Assembly: GCA_001800285.1 (NCBI GenBank)
Contig: MGVC01000081.1
Span: 52,856 to 116,855, forward strand
Length of the DNA stretch: 64,000 bases
Direction of reading: 5' to 3'
Source: Elusimicrobia bacterium RIFOXYA2_FULL_39_19
GTDB lineage: Bacteria > Elusimicrobiota > Endomicrobiia > CG1-02-37-114 > XYA2-FULL-39-19
Shown: positions 1 through 64,000 of the stretch, piece by piece
How the letters are laid out: the number at the start of each line of letters is the position of its first letter
How positions within the stretch are numbered: position 1 is the stretch's first letter
Notes under the pieces: generated by a model
Seen by the model: only the letters and a program-made list of their open reading frames with translations
Told to the model about the DNA's origin: nothing
Database searches by the model: none
Program-made: the position numbers and the translations under genes

Positions 1-467
1 GTGACAGTATTAGCAAAGACGGTGACGGCAGTTTCTGGGCTTGGACCATATCTCCCAAAATACGGCTTTACAAAGATGTTGACACTGACGGTAAATATAG
101 TACAGGGGATACCGTGAAGTACGTTTATACAGGTTCAGAGGTTTATGGGATTAACAATGACGGTGGTGTTTTATCAGAAAATGATTTGGCTGTTTCTGAA
201 TCAAATGTATTTTCAATTGCAAAAGAAATTGCTTTTCATAATAGTATATTTGTCAGAGAGGGCGATTCAAGCTCTGTCTTGTTCAACAATACTTATAACA
301 ACAACGATGACATTCCGGCTTCTGTAAGTGATAAAGTAAAAAGTGATTTTAATGCGCTTCCCAGTTTTTTCAGCAAAGGAAATCTTGATTTGATATTTAC
401 TCCGGATATTGCTATACCTATTGCACAGAAGCTGGCTTCACAGATTGATAAATTTAATTCTAATTGA
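1..467 (+). CDS. C-terminal part of a protein of unknown function, truncated by the window edge
   Basis: Frame 3 is open from the first bases (DSISKDGDGSFWAWTISPKIRLYKDVDTDGKYSTGDTVKYVYTG...) to the stop at 467, so the listed start at 114 is internal. Confidence 0.7.
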   Translation, partial: DSISKDGDGSFWAWTISPKIRLYKDVDTDGKYSTGDTVKYVYTGSEVYGINNDGGVLSENDLAVSESNVFSIAKEIAFHNSIFVREGDSSSVLFNNTYNNNDDIPASVSDKVKSDFNALPSFFSKGNLDLIFTPDIAIPIAQKLASQIDKFNSN

Positions 468-480
468 AAGGTTTTGTAAA

Positions 481-1236
481 TTGATTAAGAAAATATCGCT
501 AATTGCCGTAATTGTACTTTTTTATGCATCCAGCCTTTATTGCGGAGATGATTTTCTTACTTCTGAAGTTACAAGGATTAGTACAAAACTTATAGACAAT
601 CCTGCTGATTTTTTATTTAACCTTCACTCAGACAATGTGGATTTTACTCCTGTCCCGAAAGATAAAAATGTAACTATTCGTACAAATTTTTATCCCACCA
701 CTTTTCCAACAACCTGGGTTAATTTAAACTTTAAAGTAAAGGTACTATCTGACAGCGGATATACCCCTTGGATTCCGCAGGTGGATTTAATAGGCCAGTA
801 TGGCAAAGTAATGGCTATAGATATGGCCGCCAGCGATGTAGACAGCAGCAGCTCATCCACAAAGGTCTCAAACAGTGACATGGCATACGGGCTCATGGTA
901 ACCAAGGCTGTTTCAGAAACTACCCGTTTGTTTTTTGGTTTGTGTTACTCAAAAATGGAACTGATAGTAGATTTGGGAAATAATGATAATGATGATAATG
1001 CTGTTAGCAGTATTTCCTTAAGTGCCAATGATACATTTTTTGTTTCAGGCATTGAAAATAGCCTGAGTGATGATAAGCCAAGCTATGTAAAAGCCCATTT
1101 AGGGTACGGATTAAGAACTAAAAAAATTGTTTCAAGAATCGGGTGGTATTCAAACCATTTTGAAACGGGATTCAATTTTTATCCCGAAGGGTTATTTGTC
1201 ATGCATTATTTTATGGCTTGGCACTGGAATTTTTAA
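481..1236 (+). CDS. Secreted or outer-membrane protein of unknown function
   Basis: The ORF 409-1236 overlaps the previous gene. A TTG start at 481 gives a signal peptide (LIKKISLIAVIVLFYASSLYCGDD), and the C-terminus is aromatic (MAWHWNF). Confidence 0.6.
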   Translation: MIKKISLIAVIVLFYASSLYCGDDFLTSEVTRISTKLIDNPADFLFNLHSDNVDFTPVPKDKNVTIRTNFYPTTFPTTWVNLNFKVKVLSDSGYTPWIPQVDLIGQYGKVMAIDMAASDVDSSSSSTKVSNSDMAYGLMVTKAVSETTRLFFGLCYSKMELIVDLGNNDNDDNAVSSISLSANDTFFVSGIENSLSDDKPSYVKAHLGYGLRTKKIVSRIGWYSNHFETGFNFYPEGLFVMHYFMAWHWNF

Positions 1237-1239
1237 ATT

Positions 1240-2475
1240 ATGAAAATGCATAAAAAAATAAACATTCTTACTTTAGCAGGATTGCTGGCAATTACCTATC
1301 TTTCAGGTTTACATGCAGTGCAGTTCGCCCCATATTATGATTTTAAGCTTACCCAGGGAGTTTCTGTGCCGTCAAGAGGAACACCTGAGTTTACCTTGTG
1401 TCTTGCAAATGACCTGGGTTTTATAGCAAGGGTGCATCCAAAACACTCCATTGTGGCATTTTATGAATTAAAATATATAGGCCCTTCCATAAATAGGGAT
1501 GGTTCTTCCATAAGAAGTCTTGAAGGTTCAAGTTTTACGGATAGATATATTGATTATTTATTCATAGTAAGACACAGTTGGGTTTACAGCAAAATGTTTA
1601 CCTTTAAAACACAAGTAGATTCCATGATTGAAAATACAAGAACCGGCGCTAACGAAGCTTGGGGTTATGGATTGTATGATTTTAACAGAACCGGTCTGAT
1701 GTTTAGTGCTGATATGACTTTTGAAACTTTCAAGCTGGATGCGTCAATCCAATACAGCCTGCTTGATTTTCCAAATTATACCGACTTATTGGGGGAATTA
1801 CAGGCGGGTGCCGGTGATGGCGAATCCCAAACTGGAAAGCAAAATCATAATATCCTGCAAATCCGTTCGAATCTTAAATATAAAGGTAATAAGTTCAGTT
1901 TAGGAACCACAATGCAGTCATATTTAAAACAGAAAGTAGTCACCAGCGTTGTGCAGGCAAATGGTACTTATTATTCAGCAGAGTTACAAAAAGAAAATCT
2001 TATTAGTATTGGCGTCGAGAGAAAACAAAAGGTATCTGAGTTTTTAATTTTGTCTCCTTATTTGTCATATAAAATAAAAGATTCTAATCAGAATTATCAG
2101 CATTTTACCACGGCAGGTTCTTCCGTTCCCGTGGCCTACCAGGGAGACTATTATGATTACACGGAGCTTACAGTAGGGCTTCCCATGATATTTATTTTAA
2201 GTGAAAAATGGGATTTAATACTTACCCCTGAATTAAGCCAAAAAAATTATTCTTCCAGGCCGCCTCTGGATGCAAACAATAATTTTACTGACGGCAAACA
2301 AGCCAATAACCTGATGCTTATGAATGTGGCATTTGAAAAGAAGTCCAGTGAAGTGGCTCGCTGGGCATTATTTTATTCATACCAGCAGCAGGCATCAAAC
2401 GTACGCTTTGAAAAATACCTTCCTTATAATTATTCCGGATCTTTTTTTGGAATAAAGTATTCGCTAAGATACTAA
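1240..2475 (+). CDS. Predicted outer-membrane beta-barrel protein
   Basis: N-terminal signal peptide, alternating amphipathic strands, C-terminal ...GIKYSLRY. Confidence 0.6.
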   Translation: MKMHKKINILTLAGLLAITYLSGLHAVQFAPYYDFKLTQGVSVPSRGTPEFTLCLANDLGFIARVHPKHSIVAFYELKYIGPSINRDGSSIRSLEGSSFTDRYIDYLFIVRHSWVYSKMFTFKTQVDSMIENTRTGANEAWGYGLYDFNRTGLMFSADMTFETFKLDASIQYSLLDFPNYTDLLGELQAGAGDGESQTGKQNHNILQIRSNLKYKGNKFSLGTTMQSYLKQKVVTSVVQANGTYYSAELQKENLISIGVERKQKVSEFLILSPYLSYKIKDSNQNYQHFTTAGSSVPVAYQGDYYDYTELTVGLPMIFILSEKWDLILTPELSQKNYSSRPPLDANNNFTDGKQANNLMLMNVAFEKKSSEVARWALFYSYQQQASNVRFEKYLPYNYSGSFFGIKYSLRY

Positions 2476-2523
2476 ACCTAAAAAAACTGTTCTAACAAAT
2501 TAATCAAACATCTTGGAGGAAAC

Positions 2524-4158
2524 ATGGGATTTAAAAATGTTTTTTGTAAGTTAGTTTTGTTTTTATTTGCCACTCTATTCTCAGTAAAAACATCTTTTGC
2601 TGTTCCCTTCATGGTAAATGGGGCGCGTCCCATGGGTATGGGTGGAGCGTATACTGCCATTGGTGATTCTTCTTTAGCGGGGTACTGGAACCCGGCGGCA
2701 CTTTACGGCCAGGATGGTTTTGATTTAAAGTTAAATTTAGGTGCCGGAATGGATTTTACTGGTAGCATTCTTGAAAAAGCCAATAACATTGCTGATTTTT
2801 CAACCCAACTTGGTGAACTTGAAACTTCACAGCAAAATGGCGGCAATCTGGATATAAGAAAAATCAGCGCCATCACAACGGCCATGAAAAACCTTCAAGA
2901 ATTGGGCTCCGGCTCAAGCGGAATGGTTATGAATATTTCCGGAGGGCTTGGGCTTAGAATAGGCAGGTATGTTTTATCTGTGAATAATTATAGTTTTATA
3001 AGTGCTAAACCAAAAATTGAGTTGTTTGGTTTTTATCTTGGGTCTGCCACGGTAGATGCTTCAGCTCTGGGAATAAGAAAAAGTTCTAACCGGTTGCTTA
3101 TACCAAATGATTCAGATTCAGAAACCCAGGAATTACAGGGTATTGCCATAGATGCATCATCACAAACCATTGCTGACCCTACAAATTCAGCACTTTTAAA
3201 TGAAAGAGATGATTTAGAGACTCAGATTTCCTGGATAAAGACTGCTTTAAAGGATGCCGGTGTGGAAGTTCCGGCAGGGTTAACAGATCAGCAGATTGCA
3301 AATGCGCTTATAAATACTGCAGTAAATAACAATGTCACTGAAGAAGAATTGCAAACATCAATCGCAACAGTAAAAGAAAGCAGGGAATTGCTTGAAATGG
3401 TATTAGGTGGTTCTGATCCAACCAAGACATTTTCTGATAATCAATCAAATTTAACTTTTCGCGGTCTTAACATCACGGAAATAGGAATCGGTTCTGCCTG
3501 GCCCCTTTATTTTGAGAACCTTTATGCAGGGGTTACTCTTAAATATATGACTGGAGCCTATGGTTTTTACAGACAGAATATTTTTGAAAACGAAACAGAG
3601 CTTGGCGATTCAGTGGATTTAATAGCTAATAACACAAAACAGTCATCACAGATAGGTTTAGATGTGGGTCTTTTGTATAACAAGAAGCAAGACTGGAATG
3701 CAACATTCGGCTTAACAATGAAAAACCTTAACAGCCCTACATTTACCGCACCGGCTGCCGCAAAAGAATACGGTGAAGAAGACATTAAATTTGACCCTCA
3801 GATTAGATTAGGTGCGGCTTACTATGTTTTTAATTTCTGGTCTTTATCAACAGACATGGACCTGACCAGCAATAAATCTTTAATCCCGGGTTATGAGACA
3901 AAAATGTTCTCTTTTGGTACTGAAATAAATCTTATTAACCAGTCGTGGCTTAACCTACCCTTTAGGTTTGGAATGATGAAAAATCTTGCAGCATCAGACG
4001 AAGGAATTATTATGACGGCCGGATTAGGTATGAATTTGGGCGGTTTTACAATAGATTTTTCCGGCGCAGTTGGCGCAAGTACTACAAAAGTAAAGGCAGA
4101 CTCAGAAGCCATACCTGAAAATGCAAATATGCAGGTGAGTATAGCTTTTGATTTCTAA
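2524..4158 (+). CDS. TraF/PorV-like (FadL-type) outer-membrane protein
   Basis: Signal peptide followed by RPMGMGGAYTAIGDSSLAGYWNPAALYG, typical of UPF0164/TraF/PorV-like barrels. RBS ggagg upstream. Confidence 0.6.
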   Translation: MGFKNVFCKLVLFLFATLFSVKTSFAVPFMVNGARPMGMGGAYTAIGDSSLAGYWNPAALYGQDGFDLKLNLGAGMDFTGSILEKANNIADFSTQLGELETSQQNGGNLDIRKISAITTAMKNLQELGSGSSGMVMNISGGLGLRIGRYVLSVNNYSFISAKPKIELFGFYLGSATVDASALGIRKSSNRLLIPNDSDSETQELQGIAIDASSQTIADPTNSALLNERDDLETQISWIKTALKDAGVEVPAGLTDQQIANALINTAVNNNVTEEELQTSIATVKESRELLEMVLGGSDPTKTFSDNQSNLTFRGLNITEIGIGSAWPLYFENLYAGVTLKYMTGAYGFYRQNIFENETELGDSVDLIANNTKQSSQIGLDVGLLYNKKQDWNATFGLTMKNLNSPTFTAPAAAKEYGEEDIKFDPQIRLGAAYYVFNFWSLSTDMDLTSNKSLIPGYETKMFSFGTEINLINQSWLNLPFRFGMMKNLAASDEGIIMTAGLGMNLGGFTIDFSGAVGASTTKVKADSEAIPENANMQVSIAFDF

Positions 4159-4195
4159 GCAATAAAACATTTTTATTATATTTATTATAAATGAT

Positions 4196-5293
4196 TTATC
4201 GAGACATTTTAAAAAACAGCCAAAATCCAAGAACAATAAATATAATATTGGTCAGCCAGGCGCTTAAAAGTGTGTTTAAATGCCCGGCCTCGCCTAAAAC
4301 TCTTCCAAAAGACATTAGTATCCAATAAAAGAATGATATAAATAATACATAACCAATGCCTCTAAGCTTAGCATACTTGCCGCTTAAACCGATGGCAAAA
4401 GGAATTCCTAAAAACATTACTACAATTCCTGCAAAGGGGTATGAGTAGCGCATGAAATAAGCAACTTTGAGCTTTGTTGAAGGCAGTGAAGAATTAGTAA
4501 GTTTATTTATTTCATATTTCAAATCAGAATTGGTCATCATATCGGTGTTTTTCATGGCGGGCACAAAATCATTGGGTTTTACATCCATCTTTAGGGGTTT
4601 TTCGCTAAAATAATTTTCTGAGGTTATCTCTTTTCCGTTGTTGGCATACATTCTTTCAACTACACGGTTTAAAACCCACTCATTATTTAGATAAGTCATT
4701 TTTTGTGCCTTAACCTGCCGCATAAGCCTTAAATCGTTATCAAAAATATCAATAGTTACATCATACATAATGTTTTTTTTCGTGTCATAGGCGCCTATGG
4801 TAAATATTTCTCCGCCGGTGCTTTTATATATAATACCTTTGTGTTTTATATTTAGATTGGCCTCGTGTTTATAAAGTGTTATCTCACGCATATCAAAAGT
4901 TTTCTCAAAACCGTTTGGAATAAGTTTGTTGTTTAAAAAAAGGCCGAAAATGGAAATCAGAAGCCCTATCAGGAAAAAAGGCATAAAAACGTAACGCAGG
5001 TTAATACCACAGGATTTCATGGCTGTTATTTCGTTATCCCGGGACAAGCGGTTCATGGAAAACATTAAACCGGATAAAACTGATACGGGTAAAGAATCTC
5101 TAATCCATGACGGTAGTAAAAGCGCAAGGTATTGAAATATAAAGGTAAATGAAGCATTATTATTCACAAAGTCGCTTAATCGGAAGAAAAATTCTGATAT
5201 CATAAAAATCAGGCAGAAAAAAACCAAGGCCAGGCTAAAAGATACCGAAAATTCTTTAACCAGATAAATTAGCAATATATTTTTCTTTTTCAT
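4196..5293 (-). CDS. lptG: LptF/LptG family LPS export permease (second of pair)
   Basis: About 365 aa, N- and C-terminal TM helices, motif LSRDNEITAMKSCGIN. Overlaps the upstream paralogue by 4 nt. Confidence 0.8.
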   Translation of the reverse strand: MKKKNILLIYLVKEFSVSFSLALVFFCLIFMISEFFFRLSDFVNNNASFTFIFQYLALLLPSWIRDSLPVSVLSGLMFSMNRLSRDNEITAMKSCGINLRYVFMPFFLIGLLISIFGLFLNNKLIPNGFEKTFDMREITLYKHEANLNIKHKGIIYKSTGGEIFTIGAYDTKKNIMYDVTIDIFDNDLRLMRQVKAQKMTYLNNEWVLNRVVERMYANNGKEITSENYFSEKPLKMDVKPNDFVPAMKNTDMMTNSDLKYEINKLTNSSLPSTKLKVAYFMRYSYPFAGIVVMFLGIPFAIGLSGKYAKLRGIGYVLFISFFYWILMSFGRVLGEAGHLNTLLSAWLTNIIFIVLGFWLFFKMSR

Positions 5294-6378
5294 TTTCGTA
5301 ACAACCTTTTCATAAACATTAGCCCGATAATAAACGTTACCGCATTAGGAAACCACATAATATATTTTACAGGTATAAATACCAGTTTTTCCGTAAGCGT
5401 AATGCAGCCGATAAGCAGGAAGTAATAGAAAATGATTATGCCTATACTTATCCCAAAACCTACGGTTCTTCCTCCTCTGTGAAAAATAATGCCTATCGGC
5501 AGCCCTACCAGTACCAGACAAAACACTGCAGACCCTATTACCCAGCGGGAGTAGTACTCTGCTTCCAGTAAACGTAAAATGAATTTGTTATCAGCATTTA
5601 TTCTCATTTCTTCGCGCAGTTCTTCTCCTGTAAATTCTCTGCGGGATTTATTGGTTACATCAAGTTTTACTTCTTCATAAAATGGAATAGTCATAACATA
5701 ATCTGAAAAAGTAATATGGGTTATTTTTTCCGGCGCCTTTGTCGGATTTGTTTGTATGGTTCCATCTCTTAAATTAAACACTATTTTATCAGAATTTATC
5801 TGCGCAGTTCCTGACTTTGCGGCAATTTGCATATAATCCGGATTGATTTTATATATGATTACGCGGTTAAGGTCATTATTTTTCTTATTTATATCATTTA
5901 TATATATCATGTAATCGCCTATTTTTAAGAAAGATTTTTCTTCAAATTTAAAAGAGGTTTGTTTCTTCATTACGGAAATATAAACGCTTCTAAATTCAGA
6001 CTGCATTTTAGGTATTACATTTTGGTTTAACCAGGTAAGCAGAATGCTTAAAATTATAGCCAGGACAAGTGGCTGGAAAGTAAAGCGCAGGGTGTGTATG
6101 CCCGCTGAATTAAGCGCTATTATTTCGTTATCTTCCGAAAGGCGCCCGTAGGTAAGCAGAATTGCAAACAAAATAGACATAGGAATAGTAACGCTGAACA
6201 TAGACAAAACAAGATAAAAAGTAAGCTGGAGGGTTATGAGAATTCCGGCGCCTTTGTTTATCAGCAGGTCAATCAGCTGGAACAGGTTGTTTAATACCAG
6301 TACAAAGGTAAAAACAAACAATCCGCCCAAAAATGACTTTATAGACTCTTTATAAATGTACTTTGTAAGTATTTTCAT
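5290..6378 (-). CDS. lptF: LptF/LptG family LPS export permease (first of pair)
   Basis: YkrP/YjgQ-type architecture, motif LSEDNEIIALNSAGI. Confidence 0.8.
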   Translation of the reverse strand: MKILTKYIYKESIKSFLGGLFVFTFVLVLNNLFQLIDLLINKGAGILITLQLTFYLVLSMFSVTIPMSILFAILLTYGRLSEDNEIIALNSAGIHTLRFTFQPLVLAIILSILLTWLNQNVIPKMQSEFRSVYISVMKKQTSFKFEEKSFLKIGDYMIYINDINKKNNDLNRVIIYKINPDYMQIAAKSGTAQINSDKIVFNLRDGTIQTNPTKAPEKITHITFSDYVMTIPFYEEVKLDVTNKSRREFTGEELREEMRINADNKFILRLLEAEYYSRWVIGSAVFCLVLVGLPIGIIFHRGGRTVGFGISIGIIIFYYFLLIGCITLTEKLVFIPVKYIMWFPNAVTFIIGLMFMKRLLRK

Positions 6379-6457
6379 AATTTATTCAGTTTCCGTGTGA
6401 ATTATAGCAAAAAAAACAAAAATACGCTATAATATAGCCTAAGAAGGCGTAAAATTT

Positions 6458-9400
6458 ATGCCCATAATTAAAATTATTAAAATATTTATATTATTTATAA
6501 TACTTGCAGTTACCTCATTTATACTGTCTGGAACCCTGTATTCTCAGTTTAAATACATTCCTCAAAATGGACCTACAATAAAAGATACCGAAGAAACTCA
6601 GCAGGAAAACACTACCACAGAACCGGCAGAAGATGAAGAGGAATTTCAATTTACGCCCCAAAAGTGGAACAAAGCCCGCGGGGACATTGAAGAAGGCAAA
6701 AAACCCGGTGATGTGGTAGAAGTTTCCTCAAAAGCGGTAGTCGCAGAGTTGCCGCCTCCGCCCTCAAACGCAACGGTTGAATTTACTGAATATGACACCA
6801 AGCTTACTATTAACGGCAGAAAATTTATTGGCGTGAAGTTTACTGCCATGGAATATGATAAACCGGACAACACCAGAAGAAACTCTTCAAGTTTTGATAT
6901 GAAGCAGGAATTGCAGGTAAAAATCAAAGGTGAGGTAGGCAAAAAAATCAAGGTAAATGTTGATTTTGACGATACTGTTTCAGACCGGCGAGATATTTCC
7001 GTTGCTTACCGCGGGGACCCTGAAGAAGTGGTGCAGGAAGCGGCTTTCGGTGACATTGTATTATCCCTGCCAAACACGGAGTTTGTAGGTTACAGCAGGC
7101 AGGCTTTTGGTATAAAACTTGATACAAGGGTAAATCTTAACAAAGAAAAAACCAGAAAACTCAGGACTCTGCTTATTGCCAGCCAGACCAAGGGTACACC
7201 TGAGTCAAAGCGTTTCACAGGATTTACCACTATGGAACACCAGGAAATCCCTGTTGAGAGTTATTCAAAAAGAAAATACTTCAAAGTAGCTTTTGGAACA
7301 GATAAAATTAAAGAAGGAACTATAGAAGTTTATAGAAAAGTACCTGTAACTACTGACCAAAACGTATCCTGGATTCAGTATTCCACATTTAACTATACCG
7401 GTACAGATATTAGCTCAGCTCAGTTCAAAATGCTTTACCCCATTACTGATTACGCTGTTGATTATAATAACGGTATCCTGGTTTTTAACGGCTCTCAGGA
7501 TATTGATGCAATAATCGGCGTGTATTACAAAAAAGATGACGGTGTCGGGCTTCAGGGATCTTTAAAAGATAATACCGGGAAAATACAAAAAATCGTGCTT
7601 ATAAAAGATGAAAGAAATACTGCTTCTACAGAACTTAAAAATTATTATCATTTAAACAGAACCCAGATAGTGCCAGATAACTACAATAGTAATTTTGTGT
7701 TGGAAATACATAACGGCAACAAAGTACCTACTGTAGAAGAATGGAGCCAGAAAACCTCTACTACCACCATTCCCCGCTACAGGGAAAACATTATTATGAA
7801 TTTTGACAAAGGTTATTTCTATGTAGTAGATAAAAACAATGAGAATACTTCCTGGAATTTTTTTAGTAAACAGATTTATGAAACAGAAAGCCCGGTCCAG
7901 TCCGGATATAAATTTTTCCTTGAGTACCGTTTAAGAAAGAAAACATTTGATACCAGAATGGGTGTCATACCCCAGTCTGAACAGGTTATATTAGACGGCA
8001 AAAAGCTTGAAAGAGACAAGGATTACACCATAGATTATGACATTGGTACCGTAGAAATATTAAACCAAAACAGAATAACGGACAGCAGTGTAATAGATAT
8101 GAGTTATGAGTATTCCACTTTTGGCCTGGCGGTAGGGGAAACATTTCTTGGTTTAAGAAGTGAACTTTCACTAACTAATAATATTTTTATAGGCATAAGC
8201 GTTTTACAGAATAATCCTCCGAGCCCGCAATCCGTGCCGGATTTAAGGTCTGTAATAGGTGATAAAAAAGTTTATGAAATTGATTCACGTATTACGGGAA
8301 TCAATTTCGGGCCTTTATCCATAGGTTTTGGAGGAGAAAAAGCTATCAGTGAACGAAATACAAATAAATTCGGCAGCGCTCTTATAGATTCAATGGAAGG
8401 CATCAAGGATACTGCAGGGCCTTCTATTACCAGAGATTCCTGGAAGTACGGGCATACTTCAACACCATATCCTCCGGATTCAATAGACTGGCAGAATTCA
8501 GACGAATATATTCGCAATATTTACGGGCTTTCTGAATCAGATGTAAAAGAAGAGAGACAGTCTGTCTTAGATGTTACCTACAATCTTGCCGATACAACTT
8601 CCTGTGCAATTGTTCAGAATCTTTCTTATTCGGGGCTGGATTTCAGTAAGAAAGATTATTTTGAAATACGGCTCTCCGGAAGCATGAATGCGGGTTATCT
8701 ACCGAATGAAAACGATGAAGTAATAATAGAATTTGGCCAGTTTAACGAAGACGTGGATCATGATGACACTCTTGATACAGAAGACAATATAATAGTAAAT
8801 AATAGCTTGAATGAAGGCGAAGATATTGGTTGGCTTTTTAATCCTTCTGTCTTTCCCGGAAAAGAAAAAAGAGTAGGTCCGGCAAATGGTTTGATTGATA
8901 CGGAAGACCTTAATAATGACCGTAATCTGCAGGCAAGCGATGAAGTGATTGAAGGAAGGCAGTTTGTCATTAAAATGAGTTCATTTGTCAATCAGTCCAC
9001 CTGGTTGTTTCATACAGATGGATTAGGCAAACAAAACATTACTAACTGGCAGTATGTAAAACAGGTAAGAGTAACTGTGAAAGCGCCTGGTAAAAAGGGT
9101 ACGGTAAGAATAGGCAAAATAAATGTAGTAGGTATAGATAAAAAATGGGGAAGTTTAACACCCGGGTTAACAGTCAGTGCTGTAAATAATTACGAAGATG
9201 CAACCTATAGAGCAATATCTCCGGCAAATATGGCCACCTATCCGGACAACTTGAAATATTATGAAAGTCTTTACGGCGGGTATACGCAAGGTGTCTATAA
9301 ACAGGAACAGGCACTCCAGATGTACTATGATTTTAAATCAACTTCTAGTGTAGTGGCAAGATTAACCAGGCCTATGGATTTAACTTCCGGGAAAACCATT

Positions 9401-11731
9401 AATTTTGCCGTTTATGGAGACAAGAAATACGAAATGCTTTCTTTTCGCGCAGGAAGCACTGAAAATAATTATTTTGAATATAAAAGAGTTGTTGACTGGA
9501 CAGGCTGGAAGCTGATAAGTATTGAGCAAGAGGACCTAACAAACGATAAAATACCCGATAGGTGGAAGACAATTGATAATGAATCTTCCTGCACTAATGA
9601 TGGTTACGGTATTGGAAGCCCGAATTTATCAGCCATCGGTTTTATTGAAGTTGTTTTAAGTTCTACTTCTAATACTGAAGCTTTTGACAGCAGTACAATA
9701 TACGTAAATGATATTTATATGTCAGGTTCCTGGATTAGAACAGGGGAAGCTTATAAACTATATTCCGATATTACTGTAAATAAATGGGGTTCTTTTGGCG
9801 GTAAATATAAATATATAGACCCGAATTTTGAAACTTTTACTTCGCAAATAAGCAATCAGATGATATTTGAACAGTCGGGATATCTAAACTTATCAAGGAT
9901 AAGCTTCCTGCCTATAAATTCCAATGCTTCAAGAACTGAAACCAGAAGGTCTGCATTGCTTAAAACCAATGATTTTGTATCCGCTCTTGAGCAGGATAAC
10001 GTGATAAATGAAAGTAAATCCGTGGGGACAACTTTTACCTACGGCAAACTGCCCAGGTTAGGCTATAATTATTCCACTTCTTTTTCAAGCATTTCAAACA
10101 GAATTAACAATATATATAGAAACGATATAAAAGTAAATCAAAACGGAAGCTTTAATTACTCTATCGGTAAAATCACAAGTATTGATTACGTGGATATGAT
10201 TTTTCCGCGTAGTGTTGATTTAAGCGGCGGGCTTGGTACATCTAAAATTGAGCCCTGGTTAAGCGTAAGATATTCAACCATGGGTGTGCTTGTAAATCCG
10301 GTCATAGTTGAAACTTCCCAGAATTACCGCATAGCGGCCCCCTGGCAGATGTTTAAAAATCGTTTTTCATTCAACCCTTCCTTCGGCAGGTCTTATGTAT
10401 TTGAAAATAAAGAAATTGAAGGTTTCCCGCAGTATAATAAATCAGCAAGCCAAAATTTGGGTTTAAGCACTTCTTTTAGGATTACAAACTGGTTTACACC
10501 CAGCGCAAATTATTCCATAAATACAAACGAAACCTATGATTTAAGCTCGCAAGATCCGGAGCAAATAGCCAAAATGAAAGCTGTAACACGAAATGTTACA
10601 GAAGGTATTTCTACAAATTTTGGTGCAAGAGACCTTGTTCCAGGCGCGTGGTATTTGCAGAAAGTTGTCCAGTCGCTTAATTACTCCGTTAATTACAACT
10701 TTACTTTAGGCGACAGATATGAAAATGTTGCCAGCACCTACTCTGCTTTTGATGATGCCTGGATTATAGAAAACTTAAGGGAAGACAATATCAAGGAAGG
10801 TAATTTAATAACCAATTCAAGAAGCAACACTACTAGCCAGAGCTGGAGATGGAAACTTCTTGAAGGCGTGCCTTTCACGGGGCGCTGGGCGCCTGTAAGG
10901 GAAATGAACGCTTCAATGAATCATTCTCAAACTAACAATTATAATTACGACAGGGGAACCCAGAGAAAGCAGAAATATACTACCTGGCCGGATGTCTCTT
11001 TAACCTTTACCCGGCTGGAAAAAATGTTTGGCGTAGATAACTTTATTGCCAGTTCCCAGTTAAACGCAAAAACTTATGAAAAAAATGACCGGTCTTTTAA
11101 CGTTGAAGACAATATGGATAAAATTCAGGTAAAAGCATCAAATAAAAACAATAACTATTCTTTAAACCTTGATATCAGAAAGTACTTAAGGTCGCTGTCT
11201 TTATCATACGGAGATTCAATCTCTGACAGTTATGAGTATAACCTAAGAAGATTTACCACTGTTTCTAAATCAAAAAACTTTTCTCTTTCACCAAGTTTTG
11301 ACCTTTTTAAAATGACTTTAACTCCCAGGTATGAGTTCAGAGATGATAAATCCTGGGCCGGTGACCCCAGTGACCCGGGCATAAAACCATCCCGGGACCT
11401 GCAAACCCAGACTGCCAGCATAAGTTTTCATAAAGATGCAACATTTCCCGCAGGTATTACTATGCCGTTAATAGGCAAGACTCTCCCGCTTAGGAACCGT
11501 CTTATATTTGATACCAGCCTCACCTGGACTAATACTGATTCTGAAAGCGGGGTGGAAGTAAATACCAGTAGAACGGACCAGTATGCGCTGAATATGAGCG
11601 GAAACTACGAAGTGTCTGATAACCTCAGAGTAACCGTAGGCGGAGGTTACCTGCGCTTTATTAACAGGGAAGTTGCTATAAATAACTACCAGTCCTACAA
11701 CGTAAACGCTGACCTTACCATAACATTCTAA
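6458..11731 (+). CDS. Giant SprA-like outer-membrane protein (candidate T9SS translocon homologue)
   Basis: 1757 aa with signal/TM segment. N-terminal FDMKQELQVKIKGEVGKKIKVNVDFDDT region and many predicted beta strands resemble SprA/Sov family proteins. Family assigned by recall, not by search. Confidence 0.55.
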   Translation: MPIIKIIKIFILFIILAVTSFILSGTLYSQFKYIPQNGPTIKDTEETQQENTTTEPAEDEEEFQFTPQKWNKARGDIEEGKKPGDVVEVSSKAVVAELPPPPSNATVEFTEYDTKLTINGRKFIGVKFTAMEYDKPDNTRRNSSSFDMKQELQVKIKGEVGKKIKVNVDFDDTVSDRRDISVAYRGDPEEVVQEAAFGDIVLSLPNTEFVGYSRQAFGIKLDTRVNLNKEKTRKLRTLLIASQTKGTPESKRFTGFTTMEHQEIPVESYSKRKYFKVAFGTDKIKEGTIEVYRKVPVTTDQNVSWIQYSTFNYTGTDISSAQFKMLYPITDYAVDYNNGILVFNGSQDIDAIIGVYYKKDDGVGLQGSLKDNTGKIQKIVLIKDERNTASTELKNYYHLNRTQIVPDNYNSNFVLEIHNGNKVPTVEEWSQKTSTTTIPRYRENIIMNFDKGYFYVVDKNNENTSWNFFSKQIYETESPVQSGYKFFLEYRLRKKTFDTRMGVIPQSEQVILDGKKLERDKDYTIDYDIGTVEILNQNRITDSSVIDMSYEYSTFGLAVGETFLGLRSELSLTNNIFIGISVLQNNPPSPQSVPDLRSVIGDKKVYEIDSRITGINFGPLSIGFGGEKAISERNTNKFGSALIDSMEGIKDTAGPSITRDSWKYGHTSTPYPPDSIDWQNSDEYIRNIYGLSESDVKEERQSVLDVTYNLADTTSCAIVQNLSYSGLDFSKKDYFEIRLSGSMNAGYLPNENDEVIIEFGQFNEDVDHDDTLDTEDNIIVNNSLNEGEDIGWLFNPSVFPGKEKRVGPANGLIDTEDLNNDRNLQASDEVIEGRQFVIKMSSFVNQSTWLFHTDGLGKQNITNWQYVKQVRVTVKAPGKKGTVRIGKINVVGIDKKWGSLTPGLTVSAVNNYEDATYRAISPANMATYPDNLKYYESLYGGYTQGVYKQEQALQMYYDFKSTSSVVARLTRPMDLTSGKTINFAVYGDKKYEMLSFRAGSTENNYFEYKRVVDWTGWKLISIEQEDLTNDKIPDRWKTIDNESSCTNDGYGIGSPNLSAIGFIEVVLSSTSNTEAFDSSTIYVNDIYMSGSWIRTGEAYKLYSDITVNKWGSFGGKYKYIDPNFETFTSQISNQMIFEQSGYLNLSRISFLPINSNASRTETRRSALLKTNDFVSALEQDNVINESKSVGTTFTYGKLPRLGYNYSTSFSSISNRINNIYRNDIKVNQNGSFNYSIGKITSIDYVDMIFPRSVDLSGGLGTSKIEPWLSVRYSTMGVLVNPVIVETSQNYRIAAPWQMFKNRFSFNPSFGRSYVFENKEIEGFPQYNKSASQNLGLSTSFRITNWFTPSANYSINTNETYDLSSQDPEQIAKMKAVTRNVTEGISTNFGARDLVPGAWYLQKVVQSLNYSVNYNFTLGDRYENVASTYSAFDDAWIIENLREDNIKEGNLITNSRSNTTSQSWRWKLLEGVPFTGRWAPVREMNASMNHSQTNNYNYDRGTQRKQKYTTWPDVSLTFTRLEKMFGVDNFIASSQLNAKTYEKNDRSFNVEDNMDKIQVKASNKNNNYSLNLDIRKYLRSLSLSYGDSISDSYEYNLRRFTTVSKSKNFSLSPSFDLFKMTLTPRYEFRDDKSWAGDPSDPGIKPSRDLQTQTASISFHKDATFPAGITMPLIGKTLPLRNRLIFDTSLTWTNTDSESGVEVNTSRTDQYALNMSGNYEVSDNLRVTVGGGYLRFINREVAINNYQSYNVNADLTITF

Positions 11732-11746
11732 AAAAAATTAAATCCA

Positions 11747-12472
11747 ATGTTTTCAAAAATAATTACAACTCTTACTGATTTCATATTTCCAAAAACCTGT
11801 CCGCTTTGTGAATCATTTATAAACACCCATGGTAAACAGCTTTGTGAAAACTGTTTTAGAAAAATTGAATTTGTAGAGTCTTTGTTTTGCCAAAAATGCG
11901 GTATTTCGCTCAAAAGCGGGGGTGCACACTGTTATCATTGCCTCCACCCGGAAAAAGGCGGGAAAATATATTATGAATACCTGCGCGGAGTTTGTGTTTT
12001 TGACGGTGTTATAAAGGATATGGTTCATCAGTTCAAGTATGCCCGCAAAGAATATCTGAGCAAAACCTTTTCAAATCTTATGATAAGCTATCTTCAAAAT
12101 AATGCCGAACTGCTTTCTGCGGATATTGTAATTCCCGTGCCTTTGTACTGGTATAGAAAATTCAGAAGAGGGTATAACCAGTCAGCCTTGCTGGCAAAGC
12201 AAGTAGCGCAATATTACAGAAAACCACTGGCAGAAAATGTTATTTACCGTAAAAAATTCACTAAACCGCAGGTTGGCCTGTCCCGGGCCGGCCGCCTGAG
12301 CAACATTTATAATGCCTTTAGCATTAAAAACCCGGAAGCGGTAAATAAGAAGACCATTTTAGTGATAGACGATGTCTGCACCACAGGTGAAACCATAAAC
12401 CAGTGCGCTAAAGTACTGCGTGAAAACGGTGCAAAAAAAGTTTACGGACTCACCCTGGCAAGGGATGAATGA
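11747..12472 (+). CDS. comF: ComF family phosphoribosyltransferase
   Basis: N-terminal zinc finger (CPLCESF...CENCFRKI...CQKCG) and PRPP-binding motif ILVIDDVCTTGETI. Confidence 0.9.
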   Translation: MFSKIITTLTDFIFPKTCPLCESFINTHGKQLCENCFRKIEFVESLFCQKCGISLKSGGAHCYHCLHPEKGGKIYYEYLRGVCVFDGVIKDMVHQFKYARKEYLSKTFSNLMISYLQNNAELLSADIVIPVPLYWYRKFRRGYNQSALLAKQVAQYYRKPLAENVIYRKKFTKPQVGLSRAGRLSNIYNAFSIKNPEAVNKKTILVIDDVCTTGETINQCAKVLRENGAKKVYGLTLARDE

Positions 12473-12532
12473 AAACCGGTTTATTAAACATAAAATATCG
12501 TGTTTTTGACAGAAAAATCACATGAAAATCTA

Positions 12533-12561
12533 TTGACAAGCACTGTCTGGTTTTATATAAT
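12533..12561 (+). promoter_or_regulatory. Sigma-70-type promoter for gap-pgk-secG
   Basis: TTGACA (12533-12538), 17-nt spacer, TATAAT (12556-12561); both boxes match consensus exactly. Confidence 0.8.
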
Positions 12562-12667
12562 AAACGAAATTAAATCGGACCCCTGCCTACGGATAACTAG
12601 AAAAAAATAATTCACATTCAGGTTTTAGTAGGAAAATAAGGTTTCGAAAAAATTAAATCCAACTTAA

Positions 12668-13735
<1,068 letters not shown>

Positions 13736-13738
13736 AAC

Positions 13739-14929
13739 ATGAAAAAAACGCTCAAAGATATTAACCTGAAAAATAAAAGGGTAATAGTCAGAGTTGATTT
13801 TAATGTTCCCTTAGATGCAAATTTAAACGTAACGGATGATACACGTATCCGCGAAACTCTGCCTACTATTAATTATCTTAAACAGGAAGGCGCAAAAATA
13901 ATCCTTATGGCGCATCTTGGCAGGCCTAAAGGCAAAGTTGAGCCGAAATACAGTTTAAAACCCGCAGCAGCAAAACTGTCGCAGCTGCTGGGCCAGGAAG
14001 TAAAAATGGCCCCCGGCTGTATTGATACAGAAACCAAAAAACTTGCCATGAGCCTTAATCCCGGAGAAATATTACTTCTGGAAAACTTAAGGTTTCATCC
14101 GGAAGAAGAAAAAAATGACCCGGCTTTTGCAAACGAGCTGGCATCTATGGCGGAAATATTTGTACAGGATGCTTTTGGTACCGTGCACAGGGCCCATTCT
14201 TCTACAGAAGGCATAGCAAAATACCTTCCTTCTTGCGCAGGATTGTTGCTGGAAAAAGAAATAATATATTTTGCCAAAGCGCTGGAAAAACCGGAAAAGA
14301 CTTTTGTGGCCATTTTAGGCGGAGCAAAAGTTTCTGATAAAATAATGGTAATAGAAAACCTGTTAAACAAAGTTGACGCGCTTATAATTGGCGGAGCCAT
14401 GGCCTATACATTTCTTAAATCAAAAGGAATAAATGTAGGCAATTCGCTGGTTGAACAGGACAAACTGGAAATAGCCGCAAAATTATTGAAAAAAGCAGAT
14501 GAGAAACAGATAAGGCTTTTTCTGCCGATTGACCATGTTATATCAACAAAAATAGACGGCAGTGCTGAATCACAGGAAACAAAAGGTGTTGAAATACTGG
14601 AAAACTGGATGGGTGTGGATATTGGCAAGATGACACTGGACCGCATTTCTTCGGTTATTCTTGGCGCAAAAACGATAATCTGGAACGGCCCTATGGGAGT
14701 GTTTGAAGTACCTAAATTTGCCAATGGTACCATGACAGTGGCAAATCTTGTAGCTCAGGCAACGTCAGCCGGCGCTGTATCAATTATCGGCGGCGGAGAT
14801 TCAGTAGCGGCAGTGAAAAAAGCTGGCGTTTCAGATAAAATATCACACATTTCCACAGGCGGCGGAGCCAGTTTGGAACTGCTTGAAGGAAAAATACTTC
14901 CGGGTATAGCGGTACTTCCGGAGAAATAA
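13739..14929 (+). CDS. pgk: Phosphoglycerate kinase
   Basis: [42 protein letters not shown]. Confidence 0.97.
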
Positions 14930-14976
14930 AGACTAAATGTCCGGACGCCTATAAGCCCCGGGCCACAGGAAAAAAA

Positions 14977-15288
14977 ATGTATACCATATTTTTAATATTT
15001 AATGTAGCTGCAGCATTGTTATTAGTTTTAATAATATTACTGCAGTCAGGAAAAGCAGGCGGAATTGGCGGAGTGCTTGGCGGCGGTGGCGGTTCGGAAC
15101 AGTTATTTAATACCCCATCGGGTTCGGATTTTTTACGCAAAGTTACAGTAGTTCTTGCTGTAATATTTTTTGTATCAACAATAGGCCTTACATTTTTTGG
15201 CTATAGAAACCAGTTGAAAACCGTAACCGGCCAGTTAGTACAGACAGCTCCTGCAAATCCTGCACCGGTAGCGCCGGCTGCACAGTAA
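14977..15288 (+). CDS. secG: Preprotein translocase subunit SecG
   Basis: Short two-TM protein with LLQSGKAGGIGGVLGGGGGSEQLF, downstream of pgk. Confidence 0.92.
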   Translation: MYTIFLIFNVAAALLLVLIILLQSGKAGGIGGVLGGGGGSEQLFNTPSGSDFLRKVTVVLAVIFFVSTIGLTFFGYRNQLKTVTGQLVQTAPANPAPVAPAAQ

Positions 15289-15366
15289 GTAAATAATTAC
15301 TTTGTCTATAATTGACTATTCAACCATTAGATAATAGGATTATGCAACTAAATCTGATCTTTAAGT

Positions 15367-15447
15367 GCCGGGGTGGTGGAATGGCAGACACGTACGTTTA
15401 AGGGGCGTATACTTAACGGTGTGCGGGTTCAACTCCCGCCCTCGGCA
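15367..15447 (+). tRNA. tRNA-Leu (anticodon AAG)
   Basis: Acceptor GCCGGGG/CCTCGGC, anticodon arm TACGT-TTAAGGG-GCGTA, short variable arm ACT-TAAC-GGT, T arm GCGGG-TTCAACT-CCCGC. Confidence 0.88.
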
Positions 15448-15490
15448 TTTTGTTTAAAAATACCGGCAGAATTATAAGAAGAAATAATTG

Positions 15491-15520
15491 AAAGCAACTC
15501 TAAAAAGGGTTGCTTTTTTT
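15491..15520 (+). terminator. Intrinsic terminator after tRNA-Leu
   Basis: AAAGCAACtctaaaaagGGTTGCTTT followed by a T-run. Confidence 0.75.
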
Positions 15521-15533
15521 ATTCGGGAATAGT

Positions 15534-16037
15534 TTAATTTGGTAAAAAGAAACGGATGAACATGCCCAGGGAAAGGAAGAAGCAGTAAGGCAGAATGATG
15601 GTAGATTCTTTGTCTATGGGGACAGCTTTTTTAAAAGTGAAAAGAAATAGGAAAAAGTTTACTATTTTTTTAAGCGAGCTTAAAAGAGTGCCTCTGAAAG
15701 CCATTAAGATAACAGATATTACAAGCGCTATTATAGCGCCATAAAGCCCGCCAAAAAACATAAAACTCCAGCCTTTTATACTGCCAACAGCCGCCATAAA
15801 TTTTACATCTCCGGCACCCATACCGCCAAGCAGGAAAAAAGGAAGAAGTATCAATACTCCGGCAGTTATGCCCAATAAACTTGTTTTAAGCCCTGAAAGC
15901 CCAAAAAGAAATATGTTTAGTAAAAGGCCTGCTGTGATAGCGGGGAAGGTTACTACATTATAAACTTTATGTTTGATTAGGTCTGTTATGGCGCAAATCA
16001 GAAGAAAAAGGATGAGTATGATATCAAGGATAGGCAT
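15534..16037 (-). CDS. A24 family prepilin peptidase (short form)
   Basis: MPILDIILILFLLICAITDLIKHKVYN and GGMGAGDVKFMAAVG motifs. Listed ORF starts at TTG 16058; the ATG at 16037 is more likely. Confidence 0.88.
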   Translation of the reverse strand: MPILDIILILFLLICAITDLIKHKVYNVVTFPAITAGLLLNIFLFGLSGLKTSLLGITAGVLILLPFFLLGGMGAGDVKFMAAVGSIKGWSFMFFGGLYGAIIALVISVILMAFRGTLLSSLKKIVNFFLFLFTFKKAVPIDKESTIILPYCFFLSLGMFIRFFLPN

Positions 16038-16259
16038 AAATAAGAGGGTCGGCTTCAATTCCCGTTATGTCCAAATAAGAAAATGGGCGACCGAAGAAAG
16101 TCCAGTTACACAGCAGTCTTATAAAGAATAAATGGGCGGAGAGGGAATTCGTTTTCATCCCTCACTTCGTTCGTCCTTCAACGTCCCGGCCGCCCTCGCT
16201 TTATCTGCCATTCAAGGCAGCGCTCGGGTCGGCTTCAATTCCCATTTCAAATAAAAAAA

Positions 16260-16345
16260 TGGGCGGAGAGGGAATTGAACCCTCACATCCCCTAAGAGAC
16301 TCAGGATTTTAAGTCCTGTGCGTCTGCCAGTTCCGCCACCCGCCC
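16260..16345 (-). tRNA. tRNA-Leu (anticodon TAA)
   Basis: Reverse strand GGGCGGGTGGCGGAACTGGCAGACGCACAGGACTTAAAATCCTG...GGGTTCAATTCCCTCTCCGCCCA; loop CTTAAAA. Confidence 0.92.
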
Positions 16346-16352
16346 ATTATTT

Positions 16353-16589
16353 TTATATACTTACTGTTTTTAAAACTTGTCCGATAGGTTGCAGTTTTGT
16401 TTTTTGTTTTCTAATGTTATCTTTGGTTTCTTCAATTAATTTCATTGTTTTTCTATCGTAATATCTTTCACCACACTCTAAACATACTAAGGTTTTAAGA
16501 GATAACAGGATAACATCGTTTTTCAGCCTGATTTCTTCATCAACTTTTTTTTCTTTGATATTAGGGCTATTACAAATTATACATTTCAT
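16353..16589 (-). CDS. YgiT-type zinc-finger protein (MqsA-like antitoxin candidate)
   Basis: CIICNSPNIKEKKV...CLECGERYYDRKT: two CxxC pairs, 78 aa. Confidence 0.8.
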   Translation of the reverse strand: MKCIICNSPNIKEKKVDEEIRLKNDVILLSLKTLVCLECGERYYDRKTMKLIEETKDNIRKQKTKLQPIGQVLKTVSI

Positions 16590-16906
16590 TTGCGCCTCCT
16601 AAAACTTATCCATAATGCAGGATTTGGGTGATAAACAGTTATAATAATTACTATATCGTTTTCGGGAGAGTATGAACAAACAATATGCAAAGGTCTATTT
16701 TTTATTGTTTTCCCATTAATCAATACACTTGGGTAGGGTTTATCAGTCTTATATGCTTCAATTATTTCCCCGTTTACTACTGCTTGAAAAACCTCTTCTT
16801 CTTTAATTGACCCAAATTCATCTGTTTCCATTTCATGCTTAGCATGGCTTGTATAAAGAACCTTGTTTTCAATAAAATGTTTTCTTGTTTTTTCTAAGGT
16901 TATCAT
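16586..16906 (-). CDS. DUF4258 domain protein (toxin candidate paired with YgiT-type protein)
   Basis: YTSHAKHEMETDEFGSIKEEEVFQAVVNGEIIE and RPLHIVCSYSPENDIVIIITVYHPNPALW; 4-nt overlap with the downstream gene. Confidence 0.8.
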   Translation of the reverse strand: MITLEKTRKHFIENKVLYTSHAKHEMETDEFGSIKEEEVFQAVVNGEIIEAYKTDKPYPSVLINGKTIKNRPLHIVCSYSPENDIVIIITVYHPNPALWISFRRRK

Positions 16907-17110
16907 TATAAATAAATATATTTTGAGTCAGTAATTTCTTTTACACATTATAACATAGTTTTATTATATAAATCAAGAAAAGTTTAACATCCATGAGTTC
17001 AACGTGTTGCACTTGCACACAGAACTCGTGACAATAAACGCTTCATTTCCAAACCTATGGTATTATGATATAATTACATCTCAAAAATCTATTGTATAAC
17101 GGAGAATGAA

Positions 17111-18316
17111 ATGAGCGGAAAAACAGTAATGATTAAAAATGACAGGGCGGCAAGAATTCTTTATAACAAACACCCGTGGATATTTTCCGGTGCGGTAAAA
17201 AATACGCTGGGAACTATTGCCAATGGTGATGTGGTAGATATTGCCGTAGAAAACGGCGGCGTGTTTGCCATAGGTACCTATAACGCAAACAGTGAAATCC
17301 GCTTAAGAGTAATCAGCTGGCTGGATGTAACTCCGGATGAAAAGTATTTTTTTGAAAAAATACAAAACCTGGCAAACACGAAGGAACAGCTGCTGGGCAT
17401 GGAAAAAACGCCGGAAAAAAAGAAAAATTACCGTTTGGTATATTCAGACGCAGACGGCATACCGGGCCTCATTGTAGACCGTTATGGGATGGTTTTTGTA
17501 TTGCAGGCGCAGACTTTGTTTGCGGACCTTAACAAAGATATGTGGATTACCATACTTACGAAACTATTTAAACCCAAGGCTGTTTACGAACGCAGTGATG
17601 TGGATGTAAGAAAAAGGGAAGGCCTGAAATCACTGCCTAAAGGCGTACTGCACGGAGAATTGCCGGAAAATCTGGTAATAGATGAAGACGGTTTTAAAAT
17701 TGAAATAGATATAAGTACCGGCCAGAAAACAGGTTTTTTTCTTGATTTAAGGCAGGTGCGCAAAAGAGTAGAATACTGGTGTGAGCTTATGAAAGTAAGA
17801 AAATTGCAGAATTACTTTGCCTATACGGGAAGCGTGAATCTGTATGCCTGCAGGGCAGGTGTGGAAGAAGTGGAACATATAGATTCTTCAGAGCCGGCAA
17901 ATCTTTTAGCTAAAAAAAGCGCAGAACTCAATGAATATGATAAAAACATCACAATCGTTCAAGCTGATGCATTTGACCACTTGGCAAAAACAGCAGATGA
18001 AAGCATAGATGCTATTGTGCTGGATCCGCCGTCATTTGTAAAGCATAAAGAACAGCTGGATAATGCGCTTGATGGGTATAAACGTTTGAATGTGCTGGCT
18101 CTTAAGAAGTTAAAAAAAGGCGGGTTGTTGTTTACTCTGTCGTGCAGTTCTTATGTCAGTGAAGCGGATTTTCAGAAAACATTATTTCTTTCGGCAGTTA
18201 CTGCAAAAGCGGATATAAAACTTCTTGAAAAAATAGGCCACGATGTTGATCATGCCTGGCCTCTTACCTTCCCTGAAGGCCGTTACCTGCAATGTGTAGT
18301 GCTTTTGAAACAGTAG
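17111..18316 (+). CDS. rlmI: Class I SAM-dependent 23S rRNA methyltransferase (RlmI/YccW-like)
   Basis: PUA-like N-terminus (NKHPWIFSGAV), STGQKTGFFLDLRQVR, LDPPSFVKHK. Confidence 0.88.
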   Translation: MSGKTVMIKNDRAARILYNKHPWIFSGAVKNTLGTIANGDVVDIAVENGGVFAIGTYNANSEIRLRVISWLDVTPDEKYFFEKIQNLANTKEQLLGMEKTPEKKKNYRLVYSDADGIPGLIVDRYGMVFVLQAQTLFADLNKDMWITILTKLFKPKAVYERSDVDVRKREGLKSLPKGVLHGELPENLVIDEDGFKIEIDISTGQKTGFFLDLRQVRKRVEYWCELMKVRKLQNYFAYTGSVNLYACRAGVEEVEHIDSSEPANLLAKKSAELNEYDKNITIVQADAFDHLAKTADESIDAIVLDPPSFVKHKEQLDNALDGYKRLNVLALKKLKKGGLLFTLSCSSYVSEADFQKTLFLSAVTAKADIKLLEKIGHDVDHAWPLTFPEGRYLQCVVLLKQ

Positions 18317-18413
18317 GACAAATCAGCGATGAAGCAATTAAGCGATGAAGTGCACGGCAGTAAAAGAAAAATCAAAGACAGCGATGAAGCGTGAATAGTG
18401 AAAACGAAGAGCT

Positions 18414-20327
18414 TTACTGTCTTTTAAATATTAGTATTCCAAGAGGCGGCAGGGTCAACAGTACTGAAAAAGGCCTGCCATGGCACCCGTACTGCTGTGA
18501 ATCCAGCCCGCCGAGGTTGCCTGCCCCGCTTCCGCCGTATTCCAGAGCATCGCTGTTTAATATTTCTTTCCAGTATCCTTCAAAAGGAACACCAACTCTG
18601 TAGTTTTCTCTTATAACCGGCGTAAAATTACATACCACCAGAACAGTTGATTCCGCAGTTTTTCCTTTTCTTATAAAAATCAAAACACTGTTGTTTGAGT
18701 CGCAGCAGTCTATCCATTCAAAGCCTCTGTTATCAAAGTCTGTTTCGTATAACGCAGGTGCTTCTTTGTAAAAATTATTAATATCCCTTACCCAGCATTG
18801 TAATTGCCTGTGTATGGGAAAGGAAAGCAGGTTCCAGTCCAGGCTGGATTCATGATTCCATTCGCTCCACTGGCCAAGCTCTGCACCCATAAAAAGCAGT
18901 TTCTTTCCGGGATGGGTAAACATATAGCCCAAAAATAACCGCAGGTTGGCAAATTTTTGCCAGTAATCTCCGGGCATTTTATTCATCAGCGAGCCCTTAC
19001 CGTGCACAACCTCATCATGAGATAAAGGCAGTAAAAAATTTTCATTAAAAGCGTACAGCATGGAAAAAGTAAGCTGGTTATGGTGATGTTTTCTATAAAC
19101 CGGGTCTTTTGCAAAATAATTCAGCGTATCGTGCATCCAGCCCATATTCCATTTCATGCCGAACCCCAGCCCGCCTAAATATACCGGCCTGGAAACCATT
19201 GGCCAGGCGGTTGATTCTTCGGCTAACATCTGGGTGTCAGGATAATTGGCATAAACCTGCGTATTAAGCGTTTTCAAAAAATTAATTGCTTCAATATTTT
19301 CACGCCCGCCAAACTCATTGGGCAGCCATTCGCCTTCTTCCCGTGAATAATCCAGATAAATCATTGATGCTACGGCATCTACCCTGATACCGTCTGCATG
19401 GTACATATCCAGCCAGAACAGCGCACTGCTTATAAGAAAACTGCGCGTTTCGTTGCGGCCGTAATTAAATATATAGGTTTTCCAGTCAGGATGAAACCCT
19501 TTTCTGGGGTCAGCGTGTTCAAACAGGTGCGTTCCGTCAAAATAGGCCAGGCCGTGCTCATCGGAAGGAAAATGCGAAGGCACCCAGTCCAGTATAACGC
19601 CTATGCCTTTTTTATGCAGGCAGTCTATAAGGAACATCATGTCCTGGGGTGTGCCATATCTGCTGGTGGGAGCAAAATAACCGGTAGTCTGATAACCCCA
19701 CGAACCGTAAAACGGATGTTCCATTACCGGCAGCAGTTCAATGTGGGTAAACCCCATATCTCCTGCGTACTCCGTAATGTACTGTGCTGTTTCCCTGTAA
19801 TTAAGAGGCCTGTTTTCTTCTTCGGGTTTTCTTCTCCAGGAACCAAGATGCATTTCATATATTGACATGGGTGAATTTGCAGAATTATTTTTATGGCGGG
19901 TTTTCATCCAGTCAGCGTCTGCCCAGTTGTATTTCATATCCCAAACTATGGATGCGGTCTGGGGCGGCATTTCTGAGTTAAATGCAAAAGGGTCTCTTTT
20001 ATCAACAGTATAATTATTGTGTGAAGATACTATTCTGTACTTGTAAAGCGTGCCGTTTCCTATTTCCGGGATAAATCCTTCCCAGATACCGGAATTGTCC
20101 CACCTGATGCTAAGCGGGTGCGAGTCAGCGTTCCAGCCATTAAAATTGCCCATTACAGTTACGCTTTTAGCATTAGGTGCCCATACGGCAAAACATACAC
20201 CCTGCCGGCCTTCATGTTCAATTATATGAGAGCCCAGTTTTTTGTAAAGCCGGTAATGCGTGCCTTCACGGAAAAGATAAATGTCGTTTTCAGTGAATAA
20301 ACTTACCCCGTGTATAACATTTTGCAT
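18414..20327 (-). CDS. glgB: 1,4-alpha-glucan branching enzyme
   Basis: CBM48 plus GH13 motifs: VILDWVPSHFP, DGIRVDAVASMIYLDYSR, LAEESTAWP, LLPLSHDEVVHGKGS. Confidence 0.96.
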   Translation of the reverse strand: MQNVIHGVSLFTENDIYLFREGTHYRLYKKLGSHIIEHEGRQGVCFAVWAPNAKSVTVMGNFNGWNADSHPLSIRWDNSGIWEGFIPEIGNGTLYKYRIVSSHNNYTVDKRDPFAFNSEMPPQTASIVWDMKYNWADADWMKTRHKNNSANSPMSIYEMHLGSWRRKPEEENRPLNYRETAQYITEYAGDMGFTHIELLPVMEHPFYGSWGYQTTGYFAPTSRYGTPQDMMFLIDCLHKKGIGVILDWVPSHFPSDEHGLAYFDGTHLFEHADPRKGFHPDWKTYIFNYGRNETRSFLISSALFWLDMYHADGIRVDAVASMIYLDYSREEGEWLPNEFGGRENIEAINFLKTLNTQVYANYPDTQMLAEESTAWPMVSRPVYLGGLGFGMKWNMGWMHDTLNYFAKDPVYRKHHHNQLTFSMLYAFNENFLLPLSHDEVVHGKGSLMNKMPGDYWQKFANLRLFLGYMFTHPGKKLLFMGAELGQWSEWNHESSLDWNLLSFPIHRQLQCWVRDINNFYKEAPALYETDFDNRGFEWIDCCDSNNSVLIFIRKGKTAESTVLVVCNFTPVIRENYRVGVPFEGYWKEILNSDALEYGGSGAGNLGGLDSQQYGCHGRPFSVLLTLPPLGILIFKRQ

Positions 20328-20600
20328 AGCTTAGTCCTCATAGAAAGGTGTCTGCGTTGGCCGGTATTTACAGCACGCATATATTCATTATAACAATTTT
20401 GTATGCTTTGTGCCTGTAGCAGGGGAAAATATTGATTATAGAAATTTAAGGTTCAAAATTAGAAAATACGGATTGAAAAACAATAATGCTACAAATGATT
20501 AGTTCATGTGCATGGTAAATTACAATGTTTTCTAGTGTCAAATCGGAGAATGACAACTTGCATGAATACCAAAAGATGATAAAAGTGTAGTAACCAAAAA

Positions 20601-20632
20601 AAAGCCGCCTTTTTAAAAGCGGCTTTTTTGTT
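20601..20632. terminator. Bidirectional-type intrinsic terminator
   Basis: AAAAAAAGCCGC...GCGGCTTTTTT perfect inverted repeat with A/T tracts. Confidence 0.8.
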
Positions 20633-20685
20633 TTCTTTGATTTTGCAGAGCAATCTCTGCTACTACTGGAAATGTGTTACTGAAA

Positions 20686-20967
20686 TCATTTGTTGTACCT
20701 GTACTCTACTTCGCCTTCCTTAACATAGCCCAGGTCTTTGCGTATCCTGTACTCTATATACGCGTTATCATTCTCAAGCATGTAAATTTCATTTTTAAGG
20801 CGCGCATTATCCAGCCGGATAGCGGAAAGTTCTTTTTTAATTTTTTGATATTCAAGAGCTTTGCTTACCAGGTTGAAAAATCCTTTGTTTAAAGTAAGCA
20901 CCAGGATAATAATTATCAGAAAAAACAGAGTTCTGCGTTTTTTATAGAACTCTTTTATGAAATTCAT
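20686..20967 (-). CDS. FtsB/DivIC-like septum formation initiator protein
   Basis: Single TM plus short coiled coil and [16 protein letters not shown]; downstream of eno. Confidence 0.8.
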
Positions 20968-22253
20968 TTTTTGAATCCGACAAATTTAGCTTTTGAACCC
21001 AGCTCTTCTTCAATTCTCATTAACTGGTTGTATTTGCATGCTCTGTCGGTTCTGGAAGCAGAGCCGGTTTTTATCTGGCCGGTGTTTAAGGCTACTGCCA
21101 GGTCAGCAATAAAGGCATCTTCGGTTTCACCGCTTCTGTGGGAAATAATGGCCGTATAGCCGGATTTAAATGCCAGCTGTACAGCTTCAACGGTTTCAGT
21201 TAAAGAACCAATCTGGTTTACCTTTACTAAAATAGAATTGCCTACGCCTTTTTTTATACCTTCTGCAAATATTTTTGTGTTGGTAACAAATAAATCATCG
21301 CCAACTAACTGGGTTCTTTTGCCCAGTTTGTCTGTCAGTTTTTTCCAGCCGTCCCAATCTGCTTCTGATAAGCCGTCTTCAATGGAAACTATAGGGTATT
21401 TGTTTAACAAATCAGCGTAAAAATCTATCATCTGTTCGGAAGTTTTTGTTTTGTCTTTCGGTTCGCCTTCAAGGGTATAGATATTATTTTCATAAAGTTC
21501 GCTGGCGGCGCAGTCTAAGGCCAGGTAAATATCTGTGCCTAATTTATAGCCTGCTTTACCGATTGCTTCTGCAATCACAGAAAGCGCTTCTTCATTAGAG
21601 CCGAGGTTTGGGGCAAAACCGCCTTCGTCACCAACGGATGTGTTATAGTTTTTTTTCTTTAAAACTGATTTTAGGTTATGAAATACTTCTGCACCCATTC
21701 TCAGTGATTCTTTGAAACTTTTTGCGCTGGAAGGGACAATCATAAATTCCTGCAGGTCTACGTTATTGTCTGCGTGTTCTCCGCCGTTAAGAATGTTCAT
21801 TAACGGTACCGGAAGAATGTAATCACTGGAGCTGATGCCGTAGCATTTGCGGATATATTCATAAAGAGGCATTTTTAAAGAAAGGCTTTCTGCTCTGCAC
21901 AGTGCCATGGAAGCGCCCAGGACTGCGTTGGCGCCAAGGCTGGCTTTGTTTTCTGTACCGTCAAGGGCAATCATTGCTCTATCTATTTCAATTTGTTTTG
22001 AAGAATCCATGCCTTCTATCTTTTTTGCTATGGAAGTATTTACATTGTTTACGGCTTTGGTAACGCCTTTGCCTAAATAACGGGTCTTATCGCCGTCTCT
22101 TAATTCCAATGCCTCTCTGGTGCCGGTAGATGCGCCTGAAGGTACTGCCGCTCTTCCTAATACGCCGTTGTCTAAAATTACGTCTACTTCTACCGTGGGG
22201 TTTCCTCTTGAATCCAGAATTTCACGTGCATGTACTTTTTTAATCTTTGCCAT
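20964..22253 (-). CDS. eno: Enolase
   Basis: [47 protein letters not shown]. Confidence 0.98.
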
Positions 22254-22312
22254 GTTATTTCTCCTTTTCCTTGTATTCTTTCTTCTTTTACATTGAAATT
22301 ATTTGAGGAATG

Positions 22313-22487
22313 GCAGAAAATTCTTTTGAAGTATTTATTGTTTTAGGTAAAAAGAAACTGTTTTTCTAAAAAATCAATTGCCTTGTTTGACGAATCCGCT
22401 TTAGCGGGTTCGGAGTTTGGCAATTGAAAGTTTCTTTTTATCGTTCCTGAAGGAAAAACAATAATGAAATGAAAAAGAATTTTCTGC
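22313..22487. repeat. Large nested inverted-repeat (long stem-loop) intergenic element
   Basis: Matched arms GCAGAAAATTCTTTT/AAAAGAATTTTCTGC, TTATTGTTTT/AAAACAATAA, AAAAAGAAACT/AGTTTCTTTTT, CAATTGCC/GGCAATTG and apical CGAATCCGC-ttta-GCGGGTTCG. Confidence 0.75.
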
Positions 22488-22516
22488 AGATACTAAAGCC
22501 TTATTTCAATGTTCGC

Positions 22517-24223
22517 TCATTTTATCTTTTTTTTCACAATTTGTAAATTATTTTCCAGGTTTCTCTGCGCCAGTTCATCAGGCAATCCCAGCTGTTTTGC
22601 TTTCTCCCAGAAAAACACCGCCTGTTCCGGATTATTCTTCATATAATAACAATTACCCAGGCAGTTATACACTTCTCCGTAATTTCGCACGCCTACTGAA
22701 ACGCTGTATGCCTTTATGGCCTTATCCCAGTCCTGCATGGCCCGGTACACCTCGCCCAGCTCAAAAGCAGAGCGTTCTGAATGAACTTTATCCAGAGAAA
22801 TTGCTTTTTCATAACAGGAAACAGCTTTCTGGTAATTGCCGGCAGCTACTGCGTCCGTACCCATTTTTCTGTAAACATCCGCACAAAAAGGCAGTATGGC
22901 AAAAACCCAGATTATAATGGCTCCTGCCGAAAAAACCGTAATTCTTAAAACCGGTGATTTGTTAATTTTGGTTTTTTCGGGTTTTGCTTTTTCTTTTACA
23001 GGGATTTCAGGTTTTCTTAAACTTATGCCCATAAGTACAAACAAAGTAACGGCGGTTGGCATAATTCTTAAGGGGAAATTAGTTAAGCAGAAAATAATAA
23101 AAGCAGCAACGCCTGCTGAAATGCCGTAGGTAAGTTTGTCATCAGGGTTGTTTTTAAAAATGACGGTAAAATAAACGAGAAACAGTAAAATAAATGCCAG
23201 TAATCCCATGGTGCCGCTTTCTGCCCAGACCTGCAGAAATTCATTGTGCACATTGGATTCACTGGTCCCGCGCAGTGAAAAGTTAAATTTTTCTTTTACT
23301 ATGTACTGGTAAAGGGCAAAGTTTACTTTAAGGTTTCCGGCTCCTACGCCAAGCACAGGATGAGCTTTTATCATTTCCATTGCTACGTGCCATTTAAAGA
23401 AACGTTCCGTGACAGCTGGATTCCCGTCTGTTTTTGAAAGACGGGGCAATAGCGAATTGTTAAATAAAAAAACACTGCTTACTAAGATAAGCATAGATAC
23501 AAATACAAAAAATGTTTTTCTGCTGAATTTCAGCAATGAAAAAACAAAAATAAGAGATGCCCCGCAGGCAATCCATGCGCCGCGGGTTCTGGTAAAAACA
23601 AGGTTTAATAAAAGCATTGCTAAAAGAGCTGTCCATGAAAATTTGATTATACCTGAAGTTTTGAATGCCTGCATAACTGCCACCGGAATCAGCACCACTA
23701 TAAAACCGGCAAAAAAGTTCGGGTTGCCCAGACTGGAGCCGGGTCTGCCGTTGTAGTTTGTCAGCCAGGCCACAAAATCAACACCGAAGCGCTGGAATAT
23801 ACCGTAAGTGCAGACAATTAATCCTGAAACCAGTACGGTATTTAAGATAGTTTCAGTTTGGTTAGGTGAAAATGTGGATGCATAAAACAAAGCAAAAGCA
23901 AGGCATAGATGAATAAGCGCAATATCAACAGTAAGCCTGGGGAATTTAGCATTTAGTATAGAAATCAGCTCTACGGCTATAAAAATAAGGAAGGCTATCA
24001 ACACGGGGGATAAGGCAGTTTTGTTTTTTTGTTCAAGGCAGTTAACAATAAAAAAACCGAAAGCGCCAATAAGCAGAATAAGGGTGAGTGTCTCTTTGAT
24101 TAAAAAAGGGTCTTTGGTGCCTGTAAAAAAAATAACGGGCAGTGCCAGCAGGGCAGTTTGAATTAAACGAAATGAAATATTCATTTTTGGAATGCGTGCT
24201 ACTTTGTTGATTCTGTAACCCAT
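22517..24223 (-). CDS. O-antigen ligase family (Wzy_C) membrane protein with C-terminal TPR repeats
   Basis: Multiple TM helices, GNPNFFAGFIVVLIPVA, HPVLGVGAGN, SNVHNEFLQVWAESGTMGLLAF; TPR region near the end. Confidence 0.85.
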   Translation of the reverse strand: MGYRINKVARIPKMNISFRLIQTALLALPVIFFTGTKDPFLIKETLTLILLIGAFGFFIVNCLEQKNKTALSPVLIAFLIFIAVELISILNAKFPRLTVDIALIHLCLAFALFYASTFSPNQTETILNTVLVSGLIVCTYGIFQRFGVDFVAWLTNYNGRPGSSLGNPNFFAGFIVVLIPVAVMQAFKTSGIIKFSWTALLAMLLLNLVFTRTRGAWIACGASLIFVFSLLKFSRKTFFVFVSMLILVSSVFLFNNSLLPRLSKTDGNPAVTERFFKWHVAMEMIKAHPVLGVGAGNLKVNFALYQYIVKEKFNFSLRGTSESNVHNEFLQVWAESGTMGLLAFILLFLVYFTVIFKNNPDDKLTYGISAGVAAFIIFCLTNFPLRIMPTAVTLFVLMGISLRKPEIPVKEKAKPEKTKINKSPVLRITVFSAGAIIIWVFAILPFCADVYRKMGTDAVAAGNYQKAVSCYEKAISLDKVHSERSAFELGEVYRAMQDWDKAIKAYSVSVGVRNYGEVYNCLGNCYYMKNNPEQAVFFWEKAKQLGLPDELAQRNLENNLQIVKKKIK

Positions 24224-24259
24224 TTATCCTCTCCTCTTGGGAGAGGATTGAGGTGAGGG
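24223..24259. repeat. 37-bp dispersed repeat, copy 1
   Basis: tttatcctctcctcttgggagaggattgaggtgaggg; identical to 25804-25840. Confidence 0.85.
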
Positions 24260-24290
24260 CATAGTAAAAAAGCAGAAAACCCTGAGCTAT

Positions 24291-25739
24291 TTAAAGATTA
24301 GCAATAATTCTTTCTGTGTCTTTCTGAATGGCCGCAATTTTAGTTTCAGAATTAGATTCAAAGTATAGCCTTACTAAAGGCTCGGTGCCGCTTAAGCGCA
24401 TGCCTACCCAGGAACCGTCTTCAAGAATAAACTTAAAACCGTCAGTAGTGTCAAGTTTGCTTACTTTAATGCCGGCAAATTCTTTAGGCTGTGCCGCCTG
24501 AATCTTATCTTTGAATTTGTTGCCCATCAGTTCGGGTTTTAGTTTCAGGTTTTTGCGGGTGGTGACGTATTTGCCGCAGAGTTTTTCAATGTCTATAAGT
24601 ATTTTCTTAATGGATTTCTTTTCGTTGGCTACCAGTTCCGCTATCAGCAGGCAGGCCAGTACGCCGTCTTTTTCCGGCACGTGGCCTCTTATGGTAAGAC
24701 CGCCGGATTCTTCGCCGCCAATTATAAACTCTTTCGGATGGTTAACCATAATATCGCCGATATATTTAAAACCTACGGCGGTTTCTTTTACTTCAATACC
24801 GAACTTCTTTGCTATGGCGTCAATTAAATGGGTTGTCATAACAGAACGTACCGCTATGCCTTTCCATTTGCGGGATTTTGCTAAGTTGTAAAGCAGTAGT
24901 GATATTACCTGGTTGGGTGTAATGTAGGTGCCGTCAGAATCTACAATACCGAACCTGTCTGCATCTCCGTCACAGGCAAGGCCCAGTGTAAGTTTGTTTT
25001 TTTTCATAACTTTTGTCAGTTCTTCCAGGCGCTCTGCATCCGGTTCAGGCCTGTGGCCGCCAAAAAGCGGGTCCCGGTTCCCGTGAAGTACTACCAGTTT
25101 GCAGTTTGCTTCCTTTAATATAACGTCCAAATATTCCCTGGCGGCACCGTAAAGTAAATCTACGCCGATTTTTAATTTTGCTTTTTTAATAACTTTTAAA
25201 TCCACCAGTTCTTTTATTCTTTTTATATAAATCTGTTTAGGGTCATAATCTTTTATTAATTGTTTCACTACGCCTTCTTCGTACGGCATTTCTTTGATTT
25301 TTGACGGATCATTTTGCAGTGCTTTACAGCTATCCTCAATGGTTTTTGTGGTTTCAGGCAGTGCCGGCCCGCCCCAAGCAGGAGAAAATTTAAGCCCGTT
25401 ATATTCCGGCGGATTGTGGCTGGCGGTAAAGTTTATACCGCCGGCAAGTTTGCCTCTGATGATTTCATAGGAAACCAGCGGTGTAGGGACATCTCTGACA
25501 GTTCTAAGGGCTTTAATACCGTTGGCAGCTAAAACACAGCAGGAAAGTTTGGAAAATTCTTCTGATAAAAACCTGGGGTCATAACCTACAATCACAGATT
25601 TTAATTTCAAATTTGAAATTTCAGATTGAGAATTTATATAATCTGCAATTGCCTGGGTTACAAGTTTTACGTTTTCAAAGGTGAATTCTTCCGCAATTAT
25701 TGCTCTCCAGCCGCTGGTTCCGAATTTAATGGTTGACAT
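24291..25739 (-). CDS. Phosphoglucomutase/phosphomannomutase family protein
   Basis: KFGTSGWRAIIAE, TASHNPPEYNGLK, DGDADRFGIVD, GGEESGGLTIRGH. Confidence 0.93.
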   Translation of the reverse strand: MSTIKFGTSGWRAIIAEEFTFENVKLVTQAIADYINSQSEISNLKLKSVIVGYDPRFLSEEFSKLSCCVLAANGIKALRTVRDVPTPLVSYEIIRGKLAGGINFTASHNPPEYNGLKFSPAWGGPALPETTKTIEDSCKALQNDPSKIKEMPYEEGVVKQLIKDYDPKQIYIKRIKELVDLKVIKKAKLKIGVDLLYGAAREYLDVILKEANCKLVVLHGNRDPLFGGHRPEPDAERLEELTKVMKKNKLTLGLACDGDADRFGIVDSDGTYITPNQVISLLLYNLAKSRKWKGIAVRSVMTTHLIDAIAKKFGIEVKETAVGFKYIGDIMVNHPKEFIIGGEESGGLTIRGHVPEKDGVLACLLIAELVANEKKSIKKILIDIEKLCGKYVTTRKNLKLKPELMGNKFKDKIQAAQPKEFAGIKVSKLDTTDGFKFILEDGSWVGMRLSGTEPLVRLYFESNSETKIAAIQKDTERIIANL

Positions 25740-25803
25740 AAGCCCTCCGGTATAAGTTATTTGATGTGTCTAATAAATGTTAAAGTTTTATGTGATTACC
25801 CTT

Positions 25804-25840
25804 TTTATCCTCTCCTCTTGGGAGAGGATTGAGGTGAGGG
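25804..25840. repeat. 37-bp dispersed repeat, copy 2
   Basis: Identical to 24223-24259; contains hairpin TCCTCTCC-tcttg-GGAGAGGA. Confidence 0.85.
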
Positions 25841-25851
25841 TATGTGGAATT

Positions 25852-27060
25852 TTATTTTCTTGGATTTATACAGCAGAATGCTTTTTTGCCTGCGCGCAGC
25901 ATGACAGGTTCTGTTATTTTTATAACCGTATCTTTATTCATTATTCCTAAACTTTTTAAGGTTGAGATGTCATAGTATTCTACGGCGCCCTGGTCTATAA
26001 GGCGGCGTGCGTCATTTTTGCTTTTAATTTTTAGTTCCGCTGCGCAGAAAGTTAATAAATCCAGTGCTTTGTATTCTTCTTCCAGAGCTTTCAGCTGAGG
26101 CACATCAGAGCTTAAGGGCAGCTGTTTGTTTGAAAATACATTATCAAAATCATTTTGTTCTTTATCAGCAGTTTCCTGTCCGTAATACTGCTTTACTATT
26201 TCATGTGCCAGCCTGGCTTTTGCACTTCTGGGGTTGGCAGAAATATCATCTTCATATTTTTTTACTTCAAAATCCGTGAGCAGTTCATAATAAACTTTCA
26301 TTACATCGTCCGGAATAGACATTAGCTTGCCGAACATATCCTTGGGTGTATCATTAAGCGCAATGTAGTTTTTATAGGATTTAGACATTTTTTTAACACC
26401 GTCTGTGCCTACTAATAAAGGAAGCGTCATTACTACCTGAGGTTCCTGCCCGGCATCGCGCTGAAGCTCTCTGCCAACAAGCAGGTTAAACTTCTGGTCT
26501 GTGCCGCCAAGTTCTATGTCTGATTTTATGGCTACGGAATCCTGCCCCTGCAGAAGCGGGTAAATGAATTCAAGGATGGTTATGGGTACATCATTTTTGT
26601 AGCGCTCTGAAAAGTCATTTCTTTCAAGCATTCTGGCTACGGTGTATTTTGAGGTAAGGGTAAGCAGGCCTTTTATGCCCAGTTCTTTGAGCCAGGTGCT
26701 GTTATACACAACTTCTGTTTTACTGCGGTCAAGAATTTTAAATACCTGTTCAGTATAAGTTTTTGCATTTTGCAATATCTGTTCTTCGCTTAATACAGGC
26801 CGGGTTTTGTTCTGTCCTGATGGATCTCCAACCTGGGCAGTGAAATCACCCACTATAAATACTACGGTATGGCCGTTATCCTGAAAAAGCCTGAGTTTGC
26901 GAAGCGCTACAGTATGGCCCAGGTGAATGTCCGGTGAAGTGGGGTCAACGCCAAGTTTAACGCGCAATTGTTTCTTTTTTGACAGTTTTGCGGCTAATTC
27001 TTCTTCAGAAATTAATTCAACAGTACCGCGTTTTACTTTCTTTAAAAACTCTGCAGTCAT
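25852..27060 (-). CDS. tyrS: Tyrosyl-tRNA synthetase
   Basis: LGVDPTSPDIHLGHTVALRKL, GGTDQKFNLLVGR, KMSKSYKNYI and C-terminal S4-like domain. Confidence 0.95.
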   Translation of the reverse strand: MTAEFLKKVKRGTVELISEEELAAKLSKKKQLRVKLGVDPTSPDIHLGHTVALRKLRLFQDNGHTVVFIVGDFTAQVGDPSGQNKTRPVLSEEQILQNAKTYTEQVFKILDRSKTEVVYNSTWLKELGIKGLLTLTSKYTVARMLERNDFSERYKNDVPITILEFIYPLLQGQDSVAIKSDIELGGTDQKFNLLVGRELQRDAGQEPQVVMTLPLLVGTDGVKKMSKSYKNYIALNDTPKDMFGKLMSIPDDVMKVYYELLTDFEVKKYEDDISANPRSAKARLAHEIVKQYYGQETADKEQNDFDNVFSNKQLPLSSDVPQLKALEEEYKALDLLTFCAAELKIKSKNDARRLIDQGAVEYYDISTLKSLGIMNKDTVIKITEPVMLRAGKKAFCCINPRK

Positions 27061-27230
27061 TGGTTTGTCCCGTTATTTTATTAGTTAAGTTTGTTGAAAA
27101 ATACTCTATCATTTTTGCAGGTTTTATTCAAGCCGGGAATTTGAATTTGAATTCAATTTATGTTATAAATAAAGACCAATTGAAATAAAAACTTCAGTTG
27201 AAATATTCAGGCATGAAAAGGAGAGGTAAG

Positions 27231-27959
27231 ATGCTTAAAAAAGTAATGGTTTTTGCTTTTGTATTATCTGCCGGCGCTTTAACGGCAGCAGCTCAGGAAG
27301 GGGGCAGCGAATTGAAAACACAGAAAGATAAAGTAAGTTATTCCTTAGGCTGGGACATAGGACAAACATTTAAGAAACAGCTCATTGAAGTAGATGCGGA
27401 TATTCTGCTTGCAGGCTTGAAAGAATCTTTAACAGATGCAAAATGTAAAATGACGGATGACGAAATGAAAGAAACCATGATGGCTTTAAGAACAGAAATA
27501 CAGGAAAAAAGAACCAAGCAGGCGTCTGAGCAAGGTGCAAATAATAAAAAAGAAGGCGATGAGTATTTAAAGAAAAACCTGAAACAGAAAGGCGTAAAAG
27601 CCACAAAAAGCGGCCTTCAGTACAAAGTAATTAAGGAAGGCAAGGGCGCAAAACCAAAAGCCACGGATACCGTGAAAGTAAATTATAAAGGCACTCTTAT
27701 TGACGGCACAGAATTTGACAGCTCCTACAAAAGAGGCGAGCCGGCAACTTTCCCGATTAATGGAGTTATTAAAGGATGGACAGAAGCCCTTCAGCTTATG
27801 AACACAGGTTCAACCTATGAACTTTATATACCTTCAGCACTTGCTTATGGCGAAAACGGCGCAGGCGGAACCATCGGGCCTAACGCTGTTTTAATTTTTA
27901 CCGTAGAACTGATTTCCATTGAAAAACCTGAATCAACCCCGCAAATGCAGATAAAGTAA
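27231..27959 (+). CDS. FKBP-type peptidyl-prolyl cis-trans isomerase with Mip/FkpA-like N-terminal domain
   Basis: Signal peptide MLKKVMVFAFVLSAGALTAAAQ; VKVNYKGTLIDGTEFDSSYKRGEPATFPINGVIKGWTEAL. Start at 27231 preferred over 27198. Confidence 0.93.
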   Translation: MLKKVMVFAFVLSAGALTAAAQEGGSELKTQKDKVSYSLGWDIGQTFKKQLIEVDADILLAGLKESLTDAKCKMTDDEMKETMMALRTEIQEKRTKQASEQGANNKKEGDEYLKKNLKQKGVKATKSGLQYKVIKEGKGAKPKATDTVKVNYKGTLIDGTEFDSSYKRGEPATFPINGVIKGWTEALQLMNTGSTYELYIPSALAYGENGAGGTIGPNAVLIFTVELISIEKPESTPQMQIK

Positions 27960-27970
27960 AAAAACAATTA

Positions 27971-28003
27971 AAAGTTCAAGCCGCCAAAAGCGGCTTGAAC
28001 TTT
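27971..28003. terminator. Strong intergenic hairpin, probable terminator
   Basis: AAAGTTCAAGCCGC-ccaaa-GCGGCTTGAACTTT, 14-bp perfect stem, but no long T-run. Confidence 0.6.
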
Positions 28004-28027
28004 AGTATCTAACCACCGGATATCTTA

Positions 28028-29140
28028 ATGAACATATTTCTTGCAACATTTTTAACGGATTTAATTCTGTTTATTGTAGGCTTTTTTGTAATGTACAGAG
28101 CCGGCGAAAATAATTTTAGCAATCTGTTTTGCATGCTGCTGGGTATTGCCAACGGGTTCGGTTATATAGCCGCCAGTTTGATTTCCGGAAAAATTGTAAA
28201 CCAGAAAACCAGCAAGCCTATTCTTATAATCAGCACAATTGTAACAGTGGCTTCCTGCATAGCATTGCTCTGCCTTAAGGATTTCCTTTCAAACTTTTTA
28301 TTGCTTGTATTAATGGGTGCAAGCACATCTTTCTATTTTAATGCCTTTCAGTCTTTTATCCGCAACACTTCTTCCCGCGGTGAAATATTCAAAACCATGA
28401 GCACCTATACTTTTACCTGGAACTCCGGCATAGCGCTTGGTTTTTTAAGTTCCGGTTCTTTGTACCGTGCCGGCCCTGTAGCATTGTCTGTTTTAATGGT
28501 AATCTGCGGTATAGCCATAATGGGAATAATAAACGCCAGGCGCGTATCCGCTGAAACTGCTGTTGATAATGAGGCCCATTCCTTTAACGCAAACCCGTTT
28601 TATCTCTGGGTCGGCTGGATAATGATATTTTCTGTAAATTCCGTAGAAAGGTCTATACAAACTTTTTTTCCTGTCATTAGCGCGCAGAACAATTTGTCTC
28701 CTTTTTTATCCGGCATACCGCTGTTTCTTTTAATGGCGGCGCAGGGGACATTCAGCCTATATCTGGCAAAGAAAAAAAATTTATTTTATAATAAAAAAGC
28801 TGCCCTGTTGATTAATTTATCAGGGTTGCTTATTTTTACAGCCTTGTGGCTGTACCCGTCATACATAACTTATCTGGTTTGTTTTTTTCTTACAGGGCTT
28901 TACGGTTCATTTTGCTACATGTCAGCGGTGGTGTATGCAAACAACCATCATGAGAACCGCTCGCATAATGTGGGCATAAATGAAACCCTGGTAGGCATAA
29001 GCGGTATTACCGGCGTGGCAATGTCATCTTTTTTTATGGAATATTTTCCGGGCGCCGGATCACTTTATCTTATCTGCGCGCTGTATATTGTTGCGGCCAT
29101 AGTTTATATTTCCTTAATTCCCGAACATAAAAAAGCATAA
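28028..29140 (+). CDS. MFS-type membrane transporter
   Basis: About 12 hydrophobic segments, 370 aa. Confidence 0.7.
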   Translation: MNIFLATFLTDLILFIVGFFVMYRAGENNFSNLFCMLLGIANGFGYIAASLISGKIVNQKTSKPILIISTIVTVASCIALLCLKDFLSNFLLLVLMGASTSFYFNAFQSFIRNTSSRGEIFKTMSTYTFTWNSGIALGFLSSGSLYRAGPVALSVLMVICGIAIMGIINARRVSAETAVDNEAHSFNANPFYLWVGWIMIFSVNSVERSIQTFFPVISAQNNLSPFLSGIPLFLLMAAQGTFSLYLAKKKNLFYNKKAALLINLSGLLIFTALWLYPSYITYLVCFFLTGLYGSFCYMSAVVYANNHHENRSHNVGINETLVGISGITGVAMSSFFMEYFPGAGSLYLICALYIVAAIVYISLIPEHKKA

Positions 29141-29155
29141 AAAGGAGAACCAGCC

Positions 29156-30487
29156 ATGCTTACAAAAGAAGAACTTTTAGAGAAAGCCAAAAAACCCTCA
29201 CAGGAAGCTATGAAACTGCACCCGTTTTACCAGGGCAAAATTGAAATTACCCCAAAATGCTGTATAAGAAGCATGGATGATTTTTCTATCTGGTACAGCC
29301 CGGGTGTGGCGGAGCCCTGTAAAGCCATAAATAAAAATAAAGACCTTTCCTTTGATTATACCAACAGAGCCAACTTAATTGCAGTTATTTCAGACGGCAC
29401 CCGTGTGCTGGGGTTGGGAAATATCGGCCCTGAAGCCGCCATGCCGGTAATGGAAGGCAAGGCTATGATTTTTAAATATCTCGGCGGGGTAGATGCCATA
29501 CCGCTGTGCCTTGATACCACAGACCCTAAAAAGTTTATTGAAACGGTAAAATTGCTTGAGCCGTCTTTCGGCGGTATTAACCTGGAAGACATAGAAATGC
29601 CCAAATGTTTTGAAATACTGGATACTTTAAGAAAAGAAATGAATATACCTGTCTGGCATGATGACCAGCAGGGTACCGCGCTTGTTACCGTAGCAGGATT
29701 TATAAATGCGCTGAAAGTAGTAGGCAAAAAAATTGACCGGGTAAAAATAGCCATGGTAGGCGCCGGGTCTGCAAATATCTGTACGGCCCGCATGCTTATA
29801 AAAGCGGGTGTAAATCCTGAAAATATTATTATGACTGATACCAAAGGCACTCTGCATAAAGGCAGAACTGAACTGCAGGAAAAATACAAAGAAAAATGGG
29901 AAATCTGCCAGAAAACAAATAAAAACAATGTGTTAGGCGGTATAGCCGAAGCCATGAAAGGCGCAGACGCACTGGTGGCACTTTCTACGCCCGGCCCGGA
30001 TATAATTAAAAAAGAATGGATAAAAGCCATGGCAAAAGATTCTATTGTTTTTGTCTGTGCAAACCCCATACCGGAAATCTGGCCGTGGGAAGCAAAAGAA
30101 GCCGGCGCAAGAATTGTAGCTACGGGCCGTTCGGATTTTCCAAACCAGGTAAATAATTCGCTGGGCTTTCCGGGCGTATTCCGCGGGGCGCTGGATGTGC
30201 GTGCAAAAACTATTACAGATGAAATGTGCATAGCTGCTGCCAATGAAATAGCAAAAGTGCAGGAAGATATAGGGCTTGATGACGAACATATAGTGCCTAC
30301 CATGGATAATTGGGAAGTGTATATAAGGGAAGCGGTGGCGGTAGGCTTGAAAGCCATAGAACAGGGTGTAGCCAGAAAAATCCTTACAAAAGAAGAATTG
30401 CGCGCCAATGCAGAAAAAGTTATTAAAAGATCGCGGGATGAAGTGAAATTTTTAATGGAAAAAGGTATAATAAAGATGCCGGAGTAG
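29156..30487 (+). CDS. NAD(P)-dependent malic enzyme
   Basis: IWYSPGVAEPCKAI, VWHDDQQGTALVTVAGFINALK, FPNQVNNSLGFPGVFRGALDVRAKTI. Confidence 0.93.
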   Translation: MLTKEELLEKAKKPSQEAMKLHPFYQGKIEITPKCCIRSMDDFSIWYSPGVAEPCKAINKNKDLSFDYTNRANLIAVISDGTRVLGLGNIGPEAAMPVMEGKAMIFKYLGGVDAIPLCLDTTDPKKFIETVKLLEPSFGGINLEDIEMPKCFEILDTLRKEMNIPVWHDDQQGTALVTVAGFINALKVVGKKIDRVKIAMVGAGSANICTARMLIKAGVNPENIIMTDTKGTLHKGRTELQEKYKEKWEICQKTNKNNVLGGIAEAMKGADALVALSTPGPDIIKKEWIKAMAKDSIVFVCANPIPEIWPWEAKEAGARIVATGRSDFPNQVNNSLGFPGVFRGALDVRAKTITDEMCIAAANEIAKVQEDIGLDDEHIVPTMDNWEVYIREAVAVGLKAIEQGVARKILTKEELRANAEKVIKRSRDEVKFLMEKGIIKMPE

Positions 30488-30506
30488 TTACCCCGCATCT
30501 TTAAAG

Positions 30507-31355
30507 GTGAAAAAAATGCATAACGTAGACGTGAAAACAATCAGCTATGAAGTCAGAAGGTCCTGTATTGAAGCCAATTGTGTCATAAGGCCGGATATCC
30601 TCAATGCCATGAAAAAGGCTAAAAGTATTGAAACCGGCCTCGCAAACAGTATTTTAGAGGAACTTATCCAAAACAGTATTATTGCGCAAAAAGAAATGAT
30701 GCCCATCTGCCAGGATACGGGTGTGACCTGCGTGTTTGTGGAAATGGGTGACAACGTGCACATAACAGGCGGGAACCTTAATGATGCCATAAACGAAGGC
30801 GTAAGGCAGGCGTACAAAGACGGTTTTTTGCGAAAATCCATTGTTGAAGACCCGTTATTTAGAAAAAATACGCGGGATAACACTCCCGCTATAATTCACA
30901 CCGATATTGTAAAAGGCACTGATTTAAAAATAATGATAATGCCCAAGGGCGCCGGTTCGGAAAATATGAGCCGCATAAAAAATTTCAGCCCCAATGCTAC
31001 CACCGAATCCATAGAAGATTTTATTATTGAAACAGTTATCACCGGAGGAGCCAATGCCTGTCCGCCGCTGATTGTGGGCGTGGGTATAGGCGGAAACATG
31101 GATTATGCCATGGTGCTGGCAAAAAAAGCTTTCTTCAGGGAAATAGGTTCAAAGAACAAAAAACCACCTTATGCCGAACTGGAAAAAGTATTGCTTGATA
31201 AAATAAACAAAACCGGCTTAGGCCCGCAGGGTCTTGGCGGAAAAACTACCGCTTTTGCAGTGCACATAGAGACCCATCCGTGCCATATAGCCTCATTGCC
31301 CGTAGCGGTAAATTTAAGTTGTCACGTCACAAGGACGAGAACTATAAACCTATGA
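30507..31355 (+). CDS. Fumarate hydratase class I alpha subunit (Fe-S)
   Basis: MPICQDTGVTCVFVEMG, MPKGAGSENMSRIKNF, GANACPPLIVGVGIGG. ATG at 30516 is an alternative start. Confidence 0.92.
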   Translation: MKKMHNVDVKTISYEVRRSCIEANCVIRPDILNAMKKAKSIETGLANSILEELIQNSIIAQKEMMPICQDTGVTCVFVEMGDNVHITGGNLNDAINEGVRQAYKDGFLRKSIVEDPLFRKNTRDNTPAIIHTDIVKGTDLKIMIMPKGAGSENMSRIKNFSPNATTESIEDFIIETVITGGANACPPLIVGVGIGGNMDYAMVLAKKAFFREIGSKNKKPPYAELEKVLLDKINKTGLGPQGLGGKTTAFAVHIETHPCHIASLPVAVNLSCHVTRTRTINL

Positions 31356-31909
31356 AAACAATAAAAATTACCACACCGATTACCAAAGAAACAGTAAAAA
31401 GTTTAAAAGCAGGAGACCGCGTTTTTATTTCAGGCACCATTTACACTGCCAGAGACACGGCGCACAAAAGAATTTTTGAGTTGATAGCCAACAAAGAAAA
31501 ACTGCCCTTTGAACTTGAAGGCGCAGTTATTTATTATGTAGGCCCATCGCCGGCTAAACCGGGCCAGGTTATAGGCTCGGCAGGCCCCACCACCAGCAGC
31601 AGAATGGACAGTTTTACACCAATCTTGCTTGAAAAAGGCCTTAAGGGCATGATAGGCAAAGGTAAAAGGTCACCGGATGTTATTAAAGCAATCAAAAAAT
31701 ATAAAGCTGTTTATTTTGCCGCTACCGGTGGAGCAGCTGCCTTGCTGGCCAAAACGGTAAAAGACAGCGACCTGATAGCATTTTTTGAGCTGGGCACCGA
31801 AGCTATTTACAAACTGGAAGTAAAAGATTTTCCTGCCATAGTAATCAACGATATGTACGGCAATGATTTGTACGAAAAGGTTGGGGGCTCTAAGTTATGG
31901 AAGATATAA
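31352..31909 (+). CDS. Fumarate hydratase class I beta subunit
   Basis: GTIYTARDTAHKR, IGSAGPTTSSRMDSF, GKGKRSPDV, FELGTEAIYKLEV. ATG at 31352 overlaps the alpha stop by 4 nt; the listed 31280 start is internal to the alpha gene. Confidence 0.92.
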   Translation: MKTIKITTPITKETVKSLKAGDRVFISGTIYTARDTAHKRIFELIANKEKLPFELEGAVIYYVGPSPAKPGQVIGSAGPTTSSRMDSFTPILLEKGLKGMIGKGKRSPDVIKAIKKYKAVYFAATGGAAALLAKTVKDSDLIAFFELGTEAIYKLEVKDFPAIVINDMYGNDLYEKVGGSKLWKI

Positions 31910-31938
31910 AAAAATTTTCCGGAAAAAGACATACCGGG

Positions 31939-32289
31939 TTGAGGCTGATGTGCAAAAGCAAAATTCAGCGGCCTACGGTAACGGAAAAAAATATAAATTA
32001 TGCCGGAAGCATAAAAATAGATGAAGCCCTGCTGGAAAAAGCGGATATTCTGCCGTATGAAGTGGTGCTTATAGTGAATGTCTCCACCGGCGCCAGGTTT
32101 GAAACCTATACAATTCCCGGGAAAAGAAACTCAGGTATCATTGGTTTGCAGGGCGGGACAGCGCGGCTGGGCGAAATCGGCGATAAACTAATAATTATTT
32201 CTTCAACTTACATAGAAACAGAAACTGCTTTAACCCATAAACCAAAATTAGTATTTGTAAACGAAAAAAACAAAGCTGTTTCCAGATAG
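31939..32289 (+). CDS. panD: Aspartate 1-decarboxylase (pyruvoyl-type)
   Basis: CKSKIQRPTVTEKNINYAGSIKIDEALLEKADI...NVSTGARFETYTIPGKRNSGIIGLQGGTARLGEIGDKLIIIS with Gly-Ser self-cleavage site. TTG 31939 or ATG 31948 fits the family N-terminus better than 31897. Confidence 0.85.
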   Translation: MRLMCKSKIQRPTVTEKNINYAGSIKIDEALLEKADILPYEVVLIVNVSTGARFETYTIPGKRNSGIIGLQGGTARLGEIGDKLIIISSTYIETETALTHKPKLVFVNEKNKAVSR

Positions 32290-32341
32290 TATTTCAAAAC
32301 ATTAGTGTGTTTCCGCGGACTTGTCCTAAGGAAGTCACCAG

Positions 32342-33625
32342 ATGAAAAACCAGAAACCCAGCATCAAAGAAACAACTCTTGCCATCCCTACCTATCTTTT
32401 AGGTCCCGAAGACAAAAACCCGCATTTTTCGCACGTCATTGATAAACCCGTTTATCCCTACAGCATGCTGGATGAAATAACCACCGTAAAAAAAAGTAAA
32501 AACTACCGCGCTATAGTTATGGAAAACAGTTTTATTAAACTGATAATTCTTCCGGATTTAGGCGGCAGAATTTATAGTATTTATGATAAAACCATAAATC
32601 AGGAAGTACTGTATAAAAATCACGTTATTAAACCTTCCTTAATTGCTTTGCGCGGAGCATGGATTTCTGCCGGCATAGAATTCAATTACTTTTTCTTCGG
32701 CCACAGCGTTACCACTATTTCACCGGTAGATTATGCAATTAGTTCCGAGGATGACAAATGCACGCTTACTATTGGCGGAGTGGATAAGATATACCAGATG
32801 AAATGGGCTGTCTCCATAACACTCTATAGCGATAAATCCTACATTGAAATAGGTATAAAACTTTTTAATACATCCCAGTTCAGGTATCCAAACTATTTCT
32901 GGACAAATGTGGGCCTGCCGGCCACCAGGGACATGCAGTTTATCTGCCCAACAAAAGAAATAATGATGAGCTGGTGTTCCGGAGGCATTCAGTACCCTGT
33001 TTATGAAAGCAAGGATATGAGCTGGTATAAAAATCACGAATATGCGGTAGATTTGTACGGCAGTCTTTCCACCGAAGATTATTTCGGCGCCTATTACCAT
33101 AAAAATGACTACGGCCTTATACACATTGCAAAACACAAAGACTGCCCGGGCAAGAAGTTTTTTACCTGGGGCAATAACCCGCAGGGGCATGCCTGGACGA
33201 AAATACTTACAGACCATGCCGGCCCGTATGTGGAAATTCAGTCCGGCAGGTTTATGACCCAGCATGAACAGGAATTCATAAGGCCTTTTTCAACAGAGTC
33301 CTGGAAAGAACACTGGTATGTATTAAAAGGTTTAGGCGGGGTAAGTTATGCGAATTCAAAAGCGGCTTTTAACATAACAGCAGAGAAAAAAGGTTCGGAT
33401 TTAAAGATAAAAGTTAAAATTAATACTACAAGTGCTGTTGCGGGAGCAATACTTAACGTGAAATCAAAAGGAAAAATTATTTATACATTTAGCGCCGATT
33501 TAAAACCGGAACAGGTATTCATGAAAAATATAGCCATTCCAAAAAATAAAACAGGTAAAGAACTTATACTTGAGCTTATAGATTCAAAAGGTGAATGTCT
33601 TGCAGAATATAAAAAAGAAATCTGA
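32342..33625 (+). CDS. DUF5107 domain protein (glycoside-binding/mutarotase-like fold)
   Basis: IVMENSFIKLIILPDLGGRIYSIYDKTINQEVLYKN, IEFNYFFFGHSVTTISPVDY, typical of DUF5107. Confidence 0.8.
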   Translation: MKNQKPSIKETTLAIPTYLLGPEDKNPHFSHVIDKPVYPYSMLDEITTVKKSKNYRAIVMENSFIKLIILPDLGGRIYSIYDKTINQEVLYKNHVIKPSLIALRGAWISAGIEFNYFFFGHSVTTISPVDYAISSEDDKCTLTIGGVDKIYQMKWAVSITLYSDKSYIEIGIKLFNTSQFRYPNYFWTNVGLPATRDMQFICPTKEIMMSWCSGGIQYPVYESKDMSWYKNHEYAVDLYGSLSTEDYFGAYYHKNDYGLIHIAKHKDCPGKKFFTWGNNPQGHAWTKILTDHAGPYVEIQSGRFMTQHEQEFIRPFSTESWKEHWYVLKGLGGVSYANSKAAFNITAEKKGSDLKIKVKINTTSAVAGAILNVKSKGKIIYTFSADLKPEQVFMKNIAIPKNKTGKELILELIDSKGECLAEYKKEI

Positions 33626-35534
33626 ATATCCCGGTGCCCCAGCCGTGCATGAAAAACTGTACCATAAAGGTTTAAGCCTTTTAAAAACTGCGCACAGGGA
33701 AAAAGCCAAAGCGGTATTTAACAGTATAAAAGCCACAGGCCCGTTAATGGCGCAGGTATATTCCTGCCTGGGTGAAATACATCACCAGATGCACCAGGAT
33801 GATGATGCAGAAAAATATTTTCTGCAGGCTTTAAAGATAAATAAAACAAACCCTGACGCCAGATTTTACTATAGTATGGTTTTGAATCAGCAGGATAAAT
33901 CCAAGAAGATGAACAAACTGCTCTTGGGCCTTACAAAAACAAGCCAGTACAACAGTATTGCCAATTATGTGCTGGCTTATTTAGCCCTCAGGGCAGGAAA
34001 ATATGCGCAGGCAGAAAAATATATAATTGACAGCCTGAAAACTAACCCGGAAAACCTGAAATCATACTTTTTACATTTGATTTGTCTGAGAAAAGAGCGT
34101 AAATATAATGAAGCCTATAGTGTTCTTGAAAAAGCAGTTGCCTTAGACCCTACAAGCTATCTTTTCCGCAGTGAACACAAAATACTTACAAAAGAATCAG
34201 CCTTGCCGGTTAAACTGCAAAAACTGCCGGAGCTTGTATCTTTGGAATATGACGAACTTTCCATAAACACAGCCATAGAATACATGAACTGCAAATTACT
34301 GCAGGATGCATATTTTATACTTACTGACGCCCTGAAACTTCAGAAAACAAAAACCAACCCGCTTTTTTACTACACTCTGGGTTATATTTTAAATGCAACA
34401 GGCCAGAAGGAAGAAGCAAAAAAATATTTCAAGACAGCATCAGAAATTAACAGCACTTATTTTATGCCGTACAGGTATGAAATAATAAGCATAATGGAAG
34501 TTGCCTTAACAGCAAACCCCAAAGACGGCATGGGCTATTATCATTACGGGAATATGCTTTTTGCGGCAGACCGGTTTGACGAAGCTATTGATGCCTGGAA
34601 AAAAGCAGTTCTTCTGCTTAACAACACAAATGCTACGGTTTACCGTAACCTGGGCATGGCGTACAGCAGTGTAAAAGCTGATCTTTTGGAAAGTGTGAAA
34701 TATTACAGAAAAGCCGTTGCTATAGACCCGCTGGACTGCCGGTTGTACCACGAATTGGATGAAATTTATTCTGAACTTGATATGCATCATGAAAGAACGT
34801 ATCTGCTTGAAAGTGCGCCGAAAAAAATAAAAAACCATCCTAAAATACTCAAAAGATGGGCTTATCTTTATTGCGGACTGCAGGAATATGAAAAAGGCAT
34901 AAAACTTCTTGAAGTTAACAGGTTCGCTTTCAGCGAAGGCGGTTATGACACCATTAATTTATACAAGTATATGTGTATTTCCCTGGGCAAAAGCCTGTGC
35001 AAACAAAAAAAATACCGGAAAGCAATTACCTGTTTTCATAAATCAGTCTGGTACCCGTCCACTCTGGGCATAGAGCTTAAATTTGTACATAACCTGCAGG
35101 GGTTATATGAATTAGGCAAAGCCTGCCTGCAGACAGGGGAAAAACAAAAAGCAAAACAATACTGGCAGAAAATTACAAAAAGCATTTCCATTACGGGCAC
35201 CCATATGAGATATTACCAGGCATTGGCATACCAACAGCTGGGCAAACCCCAGGAAGCTCAGAAAATATTTAATGAACTGATTGTGAAAAACACCGAAAGG
35301 CAGAAAAACAGGGAAGTCCAGGAACCGCTTTCCGCTGGTGAAAAGAGTGTCTTGTCTTTAACAAGAAATGAAAAAGAAATGATTTCTTACCTGTATTATG
35401 TCAAGGGCCTGGGCTATCTGGGCCAAAATAACAGGCAAAAGGCAAAAGAAAACTTCGTAAAAAGTATAAATAAATACCCGCATTTGCGTTGGGCGCAGGC
35501 GGCACTGGATGAATTATTACAGGAGGAAGTATAA
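33591..35534 (+). CDS. Tetratricopeptide repeat protein
   Basis: Multiple TPR units (YFLQALKINKTNPDARFYYSMVL, YYRKAVAIDPLDCRLYHELDEIY). Overlaps the DUF5107 gene by 35 nt. Confidence 0.8.
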   Translation: MNVLQNIKKKSEYPGAPAVHEKLYHKGLSLLKTAHREKAKAVFNSIKATGPLMAQVYSCLGEIHHQMHQDDDAEKYFLQALKINKTNPDARFYYSMVLNQQDKSKKMNKLLLGLTKTSQYNSIANYVLAYLALRAGKYAQAEKYIIDSLKTNPENLKSYFLHLICLRKERKYNEAYSVLEKAVALDPTSYLFRSEHKILTKESALPVKLQKLPELVSLEYDELSINTAIEYMNCKLLQDAYFILTDALKLQKTKTNPLFYYTLGYILNATGQKEEAKKYFKTASEINSTYFMPYRYEIISIMEVALTANPKDGMGYYHYGNMLFAADRFDEAIDAWKKAVLLLNNTNATVYRNLGMAYSSVKADLLESVKYYRKAVAIDPLDCRLYHELDEIYSELDMHHERTYLLESAPKKIKNHPKILKRWAYLYCGLQEYEKGIKLLEVNRFAFSEGGYDTINLYKYMCISLGKSLCKQKKYRKAITCFHKSVWYPSTLGIELKFVHNLQGLYELGKACLQTGEKQKAKQYWQKITKSISITGTHMRYYQALAYQQLGKPQEAQKIFNELIVKNTERQKNREVQEPLSAGEKSVLSLTRNEKEMISYLYYVKGLGYLGQNNRQKAKENFVKSINKYPHLRWAQAALDELLQEEV

Positions 35535-35882
35535 ATGTTCAGATTAATCGGTTTGTTTGCATTAGTACCGGCAACAATGTTTTTGACTGTCAGTTTCTTT
35601 GTTCTGTTTGCAGTAAGCAAAGCAGAAAAAGACGGCCTTAAAAAGCTGGGTAAAACCGTCGCAGTGCTTTTATGGATTTGCGCAGGCTTGGTTTTAACAG
35701 CAGGCGTAGCAACAATGATTAAAGGCCATTGTCCGTTGATGCCCCGTATGGCAGGCTGCCATAAAATGGGCCCCATGGCCGGTGGTGAAGGTTTTGATAA
35801 AAAGTGTTGCGATATGAAGTGTGATGATATGCCCTGTACACCGGAAGAAAAAGCAAAGATGATGAAAGGTTCAAAGAAGTAG
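35535..35882 (+). CDS. Small membrane protein with Met/Cys/His-rich C-terminal tail
   Basis: Two TM helices then MPRMAGCHKMGPMAGGEGFDKKCCDMKCDDMPCTPEEKAKMMKG. Confidence 0.65.
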   Translation: MFRLIGLFALVPATMFLTVSFFVLFAVSKAEKDGLKKLGKTVAVLLWICAGLVLTAGVATMIKGHCPLMPRMAGCHKMGPMAGGEGFDKKCCDMKCDDMPCTPEEKAKMMKGSKK

Positions 35883-35916
35883 ATAAACCGCAGTATAATC
35901 AGAAAGAATTACTAGA

Positions 35917-35943
35917 GGCTGGCTTTCTTGCCGGCCTTTTTTT
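35917..35943 (+). terminator. Intrinsic terminator
   Basis: GGCTGGC-tttctt-GCCGGCC followed by TTTTTTT. Confidence 0.85.
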
Positions 35944-36118
35944 ATGATTGAATTGTGTTTTTTCTTATAAACTTATCATTTGTTCTCACTAATCACGTAA
36001 TCATTTAACGACTAACCACAATGTTTTTTATTCTTTACAACACATTTCTAATTATCTAAAATGTAGGCGTCCTTTCCAACGAAAAACTAAAAAAAATAAA
36101 CCCGTCTCCGGAGGCCTC

Positions 36119-39100
36119 ATGAGAAACAAACTTATCCTGTTTTTATTAACTGTATTTATTCTGTCTTTTATTGCTGTGGTTCCGTCATTTTCAGGTGTTA
36201 CACCACCTGCTGTGCTTACCGGCATGGCAGCTTACCAGGCCGGTTCTTCAGACACTGTTAAGCTTTACTGGTATGCCGGCGCCGATGATAATGAAACCGG
36301 AGACCTGGGGGCAGGAAGCAGTTATTTAATTCAGTATACCAGTATGCCCGCCAGCGTTGTGTGGTCCACCTCCAATGCGCAGGTGGTTATATCCACACAG
36401 GGCGTAGCGCAGGGGTCTTTGGTATGTGCAGAAGTAACTACACTGGTACCGGGAACGCATTTTTTCCGTATCTGGGCCAAGGATGATGCAAACAATTATT
36501 CCGGAGCCTCTGCCATAATTATGTTTTACAGTTCGCAGTTTTCCTATGAAATTGTTGACGGACAGACTAATGATTCGGGAAATTATGATACCCTGGCAGT
36601 AGACAGGTCGGGTAATCTTTTTGTTGCTTACCGTTATTCTACAGGCAATGATTTGCGCGTTATTAAGCGTACCGGCACCGTTTGGGGGACACCGGTTACA
36701 GCTATAGGCAACAGCGTTTTATATAATTCCATGGCAGTAGATGCAAACAGCGTGGTCCACGTATGCTATAACGATATTTCATCTTCCCGTGAATTGAGAT
36801 ATGCCCGGGTAGAAGGCACTAATTGGGATGTGTCTTTGATAGACCCAAATGTTGACGTTCAGGATATTTCAACCGCAGTAGACGGTGCGGGAAATGTGCA
36901 CGTTTCCTATTATGACCCCACAAACAAAAATCTGAAATATGCAAAATTCAACGGAGTGGTGTGGTCCACCTATACGATAGATTCAACCGGTGATGATATG
37001 GGAAAATACAGCTCCCTTGTAATTGACAGCTCGGGTAATCCGCATATAGCTTATTATGATTATGACACCAGTAAAATAAAATACGCGCAGTACATCAGTT
37101 CTTATTGGGCTCTGTCAACGCTTGATATTTCCGGCTGTTTCCCTTATAACAACATTTCCATGGTGCTTGGCGTAAACGGCTATGCTCACTTATCTTTCAG
37201 AGATAACGGCCTTTATTATGCAAAATATAACGGTACAGCCTGGAATTTTACCGAAGTGGATACCGTAGGCGGTTATGCTTCAACAATTGCTTTAGACGGT
37301 TCCGGCAATCCTCATATAGCCCATACCAATTATTCTGATTTAAGATATGCCAGGTTTAACGGTGTTTCCTGGTCAACGTTTACTGTTGATTCTCAGGATA
37401 CAGTTGGTTCTGCCGCTTCAATAGCTGTTGATGGTGCAGGTAACGTGCATATCTCTTATTATGATACAACCAACGCAGATTTGAAAATTGCCCACTGGAA
37501 TAATACTGGTTTTCAGGGCCCTATGGGTGGAAGCCCTAAGGGAAAAGCACTGGCTCCGGCACCTGTTTGGGGCCTGGCTGTAGGTGTGTCATCAATCACC
37601 TGGACCTGGACAGACAATTCATCTAATGAAACAGGATTTAAATTATACGTATCTTCCGCAAATGGCACCGGGTTTAATTTAATTGCAAACACAAATGTCT
37701 TAACACCCGGCGTAGTTACACGGGATCAGGAAAACCTGACAGCCAATACATCCTACCAGGCCTACGTAGTTGCTATAAATGCCGGAGGTGTTGTCTCTTC
37801 TTCTGCAACTATCTGCTACACCTTAACAGAAAAACCTTTTTCTACCGTCATATCCAGCGTTACACAGGATGTAATCAGCGTTAACTGGAGCCCCAACGGA
37901 AACCCGGAACCGGGCACAACTTATCAGGTTTATATGTCCACTGCCGCTGATTTTACCACGCAGTCTATTACCGTAGTTTCAACTTCAGGAATCAGTGTCC
38001 CGGATCTTCTGCCGGACAGCAGTTATTATTTCAAGGTCAGAGCCGTAAACGGCGGCGGCGTGCCGGGAATGTTTGATGTGACGGTAAATACCAGAACTTT
38101 AATTTCTCCGGATTTTACGCCTCCCGGCATGATAACAGGCCTTGTGGCAAAATGGGCACAGGTACCCGGGAAAATAAAACTTGAATGGGTAACCCCCGGC
38201 GATAACAGTTATACAGGCACGCTTCCTGCGGGTTCATCTTACCGCATTCAATATTCAACTATCAATCCTGCTACGGTTGACTGGTCCACATCTAATGCCA
38301 CCGTAGCTATTTCTACACAAAGCATTTTACCGGGCACATCCGTAACAGCCATTCTTACAGTGCCTGCGGATTTTATTTATTGTTTTCGTGTCTGGGCGTG
38401 TGATGAAGTGGGCACAAATTACTCAGTAATGTCTGCTACAGTGGGTGCCTATGCCAACCCGTTTGATTTTGAAGTAGTAGATGTAAACGGAAGCGGTAAT
38501 CCCAGAATAGCTGTGGATAAAGACAATAATCTGCACGTAGCTTTTAACCGAGGGACAGGTTTATCCTATATAAAACGCACCGGCAGTTCATGGGGCAGCC
38601 CGGTCCTGCTGGATAATATAGCCGGTTACAATCTGTCTATCGCTGTTGACGGCAACGGCAATCCGCACGTTAGTTATTCTGATAACGATAATTATGACTT
38701 GAAATATGCCGGGTTTAACGGAGTTGCCTGGTCTACTGCAACCATTGATTCACAGGATAGTGTGGGAAATTATAATTCCATTGCTATTGACGGCGCAAAC
38801 AGGATTTATATAAGTTACTACTATTGGGTTAATTCTTCGCTGGAAGGTTTGAAACTTGCTTTTTATAACGGAGTTTCCTGGACTACATCAATTGTAGATA
38901 CCGGTTATTCAAACAGCGGGCTTGGCACATATACTTCTCTTGCCTTAGACGGAGCAGGCAATCCAAGTATAGTTTATTCTCCTACCAGGTATGCAAAATG
39001 GACAGGAAGTTCCTGGAATATAGATTCAGGTGCATCTGTAGGTGTAGAAAAAAACCTTACTCTGGATGCAAACGGAAACCCGTATGTGGCATACAATACC

Positions 39101-42100
39101 GGCGGTGGTATTGGCTGGCTTTATTGCACTAACAAAACTGACGGCAGCTGGAATGGCGGTTACATTGACCCTCCAACCGGTTCAAGCGGTGAAGACTTGG
39201 GCAGGAAGCCTTCCATTATGCTTGATGGCAACGGCAACCCGCAGATTTCCTATATAAATGGTTCCGGCAATAAAATGAAGTACACAAGATATACAGGTTC
39301 CAGCTGGTTTTCTAATGATATAAGCCTCCCGGCAGATTCCGTAACTGATGATGCATTGGCTGTTGACGGCAACGGCGACGTGCATATAGCCTATATTCAC
39401 AGCACCGTGCCAAACCTGAAAGCGGGCCATTGGACCGGCACGGGTTTTTCTGCTGCGATGGGAGGCAATGCCAGAAGCAGAGCCCAGGCGCCCAGCGCGT
39501 TTTCAGCTACAGCGGTTTATGTAACTTCCGCATCGTGGCGCTGGATAGATAATGCATCAAACGAAATTGGTTTTAGAATTTATACATCAACAGCTGGCGG
39601 AAATTTTGTTATGGCGGGTTCCACCTCTGTTATTACTGCAATAGGAGGCACAGGCAGCGCAGGCAGTTATGTGCATACCGGCTTAATGCCGAACACCTCA
39701 TACCAGAGTTATGTTACCGCGGTAAATAACGGCGGCGTAGTACCGTCATCATCCTGCGTAATCTGGACTCTGGCACAAGTGCCTAATGGTTCTTATGCCA
39801 GCCTGGTAACTTCATACAGTGTAACTCTTATATGGCCCAACAATTCAAACCCGGATTATACCCGTTACGGTATACTGCGTTCAACGGATAATTTTTCTAC
39901 TGTAATAACGGTAGTTAAAAATGCGGGCTCAAATTATACCAGCACAAATTATACGGACACTACCGTAGAGCCTTTTGTTCCTTATTATTATCAGGTATGC
40001 GCATTTAATCAGGGAAGCGTTGCCTCAGCTTATGATACGATAATTTCCACCATGCTTAATATGCCAAAACCCGCGCCGGAAAATCTGTACGGCCTGGCTC
40101 TGTCCACCTTTTCAATAAAATGGGAGTGGGATCTTACACCTAATGCCACTTATTACCAGCTGTTTAATACGGGTAATAACGCCCTGTTAATAAACCTTGA
40201 AGGCAACGGCACCACCACTTGGATAGAGGTGGGCTTATCATCAAATACTCAGTACACCAGATACGCCAAAGCAGGAAACTTAAGCGGTATTTCAGGCAAT
40301 TCCAGCAACGCTTCGCGCTATACATTGGCTCATCCTCCGGAAGTTTTAACAGCGGTACCCGTAAGTTCATCAACCATAAACCTTGCCTGGGACAATACAA
40401 ACGGCGCATCAAAATATGCCGTAAGATTTACCACAGCAGGTTTTTCAGCGGGCGCAGACCTGTGGTACGCTGCTTCAACTATTACAGCGCCCACCGTAAA
40501 TTACCAACACACTGCTTTAAACGCAGGTGTAACTTATTACTACAAAATATTTGCCGTAAATGCAGAAAACATAGTAAACACACAGTTTGCCGTTCCTATT
40601 GCTTCTACCAGAACCATTCCTGCTCCGGTAACTTACTTTGACCGGTTAGTCTTAAGCACCGGCACCATTACGTGGGGCTGGAACGATATTGCCGGTGAAG
40701 ACGGTTATATACTTTACCGCAGTACGGATAATTCATTATTAGCTACGCTTAATCCCGGGGTGACTTACTACACAGAAAACGGTCTTACTGTAAACGCACA
40801 ATTCGGAAGATATGTAAAAGCTTTTAATACTTCCGGTTTCAGCGCGCAGTCAGCGGGCGCTACTTATTACACTCTTGCCAATGCGCCTTTAGCGTTAAAT
40901 GTGGTTGCCACATCCACAAGAACCATAACTATTCAATGGTCAGCCAATTCAAACCCGGGTTATACCCGTTACGGAATTCTGCGGTCTGACAACAATTTTG
41001 CCAGTACCACCACCGTAAAAGCTTTTTCAGATAATTACACCAACGTGTCTTCTACCGATACCCAGCTGATACCGGCAACAACGTATTACTACAAAGTCCT
41101 GGCAATTAATGAAAATGGTATAGAAACGGTAATGCTTGCGGTAACTACCAAAACAGTAGATGCGCCGCCTCTTCCTCCGGAAAACCTATTTGCCGCGGCT
41201 CTATCTACGGTATCAATAAAGTGGGAATGGGACATTACACCCAACGCAACTTACTACATGGTATTTAATGCAGGCGATAACGGTTTCCTGACAAGCTTAA
41301 ACGGCAACGGCACTACCACGTGGATGGAAATAAACCTTTCATCAAACACGCAATATACCAGATACGTAAAAGCGGGCAACTCAACGGGTATTTCAGGCAA
41401 TTCAAGCAACGCCGCTCGTTACACTTTGGCCTATCCACCGGCAACTCTATCGGCGGCTATGTTAAGCTCATCAACAATTAACATTTCGTGGGACAGAACC
41501 GGCGGGGCAACAAAATATAAACTGGCTTATACAACAGCAGGATTCCTGGCACCAACAGATCTTTGGTATGATGCCTCTACAATTATTGCGCCAACGCTGA
41601 ATTATCAGCATACTGACTTAATTGCCGGTCTGACGTATTACTATTATCTGTCGCCGGTAAATGCTGAAGATGCAAACAATTTTGGTTTTAACTTCCCTAC
41701 AGCATTAGCCAGGACTATACCGTCACCGGTAACTTATTTTGACAAGTTAACGTTAAGCACCAGTACTATTCTTTGGGGCTGGAACGATATTGCCGGCGAA
41801 GACGGGTACATGCTATACAATTGCGCAAACAATTCACTTGTGGCAACTCTTGCCGCCGGTGTAACCTATTATCCTGAAAGTAATTTAACGGCTAACACGC
41901 AGTACGGCAGATATGTAAAAGCGTTTAATTCCGCGGGGTTCACTGCACAGTCGCTTGGTGCAACTTACTATACGGTTGATAATATTCCGGACGCGCCGTC
42001 AGGCCTAAATGTAATTGGCAAAACCACATCAACTATTACTTGGGGCTGGACAGACAATGCATCAAATGAAACTGGTTACGCATTTTATCTCATAGGAGCC

Positions 42101-43588
42101 AGTAGCAGAAGTTTAAGCGTGAGCGTAGTGCAGGAAACTTCAGGAAACTTACTGCCTAACACATCTTACAGCGCTTATGTTGCCGTATTTAATACTGCAG
42201 GCACGGCCCAGTGCGCACCTTTAACTGCATGGACCTATGCGCAAGCGCCGATAGCTCCGCTTATAACAGCTGTTACCACAAACACGGTATCTGTAGCGTG
42301 GCAGGCAGACATTAACCCTGCAAATACTACATATCAGTGCGAAATTTCTACCACGGGTTCCTTTACTTCCATTTCAAGTATAACCACAACAGGTTTACTG
42401 GCAAATTTCACCAGCCTTGCTTTGGATTCAACCTACTATTTCAGAATAAAAGCGTTTAATATGGATGGTGCAGGCACTGCTTACAGTGCGGAAGTCTCAA
42501 CCAAAACAGACAGGATAGTTGATTTAACCGCTCCGGACAGAATAACAAACCTTACCGCTTACGATGTGTTATCTGACACAGGCGGTGTGATTTATGTGCA
42601 GTGGGATTACACAGCCCCTGCAGATATTGACGGCTATACAATTTGCTGGGCTTACACAGAAATTACCAGCACGGCAGGAGCACTGGGAAGCAAATATGTT
42701 TCTGCTCCGGCTTCCTGGACCTATGTAACAAACCTGATAGTAGATACAGAAAAATATTATTTTGCCGTAACCGCTAAAGATACAAACGGAAACATGTACA
42801 CTACAGTACTGGTTTCTACCGGCCCGGTAACTGCATCTAATAACACAGTAGGCGCAAACAATGACTGGGAAATAAACTACGAAAACAATACAGATGTAAA
42901 AGTAGTTATTGAACCCAATACCAATTCCGGCAGAATAATAAATATTTCAGCACCTTCAGTAGTAGTGATTCCGAAAATTACCATAGCTGATGAAGCGGTA
43001 AAAAATGATGAAGGATTAGACTCAGATATAGCAGACCTGCTTAAAGACACTGTTATTGAGTTTAATACCAACACGCCGCTTACAAGTGCAGTGACCATAG
43101 TATTATCTTACAAAGCCCATACCCTGGATTCTAAAGTAGAAAATAATTTGAGGGTATTCAGGCTTGATGAAGCAAATCAGAAATGGGTAATGGTAGCCGG
43201 CACGCACATAATAGACAAACTTACCAAAACCGTAAAAGTGCCCGTATACTCTTTCAGTGTTTACCGCATAATGGCGCTGGCAATGCCGTCAAATGATTTA
43301 AACAACCTGAAAGTATATCCAAACCCTTATAAAGAAGGTTCAGCTACCTACGGCTCGGTGCTGGGGATAACCTTTGAAAACATTACGGAAGAAGCGCAGA
43401 TAAATATTTACAATATTTCCGGTGAACTGGTATTTAAAGATACAAAAAACAGCACGGATAATTTTTACAGGTGGAACCTGATGAGTACCGGCAATGAAAA
43501 AGTATCTGCCGGCGTATACGTATATATAGTGCTGGGTAATGCGGATAAATCCGTAAAACGCACCGGCAAATTTGCTGTGGTGAAATAA
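36119..43588 (+). CDS. Very large secreted multi-fibronectin-III protein with T9SS type-A-like C-terminal sorting domain
   Basis: 2489 aa with signal peptide and many FN3-like repeats (LPNTSYxAYVxAxNxxG). C-terminus LKVYPNPYKEG...QINIYNISGELVFKD...YRWNLMSTGNEKVSAGVYVYIVLGNADKSVKRTGKFAVVK. Confidence 0.82.
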   Translation: MRNKLILFLLTVFILSFIAVVPSFSGVTPPAVLTGMAAYQAGSSDTVKLYWYAGADDNETGDLGAGSSYLIQYTSMPASVVWSTSNAQVVISTQGVAQGSLVCAEVTTLVPGTHFFRIWAKDDANNYSGASAIIMFYSSQFSYEIVDGQTNDSGNYDTLAVDRSGNLFVAYRYSTGNDLRVIKRTGTVWGTPVTAIGNSVLYNSMAVDANSVVHVCYNDISSSRELRYARVEGTNWDVSLIDPNVDVQDISTAVDGAGNVHVSYYDPTNKNLKYAKFNGVVWSTYTIDSTGDDMGKYSSLVIDSSGNPHIAYYDYDTSKIKYAQYISSYWALSTLDISGCFPYNNISMVLGVNGYAHLSFRDNGLYYAKYNGTAWNFTEVDTVGGYASTIALDGSGNPHIAHTNYSDLRYARFNGVSWSTFTVDSQDTVGSAASIAVDGAGNVHISYYDTTNADLKIAHWNNTGFQGPMGGSPKGKALAPAPVWGLAVGVSSITWTWTDNSSNETGFKLYVSSANGTGFNLIANTNVLTPGVVTRDQENLTANTSYQAYVVAINAGGVVSSSATICYTLTEKPFSTVISSVTQDVISVNWSPNGNPEPGTTYQVYMSTAADFTTQSITVVSTSGISVPDLLPDSSYYFKVRAVNGGGVPGMFDVTVNTRTLISPDFTPPGMITGLVAKWAQVPGKIKLEWVTPGDNSYTGTLPAGSSYRIQYSTINPATVDWSTSNATVAISTQSILPGTSVTAILTVPADFIYCFRVWACDEVGTNYSVMSATVGAYANPFDFEVVDVNGSGNPRIAVDKDNNLHVAFNRGTGLSYIKRTGSSWGSPVLLDNIAGYNLSIAVDGNGNPHVSYSDNDNYDLKYAGFNGVAWSTATIDSQDSVGNYNSIAIDGANRIYISYYYWVNSSLEGLKLAFYNGVSWTTSIVDTGYSNSGLGTYTSLALDGAGNPSIVYSPTRYAKWTGSSWNIDSGASVGVEKNLTLDANGNPYVAYNTGGGIGWLYCTNKTDGSWNGGYIDPPTGSSGEDLGRKPSIMLDGNGNPQISYINGSGNKMKYTRYTGSSWFSNDISLPADSVTDDALAVDGNGDVHIAYIHSTVPNLKAGHWTGTGFSAAMGGNARSRAQAPSAFSATAVYVTSASWRWIDNASNEIGFRIYTSTAGGNFVMAGSTSVITAIGGTGSAGSYVHTGLMPNTSYQSYVTAVNNGGVVPSSSCVIWTLAQVPNGSYASLVTSYSVTLIWPNNSNPDYTRYGILRSTDNFSTVITVVKNAGSNYTSTNYTDTTVEPFVPYYYQVCAFNQGSVASAYDTIISTMLNMPKPAPENLYGLALSTFSIKWEWDLTPNATYYQLFNTGNNALLINLEGNGTTTWIEVGLSSNTQYTRYAKAGNLSGISGNSSNASRYTLAHPPEVLTAVPVSSSTINLAWDNTNGASKYAVRFTTAGFSAGADLWYAASTITAPTVNYQHTALNAGVTYYYKIFAVNAENIVNTQFAVPIASTRTIPAPVTYFDRLVLSTGTITWGWNDIAGEDGYILYRSTDNSLLATLNPGVTYYTENGLTVNAQFGRYVKAFNTSGFSAQSAGATYYTLANAPLALNVVATSTRTITIQWSANSNPGYTRYGILRSDNNFASTTTVKAFSDNYTNVSSTDTQLIPATTYYYKVLAINENGIETVMLAVTTKTVDAPPLPPENLFAAALSTVSIKWEWDITPNATYYMVFNAGDNGFLTSLNGNGTTTWMEINLSSNTQYTRYVKAGNSTGISGNSSNAARYTLAYPPATLSAAMLSSSTINISWDRTGGATKYKLAYTTAGFLAPTDLWYDASTIIAPTLNYQHTDLIAGLTYYYYLSPVNAEDANNFGFNFPTALARTIPSPVTYFDKLTLSTSTILWGWNDIAGEDGYMLYNCANNSLVATLAAGVTYYPESNLTANTQYGRYVKAFNSAGFTAQSLGATYYTVDNIPDAPSGLNVIGKTTSTITWGWTDNASNETGYAFYLIGASSRSLSVSVVQETSGNLLPNTSYSAYVAVFNTAGTAQCAPLTAWTYAQAPIAPLITAVTTNTVSVAWQADINPANTTYQCEISTTGSFTSISSITTTGLLANFTSLALDSTYYFRIKAFNMDGAGTAYSAEVSTKTDRIVDLTAPDRITNLTAYDVLSDTGGVIYVQWDYTAPADIDGYTICWAYTEITSTAGALGSKYVSAPASWTYVTNLIVDTEKYYFAVTAKDTNGNMYTTVLVSTGPVTASNNTVGANNDWEINYENNTDVKVVIEPNTNSGRIINISAPSVVVIPKITIADEAVKNDEGLDSDIADLLKDTVIEFNTNTPLTSAVTIVLSYKAHTLDSKVENNLRVFRLDEANQKWVMVAGTHIIDKLTKTVKVPVYSFSVYRIMALAMPSNDLNNLKVYPNPYKEGSATYGSVLGITFENITEEAQINIYNISGELVFKDTKNSTDNFYRWNLMSTGNEKVSAGVYVYIVLGNADKSVKRTGKFAVVK

Positions 43589-43626
43589 ATCAGGAACACT
43601 GCCAATATTTTTAATAAGAGGAATTT

Positions 43627-44730
43627 ATGAAAGAATATTTACAAAAAAAGTTGTGCGATATGATTTCTATCAGCAGTTTCAGCGGGTATGAAGAAAAAAT
43701 AGCTTCATACATTTATAATGAACTGAAAAAAAATAATGTCAAAGTAAAAAAAGACACTACAGGGAATGTGCTGGCTTTTGTAGGCAAAGGTAAGAAGCGG
43801 TTGATAATAAACGGCCACATGGATACGGTAGATATTGTTGACGGCTGGAAAACAAATCCGCTGAAACCAAAAATAACGGGCGGGAGAATTTACGGTTTAG
43901 GCGCCAGTGATATGAAGTCAGGCCTGGCAGTAATGCTTTACCTGGCACAAAATATTAAACCAAACATTGAAGTTATATTTGCTTTTACCGTATGCGAAGA
44001 GGGCTCTACTATACCCGGAAAAATAAATGGAGTAAAAAAACTGATTGAAAAATATAGGGCAGATTACGCCATAACCTGTGAAAGTTCAGTTTTTAAAAAT
44101 AAGCTGTCACTATGCATAGGCTGCCAGGGAAGAGCCGTGGCAGACATAGCGGTTCATGGAAAGGCGGTACATAGTTCAAGATTTGAGATGGGTAAAAATG
44201 CTATTTACGAAGCCGGTAAAATAGTAGAAAAAGTAAATAAGTACGGAAAATCCTTAAAACCGGTAAGAGTGTATAAACAGTGTTTTATAAAGCCGTCCAT
44301 TTCAGTGGTTGCAATTGAAGGTGAAGGCGGAAAGACCCGTAATATTATCCCGGATTTGTGTAAAGTGTATATAGACAGAAGGTTAAGTGTAGGAGAAAAC
44401 TTAAATACATTTAAAAAAGAGGTGGCAGATTTTACGGCAAATATAAATTGCGAAACAAAGTTTGTCCATACCTGTAATGCTGTGGTGACAGATTTTTCAG
44501 GAAAACTGTATAACACCGCAGTAAAAAGTTTCAGGGAAAAATACAATAATGAGAATTTATATTTTTCCCGCGGCAGGCTGGATTTATCTTATTTTGCGCA
44601 AAAAGGAATGGATATTCTTAACATAGGCCCTGGTTTATCAGACCAGGCACACAGCGCAAATGAACATTGCAGAATTTCAGATATGAAAAATTGTGTAGAT
44701 TTGTTAAAAGATATTATTGAATCAATGTAA
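43627..44730 (+). CDS. M20 family metallopeptidase (ArgE/DapE-like)
   Basis: LIINGHMDTVD, GLGASDMKSGLAVMLYLA, TVCEEGS. Confidence 0.88.
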   Translation: MKEYLQKKLCDMISISSFSGYEEKIASYIYNELKKNNVKVKKDTTGNVLAFVGKGKKRLIINGHMDTVDIVDGWKTNPLKPKITGGRIYGLGASDMKSGLAVMLYLAQNIKPNIEVIFAFTVCEEGSTIPGKINGVKKLIEKYRADYAITCESSVFKNKLSLCIGCQGRAVADIAVHGKAVHSSRFEMGKNAIYEAGKIVEKVNKYGKSLKPVRVYKQCFIKPSISVVAIEGEGGKTRNIIPDLCKVYIDRRLSVGENLNTFKKEVADFTANINCETKFVHTCNAVVTDFSGKLYNTAVKSFREKYNNENLYFSRGRLDLSYFAQKGMDILNIGPGLSDQAHSANEHCRISDMKNCVDLLKDIIESM

Positions 44731-44773
44731 ATCAAATTAGCGTTGCTGATATCACTTAATAAAGGAGATAATT

Positions 44774-45697
44774 ATGTGTTTAAAAAAAGTATTTTTGTTA
44801 GTATTAATAGTATCAAGTCTAAATTTATTAAATGGGTGCGGAATTAAATGTACGTTAAAAAACAATGATTTAAACAATCAAAAACATTTGCGCGTGATTA
44901 ATTACAATGTATTGGAAGGTTTTATTAACGATTTAGACAGAGAGACAAAAGTAGCCCAATGGTTAAATGAAAAAGACCCTGATGTAATAGCTTTTGAAGA
45001 ATTAAATGAATTCACAGAAGATTATTTAAAAGATTTAGCCCAGAGTTGGGGCCACAAATATGTAGTTATGCTAAAAACTGACGGTTATCCAACCGGGCTT
45101 ACATCAAAAAAACCTATTACAGACATTAAAAGAATACTTACCGGCATGCACCACGGACTACTGCAGTGTAAAACCGGCGGCATAAATTATTTTGTAGTGC
45201 ATTTATCACCGTTTGATTATAAGTTAAGGCAAAGCGAGGCTGGTATAATATTAAAGGAAGTAAAAGCTTTGCTTGAAAAAGGGGAGCAGTCAATTGTTCT
45301 TGGCGATTTTAATTCACTTTCAGCTATTGATGCGCAATATTATAAAAAGAATAACACGGTAGAACATTTTAGAACACAAGATGAAAAAAGAAAATTAAAT
45401 AATTTAAATAATGGTGAATTGGATTTTACGGTATTAAAAATGTTTGAAGATGCAGGTTTAACAGATGTGGTGAAGAAATACTATAAAGATAAGCAAACTC
45501 AGGTAAGTTACGGGACCTCTCTGATTTTAAATCTTGACGAACCAGAAGACGTTCAAAGAAGGATACGTATTGATTACATAATGGTTTCCCCGGGATTGGC
45601 GGCAGAATCTCAATTTGCTTACGTAGAAAACGATAATAATATTACCGGTGATTTGTCAGACCATTATCCAGTAATAGCAGATTTCAATCTGCAATAG
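44774..45697 (+). CDS. Endonuclease/exonuclease/phosphatase family lipoprotein
   Basis: Lipobox LLNGCG; RVINYNVLEGF, VIAFEELNEF, IVLGDFNSL, RIRIDYIMVSPG, DLSDHYPVIADF. Confidence 0.85.
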   Translation: MCLKKVFLLVLIVSSLNLLNGCGIKCTLKNNDLNNQKHLRVINYNVLEGFINDLDRETKVAQWLNEKDPDVIAFEELNEFTEDYLKDLAQSWGHKYVVMLKTDGYPTGLTSKKPITDIKRILTGMHHGLLQCKTGGINYFVVHLSPFDYKLRQSEAGIILKEVKALLEKGEQSIVLGDFNSLSAIDAQYYKKNNTVEHFRTQDEKRKLNNLNNGELDFTVLKMFEDAGLTDVVKKYYKDKQTQVSYGTSLILNLDEPEDVQRRIRIDYIMVSPGLAAESQFAYVENDNNITGDLSDHYPVIADFNLQ

Positions 45698-45741
45698 CAT
45701 ATTGAACTCAGTCAATAAAAAAACCATCAATAAAAAAACCC

Positions 45742-45770
45742 TTGACAAAAAAGTAATGTAGATATATAAT
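45742..45770 (+). promoter_or_regulatory. Sigma-70-type promoter of gdhA
   Basis: TTGACA (45742-45747), 17-nt spacer, TATAAT (45765-45770); exact consensus. Confidence 0.85.
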
Positions 45771-45790
45771 AATAACAAGAAAAAAGATAA

Positions 45791-45846
45791 GGACAAAGAC
45801 GTCCATAAAGTTCCCCGGAAGAGGGATTTTGTGGACGTCTTTTTTA
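45791..45846 (+). promoter_or_regulatory. gdhA leader: ANTAR-type hexaloop hairpin overlapping an intrinsic terminator
   Basis: Hairpin GGAC-AAAGAC-GTCC (45791-45804; loop A1, G4). Terminator 45798-45839, about 17-bp stem GACGTCCATAAAGTTCC/GGGATTTTGTGGACGTC, then T-run. Nucleotides 45798-45804 are shared. Confidence 0.8.
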
Positions 45847-45944
45847 TTGTATATAGCAAGGAAGCAGAAAATCAGCAACAGCAGTAAATGGGCACGTTGG
45901 CGTGTCTGCCGTTTAAAAAACATTGAGGTTAGGGGGATTAGGTT

Positions 45945-47294
45945 ATGTTAAACGAAGTATTAGCAAAAGTCATACAGAAGAACCCGGGAGAATCAGAGTA
46001 TTTGCAGGCAGTAGAAGAAGTTATGGAATCACTTCAGCCTACAGTTAAAAAGCACCCGGAATTTGTAAAAGCAAAGATTTATGAAAGAATAGTGGAGCCG
46101 GACAGAGTAATTATGTTCAGGGTTCCGTGGGTTGACGATAAAGGCGAAGTTCAGGTTAACAGGGGATTCAGAGTACAGTTTAATAATGCAATCGGGCCTT
46201 ACAAAGGCGGCTTAAGGTTTCACCCCAGCGTTAATCTGGGCATAATCAAGTTCCTTGGTTTTGAGCAGATATTTAAAAATGCGTTAACAACACTTCCAAT
46301 GGGCGGTGGAAAAGGCGGCTGTGATTTTGACCCCAAAGGAAAATCAGATAATGAAGTTATGAGGTTCTGTCAGGCATTCATGAGAGAACTTTTCAGGCAT
46401 ATCGGCCCGGATACAGATGTACCGGCAGGAGATATCGGCGTGGGCGGAAGAGAAATTGGTTACATGTATGGTTATTATAAAAAAATCATCAATGAACATA
46501 CCGGCGTTCTTACCGGCAAAGGGCTTGAATGGGGCGGAAGCCTAATAAGGCCTGAGGCAACAGGTTATGGCGCTACCTATTTTGCGGCAGAAATGTTAGC
46601 AACGCGCAACAAAGATTTTAAAGGTAAAACTGTGGCCGTAAGCGGTTCTGGAAATGTGGCCCAGTATACCATAGAAAAAGTAACACAGCTTGGCGGAAAG
46701 GTAATCTGTGCTTCCGATTCGTGCGGTACTGTAATTGATGAAAAGGGCTTTGATAAGGACAAACTAGCTTTTTTAATGGAGCTTAAAAATACAAAAAGAT
46801 GCAGAATAAACGAATATGCCGATAAATATGCCGTAAAATATTTTGAAGGCAAGAGCGTGTGGCAGGTATTAAGGGAACAGAGCATTAAAGTAGACGTGGC
46901 TTTTCCTGACGCAACGCAAAACGAAATAAACGGGGATGACGCCCAATCACTGGTAAATAAAGGCTGTATATGTGTTTCTGAAGGTGCCAATATGCCTTCT
47001 ACACCTGATGCAGTAAAAATCTTTATTGATAACAACGTGCTTTACGGTCCTGGAAAAGCGGCCAATGCCGGAGGGGTTGCTACCTCAGGCCTTGAAATGA
47101 GCCAAAACAGCGAAAGGCTGTCCTGGACCAGAGAAGAAGTTGACACCAGATTGCTTAATATAATGAAGAGTATTCATAAATCCTGCCTTGACGCCTCTGA
47201 AGCTTATGGCGCAAAAGGGAATTATGTTGTAGGAGCAAACATTTCCGGGTTTCTAAAAGTTGCAAAGGCAATGTTAGCCTTCGGAATTGTTTAA
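45945..47294 (+). CDS. gdhA: NADP-type glutamate dehydrogenase
   Basis: GPYKGGLRFHPSVNLGIIKFLGFEQIFKNALTTLPMGGGKGGCDFDPKGKSD. Confidence 0.97.
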   Translation: MLNEVLAKVIQKNPGESEYLQAVEEVMESLQPTVKKHPEFVKAKIYERIVEPDRVIMFRVPWVDDKGEVQVNRGFRVQFNNAIGPYKGGLRFHPSVNLGIIKFLGFEQIFKNALTTLPMGGGKGGCDFDPKGKSDNEVMRFCQAFMRELFRHIGPDTDVPAGDIGVGGREIGYMYGYYKKIINEHTGVLTGKGLEWGGSLIRPEATGYGATYFAAEMLATRNKDFKGKTVAVSGSGNVAQYTIEKVTQLGGKVICASDSCGTVIDEKGFDKDKLAFLMELKNTKRCRINEYADKYAVKYFEGKSVWQVLREQSIKVDVAFPDATQNEINGDDAQSLVNKGCICVSEGANMPSTPDAVKIFIDNNVLYGPGKAANAGGVATSGLEMSQNSERLSWTREEVDTRLLNIMKSIHKSCLDASEAYGAKGNYVVGANISGFLKVAKAMLAFGIV

Positions 47295-47307
47295 CACCCT
47301 CCGCGGA

Positions 47308-47425
47308 AATCCACGGTTATAAAGCCGTGGATGGATAGCGTTCGTCCGCTTCGGGTATTTCAGCGTAGAGATTGTTCCTGCGCTGTAGATTAGGCTTGAA
47401 TCCACGCCTACGAAGGCGTGGAGCT
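47308..47425. mobile_element. Candidate non-autonomous IS200/IS605-like element (pair of terminal hairpins)
   Basis: Two perfect 8-bp hairpins: ATCCACGG-ttataaag-CCGTGGAT and TCCACGCC-tacgaa-GGCGTGGA, resembling subterminal hairpins of IS200/IS605 family ends. No transposase. Confidence 0.35.
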
Positions 47426-47493
47426 TCAAACGGCAATTTGTTTAGTAGAGAATTTGATAATCTATAATAATGGTAGATGGATAAAGGATTTGA

Positions 47494-47598
47494 GGATACA
47501 TGGAAGTATCCTTAAGCCCTAAGTTACATTGAAGTAAAATTAGAACACTGACGTTCTTGAATGTCCTTTTTTATCGGGACAGGCAGGAACGTTTTTTT
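47494..47598 (+). promoter_or_regulatory. Dual-hairpin ANTAR target RNA plus intrinsic terminator in the leader of the ANTAR-glnA operon
   Basis: P1 GGATAC-ATGGAA-GTATCC (47494-47511). P2 AGAAC-ACTGAC-GTTCT (47542-47557). Both hexaloops have A1 and G4. Terminator ACGTTC...GAACGT (47551-47592) plus T-run shares 47551-47556 with P2. Confidence 0.85.
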
Positions 47599-47615
47599 TG
47601 GTAACGGGAAAGCTA

Positions 47616-48346
47616 TGGTAAAAACAAAAATAGAAAAAATGAATAAAAATGAACAGCCGTATATACAAATGACTGAGGCATTAATTAAGGTCGGTAATTT
47701 TATTGTATCAAGCAGTTCCTTTGAAGAAATGCTCAATAACATTGTTAAGACTATTGCTCAAGCATCTGGTGCTAAAATATGTTTGCTTATGTTTTATGAC
47801 GAAATTAAAAAAGAGCAGGCATTAAAAGCCTCGTATGGGTTAAATGTAGAATGCTTGACAGCTGTTGAGTTGGCAATAGGTAAAAACATTAATGATGCGG
47901 TAGCAAAAGAAAAGAAACCTGTTATTGTTTCAAATGTGTTGGAAGACTCTAGATTTGCAAATTCAGAAATAATTCGCAAAGAAAAGCTGTGTACTCTGCT
48001 TGCTTTGCCTTTATTGATGAAAGACAAGGTGCAGGGTATGATTATGCTTTACAACGAAAGAGTGAAAAAATATTCACAGAATGAGCTTAATATACTGCAG
48101 GTGCTTGCTAACCAGTCAATGCTGGTTATAGAAAATTCAAATTTATTGAAAAGAGCCGTTGATGCCGAAGAAGCACTTGAAGCCAGAAAACTGATTGAAA
48201 GAGCAAAAGGCATTCTTGTGAAAACCCAGGGAATGGATGAGGATGATGCCTACCGCACCATCCACCGCAAGAGTATGGACATGAGAAGATCTATGAAAGA
48301 AATTGCCGAAGCAATAATTCTTTCTAATGAAATAAGAAGAAAATAA
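47616..48346 (+). CDS. GAF-ANTAR domain antitermination regulator
   Basis: GAF region plus C-terminal ANTAR ARKLIERAKGILVKTQGMDEDDAYRTIHRKSMDMRRSMKEIAEAII. The ORF start at 47561 would lie inside the leader terminator; ATG 47616 or 47640 is more plausible. Confidence 0.9.
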
Positions 48347-48418
48347 AAAGGCACGTTGGCGTGCTTCCAGACGCAGATGTCTCCAGATAATGATGTTTAA
48401 ATTAAATGGAGGAAATGT

Positions 48419-48565
48419 ATGGAAGAAAAAGGAATTTGCATGTCTTGCGGTAATGAAAAAGAATGTATGTACATTAAGCCTGATTCTGTTATTTTTGAAT
48501 GTGAAGAACGTGACGCTGAAATCAAAAAAGGCAGTAAGAAAAGAAAGAAAAACACTAAAAAGTAA
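48419..48565 (+). CDS. 48-aa cysteine-containing small protein (missing from the ORF track)
   Basis: RBS ggagg; MEEKGICMSCGNEKECMYIKPDSVIFECEERDAEIKKGSKKRKKNTKK with CxxC-x6-C-x10-C pattern, between the ANTAR gene and glnA. Confidence 0.75.
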   Translation: MEEKGICMSCGNEKECMYIKPDSVIFECEERDAEIKKGSKKRKKNTKK

Positions 48566-48589
48566 ACATAAGTAAAAAGGGGTAGAAAA

Positions 48590-50041
48590 ATGCAAAAGAA
48601 AAACAGGGCAGAATTAAAAAGGTTAAATAAGCTGATAAAAGAAAACAATGTTCAGATTGTTGACCTGAAATTTAATGACCTCCTGGGCATGTGGCAGCAT
48701 TTTTCTATCCCCGTGTCGGAATTAACCGAAATTGATGACCCGGAAAAATCCATTTGGTCGGAAGGTATAGGTTTTGACGGGTCCTCAATACGCGGGTTTC
48801 AGAAAATACAGGAATCAGACATGCTTATGCAATTGGACCCATCAACGGCAGTTTTTGACCCTATATGCAAGGTTCCTACTTTAAGCATTATCTGTAATAT
48901 TTATGACCCAATTACAAAAAAACCATATTCAAGGGACCCCAGGTTCGTTGCCAGAAAGGCAGCGGAATATTTGAAAAGTACCGGTATTGCAGACGAAAGT
49001 TTTTGGGGTCCTGAAATGGAGTTCTTTATATTCAATGATGTGCGTTTTGACCAGACAGAAAATACGGGTTACTATTTTATAGATTCAAACGAAGGAGAAT
49101 GGAACACCGGCAGGGATGAAAAACCGAATTTAGGGTACAAGCTCCGCTACAAAGAAGGAGGATTTTTGGTGCCTCCTCACGATACTCTGCAGGACTTAAG
49201 AACCGAGATGATTCAGGCGCTGATGAAAGCAGGCATAGGTATTGAACTCCATCATCATGAGGTTGCTACAGCGGGCCAGTGCGAAATAGATATGAAATTT
49301 GACAAACTGGTACCAATGGCTGATAAATGCATGATGTATAAATACATTATTAAAAATGTGGCAAAAAAACACAATATGGTGGCTACTTTTATGCCTAAAC
49401 CTTTATTTGGAGATAACGGAAGCGGCATGCATGCGCATCAATCTCTATGGAAAAAAGGAAAAAATATATTTTTTGATCCTAAGGGCTACGCACTGCTGTC
49501 ACAAACAGGCAAGTATTATATCGGCGGTCTGTTGAAGCATGCTCCCGCACTTATGGCTTTATGCGCACCAACAACAAATTCATATAAACGACTTGTTCCC
49601 GGTTACGAGGCTCCGATAAACCTTGCCTATTCAGCAAGAAACCGTTCTTCTGCCATACGTATTCCGGTTTATACAAATAATCCAAAAACAAAGAGGATTG
49701 AATTCAGACCGCCGGATTGTACCTGCAATCCTTATCTTGCTTTTGCAGCAATGCTCATGGCAGGTATCGACGGTATAAAAAACAAAATAGACCCGGGGCA
49801 ACCACTGGAAAAAAATACTTATGAGCTTGCAGGAGAGGAAGCGGCAAAAGTGCCTGTGGTTCCATCTTCCCTAGAAGAATCCATAAGAGCACTAGAAAAT
49901 GATAATAAATTTCTTTTTGAAGGCGGTGTGTTTACGCCTGATGTTATAAATGTGTGGGTTAATTATAAGAGAGACAAAGAAATAGGCGAAATACGCCTAA
50001 GGCCGAATCCTTATGAATTTATTTTATACTTTGATATGTAA
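48590..50041 (+). CDS. glnA: Type I glutamine synthetase
   Basis: [65 protein letters not shown]. Confidence 0.97.
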
Positions 50042-50053
50042 CGGAGAATTAAA

Positions 50054-51133
50054 ATGCAATTAATGGCAGACAGGGATTACAAAATTTCATCGGCGTGCGG
50101 AGTGCTAGGCATAATGAATGAAAACGGCAGGCGTTTTTCCGGTGAAAACATTATGAAAGGCATTGCCCTCATGAGAGAACGGTCCAACGGGCTTGGCGGC
50201 GGTTTTGCAGCTCACGGCATTTACCCGGATTACAAGGATTATTATGCGTTTCATATGCTCTTTGAAACTGAAATTGCAAAAAACATAACGGAAGAATATT
50301 TTAAATTGCATTACAAATTCATTAAAAGCGAACCTATTCCTACACGGCAGATTCCGGAAATAAAAAACAGCCCGTTAATCTGGCGTTATTTCTTAGAGCC
50401 GAAAAATATAGGTGTATTTGAAACAGAAAGTGATTTTGTTGTCAGCACGGTTATGCATATAAACCAGAATATCAAAGATGCTTTTGTAGCGTCTTCCGGA
50501 AAAAACATGGGCGTATTCAAAGGAGTGGGTTATCCTGAAGATATAGGCAGGTTTTTCAGGCTTGAAGAGTACGGCGCCTACATTTGGACCGCGCACGGCA
50601 GGTTTCCTACAAATACGGTGGCGTGGTGGGGCGGTGCGCACCCATTTGGACTTTTAGACTGGACAGTAGTGCATAACGGGGAAATATCATCTTACGGGAT
50701 AAATAAAAGATACCTGGAAAATTACGGTTACAAATGCAGTTTCTTTACAGATACTGAAGTTATCACATATTTATTTGACCTATTAATAAGGAAGCATGAG
50801 CTTCCTATAGAAATGGCAGCCAAAGTGGTAGCGGCTACTTTCTGGAGCGAAATAGACAGGCTTCCGGAAAAACAGAAAGAACTTCATGAGACTTTAAGAA
50901 TAATTTACAGCAGTGCTTTATTAAACGGGCCGTTTGCTGTAATACTGGCAAACAACAATATGATGGTAGGCATAAATGACCGCATAAAATTAAGGCCTCT
51001 TGTAGCTGCCAGGAAAGATGATTTTGTTTTTGTTTCATCCGAAGAATCCGCCATTCGTGAAACGGAACCGGTGCTTGATGAGGTGTGGACGCCAAAAGGC
51101 GGAGAACCGGTAATTGGAAGACTGAAAATATAA
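50054..51133 (+). CDS. Class II glutamine amidotransferase (glutamate synthase domain 1)
   Basis: [73 protein letters not shown]. Confidence 0.9.
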
Positions 51134-51137
51134 AAAA

Positions 51138-51212
51138 GTGATTAAGTGATTATGTGAATAGGTGATTAGTAAAATCTTTTACTAACGACGTAACCACTAA
51201 CCACATATACAC
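51138..51212. repeat. GTGATTA/TAACCAC interspersed inverted repeat, copy 1
   Basis: gtgattaagtgattatgtgaataggtgattag...ctaacgacgtaaccactaaccacatatacac. Confidence 0.7.
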
Positions 51213-51231
51213 AAGATTATGAGGGAATAAA

Positions 51232-52773
51232 ATGGTTAAAAGAACAGCTCCTACGGAATTTATAGTTGAACGTGATGAAGATAAATGCATTCAGTGCCAG
51301 GTCTGCTGCAGAATGTGTTCCAACGATGCACATGTCTTTGAAGAAGATTTAAACGAAGTAATAACGGAACATAAAAAATGCGTAGGCTGTCACTTCTGTG
51401 AAACTTTATGCCCAACGGGTGCGCTGGAAGTAAAAAGAAGTACTTCTGAAACCAGAGCTAACGCCAACTGGACCAAAAAAGCGCTGACGGATATTACCAA
51501 ACAAGCAGAAACAGGCGGCATACTGCTTACCGGTATGGGTTGTGACAGGCCGTATCCTATTTACTGGGACCACATGCTGATAAACGCCTCCCAGGTTACC
51601 AACCCTTCCATTGACCCTCTGCGCGAGCCTATGGAATTAAAAACGTATATCGGCAAAAAACCGGACCGCATAGAAATAGTAACTCATTTGGAAAACGGCA
51701 AAATTGACCCGTCAAAAGTTGAACTGAAAACCAAACTTTCCACAATGCTTAAAATAGAAACACCCATTATGTTTTCAGCTATGTCTTACGGGTCCATAAG
51801 TTATAATGCCTGCACTTCGCTTGCCCGGGCGGCCCAGCAGTCAGGCACTCTGTATAATACCGGCGAAGGCGGCCTTCATAAGGATTTGTATAAATATGCG
51901 GGAAACACCATCGTACAGGTAGCTTCCGGAAGATTCGGCGTGCATAAACAATATCTGGAAGCAGGCGTAGCCATAGAAATTAAAATAGGCCAGGGCGCAA
52001 AACCCGGCATTGGCGGGCATTTACCCGGAGAAAAAGTATCTGAGGATGTGTCCCAGACAAGAATGATACCAGTTGGTAGTGATGCTATTTCTCCGGCCCC
52101 GCACCATGACATTTATTCCATTGAAGATTTAAGGCAGTTAATCTATGCCTTAAAAGAAGCCACCAGATATAAAAAACCAATCGGCGTAAAAATATCCGCG
52201 GTGCATAACGTAGCGCCTATAGCCAGCGGTGTAGTAAGAGCCGGCGCAGATTATGTGGTAATAGACGGTTTGCGCGGAGGCACGGGCGCTGCTCCTACGG
52301 TTATCAGAGACAATGTAGGTATTCCTATAGAACTGGCACTGGCGGTGGTTGATGCAAGGCTTAGGGAAGAGGGTGTAAGAAACCACGCGTCTATTATTGC
52401 CGCAGGCGGATTCAGAAATTCAGGAGATGTTTTGAAAGCTATTGCCCTCGGTGCAGATGCGGTTTATATAGGCACGTCAGCGCTTATTGCCATGGGCTGT
52501 CATGTATGCCAGAAATGTTACACCGGAAAATGTAACTGGGGTATTGCCACGCAGGACCCGTATTTAACTAAAAGATTAAATCCGGAAATCGGTGCTCAGA
52601 GATTATCAAACTTAATCCGGGCCTGGTCCCGCGAGATAAAAGAAATGCTCGGCGGTATGGGTATTAACTCTATAGATAGTTTAAGGGGCAACAGGGAACA
52701 ATTAAGGGCCATTGGCCTTTCAGATACAGACATGAAACTGCTGGGGTTAAAACCGGCAGGCGAAGCGTGGTAA
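51232..52773 (+). CDS. FMN-binding glutamate synthase catalytic subunit with N-terminal 2x[4Fe-4S] (archaeal type)
   Basis: CIQCQVCCRMCSNDAH...CVGCHFCETLCPTGAL; GRFGVHKQYLEAGVAIEIKIGQGAKPGIGGHLPGEKV; GADYVVIDGLRGGTGAAP. Confidence 0.92.
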   Translation: MVKRTAPTEFIVERDEDKCIQCQVCCRMCSNDAHVFEEDLNEVITEHKKCVGCHFCETLCPTGALEVKRSTSETRANANWTKKALTDITKQAETGGILLTGMGCDRPYPIYWDHMLINASQVTNPSIDPLREPMELKTYIGKKPDRIEIVTHLENGKIDPSKVELKTKLSTMLKIETPIMFSAMSYGSISYNACTSLARAAQQSGTLYNTGEGGLHKDLYKYAGNTIVQVASGRFGVHKQYLEAGVAIEIKIGQGAKPGIGGHLPGEKVSEDVSQTRMIPVGSDAISPAPHHDIYSIEDLRQLIYALKEATRYKKPIGVKISAVHNVAPIASGVVRAGADYVVIDGLRGGTGAAPTVIRDNVGIPIELALAVVDARLREEGVRNHASIIAAGGFRNSGDVLKAIALGADAVYIGTSALIAMGCHVCQKCYTGKCNWGIATQDPYLTKRLNPEIGAQRLSNLIRAWSREIKEMLGGMGINSIDSLRGNREQLRAIGLSDTDMKLLGLKPAGEAW

Positions 52774-52793
52774 TTCTGACTGAAGTAAAAAAA

Positions 52794-52915
52794 GGTGATT
52801 ATGTGATTAGTTGTTAGTGATTACGCATAGCATCATTGCAATATCCAATAAAGGGAAAAATAAGGATCAGTAAGTCTTTTACTAAACACTTAACCACGTA
52901 ACCACTAAGCACTTA
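52794..52915. repeat. GTGATTA/TAACCAC interspersed inverted repeat, copy 2
   Basis: ggtgattatgtgattagttgttagtgattacg...cttttactaaacacttaaccacgtaaccactaagcact. Confidence 0.7.
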
Positions 52916-52934
52916 TAAGGAGTAAACAAAAACC

Positions 52935-53372
52935 ATGAAAAAAATAGTGATAAGAGAGGAATATTGTATCGGGTGCAGATTATGCGAAATACACTGCCTG
53001 GTCCAGCATTCCAAATCAAAAGAAATCATTAAAGCTTATAAGGGCGAGTATCCCAAGCCTATGTCTAGGGTGAGGGTAGAACAACTGCATCATCTTTCCT
53101 TTGCCATGCAGTGCCGGCATTGTGAAGATGCGCCCTGCCTGGAAGCCTGCTTGTCAGGCGCCATGCACCGGGATAAAAAAACAGGCGCTGTGCTGTGTGA
53201 TGAAGATAAATGTGTTGGCTGCTGGATGTGCATAATGGTCTGCCCGTTCGGCGTAATAGAAAGAAATACTGAAGGCAAAAAAATCGCTTCCAAATGCGAT
53301 TTGTGCACGGGACAGGAAAAGCCTGTGTGCGTAAAAAACTGTCCAAATGAGGCTATAGTTTATGAAGAATAA
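52935..53372 (+). CDS. 4Fe-4S ferredoxin-type electron transfer subunit
   Basis: CIGCRLCEIHCLVQH, CRHCEDAPCLEACLSGAM, CVGCWMCIMVCPFGVI, KCDLCTGQEKPVCVKNCP. Confidence 0.88.
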   Translation: MKKIVIREEYCIGCRLCEIHCLVQHSKSKEIIKAYKGEYPKPMSRVRVEQLHHLSFAMQCRHCEDAPCLEACLSGAMHRDKKTGAVLCDEDKCVGCWMCIMVCPFGVIERNTEGKKIASKCDLCTGQEKPVCVKNCPNEAIVYEE

Positions 53373-54663
53373 TTCCAAGTATTTAATTATCGGCAACTCA
53401 GTGGCTGCGGTAGCGTGCGTTGAATCCATAAGAAGAACAGATGCCGAGGGTTCTATTACTCTGGTTTCTGATGAAACTTATCATACTTATTCACGCCCGC
53501 TTATTTCCTATCTTTTAGGCGGGAAAATAGGCCCGGAAAGAATGTTTTATCGTGACAATAATTTTTACACGGAAAACAATGTGAATGCTATCCTTGGAAA
53601 AAAAGCGGTAAAAATTGATGCAGATAAAAAAACTGTTGTGCTTAATGACGGTTCAGAACTGGGTTATGAAAAACTAATGATTTCTACCGGCGGTACTCCG
53701 ATAGTGCCTGACATGCCTGGAGTAAAAAGTTCAGGAGTATTTACTTTCACTACCTGGGATGACACTAACAATATTAAGGAATATATAGAAAAAAATAAGG
53801 TAAAAAAAGCAGTGGTTATCGGAGGCGGGCTGATAGGGCTGAAAGCCACGGAAGCCCTGCTGGCGCTGGATATAAAAGTAACCATACTGGAGCTCGCTGA
53901 CAGGATATTAGCTGCCACGTTTGATAAAAAGGCGTCTGCTATTATTGGGTCAGAACTGGAGAAAGTGGGTTGTGCCGTAATAACCAATAATACTGTCACC
54001 AAAATCAATGCGGCTAAAACGGGTGCAAAAAACATCAAAGAAGTAGTGCTGAAAAACAAAAAGAAGATTCCTGCAGAAATCCTGATTGTAGCTATAGGCG
54101 TAAGGCCGAATATTGAGTTTTTAAAGAGTTCGGGCATAAAAACAAACAGGGGCATTGTGGTAGATGATAAAATGCAGTCTTCCCTTAAAGACGTTTATGC
54201 CGCAGGAGACTGCTGTGAAGCGAAAGAATTTTTAAGCGGTTTGCCGCAGGTAATAGCCATTTGGCCTAGTGCTGCGCGCCAGGGCAGGATAGCAGGAAAC
54301 AATATGGCGGGCGGTACGGAAAAATATACGGGTAATCTGGCAAAAAATTCTGTAGAACTTTGCGGGGTACCTACCATTTCAGTAGGTTTGACTGATACTA
54401 CAAAAGAAAAAGCGCTTGAAGTAATAGAAGTTTATGAACCGGAAAATCTGATTTACAGGAAAGTGGTAATTAGAAATAATAAGATTGTAGGCATAGTTTT
54501 TGTAGGCAATATTACACGTGCCGGTATTTATACCGGGTTGATAAAAGACGGTGTGGATATTTCAAGTTTCAGGAGTCATATTTTAAAAGAAGATTTTGGG
54601 CTGATTTCACTGCCTAAAGAATACAGGAAACACCTGGTTTCAGGGGCGGGCATAGAGGTATAG
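53362..54663 (+). CDS. FAD/NAD(P)-dependent oxidoreductase associated with split glutamate synthase
   Basis: YLIIGNSVAAVACVESIRR, VVIGGGLIGLKATEALLALDIKVTILE, DVYAAGDCCEAKEF. Confidence 0.9.
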   Translation: MKNNSKYLIIGNSVAAVACVESIRRTDAEGSITLVSDETYHTYSRPLISYLLGGKIGPERMFYRDNNFYTENNVNAILGKKAVKIDADKKTVVLNDGSELGYEKLMISTGGTPIVPDMPGVKSSGVFTFTTWDDTNNIKEYIEKNKVKKAVVIGGGLIGLKATEALLALDIKVTILELADRILAATFDKKASAIIGSELEKVGCAVITNNTVTKINAAKTGAKNIKEVVLKNKKKIPAEILIVAIGVRPNIEFLKSSGIKTNRGIVVDDKMQSSLKDVYAAGDCCEAKEFLSGLPQVIAIWPSAARQGRIAGNNMAGGTEKYTGNLAKNSVELCGVPTISVGLTDTTKEKALEVIEVYEPENLIYRKVVIRNNKIVGIVFVGNITRAGIYTGLIKDGVDISSFRSHILKEDFGLISLPKEYRKHLVSGAGIEV

Positions 54664-54668
54664 GTTTG

Positions 54669-54812
54669 TTGAAAATGTTTTTTAAAAAATGCGGGCAAGT
54701 AGTGCTTGAAAACATTTTTTCCAAAAAACGCTCGCTTTGATTGCTCGCTCTACTGGCGGCTCCGTGTTTTGCAAAGGTCGCCGCCAGAGGTTTTTTTCAA
54801 AAATGTTTTCAA
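54669..54812. repeat. Large intergenic stem-loop element
   Basis: 14-bp perfect arms TTGAAAACATTTTT (54706-54719)/AAAAATGTTTTCAA (54799-54812); inner CTGGCGGC (54753-54760)/GCCGCCAG (54780-54787); further GAAAATGTTTT copy at the left. Confidence 0.65.
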
Positions 54813-54923
54813 TCATTGATTACATGAAATAAGCATTCTTTAAGAACATTTTTTTATTTGTGTGGGTGGGTTAATGTAGCGGCCGCATTACAATGCGGCA
54901 AATAAATAGAATCAACTGCTGTA

Positions 54924-55685
54924 ATGGAATATTTAGGGGGAAGCGTGTTAAGGATAGATGCTAAGGGAATTCACTACAAAGAGTTAAACGAAAAAATAAA
55001 TGAAGTGGTATTAAGCGGCGCAAAGGATATTGTGCTGGATAATATTAACGGCCAGCGCTATATTGGCGACAATTTAAGCGGCAGTGACGTAAAGATTACT
55101 ATAAACGGCGTGCCGGGTAATGATTTGGCGGCATTTATGGACGGCCCTACTATTGTGGTAAATGCCAACGCTCAGGATGCTTTATGCAATACCATGAATT
55201 CCGGCAAGGTTGTTATTCATGGCAGCGTAGGTGACATAGCGGGCTACGCCATGCGCGGAGGAAAGCTGTTTATAAAAAACAATGTAGGTTACCGCTCAGG
55301 CATACATATGAAATCCTATAAAGATTTATTCCCGGTAATTATAGTAGGCGGTACTACGGGTGATTTTTTTGGCGAATATATGGCCGGCGGTATGGGTATA
55401 GTGCTGGGCCTTAATTCTGACCTTAAAAAAAGCGTGGTAGGAAACTATATCGGCACCGGCATGCATGGCGGAGTGATATATCTTAGAGGCAATGTGGAAG
55501 ATTACCAGTTGGGCAAAGAAATAAAAAAGTTTGATTTAGATGATAATGACAGGGCTGCGCTTAAAAAACACTTAAGTGAATTTGCAGCAGACCTGAACCT
55601 GGATTTAAAAGACATTTATAATGATAAATTTGTAAAACTGATTCCCTATACGCATAGGCCGTACGGGAAACTGTATGCTTATTAA
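54924..55685 (+). CDS. GXGXG-motif glutamate synthase C-terminal domain subunit
   Basis: NDLAAFMDGPTIVVNANAQDALCNTMNSGKVVIHGSVGDIAGYAMRGGKLFIKNNVGYRSGIHMK...GGTTGDFFGEYMAGG. Confidence 0.9.
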   Translation: MEYLGGSVLRIDAKGIHYKELNEKINEVVLSGAKDIVLDNINGQRYIGDNLSGSDVKITINGVPGNDLAAFMDGPTIVVNANAQDALCNTMNSGKVVIHGSVGDIAGYAMRGGKLFIKNNVGYRSGIHMKSYKDLFPVIIVGGTTGDFFGEYMAGGMGIVLGLNSDLKKSVVGNYIGTGMHGGVIYLRGNVEDYQLGKEIKKFDLDDNDRAALKKHLSEFAADLNLDLKDIYNDKFVKLIPYTHRPYGKLYAY

Positions 55686-55705
55686 AAAAACAGGAATGAA
55701 AAAAT

Positions 55706-55822
55706 GGTGATTATGTGATTAGTCGTTAGTGATTACGTTTAGTATCCTTGTAATATCAAATAAAATAAAAAACAAGGATTAGTGCTTCACTAAGCACGTA
55801 ACCACTTAACCACATAAACACT
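55706..55822. repeat. GTGATTA/TAACCAC interspersed inverted repeat, copy 3
   Basis: ggtgattatgtgattagtcgttagtgattacg...cttcactaagcacgtaaccacttaaccacataaacac. Confidence 0.7.
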
Positions 55823-55933
55823 TCAAGGGTGGTTAGTGCATACCCGCTGTTAACAAACATGGTATAACCACGAAATAACGCGGATTACTTATAAAAATGC
55901 AATGAATGCTGCCGTTTAAGTAACCAGTTATCA

Positions 55934-56011
55934 GGAACAATAGTGTTCCAGCAAGTAGAATGAACTACCGTTTCAGTAAGCTTCGGTATACTTGTCGGAA
56001 CACTTTTTTAT
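55934..56011 (+). promoter_or_regulatory. amt leader attenuator: small hairpin overlapping a long intrinsic terminator
   Basis: Hairpin GGAAC-AATAGT-GTTCC (55934-55949). Terminator AGTGTTCCAGCAAGTA (55942-55957)/TACTTGTCGGAACACT (55989-56004), 15 of 16 pairs, then TTTTTT. The arms are mutually exclusive. Confidence 0.7.
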
Positions 56012-56044
56012 TTATAGGGCAAAAAGATTATACGGAGGAGTAAT

Positions 56045-57358
56045 ATGAAACTTTTAGTTAGATTGAGTTTGTTGTCAACGGCTTTAATAAGTGCCTGCCC
56101 GCTTTTTGCGCAAACCGCAGAAGCCCTGCCGGCTGTTAATTCAGGTGACACGGCCTGGGTGTTAATTTCCACCGCGCTTGTAATGCTTATGACTTTGCCG
56201 GGGCTTGCCCTGTTTTACGGCGGGTTGGTAAGAAAGAAGAATGTGTTAAGTATTCTGATGCAATGCGCCATAATGCTTTGTGTAATAAGCCTGCAATGGG
56301 TTTTGTTCGGTTACAGTTTATCATTCGGCCCGGAAAAAGGTTTTTGGGGCGGGCTTGAATGGTTTGCACTTAAAGGTGTGGGGCTGGAACCGTACCCGGC
56401 TTATGCCGCCACAATTCCGCATCAGCTGTTTATGATATTTCAGGCAATGTTTGCGGTGATAACTCCCGCACTTATCATTGGCGCGTTTGCAGAAAGAATG
56501 AAGTTTTCTGCTTTCTTGTTGTTCGGTGTGCTATGGTCCACTTTTGTTTATGCTCCTATTGCTCACTGGGTGTGGGGTATAGACGGCTGGTTAAGAAATC
56601 TGGGCGCGCTGGATTTTGCGGGAGGCACGGTAGTTCATATAAATGCCGGTATTGCCGCTATTGTAACGGCTATTGTTATAGGCAAAAGAAAAGGCCTTGA
56701 TTCACCAATCCGGCCGCACAATCTGCCGTTTACTGTAATGGGTGCCGGGTTATTGTGGTTTGGCTGGTTCGGGTTTAATGCAGGCAGTGCGCTGGCGGCA
56801 AACGGTATTGCGGTAAATGCTTTTGTAGTTACCAACACAGCAGCGGCGGCTGCGGGGCTTACGTGGGCCTTGCTTGAATGGCTGCGTAACGGCAAATCCA
56901 CAACTCTTGGTGTTGCCACGGGTGCCGTAGCCGGATTAGTTGCTATTACTCCTGCGGCAGGGTTTGTAAGTATAATTCCTGCCATGATAATCGGTATGGG
57001 GGTAAGCATATTGTGCTTTGTTATGGTTGATTTTGTTAAACCAAAGCTGGGCTATGATGATTCACTGGATGCTTTTGGCGTGCACGGGATAGGCGGTATA
57101 TGGGGCGCTTTAGCTACGGGATTATTTGCATCTAAAGCTGTCAATTCTGCCGGAGCAGACGGCCTGTTTTTTGGAAATCCGGGGTTGTTTTTAATTCAGC
57201 TTAAAACGGTTTTAGTAACCATCGGTTACAGTTTTATAATGACTTTGATAATCTATAAACTGGTTGATATGTTAATAGGTGTAAGGGCAAAAGATAAAGA
57301 AGAAGCTATTGGACTGGATTTGACTGAGCACAACGAAGGCGCGTATACAGTACTTTAA
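56045..57358 (+). CDS. amt: Ammonium transporter
   Basis: Signal peptide; GDTAWVLISTALVMLMTLPGLALFYGGLVRKKN, FAGGTVVHINAGIAA, DDSLDAFGVHGIGGIWGALATGLF. Confidence 0.97.
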   Translation: MKLLVRLSLLSTALISACPLFAQTAEALPAVNSGDTAWVLISTALVMLMTLPGLALFYGGLVRKKNVLSILMQCAIMLCVISLQWVLFGYSLSFGPEKGFWGGLEWFALKGVGLEPYPAYAATIPHQLFMIFQAMFAVITPALIIGAFAERMKFSAFLLFGVLWSTFVYAPIAHWVWGIDGWLRNLGALDFAGGTVVHINAGIAAIVTAIVIGKRKGLDSPIRPHNLPFTVMGAGLLWFGWFGFNAGSALAANGIAVNAFVVTNTAAAAAGLTWALLEWLRNGKSTTLGVATGAVAGLVAITPAAGFVSIIPAMIIGMGVSILCFVMVDFVKPKLGYDDSLDAFGVHGIGGIWGALATGLFASKAVNSAGADGLFFGNPGLFLIQLKTVLVTIGYSFIMTLIIYKLVDMLIGVRAKDKEEAIGLDLTEHNEGAYTVL

Positions 57359-57361
57359 TAA

Positions 57362-57438
57362 TTAAGTGATTACGTGGATAGGTGGCTACGTGATTAGTTA
57401 TTAACTAAACACATAATCACATAAGCACTTAACCACTG
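57362..57438. repeat. GTGATTA/TAACCAC interspersed inverted repeat, copy 4
   Basis: ttaagtgattacgtggataggtggctacgtgattag...ctaaacacataatcacataagcacttaaccactg. Confidence 0.7.
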
Positions 57439-57471
57439 TATTTTAGGCTACTAAAACAGGAGGGATTAATA

Positions 57472-57813
57472 ATGAAACTGATAATAGCGATTATTCAGCC
57501 GTACAAACTGGAGGATGTAAAAACAGAACTCTACAAAAGAGAAGTAAACCTCATGACTGTTACAGAGGTGCTGGGTCACGGCCGGCAAAAAGGGGTGACG
57601 GAAATTTACCGCAGTACAAAAGAAACAGGTAATTTTTTAAGGAAAATACGCCTGGAGATAGCCGTAAATGATGAATTTGTAGAGCCCACCATTGAAGCTA
57701 TTATCACCGGGGCAAAAACCGGGGAAACAGGTGACGGCAAAATCTTTGTTTTGGATATGCCCGAATGTGTGCGTATCCGCACCGGTGAACGCGGCGGTGT
57801 AGCCATTGGGTAA
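57472..57813 (+). CDS. glnB: P-II family nitrogen regulatory protein
   Basis: [63 protein letters not shown]. Confidence 0.96.
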
Positions 57814-57997
57814 ATCTGAATGACATTGTAGTATTGGAGTGTTGAAGTATTGACAGGCGGGACGCCTGTCCTGCTATATGGATCTCCGATTATTGTCTTT
57901 TCGGAGATGACAGATCTTTTAGTTTCTAAAAACCAAATGAAATGATTTTTAACGATATTATTATACTTGTTCAATTCTTTAGGTTTAAAAAACTCCC

Positions 57998-58165
57998 GAA
58001 ACAGTTTTGAACGAAATAAATGATTTTAAGTGAATTTTTGACGTTAAATTTTCAACTGTTCGAAGTGACCGTTACATGGTCGCAAGTTTTGAAAATTTAG
58101 TTAAAAATTCACTGGTGACTGATTTCAGAAGTCAAAAATCATTATGGAAGTGAATAAACTGTTTC
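57998..58165. repeat. Large nested inverted-repeat (long stem-loop) intergenic element
   Basis: Arms GAAACAGTTT/AAACTGTTTC, AAATGATTTT/AAAATCATTa, GTGAATTTTTGAC/GTtAAAAATTCAC, TAAATTTTCAA/TTGAAAATTTA, apical GACC-gttacat-GGTC. Confidence 0.75.
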
Positions 58166-58355
58166 AAAAAGAAAAGAAGACAATAAAAAGTGCGGGGATT
58201 GCTTTGCATATGCCCGCAATCCTTTCTTTTCCTTTTAACAGTTGAATCAAGGATGCTGCCCGCAAAGACAAAAATAAATAAGCACACACCAAAAACACGC
58301 AAAACCCAATCTACCGACAACAAAACCAACCAGAAAAAATCCACCATATGCCCTC

Positions 58356-58384
58356 TTGACAAAAAATACTTTAACTGCTAAACT
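58356..58384 (+). promoter_or_regulatory. Sigma-70-type promoter upstream of tolC-like gene
   Basis: TTGACA (58356-58361), 17-nt spacer, TAAACT (58379-58384). Confidence 0.65.
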
Positions 58385-58459
58385 ATCTAACCACTGTAAC
58401 ATATTGGCTCTGAAGTAAGTCTGATAGGTAGCGCAAATAAACGAAGGAGACTAAAAAAT

Positions 58460-59908
58460 ATGAGAAAAATTATATTAGTATTGTTGTTTGAATTGTTAAG
58501 TACAAGTGTTTCAGCGCAAAACGTGCTGAAACTGGATGAATACCTGCAAAAGGTAGGCCGGGATAACCCGGCACTAAAAGCCATAAATATGTCCATAGAC
58601 TCTTCGGGAAACAAAATTCTTGAAATGGATATGATCTACTCTCCTTATTTAGTAGGTAATTACACCTGGATGGATGATAAAGCCGGTTCAGGTTTTGGTT
58701 CTTCTTTAAATACCAGCCAGATGTTAATAAACAGCTGGACATTTAACTTAAACAAAAGGTTTCAGACAGGTTCAAATGTGTCTTTTGGTTATACTAATAC
58801 AGATACAGATATTACTCTTGCCAGCCCTACTACAATGTTTGGACCGTTTCCGGTATCAAGGTTTAAGGCTTATGATATGAAACCCTATGTAAAGGTAGAG
58901 CAGTCGCTTTTGAGGGATTTTATGTCCCGCCAGACTGATGCAAATATAAATAAAACCAAATCTCTGGTGCGCGCAGGCCAGTATATGCAGTATTTCAGCG
59001 GCCAGCAGATTATTTTAAAAGCCCACCTGGTTTATATGAACTTATCCCTTTCAAGAGAAATATTAAATTTCAGGAAAGAAGAGCTGGCGCGGTCTGAAGA
59101 AATATTAAAGTGGAGCCAAAACCGCGTAGACCTGGATTTAGCTGACGAAGGGGATTTACTGCAGGTAGAAGCTTTGCATAAATTAAGGCAGTTAACCCTG
59201 CAAATGGCAACGGAAGACGAAAAAAATGCGTCCCGGGATTATAATGAGCTGCTGGGTTTATCTGAAGATAACGTAACAGACCAGACTCAGCCGTTATCAG
59301 AAATAATTGCTGCCTGCGAAAATACTGACAAAATTACTTATACCGGACAGAGGGCGGATGTGCTGGCATCAAAAGCGTCTTATAAAAGCGCCGAATATGC
59401 GAAAACAGAAACACTTTACAGGGCTTATCCTGAAGTATCTGCCACGGGCGCTATGTCTTTACACGGTCTGGATTTAAGCCAGGCTGATGCTTTTAAGCAG
59501 ATTACCGGCGCAGATAAGCCTACTTATTCCATAGGACTTAATTTAATAGTGCCCCTTGATGTGCCCACGCTAAGAAAAGTAGTAAAAGGATATGATGTGG
59601 AATATGACGCATCTAAGGAAAACCTTACAAAGGCCCAATTGTCTGCAAAAAAAGACTGGACAAAACTTTCCGAAAACTGGAAGAATGTAAAGCAAAGGCT
59701 GGCGCTGGCAAAAGAAATAAAAGAGATTCAGTCCCTCCGTCTTGCCAATGAACGCAAAAAATTTGAAAGAGGCAGGACTACCATGTTTCAGCTGTTAAGC
59801 GCAGAAAATGATTTAGATGATTCTACTATAAACGTGTACCGCTTAATGTTTGAAATGTTATCGGTAGATGCGCAGGTAGATCTTTATAATACGCAGGAAA
59901 TGAAATAG
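58460..59908 (+). CDS. TolC family outer-membrane efflux protein
   Basis: Signal peptide, paired coiled-coil repeats, LRLANERKKFERGRTTMFQLLSAENDLDDS. Confidence 0.85.
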   Translation: MRKIILVLLFELLSTSVSAQNVLKLDEYLQKVGRDNPALKAINMSIDSSGNKILEMDMIYSPYLVGNYTWMDDKAGSGFGSSLNTSQMLINSWTFNLNKRFQTGSNVSFGYTNTDTDITLASPTTMFGPFPVSRFKAYDMKPYVKVEQSLLRDFMSRQTDANINKTKSLVRAGQYMQYFSGQQIILKAHLVYMNLSLSREILNFRKEELARSEEILKWSQNRVDLDLADEGDLLQVEALHKLRQLTLQMATEDEKNASRDYNELLGLSEDNVTDQTQPLSEIIAACENTDKITYTGQRADVLASKASYKSAEYAKTETLYRAYPEVSATGAMSLHGLDLSQADAFKQITGADKPTYSIGLNLIVPLDVPTLRKVVKGYDVEYDASKENLTKAQLSAKKDWTKLSENWKNVKQRLALAKEIKEIQSLRLANERKKFERGRTTMFQLLSAENDLDDSTINVYRLMFEMLSVDAQVDLYNTQEMK

Positions 59909-59958
59909 CTGAAACCCCTAAACACGATTTTTAAATAGTGAGAATGGTGAAAAATTCT

Positions 59959-60026
59959 GTAGTGGCAGAGCTTGCTCTGCAAGCTAATAAGTTTTTTTAT
60001 GTTTGTTCAGCAAGCTGAACCACTAC
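59959..60026. repeat. Compact cruciform element upstream of RND gene
   Basis: Outer GTAGTGG/CCACTAC enclosing hairpins GCAGAGCTTGCTCTGC and TTCAGCAAGCTGAA. Confidence 0.7.
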
Positions 60027-60112
60027 GATAACCTTTTTTAATTGTTCCTCACAATGGCTGGAAAAAAAGTATAAAATAAAAAATAATTACATTTACCGGA
60101 GGAAACAAGAAA

Positions 60113-63100
60113 ATGAATATAGCAAAAATGTCCATCAGGCGCCCTACTTTAATTACAGCCATCGTTGTTGCCATGCTTGTGGTGGGATTTATTTTTATGA
60201 ACAGAATGAGCGTAGATATGTTCCCTGATGTCAGTTTTCCGTTTATCAGCGTAACCACCATTTACCCCGGCGCCGGCCCGCAGGAACTGGAAACCCTGGT
60301 ATCAAAATTAATGGAAGAGCAGATCAGCACAATTTCCGGGTTAAAAAATGTTTCTTCAATTAACCAGGATGGCGTATCTATAGTGTTCGGTGAATTTAGT
60401 ATGGAAACAGACCATAAATATGCTGAACAGCAGATAAAAGACAAAATCGCCCTTATAAGAAGCCGTCTTCCTAAGGATGTGCAGGAACCTATTGTAAAAA
60501 GGTTTGACCCTGCAGACCGGCCCATTATATCACTGAGCCTGATAGCAGACCTGCCTCCCGCAAAACTCTATGACCTGGCTGAAACCACAGTAAAAGAAAA
60601 GTTTGAGCAGGTACCCAACGTAGGTAACGTGGAAATAGTAGGCGGTACAAAGCGCGAAATACACGTAGACCTGGATTTGAAAAAGTTAAAAGAGTATGAA
60701 ACCAGCGTTACTATGGTAGCCGGAAGAATTGCCGGCAACAGCCAGAATATTCCCATAGGAAAAATATCAGAAGGAAAACAGGATTTGTCTTTCAGAAGCC
60801 TGGGCGAATTCCGCTCTATACAGCAGATTAGCGACGTGGTGGTAAGTTTTTTTGCCAATGATGTGCCCGTTACAGTAAGCAAGGTGGGTAAAGTATTAGA
60901 CACTACGCAGGATGAAAAAACAAAAGGCTACTTAAACGGCAAATCAGCCCTGTTAATAGAAGTTTACAAACGTTCAGGTTCTAACACTGTAGATGTGTCC
61001 AACAACATTCTAAAAAAAATCAAACAGATAAATAAGGCTGTAGAAAAACAGGCAGGCAATCCTAAGATAAACATTGTCAGGGATAATGCCAAAGCTATCA
61101 GAATGAACCTGACCGATGTTAAGATAACAATTTTTGAAGGTATTTTTCTTGCCATTATTGTGGTGTATCTGTTTTTAGGAAATTTTAAATCAACGTTTAT
61201 TACCATTATGGCTCTGCCAAATAGTTTGATAGGTGCTTTTATTTTAATGGGTTTAGCGGGTTTTTCTATAAACATGCTTTCGCTTATGGCTTTGTCTCTG
61301 GCTGTAGGTTTGCTGATAGATGACGCTATAGTTGTACGTGAAAATATATTCCGCCATATAGAAGAGGGTGAGGCCCCAAAGGTAGCCGCAGAAAAAGGCA
61401 CTAATGAAGTTATGCTGCCGGTTGTTGCTACTACACTGGCTATTATTGCCGTGTTTTTGCCCGTTGGTTTTTTGCAGGGTATGGTAGGCCAGTTCTTTAA
61501 AGAATTTGGTTTGACCATAGTGTTTGCTATGGCAATTTCTTTGTTTGATGCGTTAACGGTAGCACCCATGCTTTCAGCATATTTAATCGGGAAAATTGAC
61601 AGAACCCGCAAGCCAAATTGGCTGGAAAAAATAGTTTACGCTCCTGCCGACAGGTTCAATGATTTTTATAATGTAGTTGAAAAAATGTACGAGAAGCTTA
61701 TAAAATTTACCCTGAAGCACAAATTAAGAATTATTCTAATTTCTCTTTCGGCACTTGTGCTAAGCCTGGGTTCTGTGGTAAAAATTCCAAAGACTTTTAT
61801 GCCCACCAATGAATGGGGAGAGTTTTTTGTAAACCTGGAAGCAAAGCCCGGAACATCGCTGAGCCAGATGGATAAATATGCCCTGCAGATAGATGATCTG
61901 CTAAGAAAAGAAAAGGAAGTAGAAATGGTGTCAGTCTCTGTAGGTAATTCAAACGGAGAAAGCAATATAGCTTCATTATATGTCCAGATGGTGCCGGCCA
62001 ATAAAAGAAAACGCTCTACCGCAGATATGAAAGTATATGTCAGAAAAATGCTGGAACCCTATAAAGATACTATGAATCCGGTAGTGGCAGATGTATCTAT
62101 GGCTGGAGAAGACAACCCGTTTTTTCTAATTCTCAAAGGCAATGATCTTGATGCACTTTCCAGCGAAGCAAATATTCTTATAGAAAAGTTTAAAACAATT
62201 CCGGGTCTTGTAGACCTGAATACTAATTACAAAGCGGGTAAGCCTGAGTACCAGGTGAAAATGATTCCTTCAAAAATGGTGAAGCTTGGTGTGCAGTCTA
62301 TCAGCGCCGGCATGGAATTAAGAGGTATGGTTGAAGGTATACTCCCTGCAAAATACAGGGAAAACGGCATGGAATATGACATCCGTGTTATGTTAAATGA
62401 CGAACAGAAAGATATTAGTAAACGATTTGATATGCTTTATGTGCCCAATGTAAATATGCAATTAGTAAAACTTAAAAATGTTGCAGAGCCTGTAGTAACC
62501 ACAGGGCCGTCAAAAATATTCCGCAGAAACCGTTCCCGTTATGTTGCCATTACGGGAAACCTTGGTAAAAATGGCGCCATTGCAGATATTACAGCTGAGG
62601 CTAATAAAATTCTTGAAAAAGAAAAAATGCCGGAAGGTGTGGAGTATGAATTTTCCGGTTCTTCGGAAGATTTTGAAGATCTTTTTATAAATATGATAAT
62701 TGCCGCGGGGTTGTCGGTAGTGTTTATTTATTTTGTGCTGGCAAGCCTGTATGAGTCGCTGATTATTCCATTTACAATAATGATGGCGCTTCCGCTGGCA
62801 ATTATCGGTGCGCTGATTGCCCTGCTTATTACAGGCCATTCAATAAATATGTTTACTATGATTGCGCTTATCATGTTATTCGGGTTGGCTACAAAAAACT
62901 CTATTTTGCTTGTGGATTATACTCAGCAGCTTATGCGTAAAGGCCTGGCACGAGATGAAGCGCTGGTAAAAGCCGGCGTGGTAAGATTGCGCCCGATTCT
63001 AATGACTACATTTGCGTTGATTGCCGGCATGTTGCCGCTGGCGCTGGGGTTAAGCGAAGTAGGTAAATTCCGCAGTAGTATGGGTGTGGCAATTATCGGC

Positions 63101-63232
63101 GGGTTGATAAGTTCTACATTTTTGACGCTGGTAATTATTCCTGCTGTGTTCGGCTATATGGATACATTCAGGCTCTGGACCAGAAAACTATTGGGCAGGC
63201 CGTTAACCAGAGAAATAGATGTTGAAAATTAA
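60113..63232 (+). CDS. RND (AcrB/MexB-like) efflux pump permease
   Basis: 1039 aa; MNRMSVDMFPDVSFPFISVTTIYPGAGPQELE, LLIDDAIVVRENIFRHIEEG, LFGLATKNSILLVDYTQQLMRKG, RLRPILMTTFALIAGMLPLAL. Confidence 0.96.
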   Translation: MNIAKMSIRRPTLITAIVVAMLVVGFIFMNRMSVDMFPDVSFPFISVTTIYPGAGPQELETLVSKLMEEQISTISGLKNVSSINQDGVSIVFGEFSMETDHKYAEQQIKDKIALIRSRLPKDVQEPIVKRFDPADRPIISLSLIADLPPAKLYDLAETTVKEKFEQVPNVGNVEIVGGTKREIHVDLDLKKLKEYETSVTMVAGRIAGNSQNIPIGKISEGKQDLSFRSLGEFRSIQQISDVVVSFFANDVPVTVSKVGKVLDTTQDEKTKGYLNGKSALLIEVYKRSGSNTVDVSNNILKKIKQINKAVEKQAGNPKINIVRDNAKAIRMNLTDVKITIFEGIFLAIIVVYLFLGNFKSTFITIMALPNSLIGAFILMGLAGFSINMLSLMALSLAVGLLIDDAIVVRENIFRHIEEGEAPKVAAEKGTNEVMLPVVATTLAIIAVFLPVGFLQGMVGQFFKEFGLTIVFAMAISLFDALTVAPMLSAYLIGKIDRTRKPNWLEKIVYAPADRFNDFYNVVEKMYEKLIKFTLKHKLRIILISLSALVLSLGSVVKIPKTFMPTNEWGEFFVNLEAKPGTSLSQMDKYALQIDDLLRKEKEVEMVSVSVGNSNGESNIASLYVQMVPANKRKRSTADMKVYVRKMLEPYKDTMNPVVADVSMAGEDNPFFLILKGNDLDALSSEANILIEKFKTIPGLVDLNTNYKAGKPEYQVKMIPSKMVKLGVQSISAGMELRGMVEGILPAKYRENGMEYDIRVMLNDEQKDISKRFDMLYVPNVNMQLVKLKNVAEPVVTTGPSKIFRRNRSRYVAITGNLGKNGAIADITAEANKILEKEKMPEGVEYEFSGSSEDFEDLFINMIIAAGLSVVFIYFVLASLYESLIIPFTIMMALPLAIIGALIALLITGHSINMFTMIALIMLFGLATKNSILLVDYTQQLMRKGLARDEALVKAGVVRLRPILMTTFALIAGMLPLALGLSEVGKFRSSMGVAIIGGLISSTFLTLVIIPAVFGYMDTFRLWTRKLLGRPLTREIDVEN

Positions 63233-63236
63233 CCGT

Positions 63237-63266
63237 AAGTGCCAGCTTTTTTGCAGGCACTTTTGT
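63237..63266 (+). terminator. Intrinsic terminator after RND gene
   Basis: AAGTGCC...GGCACTT followed by TTTG. Confidence 0.6.
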
Positions 63267-63417
63267 TTATAGCATCATAAAGGTAGAAGCAGGCTTACTG
63301 ATTATCCATTTTATCATAGGATATCAGTACATTGCCCATAGTCAGCCTGCTATCAGAAAGTTTTTATTTTTGTTTTTTCTTATCAACTTATCAACTATAT
63401 TTAGAAGGGAGGAGAAA

Positions 63418-63870
63418 ATGTATTGTGTAAAAAAGTTTTTAGACAGAATAAGGGAACACAAGGAAATTATGCACCGGCATTTCACTTCAAGGCTGGATGA
63501 CGATGTGGTAAAATTCGGTCTCAGTCCGTCGCATTTTGCCGTAATGAATTATCTTTTAAACGGCAAAACAACTCTGATGAGTGAAGCGGCCCGGGAGCTG
63601 AAAATAACTCTGCCTACTATGACAAACATCATTGATCATCTGGAAGAGAAAAAACTTATTGCACGCATACGCCAGGAAGATGATCGCAGAGCCATAAAAA
63701 TAAGCCTGACAAAAAAAGGAAAAGAATTATTGGATGACATTTGCGGTGACTGGGAAAACCAGTTCGGGAAATTTGTAAACAGCTTGAAAGCAGGCGATAA
63801 GAAAAAATTAATGAATTCCATAAACACTTTAATAGACATTGTAAAAAGCCACCATTGCAAGTGCAAATAA
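63418..63870 (+). CDS. MarR family transcriptional regulator
   Basis: FGLSPSHFAVMNYLLNGKTTLMSEAARELKITLPTMTNIIDHLEEKKLIARIRQEDDRRAIKISLTKKGKELL. RBS gggagg before ATG 63418. Confidence 0.92.
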   Translation: MYCVKKFLDRIREHKEIMHRHFTSRLDDDVVKFGLSPSHFAVMNYLLNGKTTLMSEAARELKITLPTMTNIIDHLEEKKLIARIRQEDDRRAIKISLTKKGKELLDDICGDWENQFGKFVNSLKAGDKKKLMNSINTLIDIVKSHHCKCK

Positions 63871-63872
63871 AA

Positions 63873-63916
63873 TTGACTCAAATACTCTAATTTTGTATAG
63901 TAATGATATCATTACT
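63873..63916 (+). promoter_or_regulatory. Promoter with overlapping 18-bp palindromic operator
   Basis: TTGACT (63873-63878), 17-nt spacer, TATAGT (63896-63901); perfect palindrome AGTAATGATATCATTACT at 63899-63916 overlaps the -10 box. Confidence 0.7.
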
Positions 63917-64000
63917 GTCCAAATTAGCCGAAAGCAAATTCTCGCTGTAGGCTGTTAAGATTAGCTTTGCTCTTTTCATGGAACGGCGCATTAAGCCAAT

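Follow-up and report, generated by a model that had tools for sequence, protein, structure and literature searches.

A candidate ANTAR-type antitermination leader with a single hexaloop upstream of gdhA in an Elusimicrobiota bacterium

The gdhA locus and its GAF-ANTAR gene

In the window (the whole stretch of 64,000 nucleotides of Elusimicrobia bacterium RIFOXYA2_FULL_39_19 that was analysed), the gene order given by Pfam is gdhA, a GAF-ANTAR gene, glutamine synthetase, glutamate synthase domains, an ammonium transporter and a P-II protein, with the GAF-ANTAR gene as the next gene directly downstream of gdhA (Table 1). The genome contains two ANTAR genes, one of them in this position directly after gdhA. 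The second GAF-ANTAR gene (L001) lies beside a radical-SAM-like gene and an iron–sulfur protein gene, and no hexaloop with A at loop position 1 and G at loop position 4 (A1/G4) was found just upstream of it. With Rfam at gathering thresholds, the sole match in the whole window was a tRNA and the gdhA leader was unmatched.

Table 1. Coordinates of the features of the gdhA locus within the window
Feature	Position	Strand	Basis
gdhA promoter TTGACA-17-TATAAT, consensus sigma-70-type	45742..45770	+	12/12 match
Single ANTAR-type hexaloop hairpin GGAC-AAAGAC-GTCC (A1, G4, C-G closing pair)	45791..45804	+	sequence
gdhA leader intrinsic terminator with a run of six T, its 5' arm supplied by the hexaloop hairpin (loop and 3' arm)	45795..45845	+	folding
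gdhA, glutamate dehydrogenase, 449 aa, putative controlled gene	45945..47294	+	Pfam PF00208 + PF02812
Hexaloop 1 of the GAF-ANTAR leader, TTGAGGATAC-ATGGAA-GTATCCTTAA	47490..47515	+	
Hexaloop 2 of the GAF-ANTAR leader, TTAC-ATTGAA-GTAA	47524..47537	+	
Hexaloop 3 of the GAF-ANTAR leader, AGAAC-ACTGAC-GTTCT, overlapping the terminator	47542..47557	+	
GAF-ANTAR leader intrinsic terminator, eight T at its end	47550..47600	+	
GAF-ANTAR protein, predicted regulator of both leaders	47615..48346	+	Pfam GAF PF01590 + ANTAR PF03861
Glutamine synthetase and glutamate synthase genes, downstream of the GAF-ANTAR gene	48590..52773	+	Pfam

The ATG listed for the GAF-ANTAR gene, at 47561, falls within the terminator of its own leader, and the ATG at 47615 is the likely start. 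The ANTAR domain of the encoded protein aligns with those of EutV (6WSH/6WW6) and Rv1626 and matches NasR. Focusing on the eleven RNA-contact residues of EutV, as taken from PMC8934654, seven are identical in the GAF-ANTAR protein (R142, K143, K149, E160, Y164, M172 and R175), and the alignment gives conservative replacements at two further positions (K147R and N173D) and changes at the remaining two (R168H and R177S).

The leader of the GAF-ANTAR gene carries three hexaloops within 70 nt, each with A1 and G4 and closed by C-G, separated by linkers of 8 and 4 nt, and the 3' arm of the third is also the 5' arm of the terminator (leader fold z -6.3). Such a tandem triple of C-G-closed A1/G4 hexaloops (within 100 nt) occurs once in the 5.0 million strand-bases scanned, that is, in both strands of 2.5 Mb or 81% of the genome. 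Judged by its sequence, this is a self-regulated ANTAR leader. The interval between the GAF-ANTAR gene and the glutamine synthetase gene (glnA) contains no predicted terminator.

Several other elements were noticed in the cluster. The leader of the ammonium transporter gene (55930-56015) shares the architecture of the gdhA leader, with a terminator that takes its 5' arm from the 3' arm of the hairpin GGAAC-AATAGT-GTTCC, but has A instead of G at loop position 4. The genome has two copies of the hairpin GGCAC-GTTGGC-GTG(T/C)C, each inside the nitrogen cluster (45889-45906 and 48349-48365). In the genome G003, the loop GTTGGC in GAAGAC-GTTGGC-GTCTTC overlaps the leader terminator of a GAF-ANTAR gene and is preceded by GATAC-GTTGTT-GTGTC. 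The GTTGGC hairpins may represent another type of loop, although pairing of G1 with C6 is possible; GGCAC-GTTGGC-GTG(T/C)C was tried as a P1, as a sigma-54 site (the GG-N10-GC spacing is not present) and as a G1/G4 hexaloop, and none of these was adopted. At 48378-48418, pairing is possible between UCUCCA and UGGAGG, which looks like the ribosome site of a small Cys-containing frame (48419-48565) that precedes glutamine synthetase; a competing hairpin, AGAC-GCAGAT-GTCT, would release UGGAGG. This segment may be a translational switch. The spacers at 51133-51215, 52780-52915, 55694-55830 and 57358-57437, which separate genes of the cluster, consist of 8-nt-periodic runs of GTGATTAx and, after them, runs of TAACCACx that are roughly complementary, and L046 has spacers resembling them. 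Inverted repeats at 47300-47435, between gdhA and the GAF-ANTAR leader, look by eye like an IS200/IS605-type remnant.

The gdhA leader and its overlapping folds

The promoter upstream of gdhA agrees with the consensus at 12/12 positions, as in the preliminary description, with the -35 element TTGACA at 45742-45747, a spacer of 17 nt and TATAAT ending at 45770. The exact 17-spaced consensus occurs in 21 copies in 2.5 Mb, counting both strands, and the gdhA genes of relatives are preceded by similar promoters. Transcription of gdhA is predicted to start near 45777. On the + strand, the interval from the terminator to the gdhA ATG contains no promoter-like match of at least 9/12, and transcripts from the promoter at 45742-45770 must therefore cross the terminator to reach gdhA.

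The hexaloop hairpin described previously is present downstream of the predicted start, beginning 20 nt past the -10 element; its A1/G4 loop, AAAGAC, occupies 45795-45800, and its stem GGAC/GTCC has 4 bp closed by C-G, compared with the at least 3 bp and C-G closing pair taken from NasR SELEX. The terminator had been described as a stem of roughly 17 bp that shares GACGTCC with the hairpin. The overlap holds, and the stem at 45795-45842 has 17 pairs before the T run and 20 when the three A-U pairs are included; the uninterrupted T run after GACGTC comprises six T (45840-45845), and not the seven given earlier. The terminator lies 99 nt upstream of the gdhA ATG, in keeping with the earlier figure of about 100 nt. 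A 10-nt segment, AAAGACGTCC, is common to the hexaloop hairpin, where it forms the loop and the 3' arm, and to the terminator, where it forms the 5' arm, and the two folds are thus mutually exclusive. The RNA at 45777-45850 folds with z = -7.5 relative to shuffles. Since the isolated hexaloop hairpin has a folding energy of only -4.0 kcal/mol, against -29 kcal/mol for the terminator, the terminator wins without a ligand, and the resting state of the leader is 'stop'. A 3-bp hexaloop, AAC-ATTGAG-GTT (45919-45930), just 5' of the gdhA ribosome site, is compatible with chance.

From the predicted start to the hexaloop hairpin there are only 14 nt, rich in A, and therefore no P1 can fit in the leader with a start near 45777; no second A1/G4 hexaloop of at least 4 bp was found in it. 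The arrangement of two hairpins (P1 and P2) joined by a short linker is thus absent from the gdhA leader and present in the GAF-ANTAR leader, which has three. The single hairpin is the sole feature in which the gdhA leader departs from known ANTAR attenuators. Both the earlier observation of one visible hexaloop with no P1 and the wording 'minimal single-hairpin ANTAR site or variant' are borne out by this anatomy.

Among 3000 dinucleotide-shuffled versions of the leader (45771-45944), some A1/G4 hexaloop appeared in 3.6%, and an A1/G4 hexaloop overlapping a terminator appeared in none (0/3000). Over the 2.5 Mb, overlap with a terminator-like stem was seen for 132 hexaloop hairpins regardless of loop sequence, nine of them A1/G4 (either strand), and this proportion is not above that of other loop classes; an argument from genome-wide A1/G4 enrichment was accordingly dropped, there being none among terminator-overlapping hexaloops. 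Six of the nine A1/G4 overlaps fall within open frames that are 120 codons or longer; the other three include the gdhA leader and the GAF-ANTAR gene leader, 1.75 kb apart. A second exact match to GACAANGNCGTC in the genome (C38) sits inside an apparent gene. The bare architecture of a hexaloop overlapping a terminator is not diagnostic, and the case rests on context and on comparative evidence.

Hexaloops upstream of gdhA in related and other bacteria

The comparison covered 350-nt gdhA leaders from 19 genomes of the same class, in which hexaloop hairpins of at least 4 bp were collected. A1/G4 was found in 16 of 56 such hairpins, against an expectation of 5.3% from the window's own genome (p 2e-8), and in 10 of 22 when the window and the largest family were excluded (p 6e-8); these binomial p-values count related genomes as independent and are optimistic. 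All seven families with readable gdhA leaders have at least one A1/G4 hexaloop. The closing pair played no part in selecting the A1/G4 hexaloops, and it is C-G in 15 of the 16, compared with a genome background of 27% (p 4e-8, optimistic in the same way). The letters of the stems vary among families and loop positions 1 and 4 are constant, as expected for RNA recognition.

The gdhA leader of L040 is a textbook pair, AGGGAC-AAAGGC-GTCCCT and TGGAC-AAAGAT-GTCCG. In G003, which belongs to the same order, the gdhA leader (L038) carries one hexaloop, ACGGGC-AACGGA-GTCCGT, which in our reading overlaps a weaker terminator. In the largest family, the gdhA leaders of several genomes have no hexaloop, or have one nested inside the terminator loop; the nested topology was seen for the A1/G4 hexaloop in L043, L045, L046, L049 and L050, for example as GAAAGC-AAGGAC-GCTTTC within a long terminator loop and not overlapping its arm. 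In G002, of the same family as the window's genome and with a gdhA 85% identical, GGTAC-AATGAG-GTATT at the predicted 5' end contains two G-U pairs, is not followed by a T-run terminator and was left uncounted.

Across 61 genomes, the 14-mer pattern GGACAANGRYGTCC, placed by coordinate, occurs upstream of gdhA in G000, G035 and G050 (twice), upstream of glutamine synthetase III in G021, G024, G035, G039 and G043, and upstream of amt in G039 and G043; the very 14-mer of the gdhA hairpin lies upstream of the glutamine synthetase III genes of G035 and G024. The 23 matches in the 61 genomes are not above the reversed-pattern control, and it is their placement, not their number, that stands out as non-random.

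A Fibrobacter MAG from outside the class, whose genome encodes an ANTAR protein, has a textbook dual ANTAR attenuator as its gdhA leader (L090), with GCTGAAC-AAAGAT-GTTCAGC, a short linker, GTATC-AAAGAT-GATGC and a terminator with eight T. An apparent single-hexaloop case in a Desulfatitalea genome with ANTAR (L074) was rejected, as the hexaloop lies within what reads as the coding end of the upstream gene.

Proposed mechanism, alternatives and relation to known systems

The assignment of the gdhA leader to ANTAR control, made in the preliminary description, gains support from the adjacent GAF-ANTAR gene, from the tandem-hexaloop leader of that gene with its terminator, and from the comparative statistics of loop and closing pair. 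We consider it probable (roughly 0.78) that the activated GAF-ANTAR protein binds the lone hexaloop and lets the polymerase read into gdhA, that is, that it acts by antitermination. The polymerase would start near 45777 and make a short leader, and without active regulator the terminator at 45795-45842 would form and transcription would end near 45845. When a signal switches the GAF domain of the protein encoded next to gdhA, the ANTAR dimer would bind the AAAGAC hexaloop once about 28 nt of RNA exist and would keep GACGTCC in the small hairpin, whereby the terminator would be blocked and readthrough into gdhA would follow. The GAF-ANTAR protein would also control its own gene via the triple-hexaloop leader, with the glutamine synthetase and glutamate synthase genes that follow probably included, so that both ammonium-assimilation routes would stand under one RNA-binding regulator, gdhA responding via one hexaloop without a loading hairpin.

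The eut leaders of Enterococcus faecalis (PMC3369931 and PMC8934654) resemble the gdhA leader in that the 3' arm of an A1/G4 hexaloop is the 5' arm of a terminator and the regulator, EutV, is an ANTAR protein, whereas they contain P1 and P2 joined by a short constrained linker and respond to a REC-ANTAR protein, in place of the one hexaloop and GAF-ANTAR protein of the present case. The nasF leader of Klebsiella likewise has C-G-closed A1/G4 hexaloops, serves nitrogen assimilation and is read by a one-component sensor-ANTAR fusion, NasR, but differs in its NIT nitrate sensor, its two hairpins and the weak binding of a lone P2, which NasR bound only at ~12 uM (PMC7496416); SELEX with NasR independently yields C:G closing, A1 and G4 (PMC7496416). 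The ANTAR nitrogen regulons of Desulfotomaculum and Pelobacter have sites before glutamate synthase, glutamine synthetase, amt, P-II and nitrogenase genes; these sites are dual, and in the available text of PMC3369931 glutamate dehydrogenase is not among the named target types. In Paracoccus denitrificans, where NasS restrains the ANTAR protein NasT, a nasS mutant on nitrate has a raised gdhA transcript, which hints at an ANTAR influence on gdhA; this system differs in its nasA leader and NasS nitrate sensor, and the available part of PMC5424462 describes no leader site for gdhA.

With respect to the number of hexaloops, eutP induction is strongly reduced or abolished by P1 mutations or a changed linker (PMC3369931), and linker extension prevents antitermination in vitro, though only a single hexaloop is contacted by the dimer at any time (PMC8934654). 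In the structural model for ANTAR proteins, one dimer grips a single hexaloop and cycles from P1 to P2 against the moving polymerase (PMC8934654), and the same authors anticipate single sites in settings where the timing of the polymerase imposes no limit. For the single site of gdhA, which lies on a terminator, timing ought to be limiting. Completion of the terminator follows that of the hexaloop hairpin by only about 35 nt, and with a four-pair stem of -4.0 kcal/mol facing a terminator of -29 kcal/mol, the lone site may be too slow. The published need for two hexaloops, the weak stem and this short gap mean that the gdhA hexaloop could be decayed or only weakly responsive. The main rival reading, an unlikely one, is that a dual ANTAR site once present at gdhA has degenerated and lost its P1, with binding too weak or too slow, and that the leader is mainly a constitutive partial terminator giving a low level of gdhA. 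The requirement for dual hexaloops reported in PMC8934654, PMC7496416 and PMC3369931, the dual gdhA sites in relatives of other families (P1 and P2 in L040, and L035) and the great stability of the gdhA terminator suit such decay, but the consensus of the gdhA hexaloop is intact (A1, G4, C-G), the same-order genome G003 (L038) likewise has a single hexaloop overlapping its terminator, and at 14 nt from the predicted start no remnant of a P1 is left.

Two further readings were considered. As a palindromic repeat near the predicted start that includes GACGTC, a perfect DNA palindrome, GGAC-N6-GTCC might be taken for an operator in the DNA shortly past the start, with the terminator serving something else; an operator would conserve its arms rather than an unpaired loop, however, whereas in relatives the stems co-vary (GGAC/GTCC, GGGC/GTCC, GAAAGC/GCTTTC and GCCGC/GCGGC) with constant loop positions 1 and 4 and a constant closing pair, and a hairpin arm is common to a terminator, which leaves this reading very improbable. 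It is equally far-fetched, in our estimate, that promoter and terminator make a stand-alone RNA of ~65 nt, for example an ANTAR decoy like EutX/rli55, with gdhA transcribed from elsewhere. The spacing of promoter and terminator fits a small RNA and decoys of this kind exist for EutV (PMC8934654), but the terminated RNA cannot display the hexaloop, as its arm is used by the terminator, and would be a poor decoy; the absence of a promoter-like match (at least 9/12) from the terminator to the gdhA ATG also speaks against it.

It is about an even chance that one hexaloop suffices in nature for ANTAR antitermination and that, within one cluster, the same GAF-ANTAR protein serves the triple and the single leader, the number of hexaloops tuning the strength of the response with no fixed two-hairpin code. 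A natural single-hexaloop antiterminator beside a triple one, under the same predicted regulator, would make the structural model directly testable. With antitermination of this kind, glutamate dehydrogenase would share the RNA-level control of the glutamine synthetase/glutamate synthase route, and gdhA would be linked to ANTAR control across several bacterial families.

Follow-up and report, generated by a model that had tools for sequence, protein, structure and literature searches.

The leader ahead of the GAF-ANTAR gene and glnA, in the 64-kb stretch of DNA analyzed here (the window), which comes from an uncultured bacterium of the Elusimicrobia type, is in all likelihood an ANTAR-controlled antitermination switch that would give ammonium assimilation a positive autoregulatory loop; protein binding, the direction of control, the signal and autoregulation are deduced from the sequence and by analogy with characterized systems. 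The hexaloop hairpins, a mutually exclusive terminator, an ANTAR domain that carries RNA-contact residues and a conserved gene arrangement were all observed. In our best judgment the leader belongs to the known ANTAR antitermination family, and its interest lies mainly in the occurrence of three-loop and one-loop variants within one gene cluster. The features are as follows.

45742 to 45770, plus strand: consensus sigma-70 promoter of gdhA, 12/12 (promoter scan)
45791 to 45804, plus strand: single hexaloop hairpin of the gdhA leader, GGAC[AAAGAC]GTCC (hexaloop scans)
45795 to 45846, plus strand: intrinsic terminator of the gdhA leader, overlapping the hexaloop hairpin (terminator fold)
45945 to 47294, plus strand: gdhA, NADP-specific glutamate dehydrogenase (NF006929, 753 bits)
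47489 to 47516, plus strand: upstream (third) hexaloop hairpin, core GGATAC[ATGGAA]GTATCC at 47494 to 47511, loop with A1 and G4 (sequence and fold)
47524 to 47537, plus strand: middle hexaloop hairpin, TTAC[ATTGAA]GTAA, the likely functional P1 or recruitment hairpin (hexaloop scan, linker length, likeness to the P1 of other leaders)
47542 to 47557, plus strand: P2, antitermination hairpin AGAAC[ACTGAC]GTTCT, overlapping the 5' arm of the terminator (sequence, covariance model, fold)
47551 to 47599, plus strand: intrinsic terminator ACGTTC...GAACGT followed by T8, mutually exclusive with P2 (fold)
47615 to 48346, plus strand: GAF-ANTAR protein, 243 amino acids from the ATG at 47615 (PF03861, 70.7 bits; PF01590, 57.1 bits)
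48420 to 48566, plus strand: small Cys-rich protein, with one relative (L036:10908-11060) at another Elusimicrobiota ANTAR locus
48590 to 50041, plus strand: glnA, type I glutamine synthetase (TIGR00653, 645.8 bits)
50054 to 54663, plus strand: glutamate synthase genes in pieces (GATase, 50054; FMN domain, 51232; Fe-S, 52935; NAD(P) oxidoreductase, 53362)
55934 to 56010, plus strand: possible third attenuator, before amtB; its terminator is overlapped by GGAAC[AATAGT]GTTCC, and GTAG[AATGAA]CTAC is also present
C5:52111-52827 (L003:10112-10816): second GAF-ANTAR gene of the genome (genome search)

Every element named in a preliminary description of this DNA was found in its place within 47480-47602, including the two hairpins that it had called P1 and P2, both with A1/G4 hexaloops; the first of these can be extended to 47489-47516. 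A scan for hexaloop hairpins closed by AC..GT pairs, with loops carrying A at position 1 and G at position 4, identified three in succession, at 47489-47516, 47524-47537 and 47542-47557, so that the leader exceeds the dual-hexaloop form (two A1/G4 hairpins with stems of at least 3 bp) by one. Dinucleotide shuffling of the 64-kb window, repeated 150 times, yielded no tandem hairpins of this kind with stems of at least 4 bp. The AC..GT closing pairs, which are required for induction of eutP (PMC3369931), are present in all three hairpins.

The spacing of the hairpins bears on which of them work together. In Enterococcus faecalis, eut P1-P2 linkers measure 5 to 12 nt and a 14-nt version drastically lowered induction (PMC3369931); a 20-nt linker extension abolished antitermination (PMC8934654), and an actinobacterial survey recorded linkers of 2 to 25 nt (PMC8164766). 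Here the middle hairpin is separated from P2 by 4 nt, a short linker slightly under the eut range, whereas the upstream hairpin lies 30 nt from P2, too far for a short-linker pair. The middle hairpin also resembles the P1 found elsewhere, for instance ATTAC[AATGAA]GTAGT in an Omnitrophota leader (L075). Because of the 4-nt linker and this likeness, the middle hairpin and P2 most likely form the canonical dual-hexaloop working pair, with the upstream hairpin as an extra, third hexaloop. The published two-hairpin ANTAR architecture invoked in the preliminary description is retained as a class, but the two hairpins that it had paired are 30 nt apart and the middle one had been overlooked. By itself the middle hairpin is weak (about -0.1 kcal/mol) and would need the protein.

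Folding of the 123-nt leader region gave -42.7 kcal/mol (z = -6.4), and none of 200 shuffles folded as well. The terminator takes its 5' arm from P2, as had been proposed, and a fold in which P2 was enforced was approximately 11 kcal/mol worse than the terminator fold; P2 and the terminator are thus mutually exclusive, and the default state of the glnA leader is predicted to be the terminated one.

Independent support came from a covariance model, R1, built from eight dual-hexaloop leaders of other genomes with the window sequence excluded; its sources were two Elusimicrobiota loci (L036 and L038), named Omnitrophota, Aerophobetes and Latescibacterota records and one unclassified bacterium. 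In these eight leaders, 97.5% of cells were paired, a percentage that arises partly by construction since the leaders were chosen for their stems, and changes on both sides were seen at 5 of 10 pairs. A covariance-model check had been suggested in the preliminary description, and R1 placed 47523-47557 first in the 64-kb window (24.2 bits, E = 0.0024); the gdhA leader was the fourth match (E = 1.2). Across 66 sources, comprising 722 kb outside model building, the glnA leader again ranked first, and the other five matches reported (L040, L064, L094, L100 and L109) were all on the plus strand and adjoined GAF-ANTAR genes, those in L040 and L094 lying directly upstream of one. When R1 was run on the window's own genome, no match was found among the 150 of 952 candidates scored. 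In a whole-genome pattern scan, no tandem AC[A..G..]GT match other than the glnA leader had clear stems. A search for AC[A..G..]GT followed by a T-run returned 69 rows genome-wide, and when the distinct places were folded, strong overlapping terminators were found only in the gdhA (-29.7 kcal/mol) and glnA (-23.4 kcal/mol) leaders, the glnA string having been lengthened to the full terminator before folding.

The arrangement is conserved in other bacteria. Relatives of the GAF-ANTAR protein are encoded in 47 of 341 Elusimicrobiota genomes and, by an alignment-based scan, in Omnitrophota, Desantisbacteria, Deltaproteobacteria, Nitrospirota and others; a scan of named genomes with the window protein alone recovered no relative, whereas the alignment as query did so. 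The homologous genes often adjoin glnA, gdh, amt, glnK or glutamate synthase genes. A script that looked for A1/G4 hairpins contributing their 3' part to a terminator as its 5' arm counted 28 such overlaps in 925 kb around GAF-ANTAR genes. Ten shuffled sets gave 0 to 2 each (mean, 0.4), and 210 kb from elsewhere in the window's own genome gave none; the script misses the glnA leader, whose terminator has internal loops, and this leader was judged by folding. Leaders of this kind lie ahead of a GAF-ANTAR gene, some of them directly, in L038, L040, L092 and L098, and others precede gdh (L102), amt (L051 and L069), glnA (L077), type III glutamine synthetase (L069 and L097), NAD synthase (L089 and L095), glutamate synthase (L074 and L102) and GATase genes. 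Of the leaders checked, about half are preceded at short distance by a near-consensus promoter (at least 10/12). Pfam, the independent covariance model and comparative genomics all bear out the leader class and its position directly before a GAF-ANTAR gene and a nitrogen operon. Some Omnitrophota leaders precede related genes for proteins of approximately 170 amino acids (L066:4967-5491, L068:4899-5420, L075:4829-5353 and L106:6930-7439), which by eye appear sigma factor-like; the one that was scanned, from L066, had no Pfam match.

A second attenuator, missing from the preliminary description, precedes gdhA (45742-45846) and consists of a consensus promoter, one hexaloop only and a strong overlapping terminator. 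A single-hexaloop version of the switch probably controls gdhA. A start site at the position implied by the promoter would leave little space in this leader to accommodate a recruitment hairpin. One-loop leaders behind strong promoters are also present in Omnitrophota (L095:4780 and L069:7626). The leader before amtB (55934-56010) is a possible degenerate ANTAR target; its overlapping loop, AATAGT, lacks G4, and we do not claim it as a canonical one.

For the protein encoded downstream, the PF03861 score of 70.7 bits exceeds the curated cut-off of 27.3 and identifies it as an ANTAR protein, and the relatives of the ANTAR part in the PDB are a putative antiterminator (1s8n), the response regulator EutV (6wsh) and the nitrate regulatory protein NasR (4akk). 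In EutV, Arg142, Lys149, Glu160 and Tyr164 coordinate or stack on loop base G4 (PMC8934654). We compared residues by reading them off an alignment, with chain numbering shifted by 2 and the contact list taken from the same paper: all four G4-contact residues are identical in the window protein, as are the further RNA contacts Lys143, Glu146 and Arg175, while Lys147 is replaced by Arg and Arg168, Asn173 and Arg177 differ. The curated families nearest to the GAF domain are PtsP and NifA, both weak matches far under their cut-offs. GAF domains of the PtsP and NifA kind have been linked to glutamine and 2-oxoglutarate; for this reason a nitrogen-status metabolite, such as 2-oxoglutarate or glutamine, is our favored guess for the ligand. 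The redox-gated input that had also been suggested gained no specific support.

No strong terminator was found between 47600 and about 54780, and no clear promoter between gdhA and the hairpins of the glnA leader. Given this lack of a good promoter, transcription through the element may begin at the gdhA promoter, which would make it an intercistronic attenuator instead of a 5' untranslated region; its position ahead of GAF-ANTAR and glnA holds, but it need not mark the 5' end of a transcript. Several other features of the cluster were noted. GC-rich palindromes, CCACGGTTATAAAGCCGTGG and CCACGCCTACGAAGGCGTGG, lie at 47311-47421, between gdhA and the glnA leader, and have no T-run. The 14-mer GGCACGTTGGCGTG, which can form a hairpin, has exactly two copies genome-wide, both in this cluster: at 45891-45904, in the gdhA 5' untranslated region, and at 48350-48363, between the GAF-ANTAR and small Cys genes. 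The small Cys-rich proteins of the window (48420-48566) and L036 (10908-11060), both in ANTAR-leader loci, have no Pfam or NCBIfam family where scanned and have a common pattern of C..C, then C, then CEE.

We propose that the nascent RNA would by default form the terminator at 47551-47599, halting transcription ahead of the GAF-ANTAR start codon. Activated by a nitrogen-status ligand of its GAF domain, such as 2-oxoglutarate or glutamine, the GAF-ANTAR protein would be recruited to the two A1/G4 hexaloops that lie upstream, at 47494-47511 and 47524-47537, before passing to P2 (47542-47557). Held folded, P2 would deprive the terminator of its 5' arm, so that polymerase would read through into the genes for GAF-ANTAR, the small Cys protein, glnA and glutamate synthase, closing a positive autoregulatory loop on ammonium assimilation. 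The evidence supports the preliminary description as to the class of element and how it probably acts; that description was incomplete on anatomy and lacked the gdhA companion.

The terminator is located between gdhA (stop at 47294) and the next gene, and with no good promoter between gdhA and the leader it could merely end the gdhA transcript, the A1/G4 hairpins being incidental and GAF-ANTAR-glnA starting downstream on its own. We regard this as highly improbable: three tandem AC[A..G..]GT hexaloops are not a chance expectation, the hairpins are recovered by a covariance model from other genomes, similar leaders stand ahead of GAF-ANTAR genes elsewhere, and only 15 nt separate the end of the T-run from the GAF-ANTAR ATG (47615). 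Still harder to credit is a metabolite riboswitch, e.g., one for glutamine or another nitrogen compound, which the position before glnA and a terminator-type expression platform would suit. At gathering thresholds Rfam identified nothing in the window but a tRNA located elsewhere, and at relaxed thresholds it gave only chance-level matches over 47200-47900, and the conserved part of the leader is the A1/G4 hexaloops alone.

A different question is which protein acts on an ANTAR antiterminator here, since there are two GAF-ANTAR proteins in this genome, which share 36% identity across the part that aligns. It is conceivable, if rather unlikely, that the regulator is the second protein (C5:52111-52827), or that both proteins act; the window protein is favored by adjacency, and the surroundings of the second gene contain no hexaloop-terminator leader. 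We retain ANTAR-controlled antitermination by the window protein as the preferred explanation.

The closest known counterparts are eutP and other eut leaders with EutV in Enterococcus, Listeria and Clostridium, which have in common with the glnA leader the A1/G4 hexaloops, the AC..GT closing pairs, a P2 that overlaps an intrinsic terminator and an ANTAR protein with the same G4-contact residues. Unlike the glnA leader with its three hexaloops, eut leaders have two, with a 5- to 12-nt linker in E. faecalis, and EutV is a receiver-ANTAR protein under the control of a histidine kinase, whereas the window protein has a GAF sensor and glnA and glutamate synthase targets. The nasF leader and NasR of Klebsiella resemble the present case in the fusion of a ligand-sensing domain to ANTAR and in antitermination of a nitrogen operon, but the NasR sensor is a NIT domain for nitrate rather than a GAF domain. 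Ramesh et al. 2012 (PMC3369931) predicted ANTAR target RNAs in Desulfotomaculum, Pelobacter and others, located before nitrogen genes that include those for glutamine and glutamate synthases; these predictions, computational and in other taxa, concern the same RNA class and gene theme. Elusimicrobiota are not mentioned in the main text of that paper, and a literature search for ANTAR in Elusimicrobiota found no relevant paper. In contrast to those predictions, the leader here is followed by the gene for the regulator itself, and this three-loop leader has a one-loop leader, that of gdhA, as its neighbor.

One GAF-ANTAR regulator might read hexaloop arrays of different length, with three loops ahead of its own gene and of glnA but a single loop ahead of gdhA, an idea that we put forward tentatively and think somewhat more likely to be wrong than right. 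If it is true, single-hexaloop ANTAR antiterminators would need no recruitment hairpin to act on polymerase during transcription, contrary to the two-loop rule of eut, and sensitivity would be tuned by loop number. Why known ANTAR targets need two loops is a question left by the EutV structure paper (PMC8934654), and the neighboring one-loop and three-loop leaders offer a test of that need. The regulator apparently controls its own gene, and the switch would place ANTAR antitermination centrally in the ammonium assimilation of little-studied phyla, among them Elusimicrobiota and Omnitrophota.
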